From the NCBI RefSeq assembly GCF_000003815.2, contig NC_049984.1, positions 10,976,664-11,040,663 of the forward strand: 64,000 nucleotides of DNA. The letters are read 5' to 3'. A model generated the notes under the pieces. That model saw only the letters and a program-made list of their open reading frames with translations. It searched no databases and was not told the DNA's origin. Shown piece by piece: positions 1 to 64,000 of this stretch. This DNA is from Branchiostoma floridae (lineage: Eukaryota > Chordata > Leptocardii > Amphioxiformes > Branchiostomatidae). Position numbers and translations under genes: made by a program. Position 1 is the stretch's first letter. Each line of letters starts with the position of its first letter.

Positions 1-1061
1 CCGTGTCCATTGAAAAGTCGTGCCAAGATGGAGGATAGTAGACCACAGTGGCACCTCAGGCCATGTACATGAAAAAGTAGTGCTCTAGGGAAGAAGAGAC
101 AACGTCATGGTTCAGTTTTCATTTTCATTTTTCAGCTTTATTCTGTACCCGCTTCCATGACAAGCCAGTCCTTCAAGGGCAAAAGGTGACAGCTAGTGAC
201 AACACAAACTATACTTTTGAACGGGACCGCTTAATAAAAGGTGCAGGTTCCTTGGAAGTGATATTAAGATGTTGTTTACCTTAATGCTATAACGCGTTTG
301 TTAATTTGTACTGTCTGCAACATATTGGAGTATATTTCATAATATTGACATGTCGAGCACAATACCCTGTTATAGCCAAGATAGTGTTGTCCCAATGGAA
401 ATGCATCTTTGCCGTCAGGAGTTAAAAGTTGCCAATTTAATCTGACTTTTATGGGGCAGAGATCTGAATTAGATTGAAGTAACATCATGACAAACTTGCA
501 AGACAAAGTAAATAAGGCCAAAACATTGACATCGACAATCTGTGTCCCTGAACACAGGATACACAGCATTTGTAAATATGGGCAAGCCACGCCTGCACGT
601 ACAAAAGTAAACAAAACACTTCTATTTGCGACCTTCGGTCCATGTGCACACAATCATGTGCGCATGGGGCTTAGTAGTGTGGAACAGTGTCTGGAACCAG
701 AAAACACAGCGCAGACACCTGTGGAATGTCTTCACTTATGTATCTTACTTATCAAGTAATGTTTAACCTTTAAGTTCTATGGACTCCATGGGCACCCAAG
801 AAGGGCACTCACACACTGAAAGCACAACTTACTCGAGAATAACACCTTGATTTAGAATCTGGCCATGCCATATGCCTGCCTGTTGTCAGTAACTATTTAA
901 AGTCAAAGTGGAGGAAGTTACCTTGGTTTCTCGCCTTCCTTCAGATCAGGCTCCCATGTCTTGCAGAACAGATACTGCCCGTCTGCGTTCACCATGTGTT
1001 GTAGAGTGTTGTAGTTCACCCCCTGAGGGGTACAACGCACTACATCGTCAGAGCTCGCCAT
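1..1061 (-). CDS. MGLL-like lipase copy C, first two exons, cut by window edge
   Basis: This is the 5' part of a monoglyceride lipase-like gene (alpha/beta hydrolase that releases fatty acid from monoacylglycerol) continuing past the left edge. Exon 1 is 922-1061 (140 nt, ATG at 1061-1059, donor GTAAC after 922). Exon 2 runs from 84 down to the edge, after a CTAG acceptor. Exon 1 encodes the family signature [12 protein letters not shown]. Exon 2 encodes the strand with [10 protein letters not shown], where most family members have HGxGxHSGR. Exon 1 has the same length and phase as in the complete copy at 5775-9740. Intron 1 and at least 100 bp upstream also align between the two copies, so the duplication is recent. 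Whether the rest of this gene is intact cannot be seen here. Confidence 0.85.
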
Positions 1062-1509
1062 AACAATTCTTTGAGCGGAAATGCTCACAACGTTGGACGG
1101 TCGACCCGAGTGAACTTTGACCGTGAGTTAACCGTAACGATTGAATGGTTTAATGTACAACAAGTCGATTCGGCCTTGCTGAGTAGCCAAGGTTAACCCT
1201 GATTACCTCTATGAAAATGGAGGTTTATTACATGTGGTACATGTATCCAGACCACAAAAAAATAAATTGTATGAATGATCAGCACTTTCTTTAATTCTCC
1301 CCCCTATCTTAAAAAAAAAAAAACTTTTCCCCTCAGGAGATGACCAACATGCAAATACCAAAATGGGAAAACCTGTTGTGCAGTAGCTTTCATTGTACTT
1401 GCAGAAGTGACACTAGTGAGCTATAGTTTTAGAAGTATAGTTTCCAAGTTGGTAACTGATACTAGTCTACGATCGTTACATAACTGCATAACTGTCACAT
1501 TGTGTACTA

Positions 1510-1518
1510 TGTGTGTGT

Positions 1519-1590
<72 letters not shown>
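1510..1590. repeat. (GT)n microsatellite
   Basis: About 40 nearly pure GT units lie upstream of lipase copy C. The equivalent place upstream of copy A (about 9930-9948) has only a short GT run, so the tract has expanded or contracted since the duplication. Confidence 0.95.
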
Positions 1591-1592
<2 letters not shown>

Positions 1593-1854
1593 CTATGTGT
1601 AGTGTGGTGGTGTTGGAGCTAACCTTCTACAAGAAAGGCACTGTATTGTATGACCCATGAATTGGTGGCGCTTCTCCAGCTAGAGCACCTGCTGATAAGT
1701 ATGTACTTGTAACTCTCGCACATTGCTGTCTAACCTCCAGAAACAGAATCTTGATATCACTTTGCGCGTCGTCTGATCGCGCCTATGTCACTATGCACCG
1801 TATTTCTTATCCCCGTGTCTATTGTTATTACGTCTGAACTCGGTTGGGAAATGA

Positions 1855-2225
1855 TGCACGTTATTTTTTTTCGCCGTAGCTGTTTTTATTATGGATGTAA
1901 TAATTTCAGTTTTCACCCCTACGCCGTCCGGTATAGTGGTTCAGGTCTTCCTTATGATTGCGCCTTAAGCCTTGTAGTAATTTGATACCGTCAAGCAGAT
2001 GTTGTCCTCGTCGGAATATGCCATCTCGCTCGGGCTTTGCGTTTCCACTATTGAGGTTGGTTTGACATAGCATACGCATTTTGCGCGGTTGATAGTCATA
2101 TGCATTTTATGGTTAGAATGTGTTTGATCCTTGGGATCATTTTTTTTCGCGGTAGCTGCTTTCATTATCGATGTAATAATTTGAGATGTCACCCCTATTT
2201 CCCTGGTATTGTAGAACAGCTGGCC
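1855..2225. repeat. Two diverged direct repeats
   Basis: The stretch near 1862-1945 (T-run, CGCCGTAGCTG, ATGGATGTAATAATTT, CACCCCTA) recurs near 2143-2205 (T-run, CGCGGTAGCTG, ATCGATGTAATAATTT, CACCCCTA). The offset is about 285 bp. No coding content is recognised. Confidence 0.6.
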
Positions 2226-2562
2226 TATAGACGATGGGATTTGGCAATTACTTATCTACAAGCAGATATGGGGCTATGTTATGTCCACAGCACAGCTGTG
2301 ACTAACCCGCTTTTTGAAAGGGTGTGCGTTGTTGTTTTCATTTGGTGTCGTTCGATTGAGACGCTGATTCCGCTGTTAATGCTCACAGGGCTGTTTTGAA
2401 TTTGGCAGTGATAGGTATGTTAGGTTTTATGTAAGTTTTGGTATAAGCTGATGTGATGTGTTCTGTATGCGATATAAACACCAAGTCATACACCACAGAA
2501 ACATCACAACCGACATAAACCATAACTAGGTCACAGAGTATGTTACCTACGGTCACTTGTTC

Positions 2563-2800
2563 AGATTGACCCCCATCTACAAGTCTGTCTATTCATGCCT
2601 GTCTCCAAACAAATACAACGTTTTGTCAGATTTTATGTTTTTAGCCCATAGTCTGTGTAATCTGCAGCCTGACTACATCGAGTCCCCCGCTACCCTTCCA
2701 CTAGTCAGGGCCCCATACAGCCCTGGACAGTGAGAAGACTGCTGTAACACGTATTTTCGTCTATTTCAGTATTTGGTCTGGGCACCCCACTTGGGTGTTT
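2563..2800. repeat. Upstream end of the lipase segmental duplication
   Basis: This block (CAAGTCTGTCT, CCTGACTACATCGAGTCCCC, GTCTATTTCAGTATTTGGTC) recurs in the same orientation at about 10050-10290. Both copies lie the same way relative to a lipase exon 1. It therefore looks like the far end of the duplicated segment rather than an independent repeat. A TG/TC microsatellite follows at 2840-2902. Confidence 0.75.
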
Positions 2801-3370
2801 GTATATTTACCTTCATGAAAAATGGACGTATAGTTTTGAGTGTGTCTGTGTCTGTGTGTCTGTGTGTCTGTGTGTCTGTGTGTGTGTGTCTGTGTGTGTG
2901 CGTTTCCGGATGTATTTGTGGTCATCATGTGATCAACTTGGGAACCTCTTGATCCATACAATGATATTTGGTATGTGGGTACGGGCTGGGAAGACAAAGG
3001 TCAAGGTCAATTTTGGGCCCCCTGGTGTGTGACCTTGGTACTGCAGCAGAACTTCAATTTTTGTATCTTTTTACCTGGACATGCTATGGTCTTGATTTTT
3101 TGGTGGCAAATAGCTTTTGATGTAAGGAAGAAGTGATGTATGATGGCAACTGCAGCTGCAGCTTACAGAGAATCACCTGAACGTTTCAAGGTGAAACCGG
3201 TTCTCTGATTGGCTGATAGCTAGTTAGAGGCCACGCCCACAAAAGTGGAAACCTCAGCCCGTTGACGAGGTTGTTCGTAGGAGAATGTTTCATACATGAA
3301 AAGATCTAATCCTGATTATGAAAGCCAGGAAGCAATAGCTACCATGTTACCGACTCACTTCCTCTACGTA

Positions 3371-4237
3371 AGGCCACGTTGATTTGATTATATGGATGAC
3401 ATCCGCGCTCGCACCAATTTTCGGCCATTTCCAAAAAAAAAAAAAAAAAAGTTTTCGACCACACAATAAATTGTGCAAAGCAGCTGTAAAATGAGCACAA
3501 ATATTCCGTAGATTGAAGAAAAGTATCAGAAAACAGATAACTAATGCCATAGAATGCCCAAATGAATCTAAAGTCAAAGAATAAGATGTGAAAGGACAGA
3601 AAGAAAAAAAATCTATTGTTGGTTGAGGGAGGTACCTGTACAGAAAATTCAGGTCCAGAGGATCATTTCCAGGTCCGGACATGAACCTGGACCTGATTGT
3701 CTGTGGAAACTTGAGAACTGGCAATACTCAAAACAATGGTAATTGGTCCATTTTGCAACAAAGCAATCTGTTTGGTGGATCCCACTGCATTTTAAAATCC
3801 CATCTCCATATAATAAAGGCTAACTGTACCTTTGACTGTAGAAACTTGGTGCAATTGACTATAAACTTTACTTGACTTCGCTCTTGTTGTCTTCTTGGTC
3901 CCCCGGTTAGACCCTAAATGGCTGCCGACATATAGTGTGTCCATTTTGTAATTGGCGAAACCTGTTCCTCTGTTGTTGTTTTTTAGGTCTGTTTTTTTTC
4001 GGATTGGTCCAAGAAGAAAAAAAATGTTTTGCACCCGTATGATGTACTGGTCCCTACACCTAACTGTTGGTATACCATACTATGTGTGTTTAGTCCTATG
4101 TTCAACCTTCCTGGCCACTTTGATTTCATACTGAAGGCAACTTTTTTTTTTGGCCAAACTTTTTTTTTATTCGCTCGCTCGCATCAGTTTTGGAGTTCCC
4201 AGAGGATGTCATCCATATAATCAAATCAACATGGCCT
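3371..4237. mobile_element. Inverted-repeat DNA element, ~0.87 kb, non-autonomous
   Basis: The left end (AGGCCACGTTGATTTGATTA, then TATGGATGACATCC) is matched in reverse complement by the right end (GGATGTCATCCATATAATCA through ACATGGCCT). The inverted repeats are roughly 40-50 bp, flanked inside by A- and T-runs. No transposase is visible. A related end occurs alone at 23552-23632. A second, hAT-like element is nested inside (3625-4063). The superfamily is not assigned because no clear target duplication is visible. Confidence 0.75.
3625..4063. mobile_element. hAT-like MITE (older copy), nested
   Basis: This sequence is the diverged reverse-complement relative of the MITE at 43757-44189. 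Both share CTGTACAGAAAATTCAGGTCC near one end, the central AATCTGTTTGGTG and GGTCCAAGAAGAAAAA near the other end. It is flanked by TTGTTGGT (3617-3624) and CTGTTGGT (4064-4071), a 7-of-8 match consistent with a decayed 8-bp target-site duplication. There is no coding capacity. Confidence 0.7.
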
Positions 4238-4483
4238 AAGGGCTTATGTACTCTACAAGTATCTACTATGGTAGTGGTGTTGTATTCACGTATACACAAG
4301 GCACACTGTACCAGCGGGCAGAATGCCAAGGGTTACGTCCAAAAATGGGAAAGTATACGTACGTTGGAGCCACGTACACGTGCTTAGTAAACACGCGGCA
4401 TGTCTATTCAGGCCTAGCCCGGGAAGCTATAGCTAGTGTCGTCAATGTTTAAGGCTTATCTGAACCATTTTAACATCATGACC

Positions 4484-4838
4484 CAGGGCTCTAGTCAGCG
4501 TCCGTTTTTCCGTCAATTGACAGAAATTTGCTGCGTGTGACGGAAAAAATTTAAAACCAATCCGTCAACCTTGACGGACAATAATCTGATAAAAACTCCT
4601 TGGTGGAAGCAACAGGCCGCTTGGGGACGCCATCCACGGCCGTAAAAGCCACATACTGTTTGTTTTGCTATTGTTATGATTGTTGACAATGTGTGTCGGC
4701 GCCCTTTCGCATACGATAATCTCATTAAAACCCATTTTTCAAGGTCTCAGTTCAGTCTCTCTTTGACTCCTGGAATAGTGTTTTCGCGGCAATGGGAATT
4801 GGCTGACGGAAAAAAATTTCGAGCTGGCTAGAGCCCTG
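4484..4838. mobile_element. hAT-type MITE with perfect 8-bp TSD
   Basis: The element starts CAGGGCTCTAGTCAGC and ends GAGCTGGCTAGAGCCCTG, so the termini form a ~16-bp inverted repeat with one mismatch. It is flanked on both sides by TCATGACC (4476-4483 and 4839-4846). An 8-bp duplication plus CAGGG termini is the established signature of hAT transposons. At 355 bp with no ORF it is non-autonomous. The intact target duplication suggests a fairly recent insertion. The ends of the large element at 57951-61503 are closely related. Confidence 0.9.
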
Positions 4839-5774
4839 TCATGACCATCAACGACAACCATTATTTTCTCTTACGTACGCAAGTAAACGATCTGATATAT
4901 AGGATACAAGCACTGTTGCACACGTATAACGAATTTGATATGAAGCATTGTTTACTTGTTTAGCATCATATATTACCAAAACGTTTACAATCCGTACTGA
5001 ATCCAATTATCAGAACGATATATACAAGCTAGGTAATAGTTGGCGTCATTATATCATGATTTAGACATAGCAGCACAATATCTTAGTCAGACTAGTCATG
5101 ATACATACGCATAATTGACGATCTATTGACGAGTGCTATTCTAGACAGCAATTATCACATGTATATCGTAGTCAAATATAATGGTGGCTACTCAGGCTAA
5201 TGTGCGCACACATGGTAAAACATGTACTGCATTTCATATACTACAACACTATGTAACGTATATTGAATCAAATTTCACCTCTGATATCTTCTATACGACA
5301 TATACATGTATAACGATACGGGAATAAAATCGATGTATCATTCAGTTCCCTGGACCTTCATCTGATTGACTCAACCTATTCCAACAAAATGTGCGTTAAA
5401 GAAAACAATCAGTATATGGCATTTACAATGTAAACAATGCTTGCACACCTATCATCTGCGATCAAAGAAATGCAGGTATATTTTGGATGATAAGCACAGT
5501 TACAAAACTGTGATATGTGTAGTAATAGTAGTAGAAGTATTCAAATACAATTTTCTTCACTAGCGATGCTGAAGAAGAGTGATGGATGCCTCTTAAAACG
5601 TCCGGAAGAAAATTTATCCAGTAGTAGAGATTGACTTGTATCTGAATATTGTTTACATGGACGTGTAACGTTCATAAGCGTCAGTAGTAGAAGTACTACT
5701 AGTAGTATATGCATACGGTGTTATACTGCACCATTGGAGTTATACCACCCCTTATGGGGTGTAGTAATGAGAGT

Positions 5775-7119
5775 TCATAACCATACATGTGAGGAGGAAG
5801 TCTGTGCCCGGTGCACACGGGGTAACAACCAATCCACGATGTCCTTCTGAACCTTCTCTACATCGTCAGGCGTTTCCAGCAGTAAGTTGTGTAGACAGTT
5901 GGGGTACGTCTGTGACAAACATACAACATCAGAGACAAAGAGACTGAGATGGTATGTCATATGGTGTAGTTTGGGCGGTCTTGCAGTGAAGGAATGACAA
6001 CGGGCATCACACATGTTACGTATAATGTTATTGCTGTAAACCATAAGATATCCATTTGTTTTCATGCGAGAACCAATGAGGGCCAATCAGATGGCTGTCG
6101 GCTTGTCACAGTCAGCCAATAACGCGTGGCCGGTTTCCTTTAGATATAGTCTGTCGTTAGAACATCTTTTGTACATCTAGACTTTCATCTCATAGACATC
6201 TAGATCTTTCGTTTTGAAAAGCTTACTCTGATGACCAAAACGGGAAGAGACTCTGGGGTTGAGGATTTATATACTGTATTCAAAGGCGCTCCTCCAATAC
6301 AGGGACGAGCCTCTCCCCAAAACACATGAAAGAATTAATGGTATTTTGTTTTATCTAAACTTTCGGTCTGCAAGTAGTACAGTTAAAGTAAACAATAAAG
6401 ATTATTCATAACGCTCTACAACAGCAGACATACAGTACTCGTACGTACCTTTATTTGTTTATCTTGACTCCTGGCCTGCTCATACAGTTCTCGGGACCCC
6501 CCGATGTCTGTTACGGAGTCGTTCTCACCGTGTAGTATCAGAAATGGGCACTCGACTTCATGGAGCCGCTGACGTGTTTCTTTTATACCTATACATATGT
6601 AATAAAAGAAATATACCAAGTAGCTTATACTGTTTTTACGTTAAGGTAGCAAACTTGTACAATAAACGATAGGGTACATGCATGTAGTTAAGTATAGCAA
6701 ACCGTACTGATATTATGATGACATAAGTACGTTAGGGTAACAAACTTGTGCAGTAAATGATAGGGTACATAGTTAAGTATAGCAAAACATTCCGAGCGGT
6801 GTCGGTTTGTGTATGAGACCATACATTTCTCTCCGTCCAGCACAGTGTAAACAATAAGCTCTGTATTTTTATTCTTTGTTAGAAGATAAGAAAAGTACCC
6901 TACCATTAAGCAGCTGATGTGCCGCCCGCAACTTAATCCCTTCTTTAAAGACGAAAGGATCGTTTGCGTACATCGTTTGCTGCAAGGTAAAAAAAAGTCG
7001 GTCAAGTGAGATCATTAGTAAAATACAACCTACATCGCAGGCGAACTATACATGATGGCATACAGGTAAACCAAGCCTGGGTACCACCTGGAAAGTAGTT
7101 CGGTCCGGCGTTTATTATA

Positions 7120-7167
<48 letters not shown>

Positions 7168-9740
7168 TCGCTTCTCGCTCTGACATTCATTATACACTAT
7201 ATTCTGTCACTTCTCTGCTGTTCCAGAAGCGAACATAGGAGCGAACTATTACCTGGATGGTACCCAGCCTAAGGTAAACCTACATTTCCCATTGCTTTTT
7301 AGCATCTAGCAACTTCAAACATAACTCACACTTTCCTGGTGTTTGCTTAGCAGAAGCGGCCGAGGCCCGCCCACACGGACCTCTGGAAGCAGCCAGGCAC
7401 CGATTGATCCTATGACGATCTGTCAAACGGTAAAAAAATGACTGCATTTTCATGACAACATAACCGTTGTTTTAAGGGGGTTCAGTTCAAAAGTTGTCTT
7501 TTGTGCTAGGGTCTTGATATCTATATCACATGATAGAGCCAGTTCTGACAATTAAAATAGTTTTTACTTCATATTTCAATGATGAGTTACAAGAATTTCA
7601 TTTCTCAATCAAAACATACAAACCTACGACTATAATTGTTATAACCAATAATAAAATACAACTGTATTATGAATATGAGTACATGAGATGTATGCTACAC
7701 TTTGTTCTGACTATCAGTTTAGAGGCTGTAGATAATGATATGTTACCATCCCTGCCAGCAGCGCGGCCCGTATAGCAGGGGACAACAGTAGCATCCCGGC
7801 AAATAGATCAGGACGCTGCAGGGATGCCCGGATTGCAATAGGGCCACCCTGCAAAAAACATGACTATTCATAAATCTCCAGGCAGATCTACGGGTGGCGA
7901 CTTTAGCTGACAAAGGAGTGTCAGAACACATCTTGGCCAGATAAACTCCTTATGCCACCGATAGATCTGCCTGGAGATTAGACTATTTAGTGGTAGTGGT
8001 ACTGTAACCATGCACCTGCGCCGACCGGGACACTGCCGCGGAGAATAATTTTCGCATTGAAAAATACATGCAAACAGGCAAACTCAGTTTAATAATACGC
8101 AGCCGTTACAAATCTGGAAAGAAAACAAAGGCAAGGGAAAGGAAGAAAGGACGAAAAAGACGACAAAACGTAGGAAAGCATCTAGACGCACCATGGACTG
8201 TCCCGACAAGAAGATGGGCACACCTGGGTACCTGGCCGACACCATTTCAACGTGTTGTAAGACGTCCCTGGTCATGGCTTCTAGGTCCATGTGGTCTCCT
8301 GGAATCCCCTCACTCTGACCATGGCCGACTTGTGTACACGATACGTCATGTTTTAAACCGTCGTTCAATGTTTTAAAAAAAAGCGCTAACTGTGAAACGT
8401 AGATCTAATCTAAGACTTTGTACATTCTGCCTATTTGTCAAAGAAAAAAGACACATAGGTAGAGCTGCCTCGCATAACGGTGAAAATGCGCCGAATCGTT
8501 CTGTAACACACTAACAACTCACATCTTTGTGGCGTCATAATCATGATCAGTACAACAAAGCTGGAACATCACATGCTCAAAATACAGACTGATGTATATG
8601 CCCAGTTTCTCAAAACCAACGCCAAGAAGCACATACCGTGGTCGTGTGAGAAGACCAGTATCCCGTGCTCATTGAGAAGTTGTGCCAAGATGGAGGATAG
8701 TAGACCACAGTGGCACCTTAAGCCATGTGCATGGAATAGAAGTGCTCTAGGGAAGAAAAGACAACGTCATGGTTAAGTTAACATTTTTCAGCTTTATTCT
8801 GTACCCTTCCATGACAAGCCAGTCCTTCAATTAAGGGCACAAACTACACTTTTGAACGGAACCGCTTAAAACGTGCGAGTCCTTTGAACGTCATTTTGAG
8901 ATGTCCTTTACCTTAATTCTATAACACGTTTGTTTATTTGTACTGTCTGCTATATATTGGAGTATATTTCATAACATTGCCATGTCGAGTACAATGACCT
9001 GTTATAGCGAAGACGGTGTTGTCATCTTTGCCGTCAGGAGTTATAAGTTAGTTGCCAATGTAATCTGACCGGTATGGGACAGAGGAATGGATTAGATTCA
9101 AGTAACATCATAACAAACTGGCAAGACAAAGTAAATAGGGCCAAAACATTGAGGGTCATTAGTGACTGACATCGAAAAACTATGATTCACGGTGTCCCTT
9201 AACACAGGATACATCATGGCATTTATAAATATGGACAAGCCACACCTACACGCACAAAAGTAAGCAAAAACATTTCATTTTGTTTAGCCACTTCTATTTG
9301 CGACCTTCGGTCCCTGTGCACACAGTGTGTGGCATTCACATGGAGCTTAGTAGCGTGGAACAGTGCCTGGTACAAGAAAACACAACAGAGACACCTGTGA
9401 AATGTCCTCAGCTATCAAACAAAGTTTAACCTTTAATATAGTGGTCTATGGGAGTCTCTATGGGCACCTAAGACGGTATCTTGCACACTGAAAGCACAGC
9501 TTACTCGAGAATATCACCTTGATTTAGAAGTATGCCATATGCCTGCCTGTTGTCAGTCACAAAATAGCGAACTATTTAAAGTCAAAGTGAAGGAAGTTAC
9601 CTAGGTTTCTCGCCTTCCTTCAGATCGGGCTCCCAAGTCTTGCAGAACAGATACTGCCCGTCTGCGTTCACCATGTGTTGTAGAGTGTTGTAGTTCACCC
9701 CCTGAGGAGTACAACGCACTACATCGTCAGAGCTCGCCAT
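5775..9740 (-). CDS. Monoglyceride lipase-like, complete copy A (8 exons, 309 aa)
   Basis: Predicted serine hydrolase of the monoacylglycerol lipase family, which cleaves monoacylglycerols to glycerol and fatty acid. Exons: 9601-9740, 8637-8746, 8192-8328, 7747-7848, 7330-7419, 6904-6979, 6449-6588, 5775-5909; all junctions are GT-AG and the phases join to 310 codons, close to the 303 residues of the human enzyme. Visible motifs are [14 protein letters not shown] in exon 1, [10 protein letters not shown] across exons 2/3, the nucleophile elbow GQSMGG (Ser128) across exons 3/4, HGENDSVTD (Asp242) in exon 7 and [11 protein letters not shown] (His272) in exon 8, so the triad is present. One oddity is that the usual oxyanion-hole HGxGxHSG reads HGLRCHCG (residues 54-61), as in copy C. 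That may alter activity; substrate is inferred from family only. Confidence 0.9.
6638..6790. repeat. 91-bp tandem duplication in lipase A intron
   Basis: ACGTTAAGGTAGCAAACTTG with GATAGGGTACATG downstream recurs 91 bp further on as ACGTTAGGGTAACAAACTTG with GATAGGGTACATAG. It lies wholly inside the intron between exons 7 and 6. Confidence 0.7.
7123..7164. repeat. (TA)n microsatellite
   Basis: About 21 TA units lie in the intron between exons 6 and 5 of lipase A. Confidence 0.9.
7871..7980. mobile_element. Short foldback/MITE in lipase A intron 3
   Basis: TAAATCTCCAGGCAGATCTA on the left is mirrored by AGATCTGCCTGGAGATTA on the right, giving arms of about 25 bp around a ~55-bp centre, with TAA/TTA-like edges. 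It sits just upstream (minus sense) of the exon 4 acceptor. There is no ORF. Confidence 0.65.
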
Positions 9741-10666
9741 AACAATTCTTTGAGCGGAAATGCTCACAACGTTGGACGGTCGACCCGAGTGAACTTTGAC
9801 CGTGAGTTAACCGCAACGATTGAACGGTTTAATGTACAACAAGTCAATTCGACCATAAAACTACTTACTGTGGCCTTACCTTCGTGCAGAATTGAGCTAT
9901 TGTTTTTGGTCTGTTTGTTTCTGTGTATGTATGTGTGTGTGTGTGTGACTTTTTGTGTGCATTTCTACGAGGAAGGCACTGTATGTATGACCTAAGTTAT
10001 AGGTGGCGCTTTTGGAACTAGAGCACCTGTTGAAATATACTTACTTGTACCGATTGACTCCCATCAACAAGTCTGTCTCTTTATGTCTGTCTCCAAACAA
10101 ATACAACTTTTTTGTTGTTTTATGGGTTTAGCCCTTAGTGTAATATGCAGCCTGACTACATCGAGTCCCCCGCTACCCTTCCACTAGCCAGGGGTCCCAT
10201 ACAGCCCTGGGCAGTGAGAAGATGAGAAGACTGGTGTAACACGTATTTCGTCTATTTCAGTATTTGGTCTAGGCGCCCTTGGGCGTCTGTATATTTGTAA
10301 TTGTAAACCGTAATACACACGTACGTATTACAAAAATATCTATTCCTAATCCACTTTACACATGAACTCATATCAAATAGATTTACAATTAGCATAATTT
10401 GTTGTACGAACAATCTATAATAGAAACTGAAGAAACAAGAGTTCGGAGACCTCATATCTCTACGAAATATTCTGATTATGTAAATGACTTCAACATTTGC
10501 ATAATCTATGCTTAGTTATATACGCCTGTAAATAACCTATGCTGGTCACAGGTTCTTGAGTTATGCACACTACAAAAGTCTGGACACACAGACAGACACA
10601 CACACAGACACACCCAAAACTATATCTCAATTTTTCATGGAGATGAAAATCATAAAGCTTTCTGTT

Positions 10667-10878
10667 GCGACAATAATTGATATTAAATGTCACTTATTTT
10701 TTACTCGCGAATGTGCCAGATGACTATTAGGTCAATTGTCTCCTGCCACTGGAGTCACTGAGGAATAAAACATAGAGCGACGTGGTGCGACAATAATTAA
10801 TATGTCACGTCACTTACTTTCTATTCGCGAGAGTATCAGGTAACTATTAGGTCAATTGTCTCTTGTCACTGGAGTCGC
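10667..10878. repeat. 120-bp tandem duplication, two copies
   Basis: GCGACAATAATTGATATTAA, then TATTAGGTCAATTGTCTCCT and CCACTGGAGTC, recur 120 bp downstream with small changes. The second copy ends at GTCACTGGAGTCGCTG near 10878. Confidence 0.8.
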
Positions 10879-11197
10879 TGACCGCTAAATGGGCCATTTT
10901 GTGTCTGTGCAGGTACAAAGAAGAATCCATTCATACAAAAAAGAGAAAGGTCAACTTGTACTTCAAGTCAAGTCAGTCAACTTCTACTTCAAGCATTAAT
11001 ATTGTTTCAAGTACAGGAGTCTTCAGTTATCGTGTAAGATGTTTACTTGTATGTGAGAAAGGTATCATGGAAAGCCGCCAGGGGGTCATGATTTAATCAT
11101 GTCTTCAACACCTTACCATCACGTAGCTATCAATATGACAAATATAATTAAAGATTCATCAGCGTCTTCTTGGGTTGTGTTTGTCACAAAGAAATAA

Positions 11198-11223
11198 ACA
11201 CACACACGAACACACACACACAC

Positions 11224-11268
<45 letters not shown>

Positions 11269-11293
11269 CACACACACACATGTACACACACAC
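11198..11293. repeat. (CA)n microsatellite
   Basis: About 48 CA units with rare G or T interruptions lie roughly 640 bp upstream of the LRR start codon. Confidence 0.95.
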
Positions 11294-11936
11294 TTTCCTT
11301 CCCGGAGTAATTAGCTGTCGTGGCCCATTTTGGTATCATGACATCAACTGGTCTTTATATAACCAAGACATGTGGCTAGTAACCATGGTATCAGGGTCAA
11401 AACACCGGAACATTGCTTCTACCAGCCTTAGATTAGTCTGGCCTTTGATATACTGGAGTAGAGTCTACGCCCACGGGTAGTAAGGGACGTGTGTGATACC
11501 GGCACTGTGTCGTCGTTTATGGGCTGCTGCAGGACTTCGCGGCTACAGTCGGCACCGCTATTTCCCAGACCCCAAGGGCATTAAACCCCAGAAGTACAGC
11601 GTTCATCCATTCACTCATCACCTAGACGTCAGGTAAAGAGGCTCTGCTGCTCGTCTTCTGCTTACCTGTCTCGACGTAGTCTCGTAGAAGCGGCAAAGGA
11701 GAACATCTTTAACTAGCTGTACATGTAGCCAGTACACCAATAACATAATCAATAGCTATAGGCGCTTCACCCCAACAAAGGGGCGTTGTCTAGTATCCAA
11801 ATCCAGAATAGACTTAACAGGTGGTTCATCTTTTTTGAAAGTGAAGATATAGACTTTTAATTTAAACTCGGAATCGGCGGGCTACGTTGGAGAAGACACT
11901 CTATTGTTCTGAGACAAAAGACGATTCTCTTTCAAG

Positions 11937-14636
11937 ATGAATCTGATATTTCAGCGCAAAACTGTCGTTCTGCTTATTATTGCCTTATACACGGTATCAC
12001 TTCTGTCAGCAAGTCAGACGTGCTTTCCCTCGTGTCGGAGAAGAGCGTTGACTTCTTGTTTGCCAATCAACAAATTGGTTGACAACAACGGAGGATTGGC
12101 TAACCTCAGTGTAACAGCTAATAAGAAAGCGATGTGTCTATCATGTGGCGACGGTCACAAGGATTTTGTCGAAAATGTAAACTTAAGAGGAAAAACAGGA
12201 AAGTGTTTTGCAGGGGTGGAATGGCTCGCGCTAAGAGGGTTTCAATTCGGTGAATTATCGTCACAAAAGTTAGCTGGCTTCGACTCTTCTTCTCTCATTC
12301 GTCTTTACCTTGTGGGTACAAAGATAGAAGCAATAGGCAAAGCTACATTCAAAGACTTTGTGAGTCTGGAAACACTGGACCTAGACTACAACATGCTGAA
12401 AATAATTCAGACCAATTGGCACAGCGACTCGCACTCACCCGAGATATACTGTCTCAAGAATCTTTCGATTTCGCACAATGAAATCTCCAGTTTAAAACCC
12501 GCATGTTTTCAACAGTTAAAGAACCTTCAGTTTCTGAATCTACGGAGCAACTTATTGCACGAATTACAAAGTCACTGGTTCATTGGATTAGATAAACTTG
12601 AAGTACTGTATTTAAGTGAAAATGAATTAGAGACCATTCCACCCAATGTATTTGAATTCTTGTGGCAATTAAAGTTTCTGGACTTAAGAAACAACGACTT
12701 GAAGTGTTTACACAAGGAATCATTCTGGTCTCCAGACAGTCTTGTAAGTGTCGAGCTGAGCGGAAACAGGCTTGCTGTTTTCGAATCAAATATTGCCCAT
12801 AATATGACATGGGGCGTTACGGTGATAACTTGTAGCTTATTCGCAAAACAGTGGATACAGTTGCACGTCGACGGCATAGCGTTACATTTCAATTATGACG
12901 CCCTTGACGAAGCATTCACTATAGATTGGTTTAAGATACAGGGCGTTCCGAACACTGCCGAACCCTGTGATCATTTTTCTGAAAACAAAAATCGGATAGG
13001 TAACCGTCTTTCCGGCACCTTTTCCCATTCATTTGTTGTCATAGTAAAACGAACAAAGACAGAAGACATAATGCTATTAGACGAGTCTGTAGCAAGCGAT
13101 TGTTCAGAAGCGTGGTCAGAACCCAGCGGTATAAGTTTTGGCTTAAAGGGTGAGTCTAGTTTGCGACTCGTCAGCGTAGAAACGAGTGGTAATCATTCTG
13201 CATCTAGAGCAAAGGGTTTTGGCGTTGTGGTGAACAGGCAGAAGAAACTAACAAGTGACCATCAAATCGCAAATTCAGATAACGGCAGAGACCAGTCTTG
13301 GGAAAAAGTAGCCTGTATCGGTGTCTCATTTGACGGCAAAGAAGCCAGGTTGAAAAGCGGGCCCACAAGGAGAATGGGGCGTGCAGATGGCGCAAAATGT
13401 TTGGCAGGGCGAGCTGTCTCGAACGAAGACAAAATGATAGAAAGAAACGCAGCGTTAATGAATGTAACAGCGAGAGGTCCTAGTACCACGGGAGAGGGGA
13501 CTGACAGATCTGAAGATCAAATCATGTTCCCTCCGTCAAACGGAAATCTGAACGTACAAACACAGACTAACACAACAGCCGGGGTGGTACAGACTCGCGG
13601 CACGGATTTGACTATCCCTCTTGTAGTGACCTCTGTGGTGGCAAGCCTCTCCATTGTGATAGGTTGTCATGTTTTGTCTTGTTTTCTCAAGAGCCGCAGA
13701 AATGACCAAAATCTGGGACACCACAGACAAAATCTCCCCTTTTCGAGTCATGCCTTGAAGGTTAATCCACTATACGTACGATCGGGGGCACAGGGGTCCT
13801 CCCAGCCAGGGCACATGCAGGGTGATCAAACAGACGACAGCACATACAATGCCATAAATGAAGACGAAGTGTACGATCCTTCGGGACACTACTACAGCGA
13901 AATAAAGGATCAGGATGTAGGCGGCAGAACCACACAAACATTAGGCAGTGAACAGCAAAACGACAACACATACAATGACATAAATGAAGACGAAGTGTAC
14001 GATCCTTCAGGCCATTACTACAGTGAAATAAAGGACGAAGATATCAACAATGAAGGTAGGTCTGTGTTAAGGTCGGAAGGTCCACACGAATTTGATGGAA
14101 TCGAGGAGGAACATATGGAACTCGATGGCGACGATTCTTTGTCTCCCTACATGTACGCTGAACAAGACTCACAAAGCGAGAACTCTGATGACTGCGGCTC
14201 ACTGGCTTCTTATGTTGTACAAAGCTCACATGAAATCTTCGAGGGCAAGGACGACGACTCGTCGTCTTTCTGTGCCAGTGAAGTAGGGTTGTCCATTACT
14301 GACAATGTAGGCGCTCACGCTTTACTTTATAAGGTGGATACGGGGACGGTAGCTTCTGTAAACTGTGCATTAGAGAGATCTTCTGTAACAAAATCCGCCG
14401 ATCGAGAGCAGACGACTTATGGTGTAAGTGACTGTACGGATGCATCTAACCTCACATACATCTGTACACCTGAAACAGCGGGTAATCTCACAAGTGTAAA
14501 TATGAAAGAATGTGTAAGAGAACACTCCGAGAATATTTTTGAAACCAGCGAGCTCGAGAAAGAAGCGGTAGAAGTAGATCCCAACTTGGGTGAATTAGGA
14601 TGTAGGACTGACACTCAAGTTGGACTTAAGTCCTAA
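11937..14636 (+). CDS. Single-exon LRR transmembrane protein with duplicated tyrosine motif (899 aa)
   Basis: Predicted type I cell-surface receptor; ligand unknown and no one-to-one vertebrate orthologue recognised. The start is the first in-frame ATG before a signal peptide (about 1-26). A Cys cluster (29-41) resembles an LRR N-cap. Five or six leucine-rich repeats follow (about 95-285, for example LRVLYL-type strands, LKNLQFLNLRSNLLHEL, LKFLDLRNNDL), then a Cys-containing cap and a long Asn/Ser-rich stalk with N-glycosylation sites. One membrane helix lies at about 558-583, followed by a basic stop-transfer. The ~315-residue acidic tail holds two near-identical 26-residue blocks (about 636-661 and 678-703), each with YNxI, VYDPSG and YYSEI. 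An AATAAA at 15403 could serve polyadenylation. The lack of introns in a 2.7-kb reading frame is unusual beside its intron-rich neighbours. Confidence 0.88.
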   Translation: MNLIFQRKTVVLLIIALYTVSLLSASQTCFPSCRRRALTSCLPINKLVDNNGGLANLSVTANKKAMCLSCGDGHKDFVENVNLRGKTGKCFAGVEWLALRGFQFGELSSQKLAGFDSSSLIRLYLVGTKIEAIGKATFKDFVSLETLDLDYNMLKIIQTNWHSDSHSPEIYCLKNLSISHNEISSLKPACFQQLKNLQFLNLRSNLLHELQSHWFIGLDKLEVLYLSENELETIPPNVFEFLWQLKFLDLRNNDLKCLHKESFWSPDSLVSVELSGNRLAVFESNIAHNMTWGVTVITCSLFAKQWIQLHVDGIALHFNYDALDEAFTIDWFKIQGVPNTAEPCDHFSENKNRIGNRLSGTFSHSFVVIVKRTKTEDIMLLDESVASDCSEAWSEPSGISFGLKGESSLRLVSVETSGNHSASRAKGFGVVVNRQKKLTSDHQIANSDNGRDQSWEKVACIGVSFDGKEARLKSGPTRRMGRADGAKCLAGRAVSNEDKMIERNAALMNVTARGPSTTGEGTDRSEDQIMFPPSNGNLNVQTQTNTTAGVVQTRGTDLTIPLVVTSVVASLSIVIGCHVLSCFLKSRRNDQNLGHHRQNLPFSSHALKVNPLYVRSGAQGSSQPGHMQGDQTDDSTYNAINEDEVYDPSGHYYSEIKDQDVGGRTTQTLGSEQQNDNTYNDINEDEVYDPSGHYYSEIKDEDINNEGRSVLRSEGPHEFDGIEEEHMELDGDDSLSPYMYAEQDSQSENSDDCGSLASYVVQSSHEIFEGKDDDSSSFCASEVGLSITDNVGAHALLYKVDTGTVASVNCALERSSVTKSADREQTTYGVSDCTDASNLTYICTPETAGNLTSVNMKECVREHSENIFETSELEKEAVEVDPNLGELGCRTDTQVGLKS

Positions 14637-15420
14637 AGTAAGATGGACTTATCGACAATGCTTTATTTTAGCAGAACTTGTCCTATTCTATGTCGTAGAG
14701 TTATGCTCATATACTACCATTGTGTGGCATTGTCGCAGGACACGTGTAATCGTATGTCACTATGTTTATAGATGTCGGACGTACCCTCAGGTGGGACTTT
14801 AATTAGCGCAAGGTGGAATTATTGGTAAAATCTACCACCTTTTTCTGAAGCATATTTCGTATGAATTTATTGTTAGAATTGACGACGATTTTTAAGCAGA
14901 AACTGTTACTTGTCCTATCTTATGTTGTAGAGTTATGCTCAGAATACCATTGTCACAGTACGCGTGTAATGGTATGTCACTGTTCTTATAGATGTTGGAC
15001 TTACCCCAGGAGGGACTTTAATTAGCGCAAGGTGAAATTATTGTTAAAATCTACGACCTTTTCTGAAGCATATTTCGTACTTTTGGAAGTTGTAGACATA
15101 GAATAGTACTTATACGACCATTATATTGTCACAGGGGACGTTAATGGCAGATGTCACAGTGTTTATAGATGCCTGACTTACCCCCAGCGTGACTTACGTT
15201 ATAGCGCAAGGTGGACTTGTTGGTAAATTGACGACGTTTTTAAGCAGAAGCATCAAAGCCTATTTTATGTAGTGATGTTCCTAAAATACCATTGTCACGG
15301 TACACGAGCAGAATTTTGCCAATGTGTTTATAGATGTTGGACTAATCCTCAAACGGGACTTATGTTCTAGTACATTGATATGGCATGGCGTTTATAGATG
15401 ATCAATAAATTTACTTGAGA
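14637..15420. repeat. Diverged tandem repeat downstream of the LRR gene
   Basis: Units share TTGTCCTAT, ATGTCACT, GTTTATAGATGT, TTACCCCCAG-like blocks and TTTAATTAGCGCAAGGTG. The anchor TAGATG recurs near 14769, 14990, 15165 and 15331, so the period is 165-221 bp over about four copies. The array lies in the likely 3' UTR or just beyond it, up to the AATAAA at 15403. No coding content. Confidence 0.8.
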
Positions 15421-16069
15421 GGCCAGAAAGCTTCGTCTTACAGTACTGTTATCCTGTCTTTCCCTTTAGTATTTGCATTCGGATATCCTTTTGAGCACTT
15501 ACTTGTCCCACTTGCAATACAGTATACATAATTCAAGCTTTACAGTATTCCATTACGTAGAAAGCGGAGACGGCCTATATTTAGAGGTCTATAGACAGGA
15601 AATGAAGTATGTAAGACTGGTTCGCACGACATAACTGCAGCAACAGTGCAGTCTAATTTATATTTCTAAAAGTACAGACCGTCGGTAAAAAAAAGGACCA
15701 ACATGTTTTCAAACTAACCTTCCCTAAGCATTCAGTTGTTGGGAATCACTGTGCCTGTGTTACAGTGTCTCATCAAATTTTGTTAAGAAAAAACACGGTT
15801 TACCATAAAACTTTTTATTGGCAAACCTTTAATATTGCAGAGAGTATACAGAGAGAGCATATGTCCATAATCCATTTACGCGAAACCATTTACGCGAAAC
15901 TCGATGAACATTGTCGATAAAGAATTTACTGAAATACTGTGTTTTCAGTATGCGAGACGTAACCATATGTTTGTTCTGCTCTCTATAAAGGAAAAATGTC
16001 CCATTGATCAGTTGTTATCTAAAATGAGATTTTCATTGTAATAATATTTCTGCAACAGGAAGTATGAGA

Positions 16070-18235
16070 CGTAGTTGCAACGTTTTAGACTTCAACAAAC
16101 ATAGGGAGTTATTGGGTTGGGTTGAAAGGAAAAGTATCGTCAAACGGACTTTTCGGCCCAACGCAAAGCCACAATTGGGATGTTCAATGTTTACAATAAA
16201 ATTGTGAAACTGAGTTTTTGGCCCCACGCAAAGCCACAATTCAGAAGGGCCATGTTTACAATTGTGTGCAATAAAATTGTCTACATAGCAGGTGAAACCT
16301 GTCGAAATGTGATCGTAGATACAATGTAGATAATAACCGTGTAAAAATATGAATAACTTACAAATTGTTCATGCCCCACTTTTCCTATTGTAACATTTCA
16401 ATGTTCTTATTGAAAAATGTTCCATAATGTACTGTTAACATTTTAGCTTTCAATAAACATGAAGGAGTATTGAGTTGAAAGGAAACTTATCGTCAAAGTC
16501 AAACAAAAAGCTACAATCAGGATGCCCCATTTTGTGAAATAAAATTGTCTATAGGCAGTCTGTGGCACATGTTGAAAACGTGGTCGCAGATACAGTACAG
16601 CCGTATATAAATATGGATAACTTGCAAATTATTCACGTCCTACTTTTCCCATTATAACATTCCAATGTTCCTATTGAAAAAAAATGGACTGTTGTAACAT
16701 TTCAGATTTCAATAGATATGGAGGAGTGTTGAGTTGGAAGGATAACCTTTACAGTCAAACGAAAAGCTACAATCATGATTTTCCATGTTTACTTTATTGT
16801 GTGCAATAAAATTGTCGATGAAGCAGCACATAGACACATGTTGAAAACGTGATCGCAGATAGATCACAACAGTGTAAATATTGATAAGTTGCAAATTATT
16901 CATGTCCTGCTTTTCCAATTGTAACATTTCAATTTTCCCATTGAAAAATATTCCAAATGTACTGTTGTAACATTTTAGATTTCAATAAATTTGATGGAGT
17001 GTTGAGTTTAAAGGAAACTTATCGTCAAAATCAAACAAAAAACTACAATCGGAATGTTCCATGTTTAATTAAATTGTGTGAAATAGAATTGTCTATATAG
17101 CAGTCCGAGACACATTTGTAAAACATGATCGCAGATAGATCACAACCGTGTAAATGTAGATAACTTTCAAATCATTCATGTCCTACTTTTCCTATTGTAA
17201 CATTTCAATTTTCCTATTGAAAAAAATGTTCCAAAATGTACTGTTGTAATATCTTATATTTCAGTAAACATGGAGGGGAGTTGAGTTGGACACTTATCGT
17301 CAGAATTACATCTACGGTCAATCGAAAAGCTACAATAAGGATGATCCATGTTTTTCCACATTGTGTGAAGTAAAATTGTCTATCGGGCAGTCTGTGGTAC
17401 GCGTGAGAAACGTGATTGCAGATAGATCACAATCCTGTAAATATCGATAACTTGCAAATTACTCATGTCCTACTTTACCTATTCTCAAAATTACTATTGA
17501 AAAACGTTCCAAAATACTGTTGTACCTTTTTATATTTCTATAAACACGGAAAAGTGTTAAGTTGAAAGGAAACGTATCGTCCAAGTCAAACAAAAACTAC
17601 AATAAGGATGTCCCATGTTTTACTACATTGTGTGAAATAGAATTGTCCATCTAGCAGCCCGAGACACATGTTGAAAACGTGATCGCATATAGATCAGAAC
17701 GGCATAAATATAAATAACTTGCAAATTATTCATGTCCTACTTTTCCTATTGCAAAATTTCAATTTTCCTATTGAAGAATGTTCCAAATGTTCTGTTTAGT
17801 CAACCTTTTAGCTTTCACTAAACATGGAGGGGAGCGGAGGTGGACACTTATCGCAAAATTACTTTTACAGTCAATGGACAAGCTACTATAAGGATGATCC
17901 ATGTTTTTTTTCACATTGTGTGGAATAAAATTGTCTGTCGAGCAGTCTGTGGTACGCGTGGAAAACGTGATCGTAGATCGCTACGGCCCCCTTTCCACTT
18001 GACGGCGCTCTCACCGCGCTCTCGCTGCGATGGAAAATTGGCCAGAGCGCCGTGAGAGCGCCGCGACGCCAGAAAAACTGCTCAAGTGGAATCTCTCCGG
18101 CAACCCCAGCGCGCTCTTCCCAATTTGAGGTCGCAGAGAGAGCGCCGTCCTAGTGGAAAGGGGGTATACCGTAGAGTAAATATTCATAACATGGAAATTA
18201 CTCATGTCCCCTCAAACGTTGCTACGCTTCCTGTT
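16070..18235. repeat. ~270-bp satellite array, about seven units
   Basis: Each unit carries AAATTATTCATGTCCTAC, TTCCTATTGTAACATTTCAA, ATTGAAAAATGTTCC, ATAAACATGGAGGGGAG, CTACAATAAGGATG and GAAAACGTGATCGCAGATAG. The anchor CAAATTATTCATGTCC recurs near 16360, 16625, 16892, 17168, 17455 and 17722 (spacing 265-287) and again near 18190, after an interrupting insertion. Units differ by substitutions and small indels, so the array is not very recent. Simple sequence from 15421 to 16070 shows nothing recognisable. Confidence 0.88.
17987..18164. mobile_element. GC-rich MITE inserted in the satellite
   Basis: The 178-bp insert begins CCCCCTTTCCACTTGACGGC and ends GCCGTCCTAGTGGAAAGGGG plus G, an inverted repeat of about 25 bp with internal GAGAGCGCC palindromes. 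It interrupts one satellite unit, which explains the 471-bp spacing there. It is much richer in G+C than the surrounding satellite. No ORF; target duplication unclear. Confidence 0.8.
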
Positions 18236-18914
18236 AAACATATATCCTAAAACAGGCAACTACAATCCTACAATGTACGCCAAGCTTTTATTTTTTAGGT
18301 GAAATGACGTGAAAATCAGGTACAGGCATATTACTAGTATTCAGAGAATAAGATTCACTTGTTTCTTCATAAGGTACGATTCATTGTGATGAATAAACAA
18401 ACTCCTTGAGCTTTGCTCCAGACTCTCTTATAACAGAGGAAGAATTGGTCATTCAGTCATTGTGATGTTACGAGTTAAAGCTTAAAAGTTCGCCAGCAAT
18501 AGTAGCGAGGTTCGTATACATTTTCCTACGTAGCCCTTTTGTCTGGATCCACCCTGGCCAGGTACCAGTCCAGTATATCTTCTTTGACCTTTTCCACATC
18601 TTCGGGCGTCTCCATTAACAGGACATGGCGGCAGTTCGGGTAGATCTGCAGAGAAAACAGTCAGCGATAGTTCATGTTTTGGTAATATTGCCAATGCTAA
18701 TAACATGTAGTGCTTTCCCATGCCATGCACAGGACTGTGCTATATTACACCGGCTTTTGAATTGCCAGTGATCCCACCACTGCCACTATTGTTACTGGGA
18801 TAGATGGACGGACTGTATTCAATGAGATCAGGACGATTCGGGCCCAACCCGGCACAATCAAACACCCTGTTCAACTCGGCCCAATACACAGCCTGTCACA
18901 GGTCAATTCAAGCA

Positions 18915-18958
18915 GGGTTAGGGTTAGGGTTAGGGTTAGGGTTAGGGTTAGGGTTAGG
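18915..18958. repeat. Interstitial telomere-like (GGGTTA)n
   Basis: About seven perfect GGGTTA units, then degenerate GGCTTGGGGTTGGGG. This equals the animal telomere hexamer TTAGGG. It lies inside the intron between lipase B exons 8 and 7, so it is interstitial and not a chromosome end. Confidence 0.95.
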
Positions 18959-19090
18959 CTTGGGGTTGGGGTTGACCAGGGTTGTTGGTCGAGTCTGTCT
19001 GACAAGCCATGGACCGAATTGGTAAAGGATCGAAGCGTCCGACATCCAAATCTAGAGCAGTCTCTATTCTATGTCCTTGCTATCACCCCG

Positions 19091-19382
19091 CTCACATTAG
19101 GCGAAAATCGATCGGACGAAGAGGCTGCCAGCTCTAAATTACCAGGAGGCATGNNNNNNNNNNNNNNNNNNNNNNNNNNNNNNNNNNNNNNNNNNNNNNN
19201 NNNNNNNNNNNNNNNNNNNNNNNNNNNNNNNNNNNNNNNNNNNNNNNNNNNNNATTACGAGGAGGCATGACTCTGCTGCCGACGAAGAAATGGCAGAGTT
19301 CCCCCCTTCCCGTCAGGGGCATGCCTCCTCGTAATTTAGAGCTCGCAGACTCGTCGTCCGATCGATTTTCGCCTAATGTGAG
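19091..19382. mobile_element. Foldback/MITE spanning an assembly gap
   Basis: The left arm (CTCACATTAGGCGAAAATCG, then GAAGAGGCTGCCAGCTCTAA and GGAGGCATG) is matched in reverse complement by the right arm ending near 19382. The arms are about 60 bp. An internal short hairpin also repeats GGAGGCATG. The gap at 19154-19253 falls between the arms, probably because the palindrome hindered assembly. Confidence 0.75.
19154..19253. other. Assembly gap (100 N)
   Basis: Exactly 100 N, the usual placeholder for a gap of unknown size, inside an inverted repeat in a lipase B intron. Confidence 0.99.
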
Positions 19383-19399
19383 GGGGGAATATGGACGCC

Positions 19400-19598
19400 G
19401 TCACATAGGTCGTTCGATCGTCGTACGATTTTGATGTCATATGATTTTCAAGCAGGCCGTGACAGAACGAACCACCGACATGGATCAAAAGCAACAGTTT
19501 GTGTAACAAAACAGTTGAACTTTGCAGGAAACGTACATTTTTGTCGTCCAAAATGCCTGAAGTTAGCGATCGTACGATGAAAGCACGATCTATGTGAC
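19400..19598. mobile_element. Short TIR element (MITE)
   Basis: GTCACATAGGTCGTTCGATC and ATCGTACG on the left are mirrored by CGATCGTACGATGAAAGCAC and GATCTATGTGAC on the right. It is about 200 bp with no ORF. The arms resemble those of the adjacent foldback (TCACATTAGG and CGATCG), so the two may belong to one family. Confidence 0.65.
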
Positions 19599-20197
19599 CA
19601 CACCCTATATACTAAATGTATGTGCGTCTTGCCTTGATTTCTTTGTCCTTGCTACTGGCCTGTTGGTATAATTTCCATGATCCCGAGATGTCACAGTGCT
19701 CATCATCCTCTCCGTGCATCACAAGGAACGGGCAGTCGACCGTGGGGAGCAAGCCTTCACAAGCCCTCATAGCTACATAACAGGGGCATTATCAAGTCAC
19801 ACTAGTAAGTACTAGTACTGCTTCATTACAACATGAGAGCTTTTGGGCCACCTATGAGGTGCCGAAAAATTAATCGAACATTAAGATACAGAAATCGTGT
19901 CAAGAATTGGAATTTCAAATATCTAGACCTCTCCTTCGACGTCGTTTTGATGTGTTCTCACCTCATGTATGATGCTTATATATATATGACCCCATCAGGG
20001 GCAAAGTAGGGGTAGGAGGCCCTGTGCTATGGCGGGCACGCCTGTCAGTTAACAAATGGAGATGCCATAACAGGGCGTTCCATTGGGGATGGTACGAAGG
20101 AAATTTTAGTATCTACTCGTATATGTGTCGGTGAGAGTATTGATAGTTTGGTGTTTTAACTGTTGCCTCCCTTGGGTTCTGCTATCCAATGGTGCAT

Positions 20198-20409
20198 TCT
20201 CACTGCACTTGCGTCAAGCTTGCGTCACTGCGGGGTTCGTTCACTGCGTTTTCGTTGATTTTTTAAATAATGTAGATATTGCGTAATACGTAAAAGTATG
20301 ACTTAAAAGACTACAAAATACACAAAAAGTAAGAAAATTCGTTCTTAATTCGTTGAGTATTTTTCGAACTCCCGGCAGTGACGCAAGCGTAACGCAAGTG
20401 CAGAGAGAG
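20198..20409. mobile_element. Short TIR element (MITE) in lipase B intron
   Basis: TCTCACTGCACTTGCGTCAA plus GCTTGCGTCACTGC on the left mirrors GCAGTGACGCAAGCGTAACG plus CAAGTGCAGAGAGA on the right, arms about 34 bp. The AT-rich centre contains no ORF. It ends about 40 bp from lipase B exon 6 (20448-20523). Confidence 0.75.
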
Positions 20410-21182
20410 TTCCAAGAGTCATGAGCCTTGGTGGAGCATATCCATACCGTGAAGAAACATGCATGACGGGTATAATCTGTAGTCTCCCTGAAACACCAAG
20501 GGGTCCTCTGCATATTTATTGGCCTGCGAAGATCAATATGTGACAAATTTTATGATATCCATTTAAATAGTCTTGAACGGGCGCTTTGATGTACTTTCAG
20601 TAGATATCATTAGCCACAAAAATAAACTCTTTCTGTAGATGATTAAAACACCTTAGTCACTAGTAGCATGTATAAACAATGATAAATTGAGTTCAATGTA
20701 TACGTTTCGTATAACTAAAATGCTCAGTTTGTACAGAGATACATGAATGTATCTTACTGTGTACAATAGGTTGGGAATGTAATTATCACAACTAAGCTAG
20801 ACGGAAAACCATGATGTCCTACCTTCTCAGTGTCCTTTGTGAGTCCGGCTTTATGACTTGGGCCTATACTCATATTTGGAAATATATACGCCAGCGTCCA
20901 CACTAAGGCCCGCTATTATAAAGAGAGGAAGAAACAGTAAGTGGTAAAATTGTACTAATCAATGACTTTAAAGCTATCGATCTTTAAGAAATCCATTGGT
21001 GGTGAGGGTTAATATAGTTACGCACGGACTACATGCAGTTTGTCTGCCAGGAGAGCAATCCTAATGCACTACTTTGTTTACATGATGATATGAATATTAA
21101 TTTTAGTCTTCCTGAAGTACAAGAACTAGCAATAAGAATGAAGTATGGTACAACTAGTATCTAGAAAGTAGTAAATACGTAC

Positions 21183-21282
21183 NNNNNNNNNNNNNNNNNN
21201 NNNNNNNNNNNNNNNNNNNNNNNNNNNNNNNNNNNNNNNNNNNNNNNNNNNNNNNNNNNNNNNNNNNNNNNNNNNNNNNNNN
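21183..21282. other. Assembly gap (100 N)
   Basis: Exactly 100 N. It removes the 3' part of lipase B exon 4 and its donor, so that exon cannot be judged completely. Confidence 0.99.
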
Positions 21283-23079
21283 TATCCACTTTGGTGTATC
21301 TGTTTTCAATACTGGGCGCGACCTACACCATACCGCGGAAGAGGCCAGGGCGTTGGCAAGACGCCATAAGTGCAACAGCGCCTCCGTGCGACAAAGAAAG
21401 AGAATCCAAAGATGAGGGTTGAGTAAAATTTCCAAGTACTTGTTGTCGTGTTACTTAAGACATTCTACCAAGATTTCAAGTCAAAAGATATCACAAAAAA
21501 GATATTCAATTCAGGAAGCATATATCGGAAGAGAACCCTTGATAAGCAAACATGCCGTTACTGCAACAGTAAATGTCACGGCAGACAACCCATAAGCCAG
21601 GAACCCCGCGTCACTGAGTAAAAAAGACACATTTAATGTGATCTTAACTGAGTAAAAAGACAAAATGAAAAGGCGCATGCTTAATCCGAAATTGTTAATT
21701 GTCGAATTATTATTTGACGTGAACGTTGAAAATCCTTAATCTGGAAACGGCTGCCTATACATTCCGCACCGCTTCAAACTCTCAATATCTCACCATTGAA
21801 TGCCCCAATAAGAAGACAGGGACGCCGGGATACTTGGCTACCATCATGTCCACATGCTGCAGGAGATCTCTGGCGAGGGGACGGAAGTCATCCACGTACA
21901 CCCTCTCTCCTTCGCTTTGACCATGGCCGACTAAACACAAATTAGTCATAAAGATGCTATCGTGCGAAAAGTCAGAATAAATACATTGTTTTCGAATAAA
22001 AATAATACAAATCATGATTAACATAATTGTTGGAATTTAAAAAGAAATATATAGGATACACGGAAATCTTACCGTGGTCATGGGCGAAGACTAAGAAACC
22101 ATGGCTGTTTAGAAGCTGGGCCACTAAAGGACCAGTGGCTCCGGAATGGCTTCCTAACCCATGTGAATTAAACAGCAACGCCCTAGAACAGATAAAATCT
22201 CCCTTAAATAAGCGAAGATACCTGAACGATAAATTTGTTTGCATGGTAACCGATAGATAAGTGTACATTACACTAACAAACATGACGAAGGCGAAGCTTT
22301 GCAAACCATAAGGTGGACACAGGACAGGAACTTCGTATGACAAATAGGTTCTCCGTGGTCTAGCCTATACGTGACAATGACACTACAAGTCTGATAATGA
22401 CACTCTTCCTTAGATCTATAACATGTACATAACAAAATGTGGGCGTTTTACGTCTGAATATTTGTATGCTGAACAAATGTTTGTCTTTGTTCAGATGTGG
22501 GTCATCAGGTTACCGAATGGTTACTCTGACCTTTGACCTTCCTCAACTCGCAGTATTAGTGTTCACACGAAAGCCCCAACCATGAGAAGCATATTTGTAA
22601 CTCAGCTTATATGTTCAAGTTTTAGTGCTATCTTCTAGCAAAACTGTTCATTAGTAAATGGGTGATGACCAAACAAATAACCTCATTAATGCCATGGACG
22701 AATTCTCACGGCCGGACCAAATCTCATAGAACACCTGTTCAAATCCTGTCGGCGTGGAAGTCATTTTCTAACCAGACTGGTGATGTCCAACAGAAACGTT
22801 AATTCTCATAATTACCAACAGAATATGTCCCTAACCACATAAGACCTGATGGAAAACTATGCATGTTAGCAATCTAAAGGGTGAAACTTAAGTTATAGCT
22901 TATACATCTGCAATGCCGTGATGATAGTATTAAACCTACCTTGGGCTCTGACCGGCCAGTAACGTGGGTTCCCAGGTCCTACAGTACAGGTACTGGCCGT
23001 CTGCGTTGATGATATGTGGTAGTTTACTGTAACTCACACCCTGAGGTGTGCAGCGGTCGGAATCTGTCACTGGGGGCAT

Positions 23080-25024
23080 TTCTTTGAGACCTGTCAGATC
23101 CTGTCACACTGTCTGTGTGTAACTGGGCATGCGCATAACTTACATCATTCCCTCTAATCCGTAGACAGGGTGGTGACTATGAAAACAAATCTGGACCATG
23201 AGAACGAATTGTAACCTGCAGGACATAAACTGTATCACGGATGGGTCCAAAGTCCAACCTGTCGGTATCTTTGTTTGTTTTGCATATCAGTAACCAGCTA
23301 TGTGGCTAACATACCAGGTTTGTACCGTGTCATTCATGCCGTTGATATAATTCCGAAAAGAATATTTTTCAATCTTGTTGCATTTTTTTGGACAGTCACT
23401 AACGTTATATTCACACTGCTAAGCTTTAAGGCGTAAAGGCCATGTCTACGTCTGTGCAGTGCATGTTTGTTTCGTGATGCAGTGTCTCTTTTTCCGTTGT
23501 TGGCCCCTTTTGACAGTTTTGATATTACATCTTTATTATTATCTTTATTATTAAGGCCATGTTTATTCGATTAAATGTATGACATCGCCTGGGCACCCCA
23601 AAACTGATGCGAGCGTGCGAAAAAGCGCCCCCCCCCCGAAAGATACATCACGGTGAATTCTAAGTGGTCAGGGTGGTCAACAAACATCTGAACTCACAGA
23701 ACATGGGATACCAAGCGATGAATTCTTTATTTTTGTTCTTTCATATATTCTTCCTCAACTTTGGAAGATTTTGCTCAAAATTAAAAAAAAAATCTTACTT
23801 GTACTTATACACATGGTCAAAAATACTTGCATGAAAACATTTTGCGTGCAGAACACAAACCTAACGATTACAAAGAGGTCATAGCAATCATTGGCACATT
23901 TAGCGGCCATACGTTGCTGAGCAAATATATCGTTCGTTTGCAGTATGGTCGCAAACTAATGCGCGTGCGGACGCTATATAATGAAGTCTACTAGTATATA
24001 ATGTCCTTGATAATTATATCATCGTGCAAGTCAGGGCCGACCCGCAATAAGAAAACAAGTAAGATAAGAAAATGGCTGGAGAGTTTGCAAGGAAGGCTCC
24101 AAACACTAGTTTCGACTTATTTGTCATGCCAATCCTCTACATTCCTTTATCTCTGATAAGGGTGTCTGTCACAGGCGCGTTCCTAGCGATCGGGATGAAA
24201 ACTACATAGTAACACCTTGGTTACATACACGCCATAAAGATGGGTGGGAGCAATAACCTGTAAAGGCTGTTTGTGTATATCACTATCATTATATATATAT
24301 ATATATATTATGGGGTTCATAACTTACCAATTAACTCCTTAATTCTTAATTACCCTTACCTCTACCTTCAATAGCCATGCACAGAGCTTTATTTTGCAGA
24401 AAAACACTTCCATATCATACGATTACCGTCCCTAAAGATAGATCTTGCAATAAGAATATGTTTTTACTCCAGATATTCATGCATATATGTACTAAACAAT
24501 CAGTACGTGTTAAATCACCATGCTTACAGTGTTGACGTTTGGCAAACGGTCCCAGAGAAATGCATGAATCTCCCCTGCTGAAGACATGCAAACCTCTGCA
24601 TTCCTGAAATGTTCCCACATTCTTATGTCAGATATCTGTTCAACGGTGGTTGATAAGATGCTGGACCCAACAACATGGGTAGCACCAAATAGATGGGCAG
24701 TGTCTTTGTTTCTCTTCCTTCCTTAATGATTTTCCGCAGAAACGTGTGCTAACATTTTGTTTTTCTTCTACGCGGGTCCAACCAGGCCCCACAGAGCTAT
24801 TGATATTCAAGAGGAGCACAATACTTCCCAGCCTGCCCCGGCGTTATTTATTTCAACTCACACCGCTATTCAAATGAGCGCACGGCCTGCGTCACTTGAG
24901 ACGCAGCTAGCCCCAGGAAGAGGCACCGCCCCACCGCTCGCTTCACAGACGACAACAGCTACTTCTTCCTCTTGAGAACTTGCTTCTTTTTTTCCGCTCG
25001 GAAGAACAACGCCACAACGACACC
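23080..25024. other. Intergenic between lipase B and the PLAC8 gene
   Basis: These genes are head-to-head, so both promoters lie here. At 23552-23632 there is a lone end of the inverted-repeat family seen at 3371-4237 (AAGGCCATGTTTATTCGATT, ATGACATC, CCAAAACTGATGCGAGCGTG). A short (AT)n tract lies near 24292-24310. No gene or clear promoter element is supported. Confidence 0.55.
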
Positions 25025-25459
25025 ATGTCTAACACGCCCGATAACGCGATCGCTCTGTCAGGAATGAGCGGGTGGAAGCATTCCCTGCTGTCCTGCTTCG
25101 ACAACTTCGGCATCTGTGCGCTCACCTTTTGCTGCCCGTGCTACATCGCGGGAAAGAACGCTCAGGCCGTCGGGGAGAATTGCATGTTCCACGGAGCACT
25201 GACCTGCTGCGAGCCGGCAGGGGCGTACTCCCGGGCTTACGTCCGTGCCAAGATCCAGGAGAAGGAGGGCCTACCAGCCGATTTCGTCTCCAACTTCCTC
25301 ATCCATTTGACCAACCCTTGCTGTGCGATGATCCAGGAATACAAGCAGCTCGGAGGGACGCTGCCAGTTCCCAAGAAACCGGCGGCAGCCGCGGCAGCAG
25401 CAGCAGAACCAGCCGCCAACGCCGAGGCACCGGCCACGGAGGAGGTCCAGCGCACGTAG
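25025..25459 (+). CDS. PLAC8-family (cornifelin-like) cysteine-rich protein, intronless (144 aa)
   Basis: Small cysteine-rich protein of the PLAC8 family; its biochemical role here is unknown, relatives being linked to cell-size and metal-ion traits in plants and to differentiation in vertebrates. The start is the ATG in a good context (CACCATGT). The family core is clear: LLSCFDNFGICALTFCCPCY (about 21-40) with the CCxxC-like CCPC signature, then GENCMFHGALTCCEPAGAYS, YVRAKIQEKEGLPADF and TNPCCAMIQEYKQL. The tail is low complexity, with an eight-alanine run and acidic residues. The frame is uninterrupted, whereas most genes in this window have many introns, so a retrocopy or an ancestrally intronless gene is possible. 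Overlapping open frames on both strands come from its high G+C and are not genes. Confidence 0.85.
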   Translation: MSNTPDNAIALSGMSGWKHSLLSCFDNFGICALTFCCPCYIAGKNAQAVGENCMFHGALTCCEPAGAYSRAYVRAKIQEKEGLPADFVSNFLIHLTNPCCAMIQEYKQLGGTLPVPKKPAAAAAAAAEPAANAEAPATEEVQRT

Positions 25460-28400
25460 ACAAACTTTTGCCGATACCTGCCCGGGACCAGTGGTCCTTC
25501 ACACCGTAGCGCTCTCTGGACTGCCGCGGTACACCTTGACGACAAACACGGATAATTCAACCTGAAGCTGACGACCATGTACATACCGACAGCGCAAGCA
25601 GCAACAAGCAAAATGGCGGTACTTTCTCTATGTTTACAACCGAGATGTGAGCGACGTGTTGTGCTCAGTCTGTTGAACACGCTTAGCGTCATCTTTAGTC
25701 CTAATCTAAAATAATCCGACCAAGAGGATGGTCTTATTATCTTAAAGGGAGGAACAATGTTAGAACTCTATCCCGGACAAATTGTTGATAACTCGAATAG
25801 CAGCGAAAAAATAGATGAATACTTTGTTTGTACCGTTAACAAAAGTGTTGCAATACATAATTTGTTTCTTGATTTTGCTTACATTCTCAGGTTCAGGTAT
25901 CCTACTGTAAAATATATCTGTTTTGTTTCCTTATAGCCATGATAGCGGTAACATAATTCGTAATGTTCCCGTAGTTGATTTATGTAGACACGTAGGAGAG
26001 AACTAATTGGATCATGTACTGTTTCTAAAAGTTGCCAGCAAACGATTGAAAATTATATGTAACATTATGCATTGCGTCTCTTGACCTCAACCAGACCATG
26101 TTTTGCGAAAATGGTCCACAAAAATTACCCTGACTGGCATTATCCTAGATTTCAAGCGAGTAGGCGGGCGTAAACTGCCACTCCGCATCATCTCGACGTC
26201 CGTGCAAAATTTATTCAGCTTTTCGTAGAAAAGTAGGTCATGTCATCTCTCCGAATTCAGTAAACGTCGAGGGGCCACTTTTTACAAACCGTCATTCTCT
26301 GGATTTGTCCACCTTCGTTCTTTATTGCAATGACAATATTGGCCATTATGTTTTCATTCTTGTTAAACCGTTTAAGTCTTTTGTTCATTGTCTGTTATTT
26401 GTAAAAAAAGAAAAAGAAGTACCCTTGTCTCGGAGAAAAGGGTGCAAAAATCTCCCAAGCGAGGCCTCTAGATGAAAGGCTGTACGTGTGGATGGAACGT
26501 TTCTCTCTCGCCAGCCTCCATTTGAGGGGTTCCAACATGTTCCCCTCCCTCTCACTCAAGGGTTTCACTTGCAGAAAGTGGTCTGGCGCGCCCAATCTAA
26601 TTTGATCAGCATCGAGCGGCCTTTTATCTGAGTGGCTTTTCGCAGCGGCCCGTTTAAGGCACAGGGCCAATTCTTGTACTGTACTCTTTCCTATATCGTT
26701 CTTTCTATGACGCGGACACAGGCGAACATCTTTGATGATGATGGCTTTTCCATCTTGAATGTGGGGAAATCTTGATATAGATTAGAAACAAGAGGAGGTT
26801 GTAGCGATATATGGGGTTTTGGTACGTCGACTTTTCTTACATCAGCTATGGATCTTGCCAACCGACTTAATTGTATAAAGAATAATCGCCATTGACATTT
26901 AATCAGTGAAAGCCTTTGTATTGTCGATAAAAGTGTGTACGCCAACAATGGGTAATGATTTTTAAAACTTTTTACGTCGAGTTAGCATTAGATGTCTGTG
27001 TACTATTAAGTGAGAGAAAAAAAGACTGTACATTTCAGACCTTATGGACAAGATAACAGAAAAACAAACGATGAATGTGGAATGACAAATCTTCCCTCGT
27101 ATCCTGATACCAGAGGGAATTTTTTTACTTGTACTGTGAATTGATTAATTAAAGTGCTCCTTTTCATTTTGTATTCATAACAAAGAGGAAAATTGTGTAC
27201 GTGTCTCCATTGTAATATATTCAATATTACCTTACCAACCATATACACAACATAAATAGATGGGTGGTGTGTATGTGAGAAGACTTACATGCTTTTGACG
27301 TTGTGCATAATGCAACAAGGGGCTCAGATGACAACGTGGTGCAGGAATTTAATTTTCTTCGTCGGAGACTACACCCTGGGGCTGAATTCCTAATTATGTA
27401 TGGGCAGATTGCGGACTCCATGAATGCCCCTGGGCAATAAGACCCGAACTAAGGGAATTTACCTTCCCAAGTGGCCGGCATAACACAATCAGCATGGAAA
27501 TAAGCCGGGCGTAATGTATACGATATGAGGGGGAACGTCCAGGAAATGATATTAGGGATGCATACTTACATCGATGTATGGATGAAATCTAATCATTCCC
27601 CGCGGAAATTTCCCATAGTCTGATAGTCTGCGCTGCGGCAACAGGTACATCTGCGTTAATTAACAGGTGGCATGAGCCGCGCCTCCATAGACTCCGAGCG
27701 GCATATATATATTGCAGATTGTAGCTTTTGATTTGCTTTGTATGTGTCGCTTTTTTCAAACGATTTCCAATTTCTAATCTTCGTTGACGCTTGGAAAATG
27801 ACTATTACAACAAGCAAACAGATAACAGCAACGGTTAACGCACATTGTGTGTGTTGTGTGAGTTCACAGTGGTGGGAATTAGTACAACAATTAAAATTTC
27901 CTATATTCTTAATAAGTAAGAAACGCTTTGACAAGAGCTCCCTCGTTGGTTGAAATTGAACAGACGTTTGATGTATGTGTCACTAGGACCGCAATCAGAG
28001 TTAAAAGGTGTACCGCAAACTGTCCGTAATGTCACATCAAAGCTACTGTCACCATGTATCATAATATCCATCACTGTACCATTAAGCTGATTGAACGGCG
28101 CTGTTGGACTAGTCGCTTTAAATGTCTTCTCTGAAAACGAGAACCATAGACTATACGGACAATTGTATACATGTAACTGTACGCCGGGCCAAACTGAAGC
28201 AAAAGCGATAGACTAGGCATGAATAACAGGCGCCTGGCCCGCTGATTTGATGTGACGAAGGAAGATGTATGTATTCCCAAGACCCCTAGGTCAAAGCGTA
28301 TGGGAGCAACGGTGCTATTACACAAACCCCTTTAATGGCCGGTATTCAAGGCATCAACTCGTTCAGTACATTGTCACGATACATCGTCTGCTCACAAGCT

Positions 28401-29195
28401 GTGCGTTTATCGATGGAATTTCTCTTCAAAATGGAGTATTCTTCTGAAAATGAATTCTTCTCACAAAAAATAGAATGGCAGCTAGCGGCTTGTAATTTCG
28501 TACGGTCACAAATATAAGAAGTTGTACCTATTGCTGATATTTATGTACGGATCTTCTCTAATCACCCTGAATACATGGTTAGGAGACGATTTGTGTTACC
28601 ATTCGGAATATCTCATCGGATTCCGCTCGTAAAGAAAGCGGTTGTTCGATAAAGGTTCTCATGATGAGGTTTTCTTCATCGTGCCTCCTGTCGATTTATA
28701 CCGCGGGGATATAAAAGAGCTCCTGTACCCTGCACCGTCTGCACGTGACCTGCATACTAAATCTCAGGACCGCTCGTCACGCAGGCCTCGCAAATTGTGT
28801 GCTGGCTGCATGGAAATAAAAAGCACACACACAGCGGTACACGGCGATGGAAGGCTTAAACAGCGAGACTGATCGGCGTGAAACAAGAAAACAAAATGTG
28901 CCTTGGAATGAATAATACACACAAGAATAATCACCAATCTGCTACGGTATTAAGAAACAACGTGATAGCTCATTGGATGTAATAAGAGAGCTGCAGGACC
29001 CTGGAGAAATACGGGACTTGTGGAACATCCATCTTCGTTCTGGACAAACCGAAACGTTGCGTGTTCAGGTAGACTTTGGCCGGATATATATGCTTAGTTG
29101 CCAAATCATGATGCACAAAAACCAAGTAGCCAAATTAAAAAATTAATATCACTAGTATACCGGCTAGCCTGAGGAGCCATACACACAGGGGTAGA

Positions 29196-29355
29196 TCACA
29201 AAACATAATGAGTCGTGATAATTCTTCTCCTTTTTATACTATCAATTGGAATTCCATAACGATATCGAGAGTTCTTCCGTTTCCTTTTGATTACTTCTTG
29301 CCGGGACAGACCTTTCCTCAGCATTTCCTCGGCAACGTCTTCACCTTCGACTTTC
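29196..29355 (-). other. Isolated exon-like open frame, unrecognised
   Basis: After a weak acceptor (TTTTTAATCTAAG) an open frame encodes KVEGEDVAEEMLRKGLSRQE followed by a basic stretch, then a stop at 29196. The charged helical composition looks more protein-like than neighbouring frames. It faintly recalls the last helix of nuclease-like folds (DVAEEMLRKGL). No adjoining exon was found, so it may be a relic or chance. Function unknown. Confidence 0.2.
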
Positions 29356-31879
29356 CTTAGATTAAAAAACAACAACATTGATAAGATTAACTCAAGCAAC
29401 ACACTCTTACGATATCAGCAACGAATTTTCGAACAGATGTCTAGTTTAAAAAAACAAACTTTTTTAACATTTGCTTATTCTGTATCAAGAAATTTAAATG
29501 TTTCCTTGCATTCCCCGTGACCACCATACCATACTCCCCGTAGCCCGCACGATGTTTTGAGCGTCCGTGTTATTTCCTAGCACCTTGTCAAGAAGTCGAT
29601 CTGCAGGGATGCCTGACATACTTGGTGCCGTGCTGGCAGCTCAGCAATCAATGGAAGATCAATGGACTGAGCCGGTTAGTGTGTACATATCGAAGCAGCC
29701 GTGAATGCCGTCGGTCATGCCTAGTTACGGCCGTCAACTCTGCCCCAGTCATCATCTAACATGACGACTGAAAGGGCATCTGAAAATTGGAAAACATACT
29801 CAACTTAAATGGCTATTGAAGTTGCGACTATACAACAGGAGGATACCATTGTTTTCTCATGCATTTTTGAACCACTTCTAATATTTGTTCTATGAAACTT
29901 TAAGCGTAAACAATAAAAGAATAATTGCTTCTACTTAGGCCTATCCATTCATCCATATTCAAGTTATCTTTCACATCAGGATCACTAACAACACGTGCAT
30001 TGCAGTCAACGCACTCCAAAATCCAAGCAGATGACATGTTGGGAAGTCCATTTTTACCAGTTTCGCCTGCTTGATCGAATAATTAGATATCTTCGAAATG
30101 GAGGTCAAACCGTTCAAGATAACATTTGAAATGAACCCCCTGGCCCGGCATCGCTTATGTTTGTCCATTAGACGGCTTCCTTGCTTCAAGCCCATACATT
30201 GATCAGTGTCTGGTCGTTGAAGCAACCCAACCTTGGAGATGGTAAGACAGATAGAGTCGTTCCAAATCATGGGTTGTCTGCCATTGAAGGGTGATTTCTC
30301 AGATACAACCACTTGTATCTATTTCTGCTATCATCAGATACAACTAGATACACCGTGTCTGTTTTTATGCTATCATCTCTGGTTCTATGCGAGAGATCAA
30401 TGGAGCAAGTCGTTGTGATTCTAATGAAGTTGAATAAATAGTCGAAATCGGTATCGTTGTGTCTCATCCCGTCATCCTTCTGACTCTGATCATGCATATG
30501 AGGCCTGGTCGACAACCAATGATGTTACAACATGGGTGAAAACAACTTCATTCATAGACCGAGCAGAGGCAGAGAAAACTTAGTAAGGAACATGTCTTTC
30601 AACAGTCAACACCCCCGTGGGCCGGGACATAAGGTAAAACTTAGCATATTATTAAAGGAAAGTCGACGTCTAGAAGGACACACCATATATAGCGATCTTT
30701 GGGACCTGCATGCCGTGAAAAAAAGCGGACACTTTTCGGACGAAAAGAACTGAGAGGGAAGATTGAAACTGGGTCAGGTCAGACATGTAGGGTGCGGTTA
30801 GTGATGGATGATGACCGGGTTTAATCAGGTTACACGCCCACGATTTCTATCAGGATGATGGGCGTTATAACATCAACTGAGAAAGCCGAATTTCTGCGGT
30901 GAACATATGTTCTTTCTTCTTTAAATGTGCTTTAAAAAAGCCAGAAAGGTGTGTGTGCATTAACTGTCTGTTTCCAGAAAATCATGAGTCTTGACATTAC
31001 TAGGATGAGTCTAGGATCACTGGGAAAGTTGACATATACATCGTAGTACTATATAAGGAATCAAGGAAATCGAGACATAACCATCAAATCTATGCAGATG
31101 AACAAACTAAACACAACGACTTTTGATTTCATTTAATAAAAACTGCTTCTTTAATATCACAAGGCCATGTAAAGTTACTGTACATACGTGTATCATATAA
31201 CGTTACATAAACTTGACATATTTGTGGTCAATTTTATACATACACACTCAACAACTTGCATGTTGTTTAGTGGAATCTTCATTTGAAAATGATGAAATGT
31301 GTCAACACAAGTTTATCTTCTTTGTGACATAAAATTTATAATACAGTAGAAATAGATGTTTATTAGGACATGTGTTCCTGTTAAAAATAACAAGACATTC
31401 TTTTTCTAATACTTATTCTCAGCCACGGTTCACCCTTATCATTTGTAATTGTAAAACTAAATCTGACATAAATAGCTTGCTGTAATTACTTCAAATATTG
31501 CTTCGATCAGGAAGGTAAAGAGAGTTGCCAGGATATAGTCATGCAAGAACCTCCTTGGTCCATGTGCAAGTTGAACCAAATCTAGTGGCACTAGAATAAC
31601 CTATACTGCCCTTTTCTTTACACAGAATTAATTACAGCAAATTACTTGATGCAAGACTAAAGAAGTGCTAAGAGTTGAGGCAGTCTATTAGACTAATTAG
31701 TGATCAAGGGACTTTCTGTGATGCAATATTCATGAACATGGCATGGCTTCTTTGTCAAACAAAAGATAAGAAGATCCATTAATTTCTATCATCACCCTGA
31801 AAAACACCACCTACAAGGATGATCCCATTCTTTGCAATACAAAGGTACTTTGCATGAGTACAGTAGGTTTAGAGGCTTC

Positions 31880-32436
31880 CTAAGAACCTGATCAATTAGT
31901 CTTTGTTTTTAGATACAATGTGCAAAAATAACACACATCTGTTGTGGTCAAATACACAACATGTTCTTTGAAACACCAAGGAATAACATATCCTGGAACC
32001 TGAAGACTTCACAAATGATCCTAGGAACCTTATCAATTAGTCTTTGTTTCAGATACAATGTGCAAAAATAACACACATCTGTTGTGGTCAAATACACAAA
32101 GTGTTCTTTGAAACACCAAGGAATAACATATCCAGGAACCTGAAGACTTCACAAATGATCCTAGGAACCTTATCAATTAGTCTTTGTTTCAGATACAATG
32201 TGCAAAAATAACACACATCTGTTGTGGTCAAATACACAAAGTGTTCTTTGAAACACCAAGGAATAACATATCCAGGAACCTGAAGACTTCACAAATGATC
32301 CTAGGAACCTTATCAATTAGTCTTTGTTTCAGATACAATGTGCAACAATATCACACATCTGTTGTGGTCAAATACTCAAAGTGTGCACTGAAACACCAAG
32401 GAAGAACAAATCTGGGAACCTGAAGACTTCCCAACA
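31880..32436. repeat. 140-bp tandem repeat, about four copies
   Basis: The unit contains ATCAATTAGTCTTTGTTT, AGATACAATGTGCAAAAATA, ACACACATCTGTTGTGGTCA, GAAACACCAAGGAATAACAT and GGAACCTGAAGACTTCACAA. ATCAATTAG recurs at 31891, 32032, 32172 and 32312 (spacing 141, 140, 140). The inner two copies are almost identical and the outer ones more diverged, as expected from unequal exchange. No ORF spans the array. Confidence 0.95.
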
Positions 32437-32977
32437 ATGTTGATTATTAATCAGATACAGTAACCGTGGACAATATCCGCCCTCTCTGTCAAACACTTCT
32501 GTTCAGATGACACTCGATCAAGACAGATCAACAGAAGTGTCATCTGGTCACAATCCATGTGATTGGCATCAATACCTTTCCTTGATGGATGGACGCTGGA
32601 TTGGAGGGTTGCTCAATTCAGGCATACCAGACGGTAAGCTATCAGTATATGAATGAATGCATGGTGTATATGTTTGCTACATGTATAGTACTAGTGATTT
32701 GGAAATACACAAATTGCATACCTAAAACACTGATGCCTTCTACCATTTGTTCCATATTCCACATATAGTGGCAATTCTCTTTTTCCTGCTTCAAAGCACC
32801 AAACGTTTGAAAGGACACTAGATAAAAAGAAAAAGGAATGTTCTTACAAATAGTTGAGGATCATGCCCTTGAAATAACTGTGGAGACCTCAAACCTCAGT
32901 CAGCAGTGAAAAAAAAACAACTTGAAATATTTTGTGGACAGATAGACCTTCCCTACTTCAAGTTCTACTACCTATGA

Positions 32978-33008
32978 GACTGAGTGAGTGAGTGAGTGAG
33001 TGAGTGAG
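32978..33008. repeat. (TGAG)n microsatellite
   Basis: About seven TGAG units. Confidence 0.9.
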
Positions 33009-36000
33009 CGATTTTCTTAAATTTGGTTCTATGTGCATCAGATGCACTCAATCTCCAGCAAGTCCCTTTGAAAAAGTTTTACCATACTTGGGCATTAGTC
33101 AATCCTGGAGCCAACTATTCATGACAAAGGTAAAGATACAGATCTATGGAATGCTGCCAATCTGCAACATTCCTAAGATCCCATACATCAAAACAAGGGT
33201 CTCCTTGGAGATGGCTCTTTGGAGAATCTACATCAAGATGACCCTGTACGCCTGGTGATACCTCAGGCGGACAAAAGTGTGCAGAGTCAGAATTAATCCC
33301 TGAAATAAATAACTTATCTGATGTTATCAACGTTCATAGTCTTTAGGGTGAGCCAAAATTATTCACGAATTACAAAATCAATAACCAAATGCAGAAATTG
33401 TGCCTGATTGATTGTAATATACAGATTATGACTTATGTGTGGCATTGAGCATGGCATACATTGTACATGTAGTTGGTATATTTCCAATAAAGTCAATTGA
33501 ATTCTCACTTATCTTTATACAATGTTATTGGAAACATTCCTCTTCCAGATATGTCAATCCAAGGATACAGCACTAGCTACAGGCACCTCAATTAATGTTG
33601 CCAATCTCTGAACTTGACTTTCATGTTGAAAAACTTAAGATTGTTCCTTATTTCACCATGTCCAGTTTCCTGATTACAAGGAGGGTATTGCTTGTGCAAG
33701 CAATTTTTTTAAAGCCTACCCGGTATATTTTATGGCTGCCATAAATAGCAATTTCATATCATAAACTGAGAACTGCCTCACCATTGGTTTAAAATATGCT
33801 TACAATACTACTTACATTATGTCAGGTAGGCTAACCTGGCATCCAGTCTAAGATGGGTTGGTGTAGATGGAGCTTTCTGTTGCTGGGGTAATCTTTCCCA
33901 CCAGGTTGCAGTAGAAGTTAAATTTGGCATCGATGTAGTTTGGCCAAACCCAAGCTGCCTAAAACTACTTCCAAGTGCTAAAGATTAGCTTCCACCAGGC
34001 CTTCTTACATGGAGTACGGGGATCATAGAATTTGGCAAAAAATCAGAAAATTGGCCAGGGGAGTCAGCTGACCAACTCCTCTGGTAGCAAAACTCCCCTA
34101 TTATTCTCCCTGTAATAGCCAGCATATTCAGTCTGATAGAGACTAGATAAAGACCTAGATGGGGAAAAGCCTCTCTTGCCCCAAAGAAAGCCCGACCAAT
34201 CCACGTTTGACAGGATTCCAGGTTACAGGTAGGCAGGTACATTCTAAAAATCTTTTTTCCTTCAGAAAACATGTACATCATGGTCTCATCATCATTGTTT
34301 TAAATCAAAAAGCCTCTTAGGAAGACATTACTAGCAGTGCAGACATTACAAGAAGTGGAGTTATGTAAAGGATATGATTTAGAGATTTTGTGTCATTCAA
34401 TCATTACATCTACATCTACATCAACCAAGGAATTAAATTTCTCCTTGCATAAACCACCCGGTAAGGGCTACCATCAGAGCAGCGGATGACTTATTCATAC
34501 ATAGCCTTTCTCATTGGATGAAATTGTCAGGCAGCTATATCTTTACAATCATCTGTTGCAAATGTCAGTAAGACACATTCTCCACCAGTAGGGGACTTAC
34601 GCCTCACAGTAAAAGACAATAAATTCTTTTTAACCATGCATGCCGCATGGCTGTTTTTATGACTACAACTGGGAGAGAAGACTGCATTCAATGGCATTCA
34701 ACACTTAAGCATCATTATGATGGTGACTAGAGCAATAGTAGTCATGATGTTGGCAGATTCCATCTCCTAACAGGAAACTTCTTCATCATGTGGTAGAGAA
34801 TGATGACCTGAAAGAGATAAAACAAAGATTACCATCTTCAAGGAGCCCAGGAAGGCTGACTCACATTTTCTCAAGTCTCCTGAGTCTTATGGCACTGACC
34901 TTTTTCCTATTCATATTTGTCAGAAGGCAAAATAAATCTGATGGAATCTGCTTACAGCTTAGAACAAAGATGCTAGCATGCTGTAAAACTTCCATGCCCT
35001 TCAGTTGTAACGTTATTAAGGTCATAACTTTCAAATATGCTGAGAAATACACTAATCCCCAAGCCGATGTGTGGTTTTGTCTCACTTTTCTATAGATGCA
35101 TTCGATTTGCAGATCTTCTAAGTGGTGAATTTTTCATCTACCAGAAATATCACCATATGTGGTACCGGAGCACACTCCTAGGCTGGCTTCACTCCTCTGG
35201 CAGATTTTGATACTATCTTATGCTACTGTAGGATCTGCTTGGAGATTAATATGTGCTACATGCAAGTAAAACTACTAGTAACTCAAAGGTTGTTGATGAA
35301 AATGGTGGTTTTGTCAAAATACTTCTACCAACAAGCTTCAACAAATGAGACAAATTTGCTGGCTGTGGTTAATGACCCCCTCCTAGGTGGTGGCAACTGT
35401 AGGGCCTGCCACTAGGAGCGTGATTTTTGTCAGGCTAAGTGCAATACAATATTGTGCTAAAATAGTGAAAGTTGCCAATATCCTGCCATTTTTCACTACT
35501 CCTATAAGTACACATGTACTCACGGACATGGAAGATCCATGGCATTTATCAAAATTTCATTGTGCGCACACTGCAGGACAGAAGACCATTTGGTCCAGAC
35601 ATATTGAAGCTTGAACAAATGGTTTTCCAATAGAACAGGGAAGTCATCGCTATTTCATCCACTTTCCATTTATTACATTTAAATAATTATTACTATATTT
35701 ATCTTTATCCAGAATGGACAGAAAAATCTCTAAGTCTAAGGGATGCAGATAAAATTTCATTAGTGCTTCTTTGACTCCTAATTGCTAACATTCGTGAGAC
35801 TTCATTTCTGATATATCAAGACATGTCTTCATCTCAATCCCAGGACACTGAGCTATTGATTGGTTCTGCATAAAGGTTGTCCTGCTCTCAGTCCCAGATC
35901 AGTCTGACCCTTTCCTAGCAGCAACTGTAACAAATCATTATGACACATGGAGTGGACACCCTGGGTGGACAGACAATAGTCCAAATGGAGAGGGAGGATC

Positions 36001-37829
36001 ATGATCTTATCATTAGCATCAGCACAGCAGGGACAACATCAGTCATGTAAATTACTGAAACAGTTGCTTTGTGTGCCAATATTATTAATACTGTAAGTTG
36101 TGTAAATTGTGTCATATGAATCAGGTTTTTTATTTTCATATGTTTCAAGATTTTCTGATATGGTAATTTTTGCAGCATTCAAGAAAGTTGGATCACCTCA
36201 GATTGCATGCTGGTAACCTCTAGGATTGAATTGAGATATAAACAGTGACTATAGCCATAGAAATATTGCCCTACAGATCCTACTGTAATATCAGGTGAAA
36301 TTATAAATTGAATAATCCATACAAACTACAATGCTATCAGATGATACTAGCACAACCCTATAGTCGTTGGCTTTGCTAATCCAATTCTAATATATTACAC
36401 AGAATGTTTTGACTGTATCTTAATTTAGGTGTCTTAATTTAACTGCATCAATCAGAAAGATGACACTGTGTTGTAAATTATCAGATGCTGTAAACAACGT
36501 ATGCAGCAGCATATCTTTGGAACTTACTCAGAAATGAAAAAAAAATTATCTACAGAATTTATAACATTAGCTGAGTGGGAAAAATATCATGGGAAGTTTC
36601 ATGGAAAATAATGTGACAAAGTAAACAACTCAGTATGGATGAAGAGACAAAAAATCCCTACAATGTACGACCTACATGTTCTGCATGTCTCCCAAGAGTA
36701 GATCTTAAGCTATTAGATTTAAATGCAACAACAGTACCTCCCTACAGAACCTCATTATTTACCATGCTTGTCATGACAGGCAATCTAACATGCCAGTATA
36801 ACAGATTAGTGTATGCAAAATTTGATATACTCAGCAAACGTACATGTACATGTATGGATGCTGCTGCTGCCAACATCACAGGAAGCGGCCCTACAGGTTC
36901 TGACTTCTAATGCTGTGATATGATTGCCTGTGGGCCGGGCTGTACATGGACAGATTGAAGATGAAAATGGGGGCAATGCATCACTGACAGTATATTTCTC
37001 TTAGCCAAAATGACCCAACTCAGGCCAAAGTAACACACTGGCATGTTTCTCATATTTATCACAAGCTTTTCAGTACCAGCAGATGCAACACGACCTTTTT
37101 CCTGTTCGCGAAAAGAAGTCTGACAAAAAATGGTACCTCTCAGAAGAGGAAACACATTCAAGTCAATGCTTTTTGTAGGATACGGATGTTGCTAAATCAT
37201 CTATTGTTTCCATATGCCCTGAATTCATGTAATAAAGATGTATTGTCTGAGTGGCCCAGCATGGAAGCCATTATGCACAAATTACTTGCAACAGGCAGAC
37301 ACATACTGATCTCCCTTTAAAATTAATAACTTCAGTTCTACTGTAACAGTTGTCACACCGACAGGAAATGACACAAGTTGACATTCAAGCATAAGTCCTA
37401 GTAAATACCAAACCTGCTTTACTTTCCAAGAAGATAATCTTAAATTGATTGGAAACATGTCTTGCAGTTGTACATGTAGCTTTTTGATAGCAGTCATTGC
37501 CTGAAGATCTGCTGATGAAGGAAAGCGATTAACAGAGGGATCATTGGTAGGATCTTTATTGGAAAACCTGGTGAGGGATCATGCTTTCACTCAAACTAAT
37601 TGTTCTGGCTTTGGGAGGTAAAAGTGTAACATAAATTGCCTTGTTCTGCATGCAGAAGGTTTTCCCAGTAAATTGACTAGTCCGTATATCTTTGGGGCCT
37701 ACGACAGGTGACTTGAAAGACTGGAACTGTTAAAAGACAAGGAGTTCTGAATAAATGACATGCAGATGATGTATGTGAATTTCTCAACCATTGCATGTTT
37801 TATTCTGTTTCCCCCTCATACTTGTGACG

Positions 37830-38010
37830 TCAAAACTGCCAAAGAAGATTTTTGGGAACTGACAAAATCTGGTCCTTGTTGACTGGTGGCCACTACATAG
37901 AGATGTTTGTGTCAATGGGAAAAAAATATCTAAGGGACATCATCACATTGGCCAGGTGGTCCCTATGTAGAAGTGGTCACTTGTACGGGTTTGAATTTAT
38001 CTCCCACTTG
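37830..38010. mobile_element. Fragment related to the pogo/Tigger-like element
   Basis: TGGTGGCCACTACATAGAGA, CCAGGTGGTCCCTATGTAGA and GTCACTTGTACGGGTTTGA resemble the subterminal GGCCACT, GGTGGTCCCTATAGAG and GGTTTGA blocks of the element at 41055-41960. No complete termini are seen. Confidence 0.5.
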
Positions 38011-41000
38011 GTAAAGGCCCCAGACAGGTACATGGTAAAAGGCTCTCATATTTTTATATTCTGACGAAAAGTAATGAAATGCAACGAAGGGCATTGGTTG
38101 CACATATGTACATGTACACTAGAAATGTAAATTAGTCTTGGAATTGCCAGTGCCTCTTAGCTCAAGACACAACTAGAATACTAATAAGGCAGTATACAGT
38201 AGCTGTTTAACCTACATGTAGTCCAGTACAGAAGAAATCAACCATATGCCAGTATTCTTTAGTACATGTATTAGGTGACCAACGGAAGACAGATAATATC
38301 AAAATGCATGAGAATGGTAAAAGAAAACAAAATAATGTTTATTTATCAGAGAAAAGATGCAGTATGTCAAAGAAGAACACATTAAAAAGAGATATTTTCT
38401 AGGATTTTTAGTACCTGCCTTGATGTAATAAAACACTCTATTTGATTTATTTTGCAGAGTGGCTTACATTGGTATTCATATTAATGCCCAATGTCCTGGG
38501 GGATTTCGGCAATCTTTAGTAGTGTTCACTGAAGGGGAGCGTCCAGTAGACAGAGATGGGTGCATGTAATGAAAGCTTGTAAATGGCTACCAGAAAATCA
38601 AAATCTCCCTCCAAAAAAGACACAATGTGGTGATTAAAAAATGCGACTGACATCTGTAGGTGTATTGTCATGGCCACTCATTTCTATAGACTATATCAGA
38701 TTCTATACAATCTGGAGCAGAGGGAGATAGACTGTTATGTTTTTAGCATAACACAAAAGTATGGCAGTCTTCTATGGAATGTTTGGAGGATGTATTCAAA
38801 ACAGTTAATTAACAGTCATGCAAAAACAACAGGAAGGAAATGGAAGGGGGAAAACTGTGACAATGTTTTCCACAAACACAAAGACTGAACACACCTGCCA
38901 TTTAAAATAAGTATCTATTTTAGTATAGCATGTCTACCTGATATACTAGTAGATCAGGATAATCCCCTTAGTCCTTTATCAAAGGTAGAACCTGTGGAAG
39001 GTTTGGGAATTACAATTCCATTCCTTTCTAAAAATGACTTTAGCCCTTTTTAGGTTGTAGATGCATATCTACAAGGTCAACTTCTCACTATGGCATGCTC
39101 AGTGAAACATGTCACTCTGTAATAATGTTAACTTTACATCTTACATATTCATAGCAGTAACATTACAGCAAAACAGTGGACAGTAGAATTTCAAAACTGT
39201 GGGACACCTATGAGATGATATGTAAATTTGTAAGACATTTTCTGTGTTTTGGGTAGTGCGCTTGTTTTCTTTCAGTCATATGATGAGGCAAGTCAAAAAA
39301 CAAAATGAGCCAAAACATGAGAACTAGCCACAACAACACGTCATCACAGAGAGGTTTGCCCCTTGCAAGCCAAGCCAATAAATGGAAACCCACATCTGTG
39401 ATAGAAATGGTATGATACAAACAGATACCCATTATTAATCTGATTCAATGATACAAACATCGATGAAGCTTTTGAAAAGAAAAAAAAAATCTTTCACAAG
39501 ATTATTTTCAGACCTACATACAACATCCATCCACCATTTCCTTTTTCTTTGATGTTTCACTCTGTGCAAAATGGACGGTCCCTAAAATCACCTGGTAGGT
39601 CATGGTTTTACCTGACCCTGCCATGAACTATGCAGCGCCATTCCCCTCAATTCTGGCTTAAGTAGCCTCCTGGCTATTCTCCCCAGCACCGACCACTATG
39701 AAACATTAATGTCCACCCCTAAAACTGACTCTGCATACAGATTGGACTGGCTCGCGGCAAGCCGTTTTACCTGCACAATCGTTCCTCCTAACTATACATC
39801 ATGGCTGTGGCTGCGATCACGTAGACAACAATTTCGATTATAGATGTCATTTGCTGCTATCAGGGACTGATTCTTTGCAGCAAATTTTTCAGTAAACGAG
39901 TTTCTATAGCTATACAAAAGCCTGGCTGATCCGTAAGTAGGTTAAAAGCCGATTGGGGAGAGCAAATTTCTCCCTGAAGGTTTGACTGATTGGTCTGAGG
40001 CCTTAAAAAGAAAAGTCAGGAATGGCAGGGTGATTGACAGGGGCGGGCCTGCAGCAGTGTTGTTGCTATGCAAAACACCTGGTCAAGGTAGGCTGAATGG
40101 AACAATACACAGGCTTGATATGTTTTCTAAAAATTGTCATTTGTACATGATATCACCACAAAGTATCAATTATTCACAAAAAGAGCTAAAACAAGCAATT
40201 TTCTGGTTTGGCAATTTAATTTTGGGCACGATAAAAATATTGTTAATGTTTTCACCAGATGTATAGGGCCACATGCTAACATCAGGTGTTTTTCTGTTAT
40301 TGACACATTGAGTTTTGACCTGAAACCAATGATTAACGATCGCTGTGTGGCCATGACCCACAACTTGCTTCCTTGTAGTGGAAAAATCAATACATGTAGA
40401 TTAATGTGCCATAACTTTACCCATGATGACCCAGCAAGAATGGGATTGGCTGGAACGGTTCTCTCGACAGTATCTATCAAATGGGCAGACATTTACTGCC
40501 TCATGTAAACCATTGTTTATCATCGTTTCAAGGCTGAAAAGGTGCAGACAATTACAAATACTTAAATAGAAATAATAGTAGATAAACATTTCAGCATTTC
40601 CAGTCTGCAATGCACTATCAAGAATGCATATATTTTCAAATGAAAATTCAATATGTCTTCATAATGTGTACTTTTACACTTGATATGCAGTATTTCCAGA
40701 TGTACATGATTGCACCAAAAGCTTCTTTCCTGTATGCCTTATCATTCAGCCCACCTGTTAAATAGGCTGATATTCTAAGAGCTCTGATGTCTCAAGAACA
40801 ATGCCAGGGGTGGTGCCAGGCATTAGGACTGTTCCACATAGCCTGGCAGGAGGGGAGAATATATAGCATACTTAGCAGGCTTGGTGAAGGGGCTTTTTCT
40901 AGCTTATAGCAAGGAGCTTTTATCAGGTTTTATTCTGATGGCATATCAGTTCTGCTGTTCAGGCTTTCTTGTAGCCCAGACATTGAGTTAGGTGGTTAGG

Positions 41001-41054
41001 AAGAATACATCCCCCCTCTTTGTTTCTATTGTTTTAAGTTAACCAAAAGAAGTA

Positions 41055-41960
41055 CAGTCAAACCTGTCTATAGCGGCCACTCAAGGGACTGGTCAAAATT
41101 GGCCACTATAGAGAGGTGGTCCCTATAGAGAATATGCTAATTAATTGACCACAAGCAATAAGTTACACATGGTTTTAGTACCCACTGATCTTTATTCACA
41201 TAATACAGTACTGTACATGTACTGCGATGATTTTTACACTATATGTATTAAGAAAATAAAAGCTATAAAAAGTTTTAAATGTTCTACAGTTTATATTGTC
41301 TGAAGAGACCGGTATCGTCATCATATTTCTTTGATCTTTCGTCTTGTATCCTTTGATACTTCGCCGTCCGTGTGTTCCCTCCCGCGTTCACACGTCAGGT
41401 TCGCCCATTATGCTAATGTGTACTCACAAGAAAAGTCTCGTCATTTTAGACTTATCTCTAAATAAATGTAAGAAAAATCCACCATAGCCTGAAGTTCATA
41501 TTATTTTGTCTTTGTAACAATTCATTCAGAAAGTTTTTGTGATGAAAATTAACCTAAGCGGTAGTGTATTAGAACGTATCTTTAACGCAATTTACCTCCG
41601 TAATATTGGTGTCGTCTATTGACCTTATATGAACTCGTTTGTCGGCGGGTATGGGTAGCGCCAGTTTACGAAGTTTTGTTTTGAAAATAAATCAAAGAGG
41701 TTTTAAATCCGGCGTAGGGTGACCATACGGCAGCTGTATATAGTCGATCGCGTGCCGAAACATAGATCAGCGGTCCGCGTGGCCGTTATCGGCAGTGTTT
41801 TTGTACCTGCGGGACCGGAAATCGTGTGGCCGTGGCCGCGTTGGACAGGTGGCCGCTAAGCCTATTTCTTAATCATTACGAATCCAAGGGACCGACAAAA
41901 AGTGGCCACTATGGGCAGGTGGCCATTATGCAAAGGTGGCCGCTAATACAGGTTTGACTG
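41055..41960. mobile_element. Pogo/Tigger-like (Tc1/mariner) non-autonomous element
   Basis: The element starts CAGTCAAACCTGTCTATAGC and ends ACAGGTTTGACTG. It is flanked by TA on both sides (41053-41054, 41961-41962), the established target duplication of Tc1/mariner elements. Subterminal GGCCACT blocks recur near both ends (GGCCACTATAGAGAGGTGGT on the left, AAGTGGCCACTATGGGCAGG on the right). It is 906 bp with no transposase frame, hence an internally deleted or MITE-like copy. Confidence 0.85.
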
Positions 41961-43019
41961 TATTTGAAATATTCCAAATAGAATTTAATCAAATGTATTT
42001 TCCAAATGATTTTCTACAATGCACTGAGAATTTTGGCACATGAGTGGCATAATGCACTATGATTATGAACAAAAAGTGCCAGGTGATGGAGCACATTGTA
42101 CCCATTTCCCCTGTCTAAAATGTACCCTTTGTACCTATTCAACACACATTTACATGAAAAATAGTGCCATCCAACCTCAATTCTGAGCTCGTCAAACACC
42201 AACGGGTACTGCTTGCACCGGCAATTAGTTTTATGGTTTTAATCTTCTATGAGCACTTCGTGGGTCATTGACATTCAATCTAGCATCCATGCCACAGTAC
42301 GCCGGAAAATTCATTGCTGTTTCATCATGCAGTTTGAATGCCTACAATCAAACTATGTATATCTTCTACATAAAACAAAACATTTTTCTATGGAAATCAG
42401 TGTCACTGATATTGTTGGCAAATTTGATACAAGAAAACGATAGGGGTTGTCTCAAATTCAGTCTAAAAAGCTTTTTAAAAATCTCCGGTAGTTGGAAAGT
42501 ATATATTTATATATACATATGATACTTCATCACATCTTGCCTGACAAGCCACAAAAAACAACCGTTCAATGCATCTCCAATATAAGTGGAGGGAAATATG
42601 CAATCTTACATTATTCATGGGGGCCACCTATCAGTATATCTCAATATTGCAACTTCACATTAGGGCATTACATCCTTACCATCACTTAATTAACATCTAG
42701 TAGAATCTACATATACATGTGTAAAACTGTAACAACTATTGATACAATTTTTTTGCAGCATTGGAAGACTTTTAAAGATAACAATACTACTGTACTAGCT
42801 GTAGTATCATCGAGAGATTCTAGATCAAATTTTCACCATGGCAATAACAGGCCTATTCCATGAAATAGATGAAAAATATTATAAAATCACCCAAAGCTAT
42901 GCTCTACTTCTTAATGTGTACCATCTGACATGTACCTACCCCCCCTCCAAGAATAGGAAAATAACGGAACAAAATAACACAAGCACTGTTACCTCACATT
43001 GCTGCCTACTGTGACTGTG

Positions 43020-46000
43020 CTACAGGTCCTTGGCAAGGTAACCTTTGCCAATATTGCCAAAGGCCTGAGCCAGTTTGCCAACTGTGGCCTGCTTGCCATT
43101 CTGTTGCTTCCACTTAATCATCATCTGGTAGGTGATTTCCAGCAGGCCCTCATGGTGGTAGTCATACTGCACCTGTACAGTGGGACAGTTTGTGACTCTT
43201 CAAATACTGGTTGTGTATCAACTCTGGAGGAAAATCATCAGCTAATGCTAATTTATGTTTATACCCTGAGTAACCAATAGCTGAGTGTTTTTGAAACTGA
43301 GTACTCAGGATATTGAGTCAACGAACTGTGGTTACAAATCGCAATATTTTCAAAATACTGCAGTTTTAATTGAACTAAGTCAGTCAAATTTGTTTGTTTA
43401 TCTAGATCTCTATTGTACAACATGGTGTCCATAGATATGGTGTACCTTTTTCTAAACAGGGAATATAGGTGAACTAGCATTAGGTTTGCAAGTCATAAAA
43501 AGTAGAATAGACATACTATGAAGCACAATTTGTGTCCAACCTGATCAATCTGTGGCTCCGTCAGGTCCAGCTCACGTGCCAGCTTTTTCCACTCCCTGCC
43601 GATGTGGGCAGAAACTGCCTGAAACATCTTGTTGGTCACTGGCCTCTCTGGGTCTGATAGAGGTTACAAGTAGTCAGAGAAATCCTAGCTGATAGCTGTT
43701 GTACACATTGAATTTAGCTTTTCTGGTACATTATGCTTAAAAGTCAATGTTGTAACTAGGGCTGGGTATCGGTACTGCGTACCGGTACAAAACCGGTTTT
43801 TCTTCTTGGACCGGTCCAGAAAAACCGGACCTGAAAAAATTAGGTGGACCAGATGTTGGACCGATTGGAAAATTAACAGATTATTTTATCAGGCATTCAC
43901 ACGTTTTGGTGCTTGCAGGTGGAAGAAAATAACAACAGTGAAGTAGAGTAGAGTTTATCATAATTTCTACCAAGTTTTACAGCCAATTGTACAAGTGCAG
44001 TTAGCGTTGTAGGATTTTAAAACGCCAGTGGGAGTCTAATACTTCACCAAACAGATTTCTTTGTAGTGAAATGGACCATTGGTATGAATCATACTGCATC
44101 AGGTCCAGGTTCAGGTCCGGACCTGGACCTGATCGTCTGGACCTGAACCAAACCTGGACCTGAATTTTCTGTACCGGTACCCACCCCTAGTTGTAACAAA
44201 AAGGAAGAGATAAAGCAGAAATGTGTGAAAAACAAACAAAATTCAAAATAAATATAAAGCATTTTATTACTTCTACACATACTTGAAACTTGAGGTGCTG
44301 AGTTTTTTGGCATTGGAGTGTTTTTCCTTTTAGCACTGGAAGGCTGTGTTCCATAGTTTACATTGAGAACATTACCATCTCCAATGATGACATTCTGACA
44401 GCTCTCCATGTTGATATTCATTCCTGCACCTACACCTGTACAACAAATTTAAAAAGGTGGTATTTATTTCTTTTATTATTCTTTTATTTTACAGTGGCAG
44501 GTATGTTGAAACAGCTGTTGCTTTAAAGGTCTGACCTTTTTAAGGCCACTACACAAACCAATACAACAAATTGATAAATAAATATTAATACAAAAGAGGA
44601 AACAATTAAAGTAAAGGAACATAGAAATCAACTTAGAGTCAAGAACTTTCAATTCTTCTCACTTAAATTACCCAATATCTTTACTGTAACATCAACTTTC
44701 ATAATTCCACGGGATGTCATAATACCACCACATGAGAAAAATACATGGATTTAAAGTCCTTTGAAGAAATGCACCAATGCAGCATCGGCAATCTTGATGT
44801 ATGCACTTTACATGTAGGTGTTCAAGACAATGTTGAGAAGGCCTCTATAACAATGATTTATTGATGTGGCGGTTTCATGGCAACCATATGAGAGTTGAGG
44901 TTAATTGTTACAGCAAAATAAATGTCTAATTTTGTCTTCTGGTAAAGTAGTTTGATACCATTACCTGGGATATTGTGGGCTCCCTGGGGTTCACCACCAC
45001 CCCAGGCTCCCCCTACTGGTGGTGTCTGGTACTGACCCCCCTGGCCAGACTGCTGTGGCTGGTACTGACCCCCCTGGCCAGACTGCTGTGGCTGGTACTG
45101 ACCCCCCCGGCCAGACTGTACTTGAATGGGCACAGCTTCATCCAGCTGAGGTGCTGCCCCACCAGTGAAGTGTCTGACCACCTCCTCAAGCTTCAGGTCA
45201 GCCAGTTTAGCTTGTGCGAATGAAACACTTGACTTCGACCCCTGTAAAAAACATGGACCACAATGGTAGAATATAGGAGAATTCTTTTTCACAGTTAGTA
45301 TTCACTTTGCTTACACTTTCCGACTCCCCCCCCCCCCCAAATGGAGCCCTGACCCTCGCTGTGTACAAGAATTCTCGTTGTGTAAAAGAATTCTCCTATA
45401 TCCCATGGACCACAATCATTCTCTCAAAAATACAAAACAAATTAAGTTTTATTGTAAAATTGCAAATGTTTTAGCACAAACATAACCTTGTCTCTCTTTT
45501 GTGGATATGAATTTATGATGAATCAAAACATATATTTTGTTTCAAAACATGTAATAAAAACACACGTCCATGAAAATTGAACTTGTACTTACAGCAGTAT
45601 TATTGCTTGATGACCCACTTTGTAAGGCAGCTATGGCAGAAGGAACCTCTTGCTTGTATCTATGGTAGATCGGGTCTATGGTATCTACACAATCTGCAGC
45701 AATACACATAGACTTTTCAGAGGCTTGTACAACATTAGCCTGGAGTCCAGCCTTGTCTGCTTTAGTCAGCTCCCGAAGGTCGCAGATAGCAACCTTCGGG
45801 AGCGGACAAAAGCAAACAAGGTTGGACTCCAGGCTATTAGTACAATATTACAATATTGTGAACTATGAAACTATCTATTAATAAGTTATTTACTCAAATC
45901 TATAACATGGTGTATTTGAACCTTTTATCAACGTGACCTATACAGTAGAACATTTTTACACATTTTGTGGCTCACCTTTGAAGCTAGGTCTGTCCTCAGG

Positions 46001-49000
46001 TTTCTGAGACCAGCATTTTCTCATCAGGCGACTAAAGTCCACACATTCTTGGGGTTCTGTTGGAATGAGACTTTCATCTGGTCTTTGTCCTCCAGTCACA
46101 GCAATCTCAATATGGGCTGAGTTATGAGCATCTGAAACACACACAATATGATTATACATGTATCATACTACTTACAAACCAAAGGCATGATTATAACATC
46201 ATGATACTCTAATACTAAACGTAAGAAACAAAGCTTATGCTGGTTGGGAATTGGAAAATTCTTAGTACATTTAACAATGAAAACTTTTACACATAAATTT
46301 AAAGATTCTCTGTGACTTACGCTCAAATGGTTGTTTCCTTGCAAGGATTTCCCACAGTACAACACCATAGCTGTAACAGACAGAAGACAGCTGTTAAGGA
46401 GCATACAAGTTATGTGCTTTCCTGCAGGAAATTTACATCCGACAAAATGCTACACGCAGTAGAGAACCTATTGGTCTCCTACATGAAAGTACATTATAAT
46501 AGATAAAGCAATGAACTGTTTCTAAATTCACAACATTACCACACTGTAAGATAGCTATGGCACAAACCTGTAAACATCCCAAGGAGTGTCAGGTTTACAG
46601 TTGATATCTTCCCAGGACTCTGGGGGAATATGTGTAACTGTGCCCCCTGCAATGCCTTGATCAGCTATAGATGTCACACCCGTGACGCTTTTCCATCTGG
46701 CAAGTCCAAAATCTGTAATCTGCACAAGAAATATAAAATTTAAAATCTGGAAGCAAGAAATAGACATAATGGTCCTTTTGGAGTAGAAAAGGTACTTTTT
46801 AAAAGTTGACTAACTTTCAAAGAAATCACAGTAAGGAAGACATCATTTTATCATTGTATGGTACCAACAAAACACACTGGCAATTGCTACAACGTAAGTA
46901 CAAGACTAGAAATAAAGCATACTCAAGTCAATACGCGACAATCCAATCTCGTTGGGAGGTCTCGCGAGACTGTAATCTGGCCGCGCGCGCGCGTGATTTG
47001 ACAGTCGGACGGTAACAGCCTTCAGCAGCCCAGCGGCTAACAATGGCTTCTCCCAGCATCGACTCGATCGAGTCAACTTCAGAGATTCGTTGTGCTTTTA
47101 TTTGGCAACATCCGCCGGTAAATCGGCATGCCATGAGCAGATAATATTGTTGTGAACCTATGGACTCGATATCGTGCTGTAAATTTGCAAATTTCTGGTC
47201 ATTTTCACAATTTTTGACGGGCGGTTTATGCTTGCTTGTCGTGAGAAAAACGTGCATATAGGCGCGTCGCCTTACTTGTAGTTACTCGGATATGTTTGGC
47301 TCAAGCCGTAAAAATATCCCACAAAAGCGTACAAGTACCATCATTGGATCCTTGTAGATCCAAACTCGTAAGACTTTCGGCGATTTTGACCGTAAATTAG
47401 TCGATGGCAACATATCGACTTTGGGAGTTCACGCGTACCTGAGTTGGGGAGGGGGGCGTGTTTCCGCGTATATGCGTTCGTTTTGATCAAGGCGGAGTCA
47501 CTTTTCCGACTATGATTTCAGTTTTCGCCAGATGAAACTCCACAAAAACGTGAACATATCGATGTAGGGTCCTTCTGGGTAGAAATCTAGCATGGTTTCA
47601 GCGGCTTTGTGGGCAACTTTTTATTGGTTAACTTTATACGTGATGAGTGGGTGTGTCTGCAAATGTATAACGTTTGGCATTTGCTGTTCTTTTTCAGATC
47701 AACGCGTCGCGATCGAAATTCACATCAGCAGGGAAATACTGCAAATCATATGGATGCAATAGCCGTCAGTCCAAGTGTGTCAATGAAGAGAAAGTGCCAA
47801 CATGCATCATATTTTTCAAGATCCCCCCAAATGTACTTGATGATAACACGTTACTTACTTTAAGCACTGGGATTGTCTGGTTAAAAGACAGCTCGGAAGG
47901 GATAATTTCACCATGAACATGAAATTAGAAATGTGCGTTTTTATACTTTTTAACGGGAACATCTACTGCATGTATTTCCAGTAACGCATTCGTGTATTCA
48001 TTGTGTCCCCATTCAAAGAAAGGACTCACGCTAAAATAGGCAGTCCAAACAAAGGTAGACAGCAGTGCAGCACTCAAGACGTCACACAGGTACCACCACC
48101 AAGTGCAAGGGAATGTCTATTGCTGTAACTTAAATTGGGCGGACTTCGTTGTCTACTTTGGCAGGGATAATTTATTCTGCGAACGAATTAAAGTAGACTC
48201 AGAATGGCAGAAGAAGAATATCCCAAAGCTTGACCACTTTCACAAAACAGCCATATATACTACCGGAGCTGTTCACTCAAAGAGCCAAAGGAGGTAAGAA
48301 ACTCTATGGTATGTATGAAGAAAGACTTCGGAAGTTGTTGATGCAGAGTGTCCAGACCACTGCATCGGCAGAATACAGTGGACTACTATGTATAGCACAG
48401 GGAAGTGGACACCTTACGGCTTACCTGTCTTAGGTCTGAGTAGGACGATGTCTCATTTGTTGCAAAAATTATGCCACACAAAAACAGTCAGAGATGTTGA
48501 AAGTTCACATTTTAATACAATGTACATTTGAATGATTATGTGTATGAAACATTACCATTTCCCAAAAGTATTACTTATCGGATGCTTATTTTCGTCAATA
48601 CTGTAAATGCTGTGAGAACTTGTCTATCATTTGGAAAAATCACTAATGATATATACATGTAATTATCATTTCACAAAAGCATGAATTGCAAAGCTCTACG
48701 AGATCGAGTAAGAACATATGTTAAGACATCTTTTATAAAACATGAAATACGGCTATTGCATCCATATGATTTGCAGTATTTCCCTGATGATGTGAATTTC
48801 GATCGCGACGCGTTGATCTGAAAAAGAACAGCAAATGCCAAACGTTATACATTTGCAGACACACCCACTCATCACGTATAAAGTTAACCAATAAAAAGTT
48901 GCCCACAAAGCCGCTGAAACCATGCTAGATTTCTACCCAGAAGGACCCTACATCGATATGTTCACGTTTTTGTGGAGTTTCATCTGGCGAAAACTGAAAT

Positions 49001-50476
49001 CATAGTCGGAAAAGTGACCCCGTCTTGATCAAAACGAACAAGGAAACACGCCCCCCTCCCCAACTCACGTACGCGTAAACTCCCAAAGGCCGATATGTTG
49101 CCATCGACTAATTTACGGTCAAAATCGCCGAAAGTCTTACGAGTTTGGATCTACAAGGATCCAATGATGGTACTTGTAAGCTTTTGTGGGATATATTTAC
49201 GGCTTGAGCCAAACTTATCCGAGTAACTACAAGTAAGGCGACGCGCCTATATGCACGTTTTTCTCACGACAAGCAAGCATAAACCGCCCGTCAAAAATTG
49301 TGAAAAATGACCAGAAATTTGCAAATTTACAGCACGATATCGAGTCCATAGGTTCACAACAATATTATCTGCTCATGGCATGCCGATTTACCGGCGGATG
49401 TTGCCAAATAATAGCACAACGAATCTCTGAAGTTGACTCGATCGAGTCGATGCTGGGAGAAGCCATTGTTAGCCGCTGGGCTGCTAAAGGCTGTTACCGT
49501 CCGACTGTCAAATCACGCGCGCGCGCGGCCAGATTACAGTCTCGCGAGACCTCCCAACGAGATTGGATTGTCGCGTATTGTAACAAATCCCTTTGTGTTT
49601 TGTTTTGTGTTTGTCTACACACTGTTACTGTTAATCAAGTGTTTTGTCACCTTAACGTGGTATTCTTCATCCAACAAGATGTTCTCAGACTTGAGATCAC
49701 AGTGCAGAATCCTGGGTGCCAGGTTGTGTAGGAAGTTCATCCCCACCGCTGTCTCAAAGGCTATTCTCCACCTGAGCGGCCAGGGGATGTCCACCCCCAG
49801 CAGGACCTTCAGGCTCCCGTTCTCGGCCAGGTCCATGATGAGGCAGTAGAACGTAGGCTCAATACACATCCCATAGAAGTGGATGACGTATTTGAATCTT
49901 GCAGCTTCCAGTTTTTCTGCTTCAAGGTATAGATCTTTCTGTTGCCTAAAAAGAAAAAGAAAAAAAAATGATCAGATTTCACGTTGCTCTCTCACCTTCT
50001 TAAAGATAGCAAAATCATTAACTAGTTACTACCTATTTGTATGTATTTCACATACTGTGCTTTACAAAATAATCATTCAGTTTCATATTCATTATAGCGA
50101 GAAGATGTCGACCATCCTGTTAGCTTAGTACCTTCAGCTAGTTAATTGTATCTTGTTGTTTTTGCATAGGTTTGTTATGTCTGTTATCAGTCATGTCTGT
50201 TATCAGTGACCTGTACCTAGCCCGTCGAGGCATGAATGTACAATAAAGGTCTTTCATCATATATTTTGTATTCAACAGTTTTGATTGATTAGAAAAATAA
50301 GCTTACTTTTCTGTCATAGTCTGCTTGGAGCAAACACACTTGACTGCGACATCCAGGCTCCAGTCAACATGTTTAGCTTTTACAACAAAGCCAAAGCCTC
50401 CACTCCCAAGCAGAGCATTGTCGTAAGTCTGCAGCTTGTCTTTACTTATTACACTGAAACGGCTCTTTGCAGCCAT
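43020..50476 (-). CDS. RIPK1-like kinase: kinase, RHIM-like motif, death domain (10 exons, 539 aa)
   Basis: Predicted receptor-interacting Ser/Thr kinase of cell-death and NF-kB signalling. Exons: 50307-50476, 49651-49945, 46568-46719, 46321-46370, 45976-46131, 45593-45693, 44965-45241, 44283-44435, 43541-43653, 43020-43172; phases join to 540 codons. The kinase (about 15-275) shows GSGGFGFV, VAVK (Lys46), HCDLKSEN (Asp140), DFGLA (Asp158) and DVYSYGVVLWE, so catalytic residues are present; the HRD Arg is Cys. Residues about 350-390 hold three Gln/Gly-rich repeats (QSGQGGQYQPQ). Residues about 413-427 (CQNVIIGDGNVLNVN) fit a RHIM, the amyloid-forming motif, with VIIG instead of V/I-Q-V/I-G. 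The C-terminus (about 452-539) is a death domain (GREWKKLARELDL, ATVGKLAQAF). This domain order is that of RIPK1. The start could follow a 5' UTR exon. Confidence 0.9.
43757..44189. mobile_element. hAT-like MITE in RIPK1-like intron 8
   Basis: The element starts TAGGGCTGGGTATCGGTAC and ends GTACCGGTACCCACCCCTA, a 19-bp inverted repeat with two mismatches. It is flanked by a perfect 8-bp duplication GTTGTAAC (43749-43756, 44190-44197). Internally it has repeats of AGGTCCAGG/GGACCTG. The 3625-4063 element is an older relative in the opposite orientation. Confidence 0.92.
45738..45834. mobile_element. Near-palindromic foldback in RIPK1-like intron 5
   Basis: GCCTGGAGTCCAGCCTTGTC plus TGCTTTAGTCAGCTCCCGAA is mirrored by TTCGGGAGCGGACAAAAGCA plus AACAAGGTTGGACTCCAGGC around a very short loop. 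The arms are about 43 bp and TA flanks both ends. It would fold as a near-perfect hairpin in the pre-mRNA. Confidence 0.85.
47698..47916 (+). pseudogene. THAP-like zinc-finger fragment of the inverted-arm element
   Basis: After a good acceptor (TTGCTGTTCTTTTTCAG) the frame encodes SKFTSAGKYCKSYGCNSRQS and then CIIFFKIPPN. This recalls the start of a THAP DNA-binding domain (C-x2-4-C, then Phe and a Pro-rich AVPTIF-like area). The distal C-x2-H pair is not seen before the stop at 47916, so the domain is incomplete or continues in another exon. Its first third is repeated, inverted, in the right arm (about 48749-48830). Confidence 0.5.
48088..48297 (+). pseudogene. YqaJ-like exonuclease fragment of the inverted-arm element
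   Basis: After a possible acceptor (CGTCACACAG) the frame reads YHHQVQGNVYC, then WADFVVYFG, then ERIKVDSEWQ and IPKLDHFH. QVQG followed by a DFVVY strand and a late PKL-x-HF segment is the pattern of YqaJ/lambda-exonuclease-type nucleases carried by many animal mobile elements. The match continues in the next frame (ILPELFTQRAKGGKKLYG, about 48256-48310), so a frameshift near 48255 breaks it. The upstream catalytic half was not found. Confidence 0.55.
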
Positions 50477-51322
50477 TCTGTTGGTGAGAATGTGTTGTTA
50501 TGTCAGCATAGGCATACTCTGTGAGTATTGGCAGAAAGACCTTGTCGATAGAGCAAAAAGTCTTATTGACAGAAATATCCTGTTAATAATGAAAAAAAAG
50601 GTCTTATTTAAAAATGGTGCAAAAACATCATTCATGTCAAGTAGTCAATATAGTGCACGTCACCATTACAACAATATGGCATTTGAAAAATGCACCAAAT
50701 CTTCAAGTCAATATTCCCAACATTCCAAGAACGTATCAAAGCACAGTCATGTTATGACACTTGATTAGACAGAACCTATAATTATGATATAGATTTACAA
50801 ACTAAAACTTTAAATTAAAGTGAAAGTTTCGGTTGGTCACCTTTATTATCACAAAGTTTCGTTAATCATTAAATTAATGTTCAAGCAAAATAATTTACGA
50901 ACTCATACTCACACGCACAGTTTTGTGGTTCTCTATTAAATTGTTAGAATTGTAGATACTGGGAGAAAAGCCATATGTACTCCTAATCTATGATGAATGT
51001 CGAAAACTACTCCAGAACTCTTGTTCATTCTTTTACCCGGAAGTGAAAAGTAAAGATTACTACCAGCTTTTTGGACTGTGCTAAACCTATATAGGAGGCA
51101 CAGGTTACATGTAAAAATATCTATTGACTACAACTCGTTGATGCGTAATATGTTATCAATATGTTGACTATTAGATAATAATAATAATAATATAGAATTA
51201 GTGTATATGTTGAGTTATGGCGTGTAAATAATCTTTTTCATATTACTAATCAAACATATCTCCCCTCTTTTTAAGAAGTGATATTGTCCCAGAAGCGGAC
51301 CCATTAAGCATTGCGATACAAA
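50477..51322. promoter_or_regulatory. Shared head-to-head promoter interval, RIPK1-like / MRPL52
   Basis: About 850 bp separate the two divergent start codons. The part next to MRPL52 (about 51250-51320) lacks a TATA box; a CpG-containing stretch lies within MRPL52 intron 1 (about 51480-51570). Bidirectional promoter use is inferred from geometry only. A 5' UTR exon of the kinase may lie here, because CACCAACAG precedes its ATG. Confidence 0.4.
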
Positions 51323-53157
51323 ATGGCTGCCTGGAGGAGTTTGACATGTGTCCTTCGAGTAAAAATACGAGGTTTGTAGTCGTAGTAACTGATTTCCTTA
51401 CTTAACGAGCATTCGTAGATGTTATATGCGTCTTATGGACTATATTGTATGTCCATAGACTGTTTTATTTGCACGTATTGTATGCGTTTTCGGCCTGACT
51501 AGTACTAGCTACGGGTCACTGTCGGTCAGTGAAGGTGCACGTGTACGCGTGTCGCGTCGTGTGCGGACGAAAAATTAAATGTTCTAGCGGTTCAAGGTCT
51601 TAGTCAAATGTGGATAGAAATTCATAATATTATACAAAGATTAAAATTGACAATTTGTGCATTGTGTTTTGTCCCCAAACAGAAAGCTGGACATGTGGGG
51701 TACAATCACAACAACACCTGTCCAGGTGTCTCTCCACCTCAGCTCACCTATGTTCAGGTCAAACCTGGAGAGAAAGGTAATGCTCACTACCAGTGACAAA
51801 TTACTAATTTGTGTGCTATGCTCATCTGTATAAGCTGATGTTCACAGATTCAACTGCACATGATGCACAGGTCAAAGGTGAATGCCCATATTAAACATGC
51901 ATGTATAAAACAGTTCTTGTCTTGACCATGCTCTATACATGCCCAGATGTATGTGGCCCCTGTCCGTTGGTTTGCATAACAATGTCCAGCTGTGTTCTGT
52001 TTACGTGTCAGCCCCCGGTCCTTCACCTTTGATTTGCACATGCGCAGTTGGATCTGTTAACATTGTTTTTCCTACTATATTGGATAAGTCAAGAAAAGAT
52101 AGTTACAGTAGTCTTAAAGATATTCTGAAGATACAGCTAGACCTAACATCCAACTGAATCATCCAAGCAATATCAAAATGTCTTCATTTTGTTGCTATCA
52201 ATATTGTTGACTTGTTGCAGTATCAGAAACATCTTATCATATTTAGAAATTTTGATATTGGAACATGTACAGTAGTAACATTCAAGTCACAAAATTACTT
52301 GGCTAGATTTTAATGCATACTAGTAACATTAAGCACCAGAGGAACAATAACTTTGAAGTTCCTGATGATTTAATTATCTCTCACACAGCTATGGTTTACC
52401 ACCTCGCAAGAATGAGTATGGGCCTCTCACTGACTTACCAGACTGGACATTTGCTGGTAAGAACATTGCTGTCACTACTCTTGCAATGTATTGTACTTCC
52501 ATCTATCATATAAAGAAACAGTTTCTAGCAACCATAAATACTATCACTTTAACCATGAATTAAACAAAAATATTGTATTGAGTGTTTGATTGCAGAGCAT
52601 TCAAAAATTATTCCTGTTGTTTGGAGTGATTTATCCATGATATCATTACTACTTGCATAGATGGCAGACCAGCACCAATGGGGACCAGGCAGCTGAAAAG
52701 GTTGAAAGAAAGAAGAGAACTTGCCGTAAGTTCATCCCAATAAGTCTTGCTCAGTATGCACACCTGTTATTTTTACAATTTACACTGATGCATGTAGGAA
52801 CATTTACCATGTTTACAATATGCATGTACCATATTTAGAATATAGATTTCATTTTGGTCCTGATACCCCATGATTTTTTTTCATGATAAGCAAGTTCAGT
52901 TAGAAGTACTCTCCACTTGCATGTAGTGAAATACAATTTATTCTTGATGTTGACAATGAGATTGAATGTATTCTTTTAATCCCTTGCAGGCCAGAGTAGT
53001 AAGTCTTCTGGAGGAGGTTGAGGAGGGGAAGCAGGGCTTTCTACAGAATCTAGAACAAGAGGCTGAGAAGATAGCAGAGAAAGAGAAAAGAAGGCTCAAG
53101 CCGAAGGGAAAACAGTTGTTACAGAAGTCTAGACAAAAACACAAGAAAGGGTTGTAA
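51323..53157 (+). CDS. MRPL52: Mitochondrial ribosomal protein L52 (5 exons, 147 aa)
   Basis: Subunit of the large mitochondrial ribosomal particle, nuclear-encoded. Exons: 51323-51371, 51683-51776, 52389-52456, 52661-52725, 52990-53157; phases join to 148 codons including the stop. The N-terminus (MAAWRSLTCVLRVKIR) is basic and lacks acidic residues, as expected for a matrix-targeting sequence. The conserved core follows: [20 protein letters not shown] (exons 3-4), then GTRQLKRLKERRELAARVVS and a long charged helix rich in E/K, ending KRRLKPKGKQLLQKS. Human MRPL52 has the same YGPLTELPDWSYADGRPAP core and a LKPKG tail. It is 147 residues against about 123 in human, the excess being in the leader and C-terminus. 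Exon 1 is tiny (49 nt). Confidence 0.92.
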
Positions 53158-53732
53158 TATCTACAGTGTGTGAACTACTTGTAGTTATAAGTACAGTGAA
53201 AGACTTTCAATCTTAGCCATCAAGCAAAAACCCTTTCATTTTATTGGAAAAAGTTCATGTATGTGACAGATGAAACTACATTGACAAGCTTACTTTAATT
53301 GTGGTTTCAACACTCCCCAAGCTTCTTCTAATAATAGATCTGATATGCTACCCTGATGACAATGGTTTGCACAATGATTTTCAACTTAAGCCTAGGAACT
53401 GAACTGAATATGTACAATTCAGAGAACAGTACACTAACGTACTGTAATATCTGTAATGACACAAAAACTCAGCATTGTCAAAAGTAAAATTAGAGCATAC
53501 TTGTACAAAAGTGTTATTGTTTTTCATTCAGTGACAAAAGAAACAAATCTTATAACAGGAATGTCAAGTTCTATGTTTGGTATATGTGAAGTGATTCTTT
53601 AAGTACATGAAAGTAACTATAGTATGCTCCAACCTAAATTTAAATCCCAACATGCAAATCCCTCTTCCATTATATTATACTCCTCTGCTGTACTATAGAT
53701 TCAAAGATACATGTTTCCTTTTGGAATAGCAC
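53158..53732. other. Tail-to-tail interval MRPL52 / NUDCD1
   Basis: The 575 bp hold the 3' ends of two convergent genes. A TTTATT (minus-strand AATAAA) near 53239 could polyadenylate NUDCD1, in which case its 3' UTR would reach close to the MRPL52 stop. No gene or repeat is seen. Confidence 0.5.
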
Positions 53733-56700
53733 TCAGTCTTCTGTGTTCACTCTCACTGTTATCAGTTTGCTGCCTGTTAAGATAAACAACCGCTCATTGG
53801 AAACCTGGAATCCCATAATATTCTCAACCGAATCTATGGCAACGACTTGCTGCTTGGCAATCTGACCTATGACCCTTCCGCTTTTCCTGTTTCGCACAGG
53901 GCTGGCAGTTGGGGTGGGTTGGCGATACACATAAACGTGCCTCACGCAATCACACAGTGAGGCATAGGAAAAGTTTGGTGCACACTTGGCAAACTTCATG
54001 TCTCGCTTAGAAGCCTGGACATAGCCTAGTGCATTGAACGTAGCTACGTGTGTGAAGGGGGTGTCAGAGTTGTTGGAGGAAGACTTGGGCTGCCAGACGA
54101 GGGCGTCTACATCGTGCCGCAGACAGAGACACGGCGCCTCTCCTGCGTCGATCTGTACGTTAAACAGGGATTGATGACTGGACAAGCTTGCCTACATGGA
54201 GGAAAATTAGACCTGAGTTAATACAGTCATTTTGAATTGAATGAGAATGGCACATGAAGTGATTTCTTGTCTGATATTTTACTAAGCATAGAGCAAATGA
54301 TGATAGAGCAAATGTGATGGATGATAAGCAAAATGTGACAATCCAGCAGCACAAACTTACAGCATGTGTATTCCGGTGGGTCTCACCATCCAGTCTCACC
54401 AGCATGGCTGAGTCCTCTGGGAAGGCATCACACTCCTCCAACTCCTGGGTGTTGTATGGCTTCTTGTCTGGGTCTGGGGTGGGGTTCTGGTGAAAATGAA
54501 GAAGCAATGTGTGTTTGTGACATTGGGTAACACATGACTCAGACTCATAACCAATATTTATTGTACATATCAAATACTAACTCTCTAACATGTCTGAAAC
54601 TTCTGACTGTGTCTGGAATAATACCTTACCAACTGATCAGATGTTAGCCCACTCAGCCTCTCATTCATCTCTGCTGCCTGATCAGGGGCAAGTGTGAGCT
54701 GCCCCCTAGTGTCCCCCATGACAACTGCAGGCCACATTGGTCCCTCTTCCTTTTTCTGCAGCAGAAGTTCCAGCCTGAAACAGGAGATATGATATCTTAT
54801 GTTCCATCGATAGAAAGATAAATAAAAACAAAAATAAACAGCGATTCAAAGTAGTATTTTCCTAAAAGGTTTAATAGGCAACATTTGAAAGCAAATTCAA
54901 TCATGATGTTTACCTTCACATAGTCTAACAACCACTTTGTTTATTCTTTCTCAAACACATTCATACAAACAGGGAACAGTCCATCCAGCTCTGTTCTGCC
55001 ACTTGCCACCAAATGGTATGTTCAACACCACAGGGTGTTTGCTACTTTACCAGTAAACATGGTGACAACTGACATGTCCTGCTGATGATTGACCTTACTT
55101 GTTTGAAATGGTAGAAGAAGAGGAAGGAACGGAGGGAAAATAACATGTTTCCCTGGCCTGCAGTGAAGGTAAACAGTGGTACATGATGTAGTAGTATCCA
55201 GTATTTCATTATACCAGGAATTAAAAAAAAATACACTCACTCTTGTCCCTCAAGTGTCCATGTGCTTGCCTCCACATCTACAGCCCCACACAGTTCACCT
55301 TCCAACAACTGTTCCCTGTTCTTCACACCAAATTTTATTCCCTTGTTCTGCAATACCAGCTCAATGTCTGACTTTGTGGTCCCCTCATCAACTGTGAACT
55401 TCACACTCACGTCTTCTGTTGTCTGACCCCAGAGGTAGGCTGGTTGCTTTGCTGAAGTGGAATATAAAGATGTAGAAACAACCTTCTGATGACAACCTTA
55501 GAGAGTAACTTAACAAAATTTTAATCACATTCATACACATTCATGCATAGTCCACTTTACAAGGATATGTTTGGACTTTGGAGTATCAGTGACACTTAAA
55601 GTTTATTTCTTTTTCTCGAGAAGCAGAGTTTCAACCCTTAAGTGTTCTTTGTCCATAAAAATGAGAACATGTCTGAAAGTCTTAGGTGATGTATATTATT
55701 GCATTACCTGCTGGAGATTCTCCATTTGAGCTGTCCTCCTCCATCTCCACATCCTTGGCTGTGTCTGACACCATCTTGAATGGCCTGTCACTGGCGATGA
55801 AGAGCCCCCTACCTCCACACTCTATTGCTGCATACTGGGGAGAAGTCCTCCCCTGCACCTGCCTCACCCGTTCAACTTTGAACCCGCCAGATGTCCCTGT
55901 GGCAAGGGAATGTATGAGATAAAGTAAGAACTACAGTACATGTAGATAGGTAACATTTGCAAACCATGTTAACCTTCTCATGGTCTAGCCTAAGAAACTA
56001 TTTCTTTACATGTATTCTGATTCAAAACACACTTACTAAAATGTTATCAGACTATGCAACCATGGTCTAAGCCATCTGGTCCAGGTCTTAAACTTCAATG
56101 GTTTGGAGAAGAAGAAGAGCAAAACCAATATGTTTCCATTACATATATATATATAAAAACAGACATTACCATCTTGTTTGGCCAGGGTAACCCACTCCAG
56201 CACCACTGTGAAGTCAGTCTTGTGTTCTTGAGGCACTTTGTCCATGTGCAACAGAAGGGCTTCTATGTGCAGCACATTGTGCGAAATGTCAACCAACGAA
56301 TGCAGAAGGGTGAAAGGTTGCTTATCACACAGCTCCTCAGAGAACACTATCTGCGGGAGGAAAACAATGAGGATTATATGTATAGTTATTGCTGACAGCT
56401 TTTAAATCTGAGCGTCTTGAAAACAAACATTCAACAATAAATTAAGAGACAGCTGTATATTTCAATACTACTACATAGGCTAAGGCCTAGAGAAAAAAAT
56501 GTTGTGTTTCCTGTTTCCCTACCTTCCCTAGAAAAACCTGCCGACCCTAGACTTTTTTTTGGGTGGGCAGTAGAGTCACATAGCTTCCAGTTAGAATTTT
56601 TATCCAGCCTGCTTCCTATTGAAGTAAAAACAGTCTGCTTGTCCTATCTATTGTGCACAAAATCAAAGTTTGACATCGAAAGACAAGTGTCCTCATGCAT

Positions 56701-59700
56701 TTCAGTTTCCTTTGTTCAACTGTATTGTAATATGTATCACTAGATTTTTGGCTAGCCTAAAAAAAATTACAAAAAAAAAAAAAGATATCCCCTACCTACC
56801 GACCCTAATTTTTTCAGGACTGAAACAGGAAACACAACATTTTTTTTCCTAGGCCTAATGAAAATCTGTTATCATGCACACATCTGAAATCCTGATCAAT
56901 GCTCAGCAGTGCCCTACCTTCCATGGTTCTTCCTCTGGCGTGCCCCTGTTGTGGGTCTGAATGACCAGGAGTTTTCCTGCACCGTCAGCGAGAACACACC
57001 AGCCGCGAGACGGGAAGTGTAGAGTGATGTTGTGTTTAACACCTTGTGGTTCATCACAGGGAATCTTCAGTACTGGTTTGGGAGGGTTGATCTGAGTGTC
57101 CTTTATACATGTTCATGAAAAAAAAAGCAATGATTGATACATTCATTTGCAAAGCAATAAAATTAGCTACAAGTAATTGATTTATATCTATTACATTACA
57201 TATCAGCACACACATGGTCAAATATTTGACTTTTAAGTTGAAGGTAGATGTCATATCTTTTAACATACCATATCTAAATATTTACACTTGTTCGCAGTTC
57301 TAAAGCTATCTTAATTATACTTTACTGTATGTTCTTCTCACCAGTATAACTTTGATCTGCTGTACAGTGTGTTTGTTGTCCACATAGTACACAGAGTCAG
57401 GGTTCCACTGGTCCAGAGCCAGGTGGTTGTGGATCCCAAAGGCTCGGATATGCTGGTAGGTGTACTCCTCCTCATCCAACTTCACATCATGGATACCTGT
57501 AAGTAACGTTTGTCAACAAAATATTATAAGTAAGGAGACAACAATAGATTTGAAATTTTGACCCAACCCCCCTGTCTGATCCAGATTTGTTTGACCCAAC
57601 CCCGTCTGATCCAGGTTTGTCTGACCCAACCCCCCTATCCAATCCACATTTTTGACCCACCCCCTATCCAATCCAACCTCTATCCGCCCCCCATTCTCCT
57701 TTATTTTTGGAATAGCCCGACTACGTGAAGAGAATGATATCTACAAGCATGGGAACACACAGTCTCAAACGTAGGAAACAGGAATTGCACATATTTCTAA
57801 AGCAGTATTTTTAATCGCCCCTTTAGCTGTTTATGAAATGATTTTCATGGGAAGCATAATTTTGCACACTTTGTTGGGCGTCACATGGACGTCGTGATAA
57901 CGATTTTCACTCACTCTGAATCCAATACAATCTTCTTGCTCTAACGATAACAGGGTTCTAGCTAGTGCATTTTAGCGTACTGGGCCCCTACGCTAAAATT
58001 TGTGACCCCTACGCTAAAATAAGGGCCACTACGCTAATTTTTAACTAGTGTAGGAGCTAGGTTCCGGTAAGCGATTTGCAGAGAATCGAACGGGGTGAGA
58101 CTGTTCACGCAGTGAAGGAAATCGCGCGGGTTCGATTCTCTTCACTTGGATGCGGAGCGCGCACGGCGATGGTGAGCCTACACTATCGTGCGAGACTATT
58201 CCCCTGGTGATGAAACGCGCACGAGCGCGATTCTCATCACTTTAAGGCGGAGCGCGCACGGCGATCGTGAGCCAATACTACCGGCCTACTAGACAACTTA
58301 AACGTTCGAATACTAGTATCTTCACTTCAAGGCGTCGCGCGAACGCCCGTCATTTTGAAAGACGTTGGGTACGGGTGCTGACACATTTTTGACAGCGATA
58401 CTTGTCGATAACGTATAGTAAGACTCACTCTGAATTACTTCTCATTTCTGAGTTGGAATTTAACCCTTCGCCGAGAATGTAGTAACGTTACTAATCACGT
58501 AAGTCGGCAACAAAACAGAGACAAATAGTTCACGTAACACCAACATTGTTTTTTTTCCTACTAAAACCTTCTACATAACCGCCTTACATACCACTGCAAA
58601 TTCATAACATGAAATATATACAAATACATCATACCTATCCTGTGTATTCAGTTTCTAACTACATAGTAGAACTAGAAGTTATGTTAGTTAAGCCAACAGA
58701 ACTTGAACAGATACGCAGAGATTAAAATCTCAGAGTATGGCTGCGTCGGTCCACTGCCCGACGACCAGGAACGTCCGATGGCGACGCTCCGACCCAGGAA
58801 CAGAAACTTCATGCCGAGTTGTACCCTTGAAATGCCTTGACGACCAGCCAGCGGATAAAACCCAAATTCCTATCTACCGATATACTACTACCGATGTAGC
58901 TATACAGCTAGCGATGATTAACTAAGGGATATCAACTTATCTAGAAATAGTAACTGAAAGTAGCCGGTAAAAATTGGAAAGGTCTATTATTATAGCGGAT
59001 AAACGTCTCACATGGGTGCCTGGTTAAGTTTATTAAAGGAAACAAAGTGACAATTTAAATATTTCATACGGTTGTTAAATGTTGCTCCATATTCAAGGAA
59101 GTTGGTCAAATTACTTATATTTTGTAAAAAGTTTATTTGATATATCTTGATACGCTTCTCCCCTGCTATTATAATTAGAACGTCCCCTAAATCGTGGGAA
59201 TCCCCAGTACAGAAGTTCGCTACATGGAAGTTGTACTAGGTGGCGGTCCTTTGATCGAGTATCATGTGCCGCGCCGACGTCAATCAATTTTCAAAGCACA
59301 ACTGCGTGTCATGCAATGCATGACGGTATAGCATCAGTTGTCGGTAGAAATAAATATTTGTGTGCCTTGTAGTAAATGCACCAAACATTAGTGTCTTCTC
59401 CCTTTAAACTGGTGCATGGGTAATGTTTTGTAAGAAATGTGGTGAGAATGGGTATCAGTCTAAAATGTACACTTTGAAGGGATAGTCGATATCGACGGCG
59501 TGGGACGGACAGGATGCCCACGAAAGTGCGTGCGTCGCCCGTCTGAAAAAAGGTTTTCATGTACAGGTATCATTTCTATATGTTCTTTACTGCGCTGTAT
59601 ATAAACGAGACTGATATAATTATGTGTAATCACTTGGAAAAGTAAATAATACACACATGCGGTTTCATACATGTACATCGTCTGAAGGAAAATGTAACAG

Positions 59701-61675
59701 GAAATCGCCTGTGGGAGAAACGTCCACAAAGACGGGAAAAGACATGATAGATAGGAAATGATGATAGGAAATATATGTAAGGAAACTTCTAGAAAATGTT
59801 TCCAGGGTACTTATTATTAGCATTGGGTACTTTGATAGACTTTGAGACTTTAAATGTACTTAGCTTTAATATGCACTACCACTAAGGAAGATATTCATAC
59901 AAAGACGAAATAGATTAGAATGAAAGTTTCCGTAACAAAATGACCGGACCCGTTCACAAATCGGCTACGTATGAAATTTCAAACGTAACAGCAGTCGTTG
60001 GGATTGTCATGCCTTATAGGACTACACAGCTAGCCGACTCGGCGGTCCGATAAGGTCAAGGCCATCGTGCCCCGCTCAGAACGCACCGAGACGCCGGCGC
60101 TATAAAATACCTGCAAAGAAAAAAGTTAAAGTTTTAAGTCATGAATTGACTAGAGCTTCCAGATCAATAAAATTGCGACTTAGTAAACTTCATACGTCGG
60201 TAGGTATGGCCAAAGAGGTTATATAAGCATAACCTACTTGGTATGGCATTTTCGCCTGAGCGACAGCCAGGCAACTTTTAACAGGGAATATCCATATCCA
60301 CAGCTGAAGATTTCACATTAAAAACACGATTTCCAGCGAAGTTTCCTGCCACGCCTGGTGCATGATGGTATAGCTTGGGTGGGAAAAGCCGCCATTTTCT
60401 TGTTTTGTTAACGCTACGTCGCAGCGTAAGTGAGCAAACCCGCTGTTGTGTTACTGGAGTATGGGCAATGTTTGGCGAGGAATATAATTATGCGTATCTA
60501 TAGATAATATACACCCATGAAAGAACATTGGACACTTTCATTTTATTTTTCAATTCGACTTTTATGTCCACGAACCAGACCGGAAGAGTCACTCAAAAAC
60601 TAGTATACGATCTCAGAGTCAGAGTCAAAATACGTATAGGTAATTACGTAAGCTTCGAGTATTTCAAATATACAGAAACAGAGCATCTTCATGAAGACCA
60701 AGAAGCTTAGTAACGTAATATGGTTCATAATGTCTTTTAGTTTTTAGGATTGTCAATTGCTTTGACTACAGCGAAACGACTCGGGTGGACTGACGGCCGG
60801 GGCCGACAAGGTCACTGTGCGCGGCTCCGCTCAGTGAGCGCACCCAAGTTCGCCGACGCTATGAAAATATTTGCCTAGCAAAGTGAAAATTATAGTCATG
60901 AGATCGACTAGAGCTCCAAGGTCGTTAAAAGTGTTCTACGAGCCCAATCTACACAAATGATGTACTGAGTATATGTGGTGCCTAAACTAGGGGATGAGTT
61001 GTCCTGATTGACTGGGGACGAATTGTACCAGGTGCCGAGTTGTCCTGATACCGCCGTGCGCGCTCCGCCTTCAAGTGATGAGAATCGCGCTCGTGCGCGT
61101 TTCATCACCCGGGGAATCGTTTCGCACGGTAGTACAGGCTCACCATCGCCGTGCGCGCTCCGCATCCAAGTGAAGAGAATCGAACCCGCGCGATTTCCTT
61201 CACTGCGTGAACAGTCTCACCCCGTTCGATTCTCTGCAAATCGCTTACCTGTTCTTACCTGAGTGTAGTGGTGCTTTGCTGTCATATGCTTGTTCAACAA
61301 TGACTAATCAATGTCTGAACAATGAAAAATGATGATATGCCACTCAAAACTGACCCAAAAATCCTAACTTTTAACTCTACATCTTCAAATCTTACCATGG
61401 AAGGACCAAGACCCCCCTTCCACACCAATCTCATCTCCTGATTAGTCGCTTCGCTACCATGCCATTCCCACTACGCTAAAATAAAATCCTGGCTAGAACC
61501 CTGGATAAGTAAGAAGGTTTACTAGATATTGTTAAGTTTTTTTTTTTGTCCTACCTGTACTTAGGGACACAGTGTACTGAGGAAGCGGCTCCAAAGACAG
61601 CTTGTATCCATCAAAATTGGCATCGATGAGAGCTCGGTCTGGCTTCAGCGTGTGAGTTGCGTGTACAGCAGCCAT
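53733..61675 (-). CDS. NUDCD1: NudC domain-containing protein 1 (9 exons, 586 aa)
   Basis: Orthologue of vertebrate NUDCD1 (583 residues in human), a NudC-family cochaperone-type protein with a central CS/p23-like domain. Exons: 61555-61675, 57342-57496, 56918-57091, 56170-56350, 55708-55896, 55241-55451, 54630-54774, 54361-54486, 53733-54191; every junction is GT-AG and phases join to 587 codons. Recognisable segments: FDGYKLSLEPLPQY (exon 1), AFGIHNHLALDQWNPDSVYY (exon 2), FPSRGWCVLADGAGKLLVIQ (exon 3), VVLEWVTLAKQDG (exon 4), YAAIECGGRGLFIA (exon 5), the CS domain PAYLWGQTTEDVSVKFTVDE (exon 6), KPYNTQELEECDAF (exon 8), and CLCLRHDVDALVWQP plus FNALGYVQASKRD (exon 9). Intron 1 (4.06 kb) is almost filled by an inverted-repeat element. 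Confidence 0.95.
56483..56858. mobile_element. TIR element (MITE) in NUDCD1 intron 3
   Basis: AGGCCTAGAGAAAAAAATGT plus TGTGTTTCCTGTTTCC on the left mirrors GGAAACACAACATTTTTTTT plus CCTAGGCCT on the right, about 35 bp of inverted repeat. GCCGACCCTAGA and ACCGACCCTAAT are additional shared blocks. It is 376 bp without an ORF and ends 60 bp from exon 3. Confidence 0.8.
57558..57690. repeat. ~38-bp minisatellite in NUDCD1 intron 1
   Basis: TTGACCCAACCCCCCTGTCT and GATCCAGATTTGT recur about four times with changes, ending in CCACCCCCTATCCAATCCAA. Confidence 0.8.
57951..61503. mobile_element. 3.55-kb inverted-repeat element in NUDCD1 intron 1 (hAT-like ends)
   Basis: The ends are CAGGGTTCTAGCTAGTGCAT with TTTTAGCGTA on the left and TACGCTAAAATAAAATCCTG with GCTAGAACCCTG on the right, closely related to the hAT MITE at 4484-4838. 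A long subterminal inverted repeat (about 58076-58275 and 61066-61251) contains GGTAAGCGATTTGCAGAGAA, TTCACGCAGTGAAGGAAATC and two tandem GCGGAGCGCGCACGGCGAT blocks. The flanks share only GATAA (57946-57950, 61504-61508) rather than a clear 8-bp duplication. The ~2.8-kb centre has no recognisable transposase. It includes two diverged direct repeats (about 60000-60170 and 60760-60925) with CGCTATAAAATA and CGCTATGAAAATA. It is probably a composite or nested non-autonomous element. Confidence 0.75.
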
Positions 61676-62636
61676 CTTGGGGTCAACTGTATGAGCGGGA
61701 GGAAAGATAACGCGAAGATGGCTAAGAAAAATTTTCCTTTGATAGCCCAAATGTAAACAAAATAACATTTATTACAAACTATCTGCTTAAATAATAAATA
61801 TAGCTTTATATGAGATGCAATTTGTTGGACACCGTGGCTAAAATATGCACTTTCAATTCATCATAGATTTGAAGATCGTTCCTGTAGTTTCGGTGTACAG
61901 GCCATCAAATTTTTGGGCCAACACATTTTTGTGCTAATAGGGGTCGTAGGGTATACATGTGATTATAATCCATATATTATTGCATTTATAAAGATTATAT
62001 GATAACTAGCATACATTTATTTCAGTTTAAATAAGAAGTTACTGTAGATATTGTATATATTTGGTGTCTTTTTGTGTCAAATAGAAACTATAAAATGTAA
62101 TCACCCCCATCGGCATGATAGAATCTATTGGCCTCGTTTTCGCATACGGACTTGAGTCACTCCGGGGATTTCCAGAATGTATTTTGAGAAGACCAGATGT
62201 AAGTTGGAGGAAACGCAGAAATAGAGGAACCAGGCAAGATCCTTTCGAATTTACCTAATGAATCTAGCTTTCATATGTTCAGACCAGTATAAGTTGATTT
62301 CTGGAATTGTTATTAACGTTATCTTCGGTGTCGTTGAAGGAAGTTCCTTTCCTTTCACTTTTTTGAGCGGACAGAAAAAAATTATACGACTTTACATGAA
62401 GTGCTCTTCTGATTTGGGATTCGAGAAACGTGACAATCAAGTGCTCGATAAAAATTATACATGTTTGCAGTTGATCTTTGTGTCTTATTTCCCATCGCCT
62501 TGAGTGTATAACTTCAGTTCTTGACTGTGCGTTGACCACATCCATGATTCCATCTATCCGACGTTGAATGATTTGTTTTCCTACATCGGCCAGGTAACTA
62601 CATCGGGGACCAGATTCATCTCGTGATCGAGTCAAA
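61676..62636. promoter_or_regulatory. Head-to-head interval NUDCD1 / second RIPK-like kinase
   Basis: About 960 bp separate the divergent start codons. The stretch is AT-rich from 61750 to 62100 and shows no TATA box, repeat or ORF that I trust. Divergent promoter use is inferred from orientation only. Confidence 0.4.
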
Positions 62637-64000
62637 ATGGTGTTACCAAATACCGGGCACACACCAGAGTTCAGGCACATGAAGGGTGCAGATGTCGAAA
62701 AAGGGGCGCTGCTCGGAACAGGTGCTTTCGGAGCAGTCTACAAGGCCAGGCACAGGGAGTATGGCGAGGTGGCATTGAAGGTTGTCAGCACCGATGCTGT
62801 CATCGACAAAGAGTGAGACTTACTTTCACTTTTGTTTATAAAGTTAAACAACAAATGTCAGTGAACTGTGTTGACTTAGTTCAGCAGTTTACCTCATAGT
62901 ACTAGTACATGACAGATTCTGTTTGGCCAACTGGATCAAGGGACACGCCCAAGGGGTGGACAGAGAAAGAGATATAAGGACACTTTGAAACATTACCTGA
63001 AGAAGGGACATGTTGACCCAACAAGCCTTGAGAAACTATGTTCTGACCGCAATGCTTGGTGGCAGCTGACCAACACCACCGTGACAACCTTCGAGACTGA
63101 GAGGGTAGCAGCCGTCGAGGCGAAGAGAATGGCGAGGAAGGCCCGTCAAAGTAGAACTGCAACTGTAAACCTGTAGACTTGCCTTACTCGTGAGAGTGGC
63201 CGTCCATCATGACATTTACATATTTCACCCACATAGCCCTGTACAATATCTAATGTAAAACCCAGAAAAGCAGGAATACAGAGCAAATGTAGCTTGACCT
63301 TTCTCAATTAGTAATATATAGTGTACGATCAGCTACATATTTGTAGCAGTTAACTTATTTGATGTGAGATGTCTTCATGAAAATGCCTGGCTGATTTACT
63401 GAAATTTCTCTCATTTGTTTGCTCATATTACGGTCATCTGCCTTTCTTTCCTAAAGTGATGAGAAAGAGTTGACCCAAGAGGCTTACAGCCTGGCCAGGG
63501 TGCCAAACCAGTACGTGACCCTGTTATATGGAGTCATCTTGGAGCCAGGCAACTACAGCCTGGTGATGGAGTTTGTGGAGCACGGTTCACTCGACAAGTT
63601 CATGAAGAAGGTGAACATCCCCTGGGAACTGAAGATCCGCATGATCCGGGACATCACATGTGGCATGAACTTCTTACACAGCTTCACGCCAAAGATCATC
63701 CATCGTGACCTCAAGATGCAGAACATTCTGGTGAATGGGAGTCTTCATGTGAAGGTAACTATGATTCCCAGTTGATGTTGATATGTAGGAGAGATCACTT
63801 CATATTATTACATTCACATTGTATACTTACTGAAATGATGAATGTGTAAGCTTACATTTTAGACTTTACCTACATTTGTACAGATACAGATATTTACTTA
63901 AAATAATAACATTAGTCATACATCAACATGAACACATGATTGACCTTGTTATATTCCACAATAAATGTTGATGGTCCTTTTGTAGATAGCAGATCTTGGC
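62637..64000 (+). CDS. Second RIPK-like kinase, N-terminal half, runs off right edge
   Basis: Predicted Ser/Thr kinase of the RIPK family. Exons visible: 62637-62812, 63457-63754, 63986 to the edge; phases join without shift. Motifs: LLGTGAFGAVYKA (P-loop), VALK (Lys48), EFVEHGSLDKFM (hinge region), IIHRDLKMQNILVNG (Asp143) and IADLG (Asp161). DLG in place of DFG is known from vertebrate RIPK1. The exon boundaries (after the VAxK region, and between HRD and DxG) fall at the same places and in the same phases as in the kinase at 43020-50476, so the two are paralogues. What follows the kinase (RHIM, death domain or ankyrins) lies outside the window. Its first intron contains a LINE fragment. 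Confidence 0.85.
62925..63176 (+). mobile_element. Non-LTR retrotransposon 3' coding fragment
   Basis: The frame reads GTRPRGGQRKRYKDTLKHYL, then CSDRNAWWQLTNTTVTTFET and a basic tail, ending at the stop 63174-63176. The block RPRGGQxKRYKDTLK, followed by an Arg/Asp-rich W segment, is common downstream of the reverse transcriptase in animal LINE polyproteins. Only this end remains, consistent with 5' truncation. It lies in the first intron of the RIPK-like gene, in sense orientation. Confidence 0.7.

Follow-up and report, generated by a model that had tools for sequence, protein, structure and literature searches.

Our analysis of a 64,000-nt window of the Branchiostoma floridae genome revealed a 2,644-bp repeat (46933-49576) that is, with high confidence, a non-autonomous ISL2EU DNA transposon: a deletion derivative of a parent with long terminal inverted repeats (TIRs), spread by cut-and-paste transposition and probably moved in trans. 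As a kind, an ISL2EU element is ordinary, and it is the long-TIR architecture that is uncommon. Two inverted arms of ~830 bp, 97.25% identical (blastn), surround a core of 985 bp (982 nt between the paired blocks), which bears out the near-identical arms and core described in the initial annotation. The arms pair in four ungapped blocks within 46929-47766 and 48749-49580 with a complementarity of 96-99%. The borders previously given as 46929-49580 enclose the element, while their outermost bases belong to the AAT/ATT target plus a chance C/G match. The element sits between two exons of a minus-strand protein-kinase-like gene (Table 1).

Table 1. Features in and around the window element (positions in the window)
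Feature	Position	Strand	Basis
Second kinase exon	46555-46809	-	no Pfam hit; assigned by eye from DFG motif
Left AT of target-site duplication (target A|AT|T)	46931..46932	.	copy borders and empty sites
Non-autonomous ISL2EU element	46933..49576	.	AAT...ATT borders in 20/20 two-ended copies, and empty sites
THAP-side long terminal inverted repeat	46933..47766	+	88% to full-length relative L029
Palindrome TCTCGCGAGA near left end	46960..46969 (mirror 49540-49549)	.	50/50 examined arms, which are related copies
Remnant of candidate leader exon 1 (MASPSIDSIESTSE), within arm	47043..47084	+	homologous ATG in both L029 TIRs
THAP exon 5' part, broken	47698..47919	+	alignment to L029 THAP exon
Junction sequence, ~83 bp	47920..48002	.	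no good match in relative
YqaJ gene C-terminal part, broken	48003..48423	+	alignment to L029; coding end (48423) estimated from L029 stop
Parental intergenic 3' sequence	48424..48748	.	relative positions ~3714 to 3412
YqaJ-side long terminal inverted repeat	48749..49576	-	matches relative's left arm, positions 855 to 2
Mirror copy, candidate leader exon 1	49425..49466	-	sequence
Right AT of target-site duplication	49577..49578	.	copy borders and empty sites
Kinase exon	49615-49971	-	Pkinase 1.3e-14

Copies in the genome and target site

A search of the B. floridae genome (513 Mb, 431 contigs) with one arm confirmed the repeat, the best 40 of 77 candidates matching the arm, and the core was found at at least 31 places (the window and 30 others; best 40 of 183 candidates), in some of them truncated. 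The 41 rows of the core search comprise 32 that represent the 31 family places, three that belong to a full-length relative and six matches to a ~70-bp insert. With 40 scored matches to the arm and a core that recurs at at least 31 places, the arms are not a product of chance. Of the 31 loci, 27 span one internal junction and 29 the other; being common to most loci, these junctions point to the spread of one founder. The cores share a mean identity of 98.1% (30 cores, gaps ignored, one short-core locus dropped), and between the window and L025 cores identity reaches 99.86% over the ~750 bp that L025 retains in one piece; such high identity indicates that the spread was recent.

Both ends were recognised by script in 20 of the 31 loci, and all 20 copies start with AATACGCGAC, end with CGCGTATT and read AAT-element-ATT, the element itself starting ACGCG. 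The bases outside AAT and ATT vary among loci, except for an excess of C at the left (13/20). Empty sites were searched for with the joined flanks of ten copies as queries, the best 40 of 567 candidates being scored. Among the matches listed, 21 rows span the junction (18 for L016, one for L009 and two for L017), and the other seven queried copies, the window site included, yielded no empty site. The eight paralogous empty sites examined (six for L016, one each for L009 and L017) read AATT in seven cases and AATC in one, with no base gained or lost at the junction. The target-site duplication is AT (2 bp) within A|AT|T, AATT becoming AAT-element-ATT. The initial annotation had reported no target duplication, which copy borders and empty-site alignment now correct; the duplication was overlooked because AAT and ATT, as reverse complements, resemble inverted-repeat sequence, and an A|AT|T target makes this misreading easy. 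One copy (L024:2233-4853) carries at both ends different, nearly matching first ~27 bases (AATACGGGACCCTC...), its termini having changed together.

A full-length relative and the assignment to ISL2EU

Core pieces led to a full-length relative (L029+L044, C1:10579214-10587047), which measures 7,834 bp between the target bases, has 800-bp TIRs that are 99.4% identical and ends in ACGCG like the window element. This relative carries a THAP exon (Pfam THAP, 1.6e-8), an HTH+DDE exon with 446 open codons (DDE_Tnp_4 1.6e-50, HTH_Tnp_4 1.4e-16) and, convergent with this transposase gene on the opposite strand, a YqaJ exon with 564 open codons (YqaJ 1.4e-12, Viral_alk_exo 2.4e-9). The exon preceding the YqaJ exon is 39.5% alike to an exon with a SAP hit in a second two-gene element (L045) and contains what we take to be a SWIM-like CxCPxG motif; this stretch gave no Pfam hit. 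Within the YqaJ exon, at about 7860-8390 of locus L029, lies a long repeat of DVPATASSS-like units. L045 has the same layout, with THAP, HTH and DDE domains, a transposase 61% identical to that of L029, a YqaJ domain (3.8e-16) and a 306-bp inverted repeat around its genes; its true outer ends were not found. The THAP, HTH and DDE domains of both elements occupy separate open stretches whose joining by splicing is putative, and inspection by eye found no clean in-phase GT-AG junction between the THAP and DDE exons of L029.

The window element is 85-88% identical to L029 at the nucleotide level. Pfam searches on the five broken window fragments alone gave no domain at E<=1, and the THAP and YqaJ remnants proposed in the initial annotation are supported by the Pfam domains of the full-length relative together with the 85-88% alignment, not by the window fragments. 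The profile search on longer-core copies that it had called for supports both domains in L029, where both frames belong to one element and not to unrelated nested insertions. Among the matches listed from genome searches with the transposase and YqaJ proteins, L029 is the only close full-length relative; none of the full-length elements exceeded 88% identity, so that the parent itself was not found. The transposase search (best 95 of 165) gave a next near-full match at 61% amino acid identity, then ~44%, with fragments up to 71%; outside the 2.65-kb family, the YqaJ search (best 77 of 1198) gave a next long match at 52% (267 aa) and, among the matches listed, shorter ones up to 65%.

By its target site, transposase domains and gene pair, as read from sequence, the family belongs to the ISL2EU group of PHIS (PIF/Harbinger-ISL2EU-Spy), so that the superfamily left open by the initial annotation can be named. 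The DDE alignment compares five copies from this genome with each other. According to the passages available of PMC4482050, ISL2EU elements duplicate AT within A|AT|T, and their THAP+YqaJ gene pair was described in 2015. The same target was observed here in all 20 two-ended copies and at the empty sites, and L029 and L045 combine a THAP+HTH+DDE transposase with a YqaJ second ORF; in the window copy, these genes are reduced to a THAP fragment and a broken C-terminal YqaJ part. The earlier suggestion that one element encodes both THAP and YqaJ thus holds in L029, but the pairing is not novel. In contrast to the ISL2EU elements in these passages, the TIRs are long (~830 bp in the window, 800 bp in L029, against 6-259 bp in 25 published families, a descriptive range rather than a criterion), they begin with ACGCG where published ones "usually" begin with GG, and a candidate start codon and leader exon precede both genes; unlike a complete ISL2EU element, the window copy is a deletion derivative. 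In the part of PMC9179366 available, Han et al. are cited as having indicated ISL2EU in amphioxus, whereas the authors' own analysis did not detect it.

A new transposon class in which the YqaJ nuclease itself transposes would fit the recurrence of YqaJ matches at 29 places outside the 2.65-kb family among the matches listed, but it is extremely improbable given the DDE_Tnp_4 transposase and HTH within the same element (L029) and a gene pair and target site that match ISL2EU as presented in PMC4482050. The passages of that source give the function of the extra ORFs of the PHIS superfamily as unknown. The transposase is expected to be the DDE protein and not the YqaJ nuclease. The 29 places derive from the listed protein matches, with matches to the repeat stretch and to the N-terminal part excluded; 20 of them have an ISL2EU-type DDE within 6 kb, the two genes being convergent in 17 and divergent in three, and for the other nine no DDE was seen within 6 kb among the matches listed.

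Origin of the window copy and possible exchange between arms

Aligned to the relative, element positions 1-991 correspond to 2-1010 (88%), and positions 1075-1387, 1459-1822 and 1828-2652 correspond, reversed, to 4074-3748, 3753-3412 and 855-2. Read in reversed order, the element starts with the left TIR; past a deletion follow the YqaJ 3' end and intergenic sequence, both oriented as in the parent, and past a second deletion the right TIR, which continues into the THAP exon. Both arms of the window copy come from the THAP side: in the relative, the right TIR ends near position 800, only a little way into exon 2, and the YqaJ-side arm of the window copy goes ~56 bp (relative's numbering) past this limit into the THAP exon. 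This structure accounts for the two oppositely oriented occurrences of "THAP" that had been noticed before; the THAP-like start belongs to the arm, where exon 2 begins at 47698, and its mirror image begins at 48817 on the opposite strand. The YqaJ remnant retains 80% amino acid identity over residues 445-536, with one internal TAG and a ~71-bp insert at about 48316-48386; ~70-bp matches to this insert (88-91%) occur at six other genome places among the matches listed.

That both arms end in THAP-side sequence, the YqaJ-side one ~56 bp beyond the TIR limit, would also be expected had they arisen as a Mu killer-like or foldback structure, through a new inverted duplication of the 5' end of an element with short TIRs. 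L029, though, already has 800-bp, 99.4%-identical TIRs at both ends, and L045 has its 306-bp inverted repeat around the genes, so this origin is largely refuted and we regard it as very unlikely. Because L029 already possesses such inverted ends, the arms are inherited long TIRs; the inverted duplication proposed in the initial annotation fails for the arms and survives only for the ~56-bp YqaJ-side extension copied from the THAP side. On the favoured reading, the long-TIR parent had inverted ends of ~0.8 kb and, between them, one gene for a THAP-HTH-DDE transposase and, convergent with it, one for YqaJ. Most of both genes was lost and a segment with the YqaJ 3' end kept between two THAP-side arms, probably through interrupted gap repair: since the TIRs match, the left one could have served as template while the right end was copied inward, and the copying would have overrun the TIR limit into the THAP exon, which takes one extra step. 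The deleted copy then multiplied by cut-and-paste transposition, with insertion at A|AT|T and duplication of AT, and was probably mobilised in trans by a DDE transposase that full-length relatives supplied.

Comparison of 50 arms with at least 780 aligned bp (shorter arms of the 31 loci dropped) separated THAP-side from YqaJ-side arms at 31 alignment columns, which include adjacent columns of single indels, so that independent differences are fewer. Block switches to the other arm type are clear by eye in the window copy, L011, L014, L020 and L022; the mixed state of L019, L023, L024, L033, L036 and L038 can be ancestral and was not counted. Arms within an element are 97.4% identical (21 elements), opposite arms of different elements 96.8%, and same-side arms of different elements 97.5% and 98.0%. 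The pattern fits occasional arm-to-arm conversion and also exchange between elements, and a same-side identity at least as high as that within elements counts against strong homogenising.

Candidate shared gene heads and related loci

Both TIRs of L029 hold ATG GCG TCT ... GAG (MASPSVNSIESTSE, possibly longer), an intron-like stretch and then TTCTTTTTCAG|ATCAACG. A few bases past ATCAACG the two sides diverge into THAP sequence (INASRSKTKFTSAGKYCKAYGC) versus INVSGTESVLDMTTAVEDPPC followed by GTAAGT, and both head joins are in phase on paper. The L045 inverted repeat ends right after ATGGAAGATGCTCAAACAACAT; should this ATG serve as the start on both sides, both gene products would have MEDAQTT as their first residues. 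Two two-gene elements thus have, inside their inverted repeat, a candidate start codon and first codons before both genes, and one of them (L029) a candidate intron 1 and 3' splice site as well. Transposase and nuclease may therefore share a promoter and an N-terminus: in a full element, both genes would obtain their promoter, start codon, leader exon and first 3' splice site from the TIR. The palindrome TCTCGCGAGA, which we take to be a BANP/Kaiso promoter motif, lies ~73 bp ahead of the leader ATG and occurs in L029 in a form with one change (TCTCGCGAGG). After exon 1 the arms read ATTCGT in place of GTTAGT, which was considered as the loss of a splice donor; this reading was dropped, as L029 and the window alike have a second in-phase GT 33 nt further downstream.

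We tentatively suggest, at slightly below even probability, a long-TIR branch of ISL2EU whose ends are duplicated gene heads common to both genes. Shared heads would then force co-expression and an identical N-terminal peptide in both proteins, arm exchange would keep both heads alike, and deleted derivatives would be transcribable 0.8-kb hairpins against both genes at once. With nuclease and transposase wired to one head, both would probably be needed together, in a fixed ratio.

The MuDR transposase belongs to another family than that of ISL2EU. In its architecture, MuDR may be regarded as a close functional parallel, with two convergent genes and promoters in TIRs of ~215 bp, and the Mu elements of maize likewise comprise diverse elements with common TIRs (PMC3440606). 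The passages available of that source do not state that the MuDR TIRs encode a shared N-terminal exon, and those of the ISL2EU literature contain no mention of TIR-borne shared leader exons. Mu killer resembles the present copies in that its inverted arms comprise a TIR and the 5' part of the transposase gene; it is one rearranged locus, whereas a mobile family of at least 31 copies is found here. Mu killer is also the proposed precedent (PMC3440606) for the idea that such copies are hairpin sources, transcription of the arms (e.g., within the kinase intron) yielding dsRNA that silences full-length elements. The long, near-perfect arms with their candidate leader region and the insertion between kinase exons agree with this idea, which we nevertheless consider unlikely: full elements can be scarce for many other reasons, and PMC3440606, in the part available, disputes read-through as the Mu killer trigger.

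The shared-head design is not general, as the related locus L046 has no long inverted ends, and no long TIR was found around the genes of L046, L047 or L048 either. In L046, extended 3 kb to the left and 6 kb to the right, no inverted repeat >50 bp was found within or around the genes, and only a 93-bp inverted pair lies further left; in L047 a 44-bp inverted pair of uncertain terminal position encloses the genes; in L048 no inverted pair encloses them. At about 507-520 of L047, whose ISL2EU-type transposase is 40% identical, stands AATACGCGAG, the terminal motif of L029; a right end matching it was not found in this locus. Upstream of its YqaJ exons, L060 (YqaJ ~61% aa) shows 72% similarity to TIR positions 211-297; no second arm was found there, and the 201-bp inverted pair of this locus is situated elsewhere. 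In L061, a fragment of YqaJ is accompanied by a short piece of DDE.

Other repeats were noted in the window as well. Direct repeat blocks at 1-1175 and 8663-9854, ~8.65 kb apart and 83-97% alike, suggest a tandem duplication. A tandem repeat at 31907-32434 has a spacing of 140 bp and three overlapping 248-nt copies that are 94-98% like the first. An inverted pair at 58055-58263 and 61052-61260 (209 nt, 94% complementary, with 2,788 nt between the two copies and tandem units nearby) is possibly another transposon.
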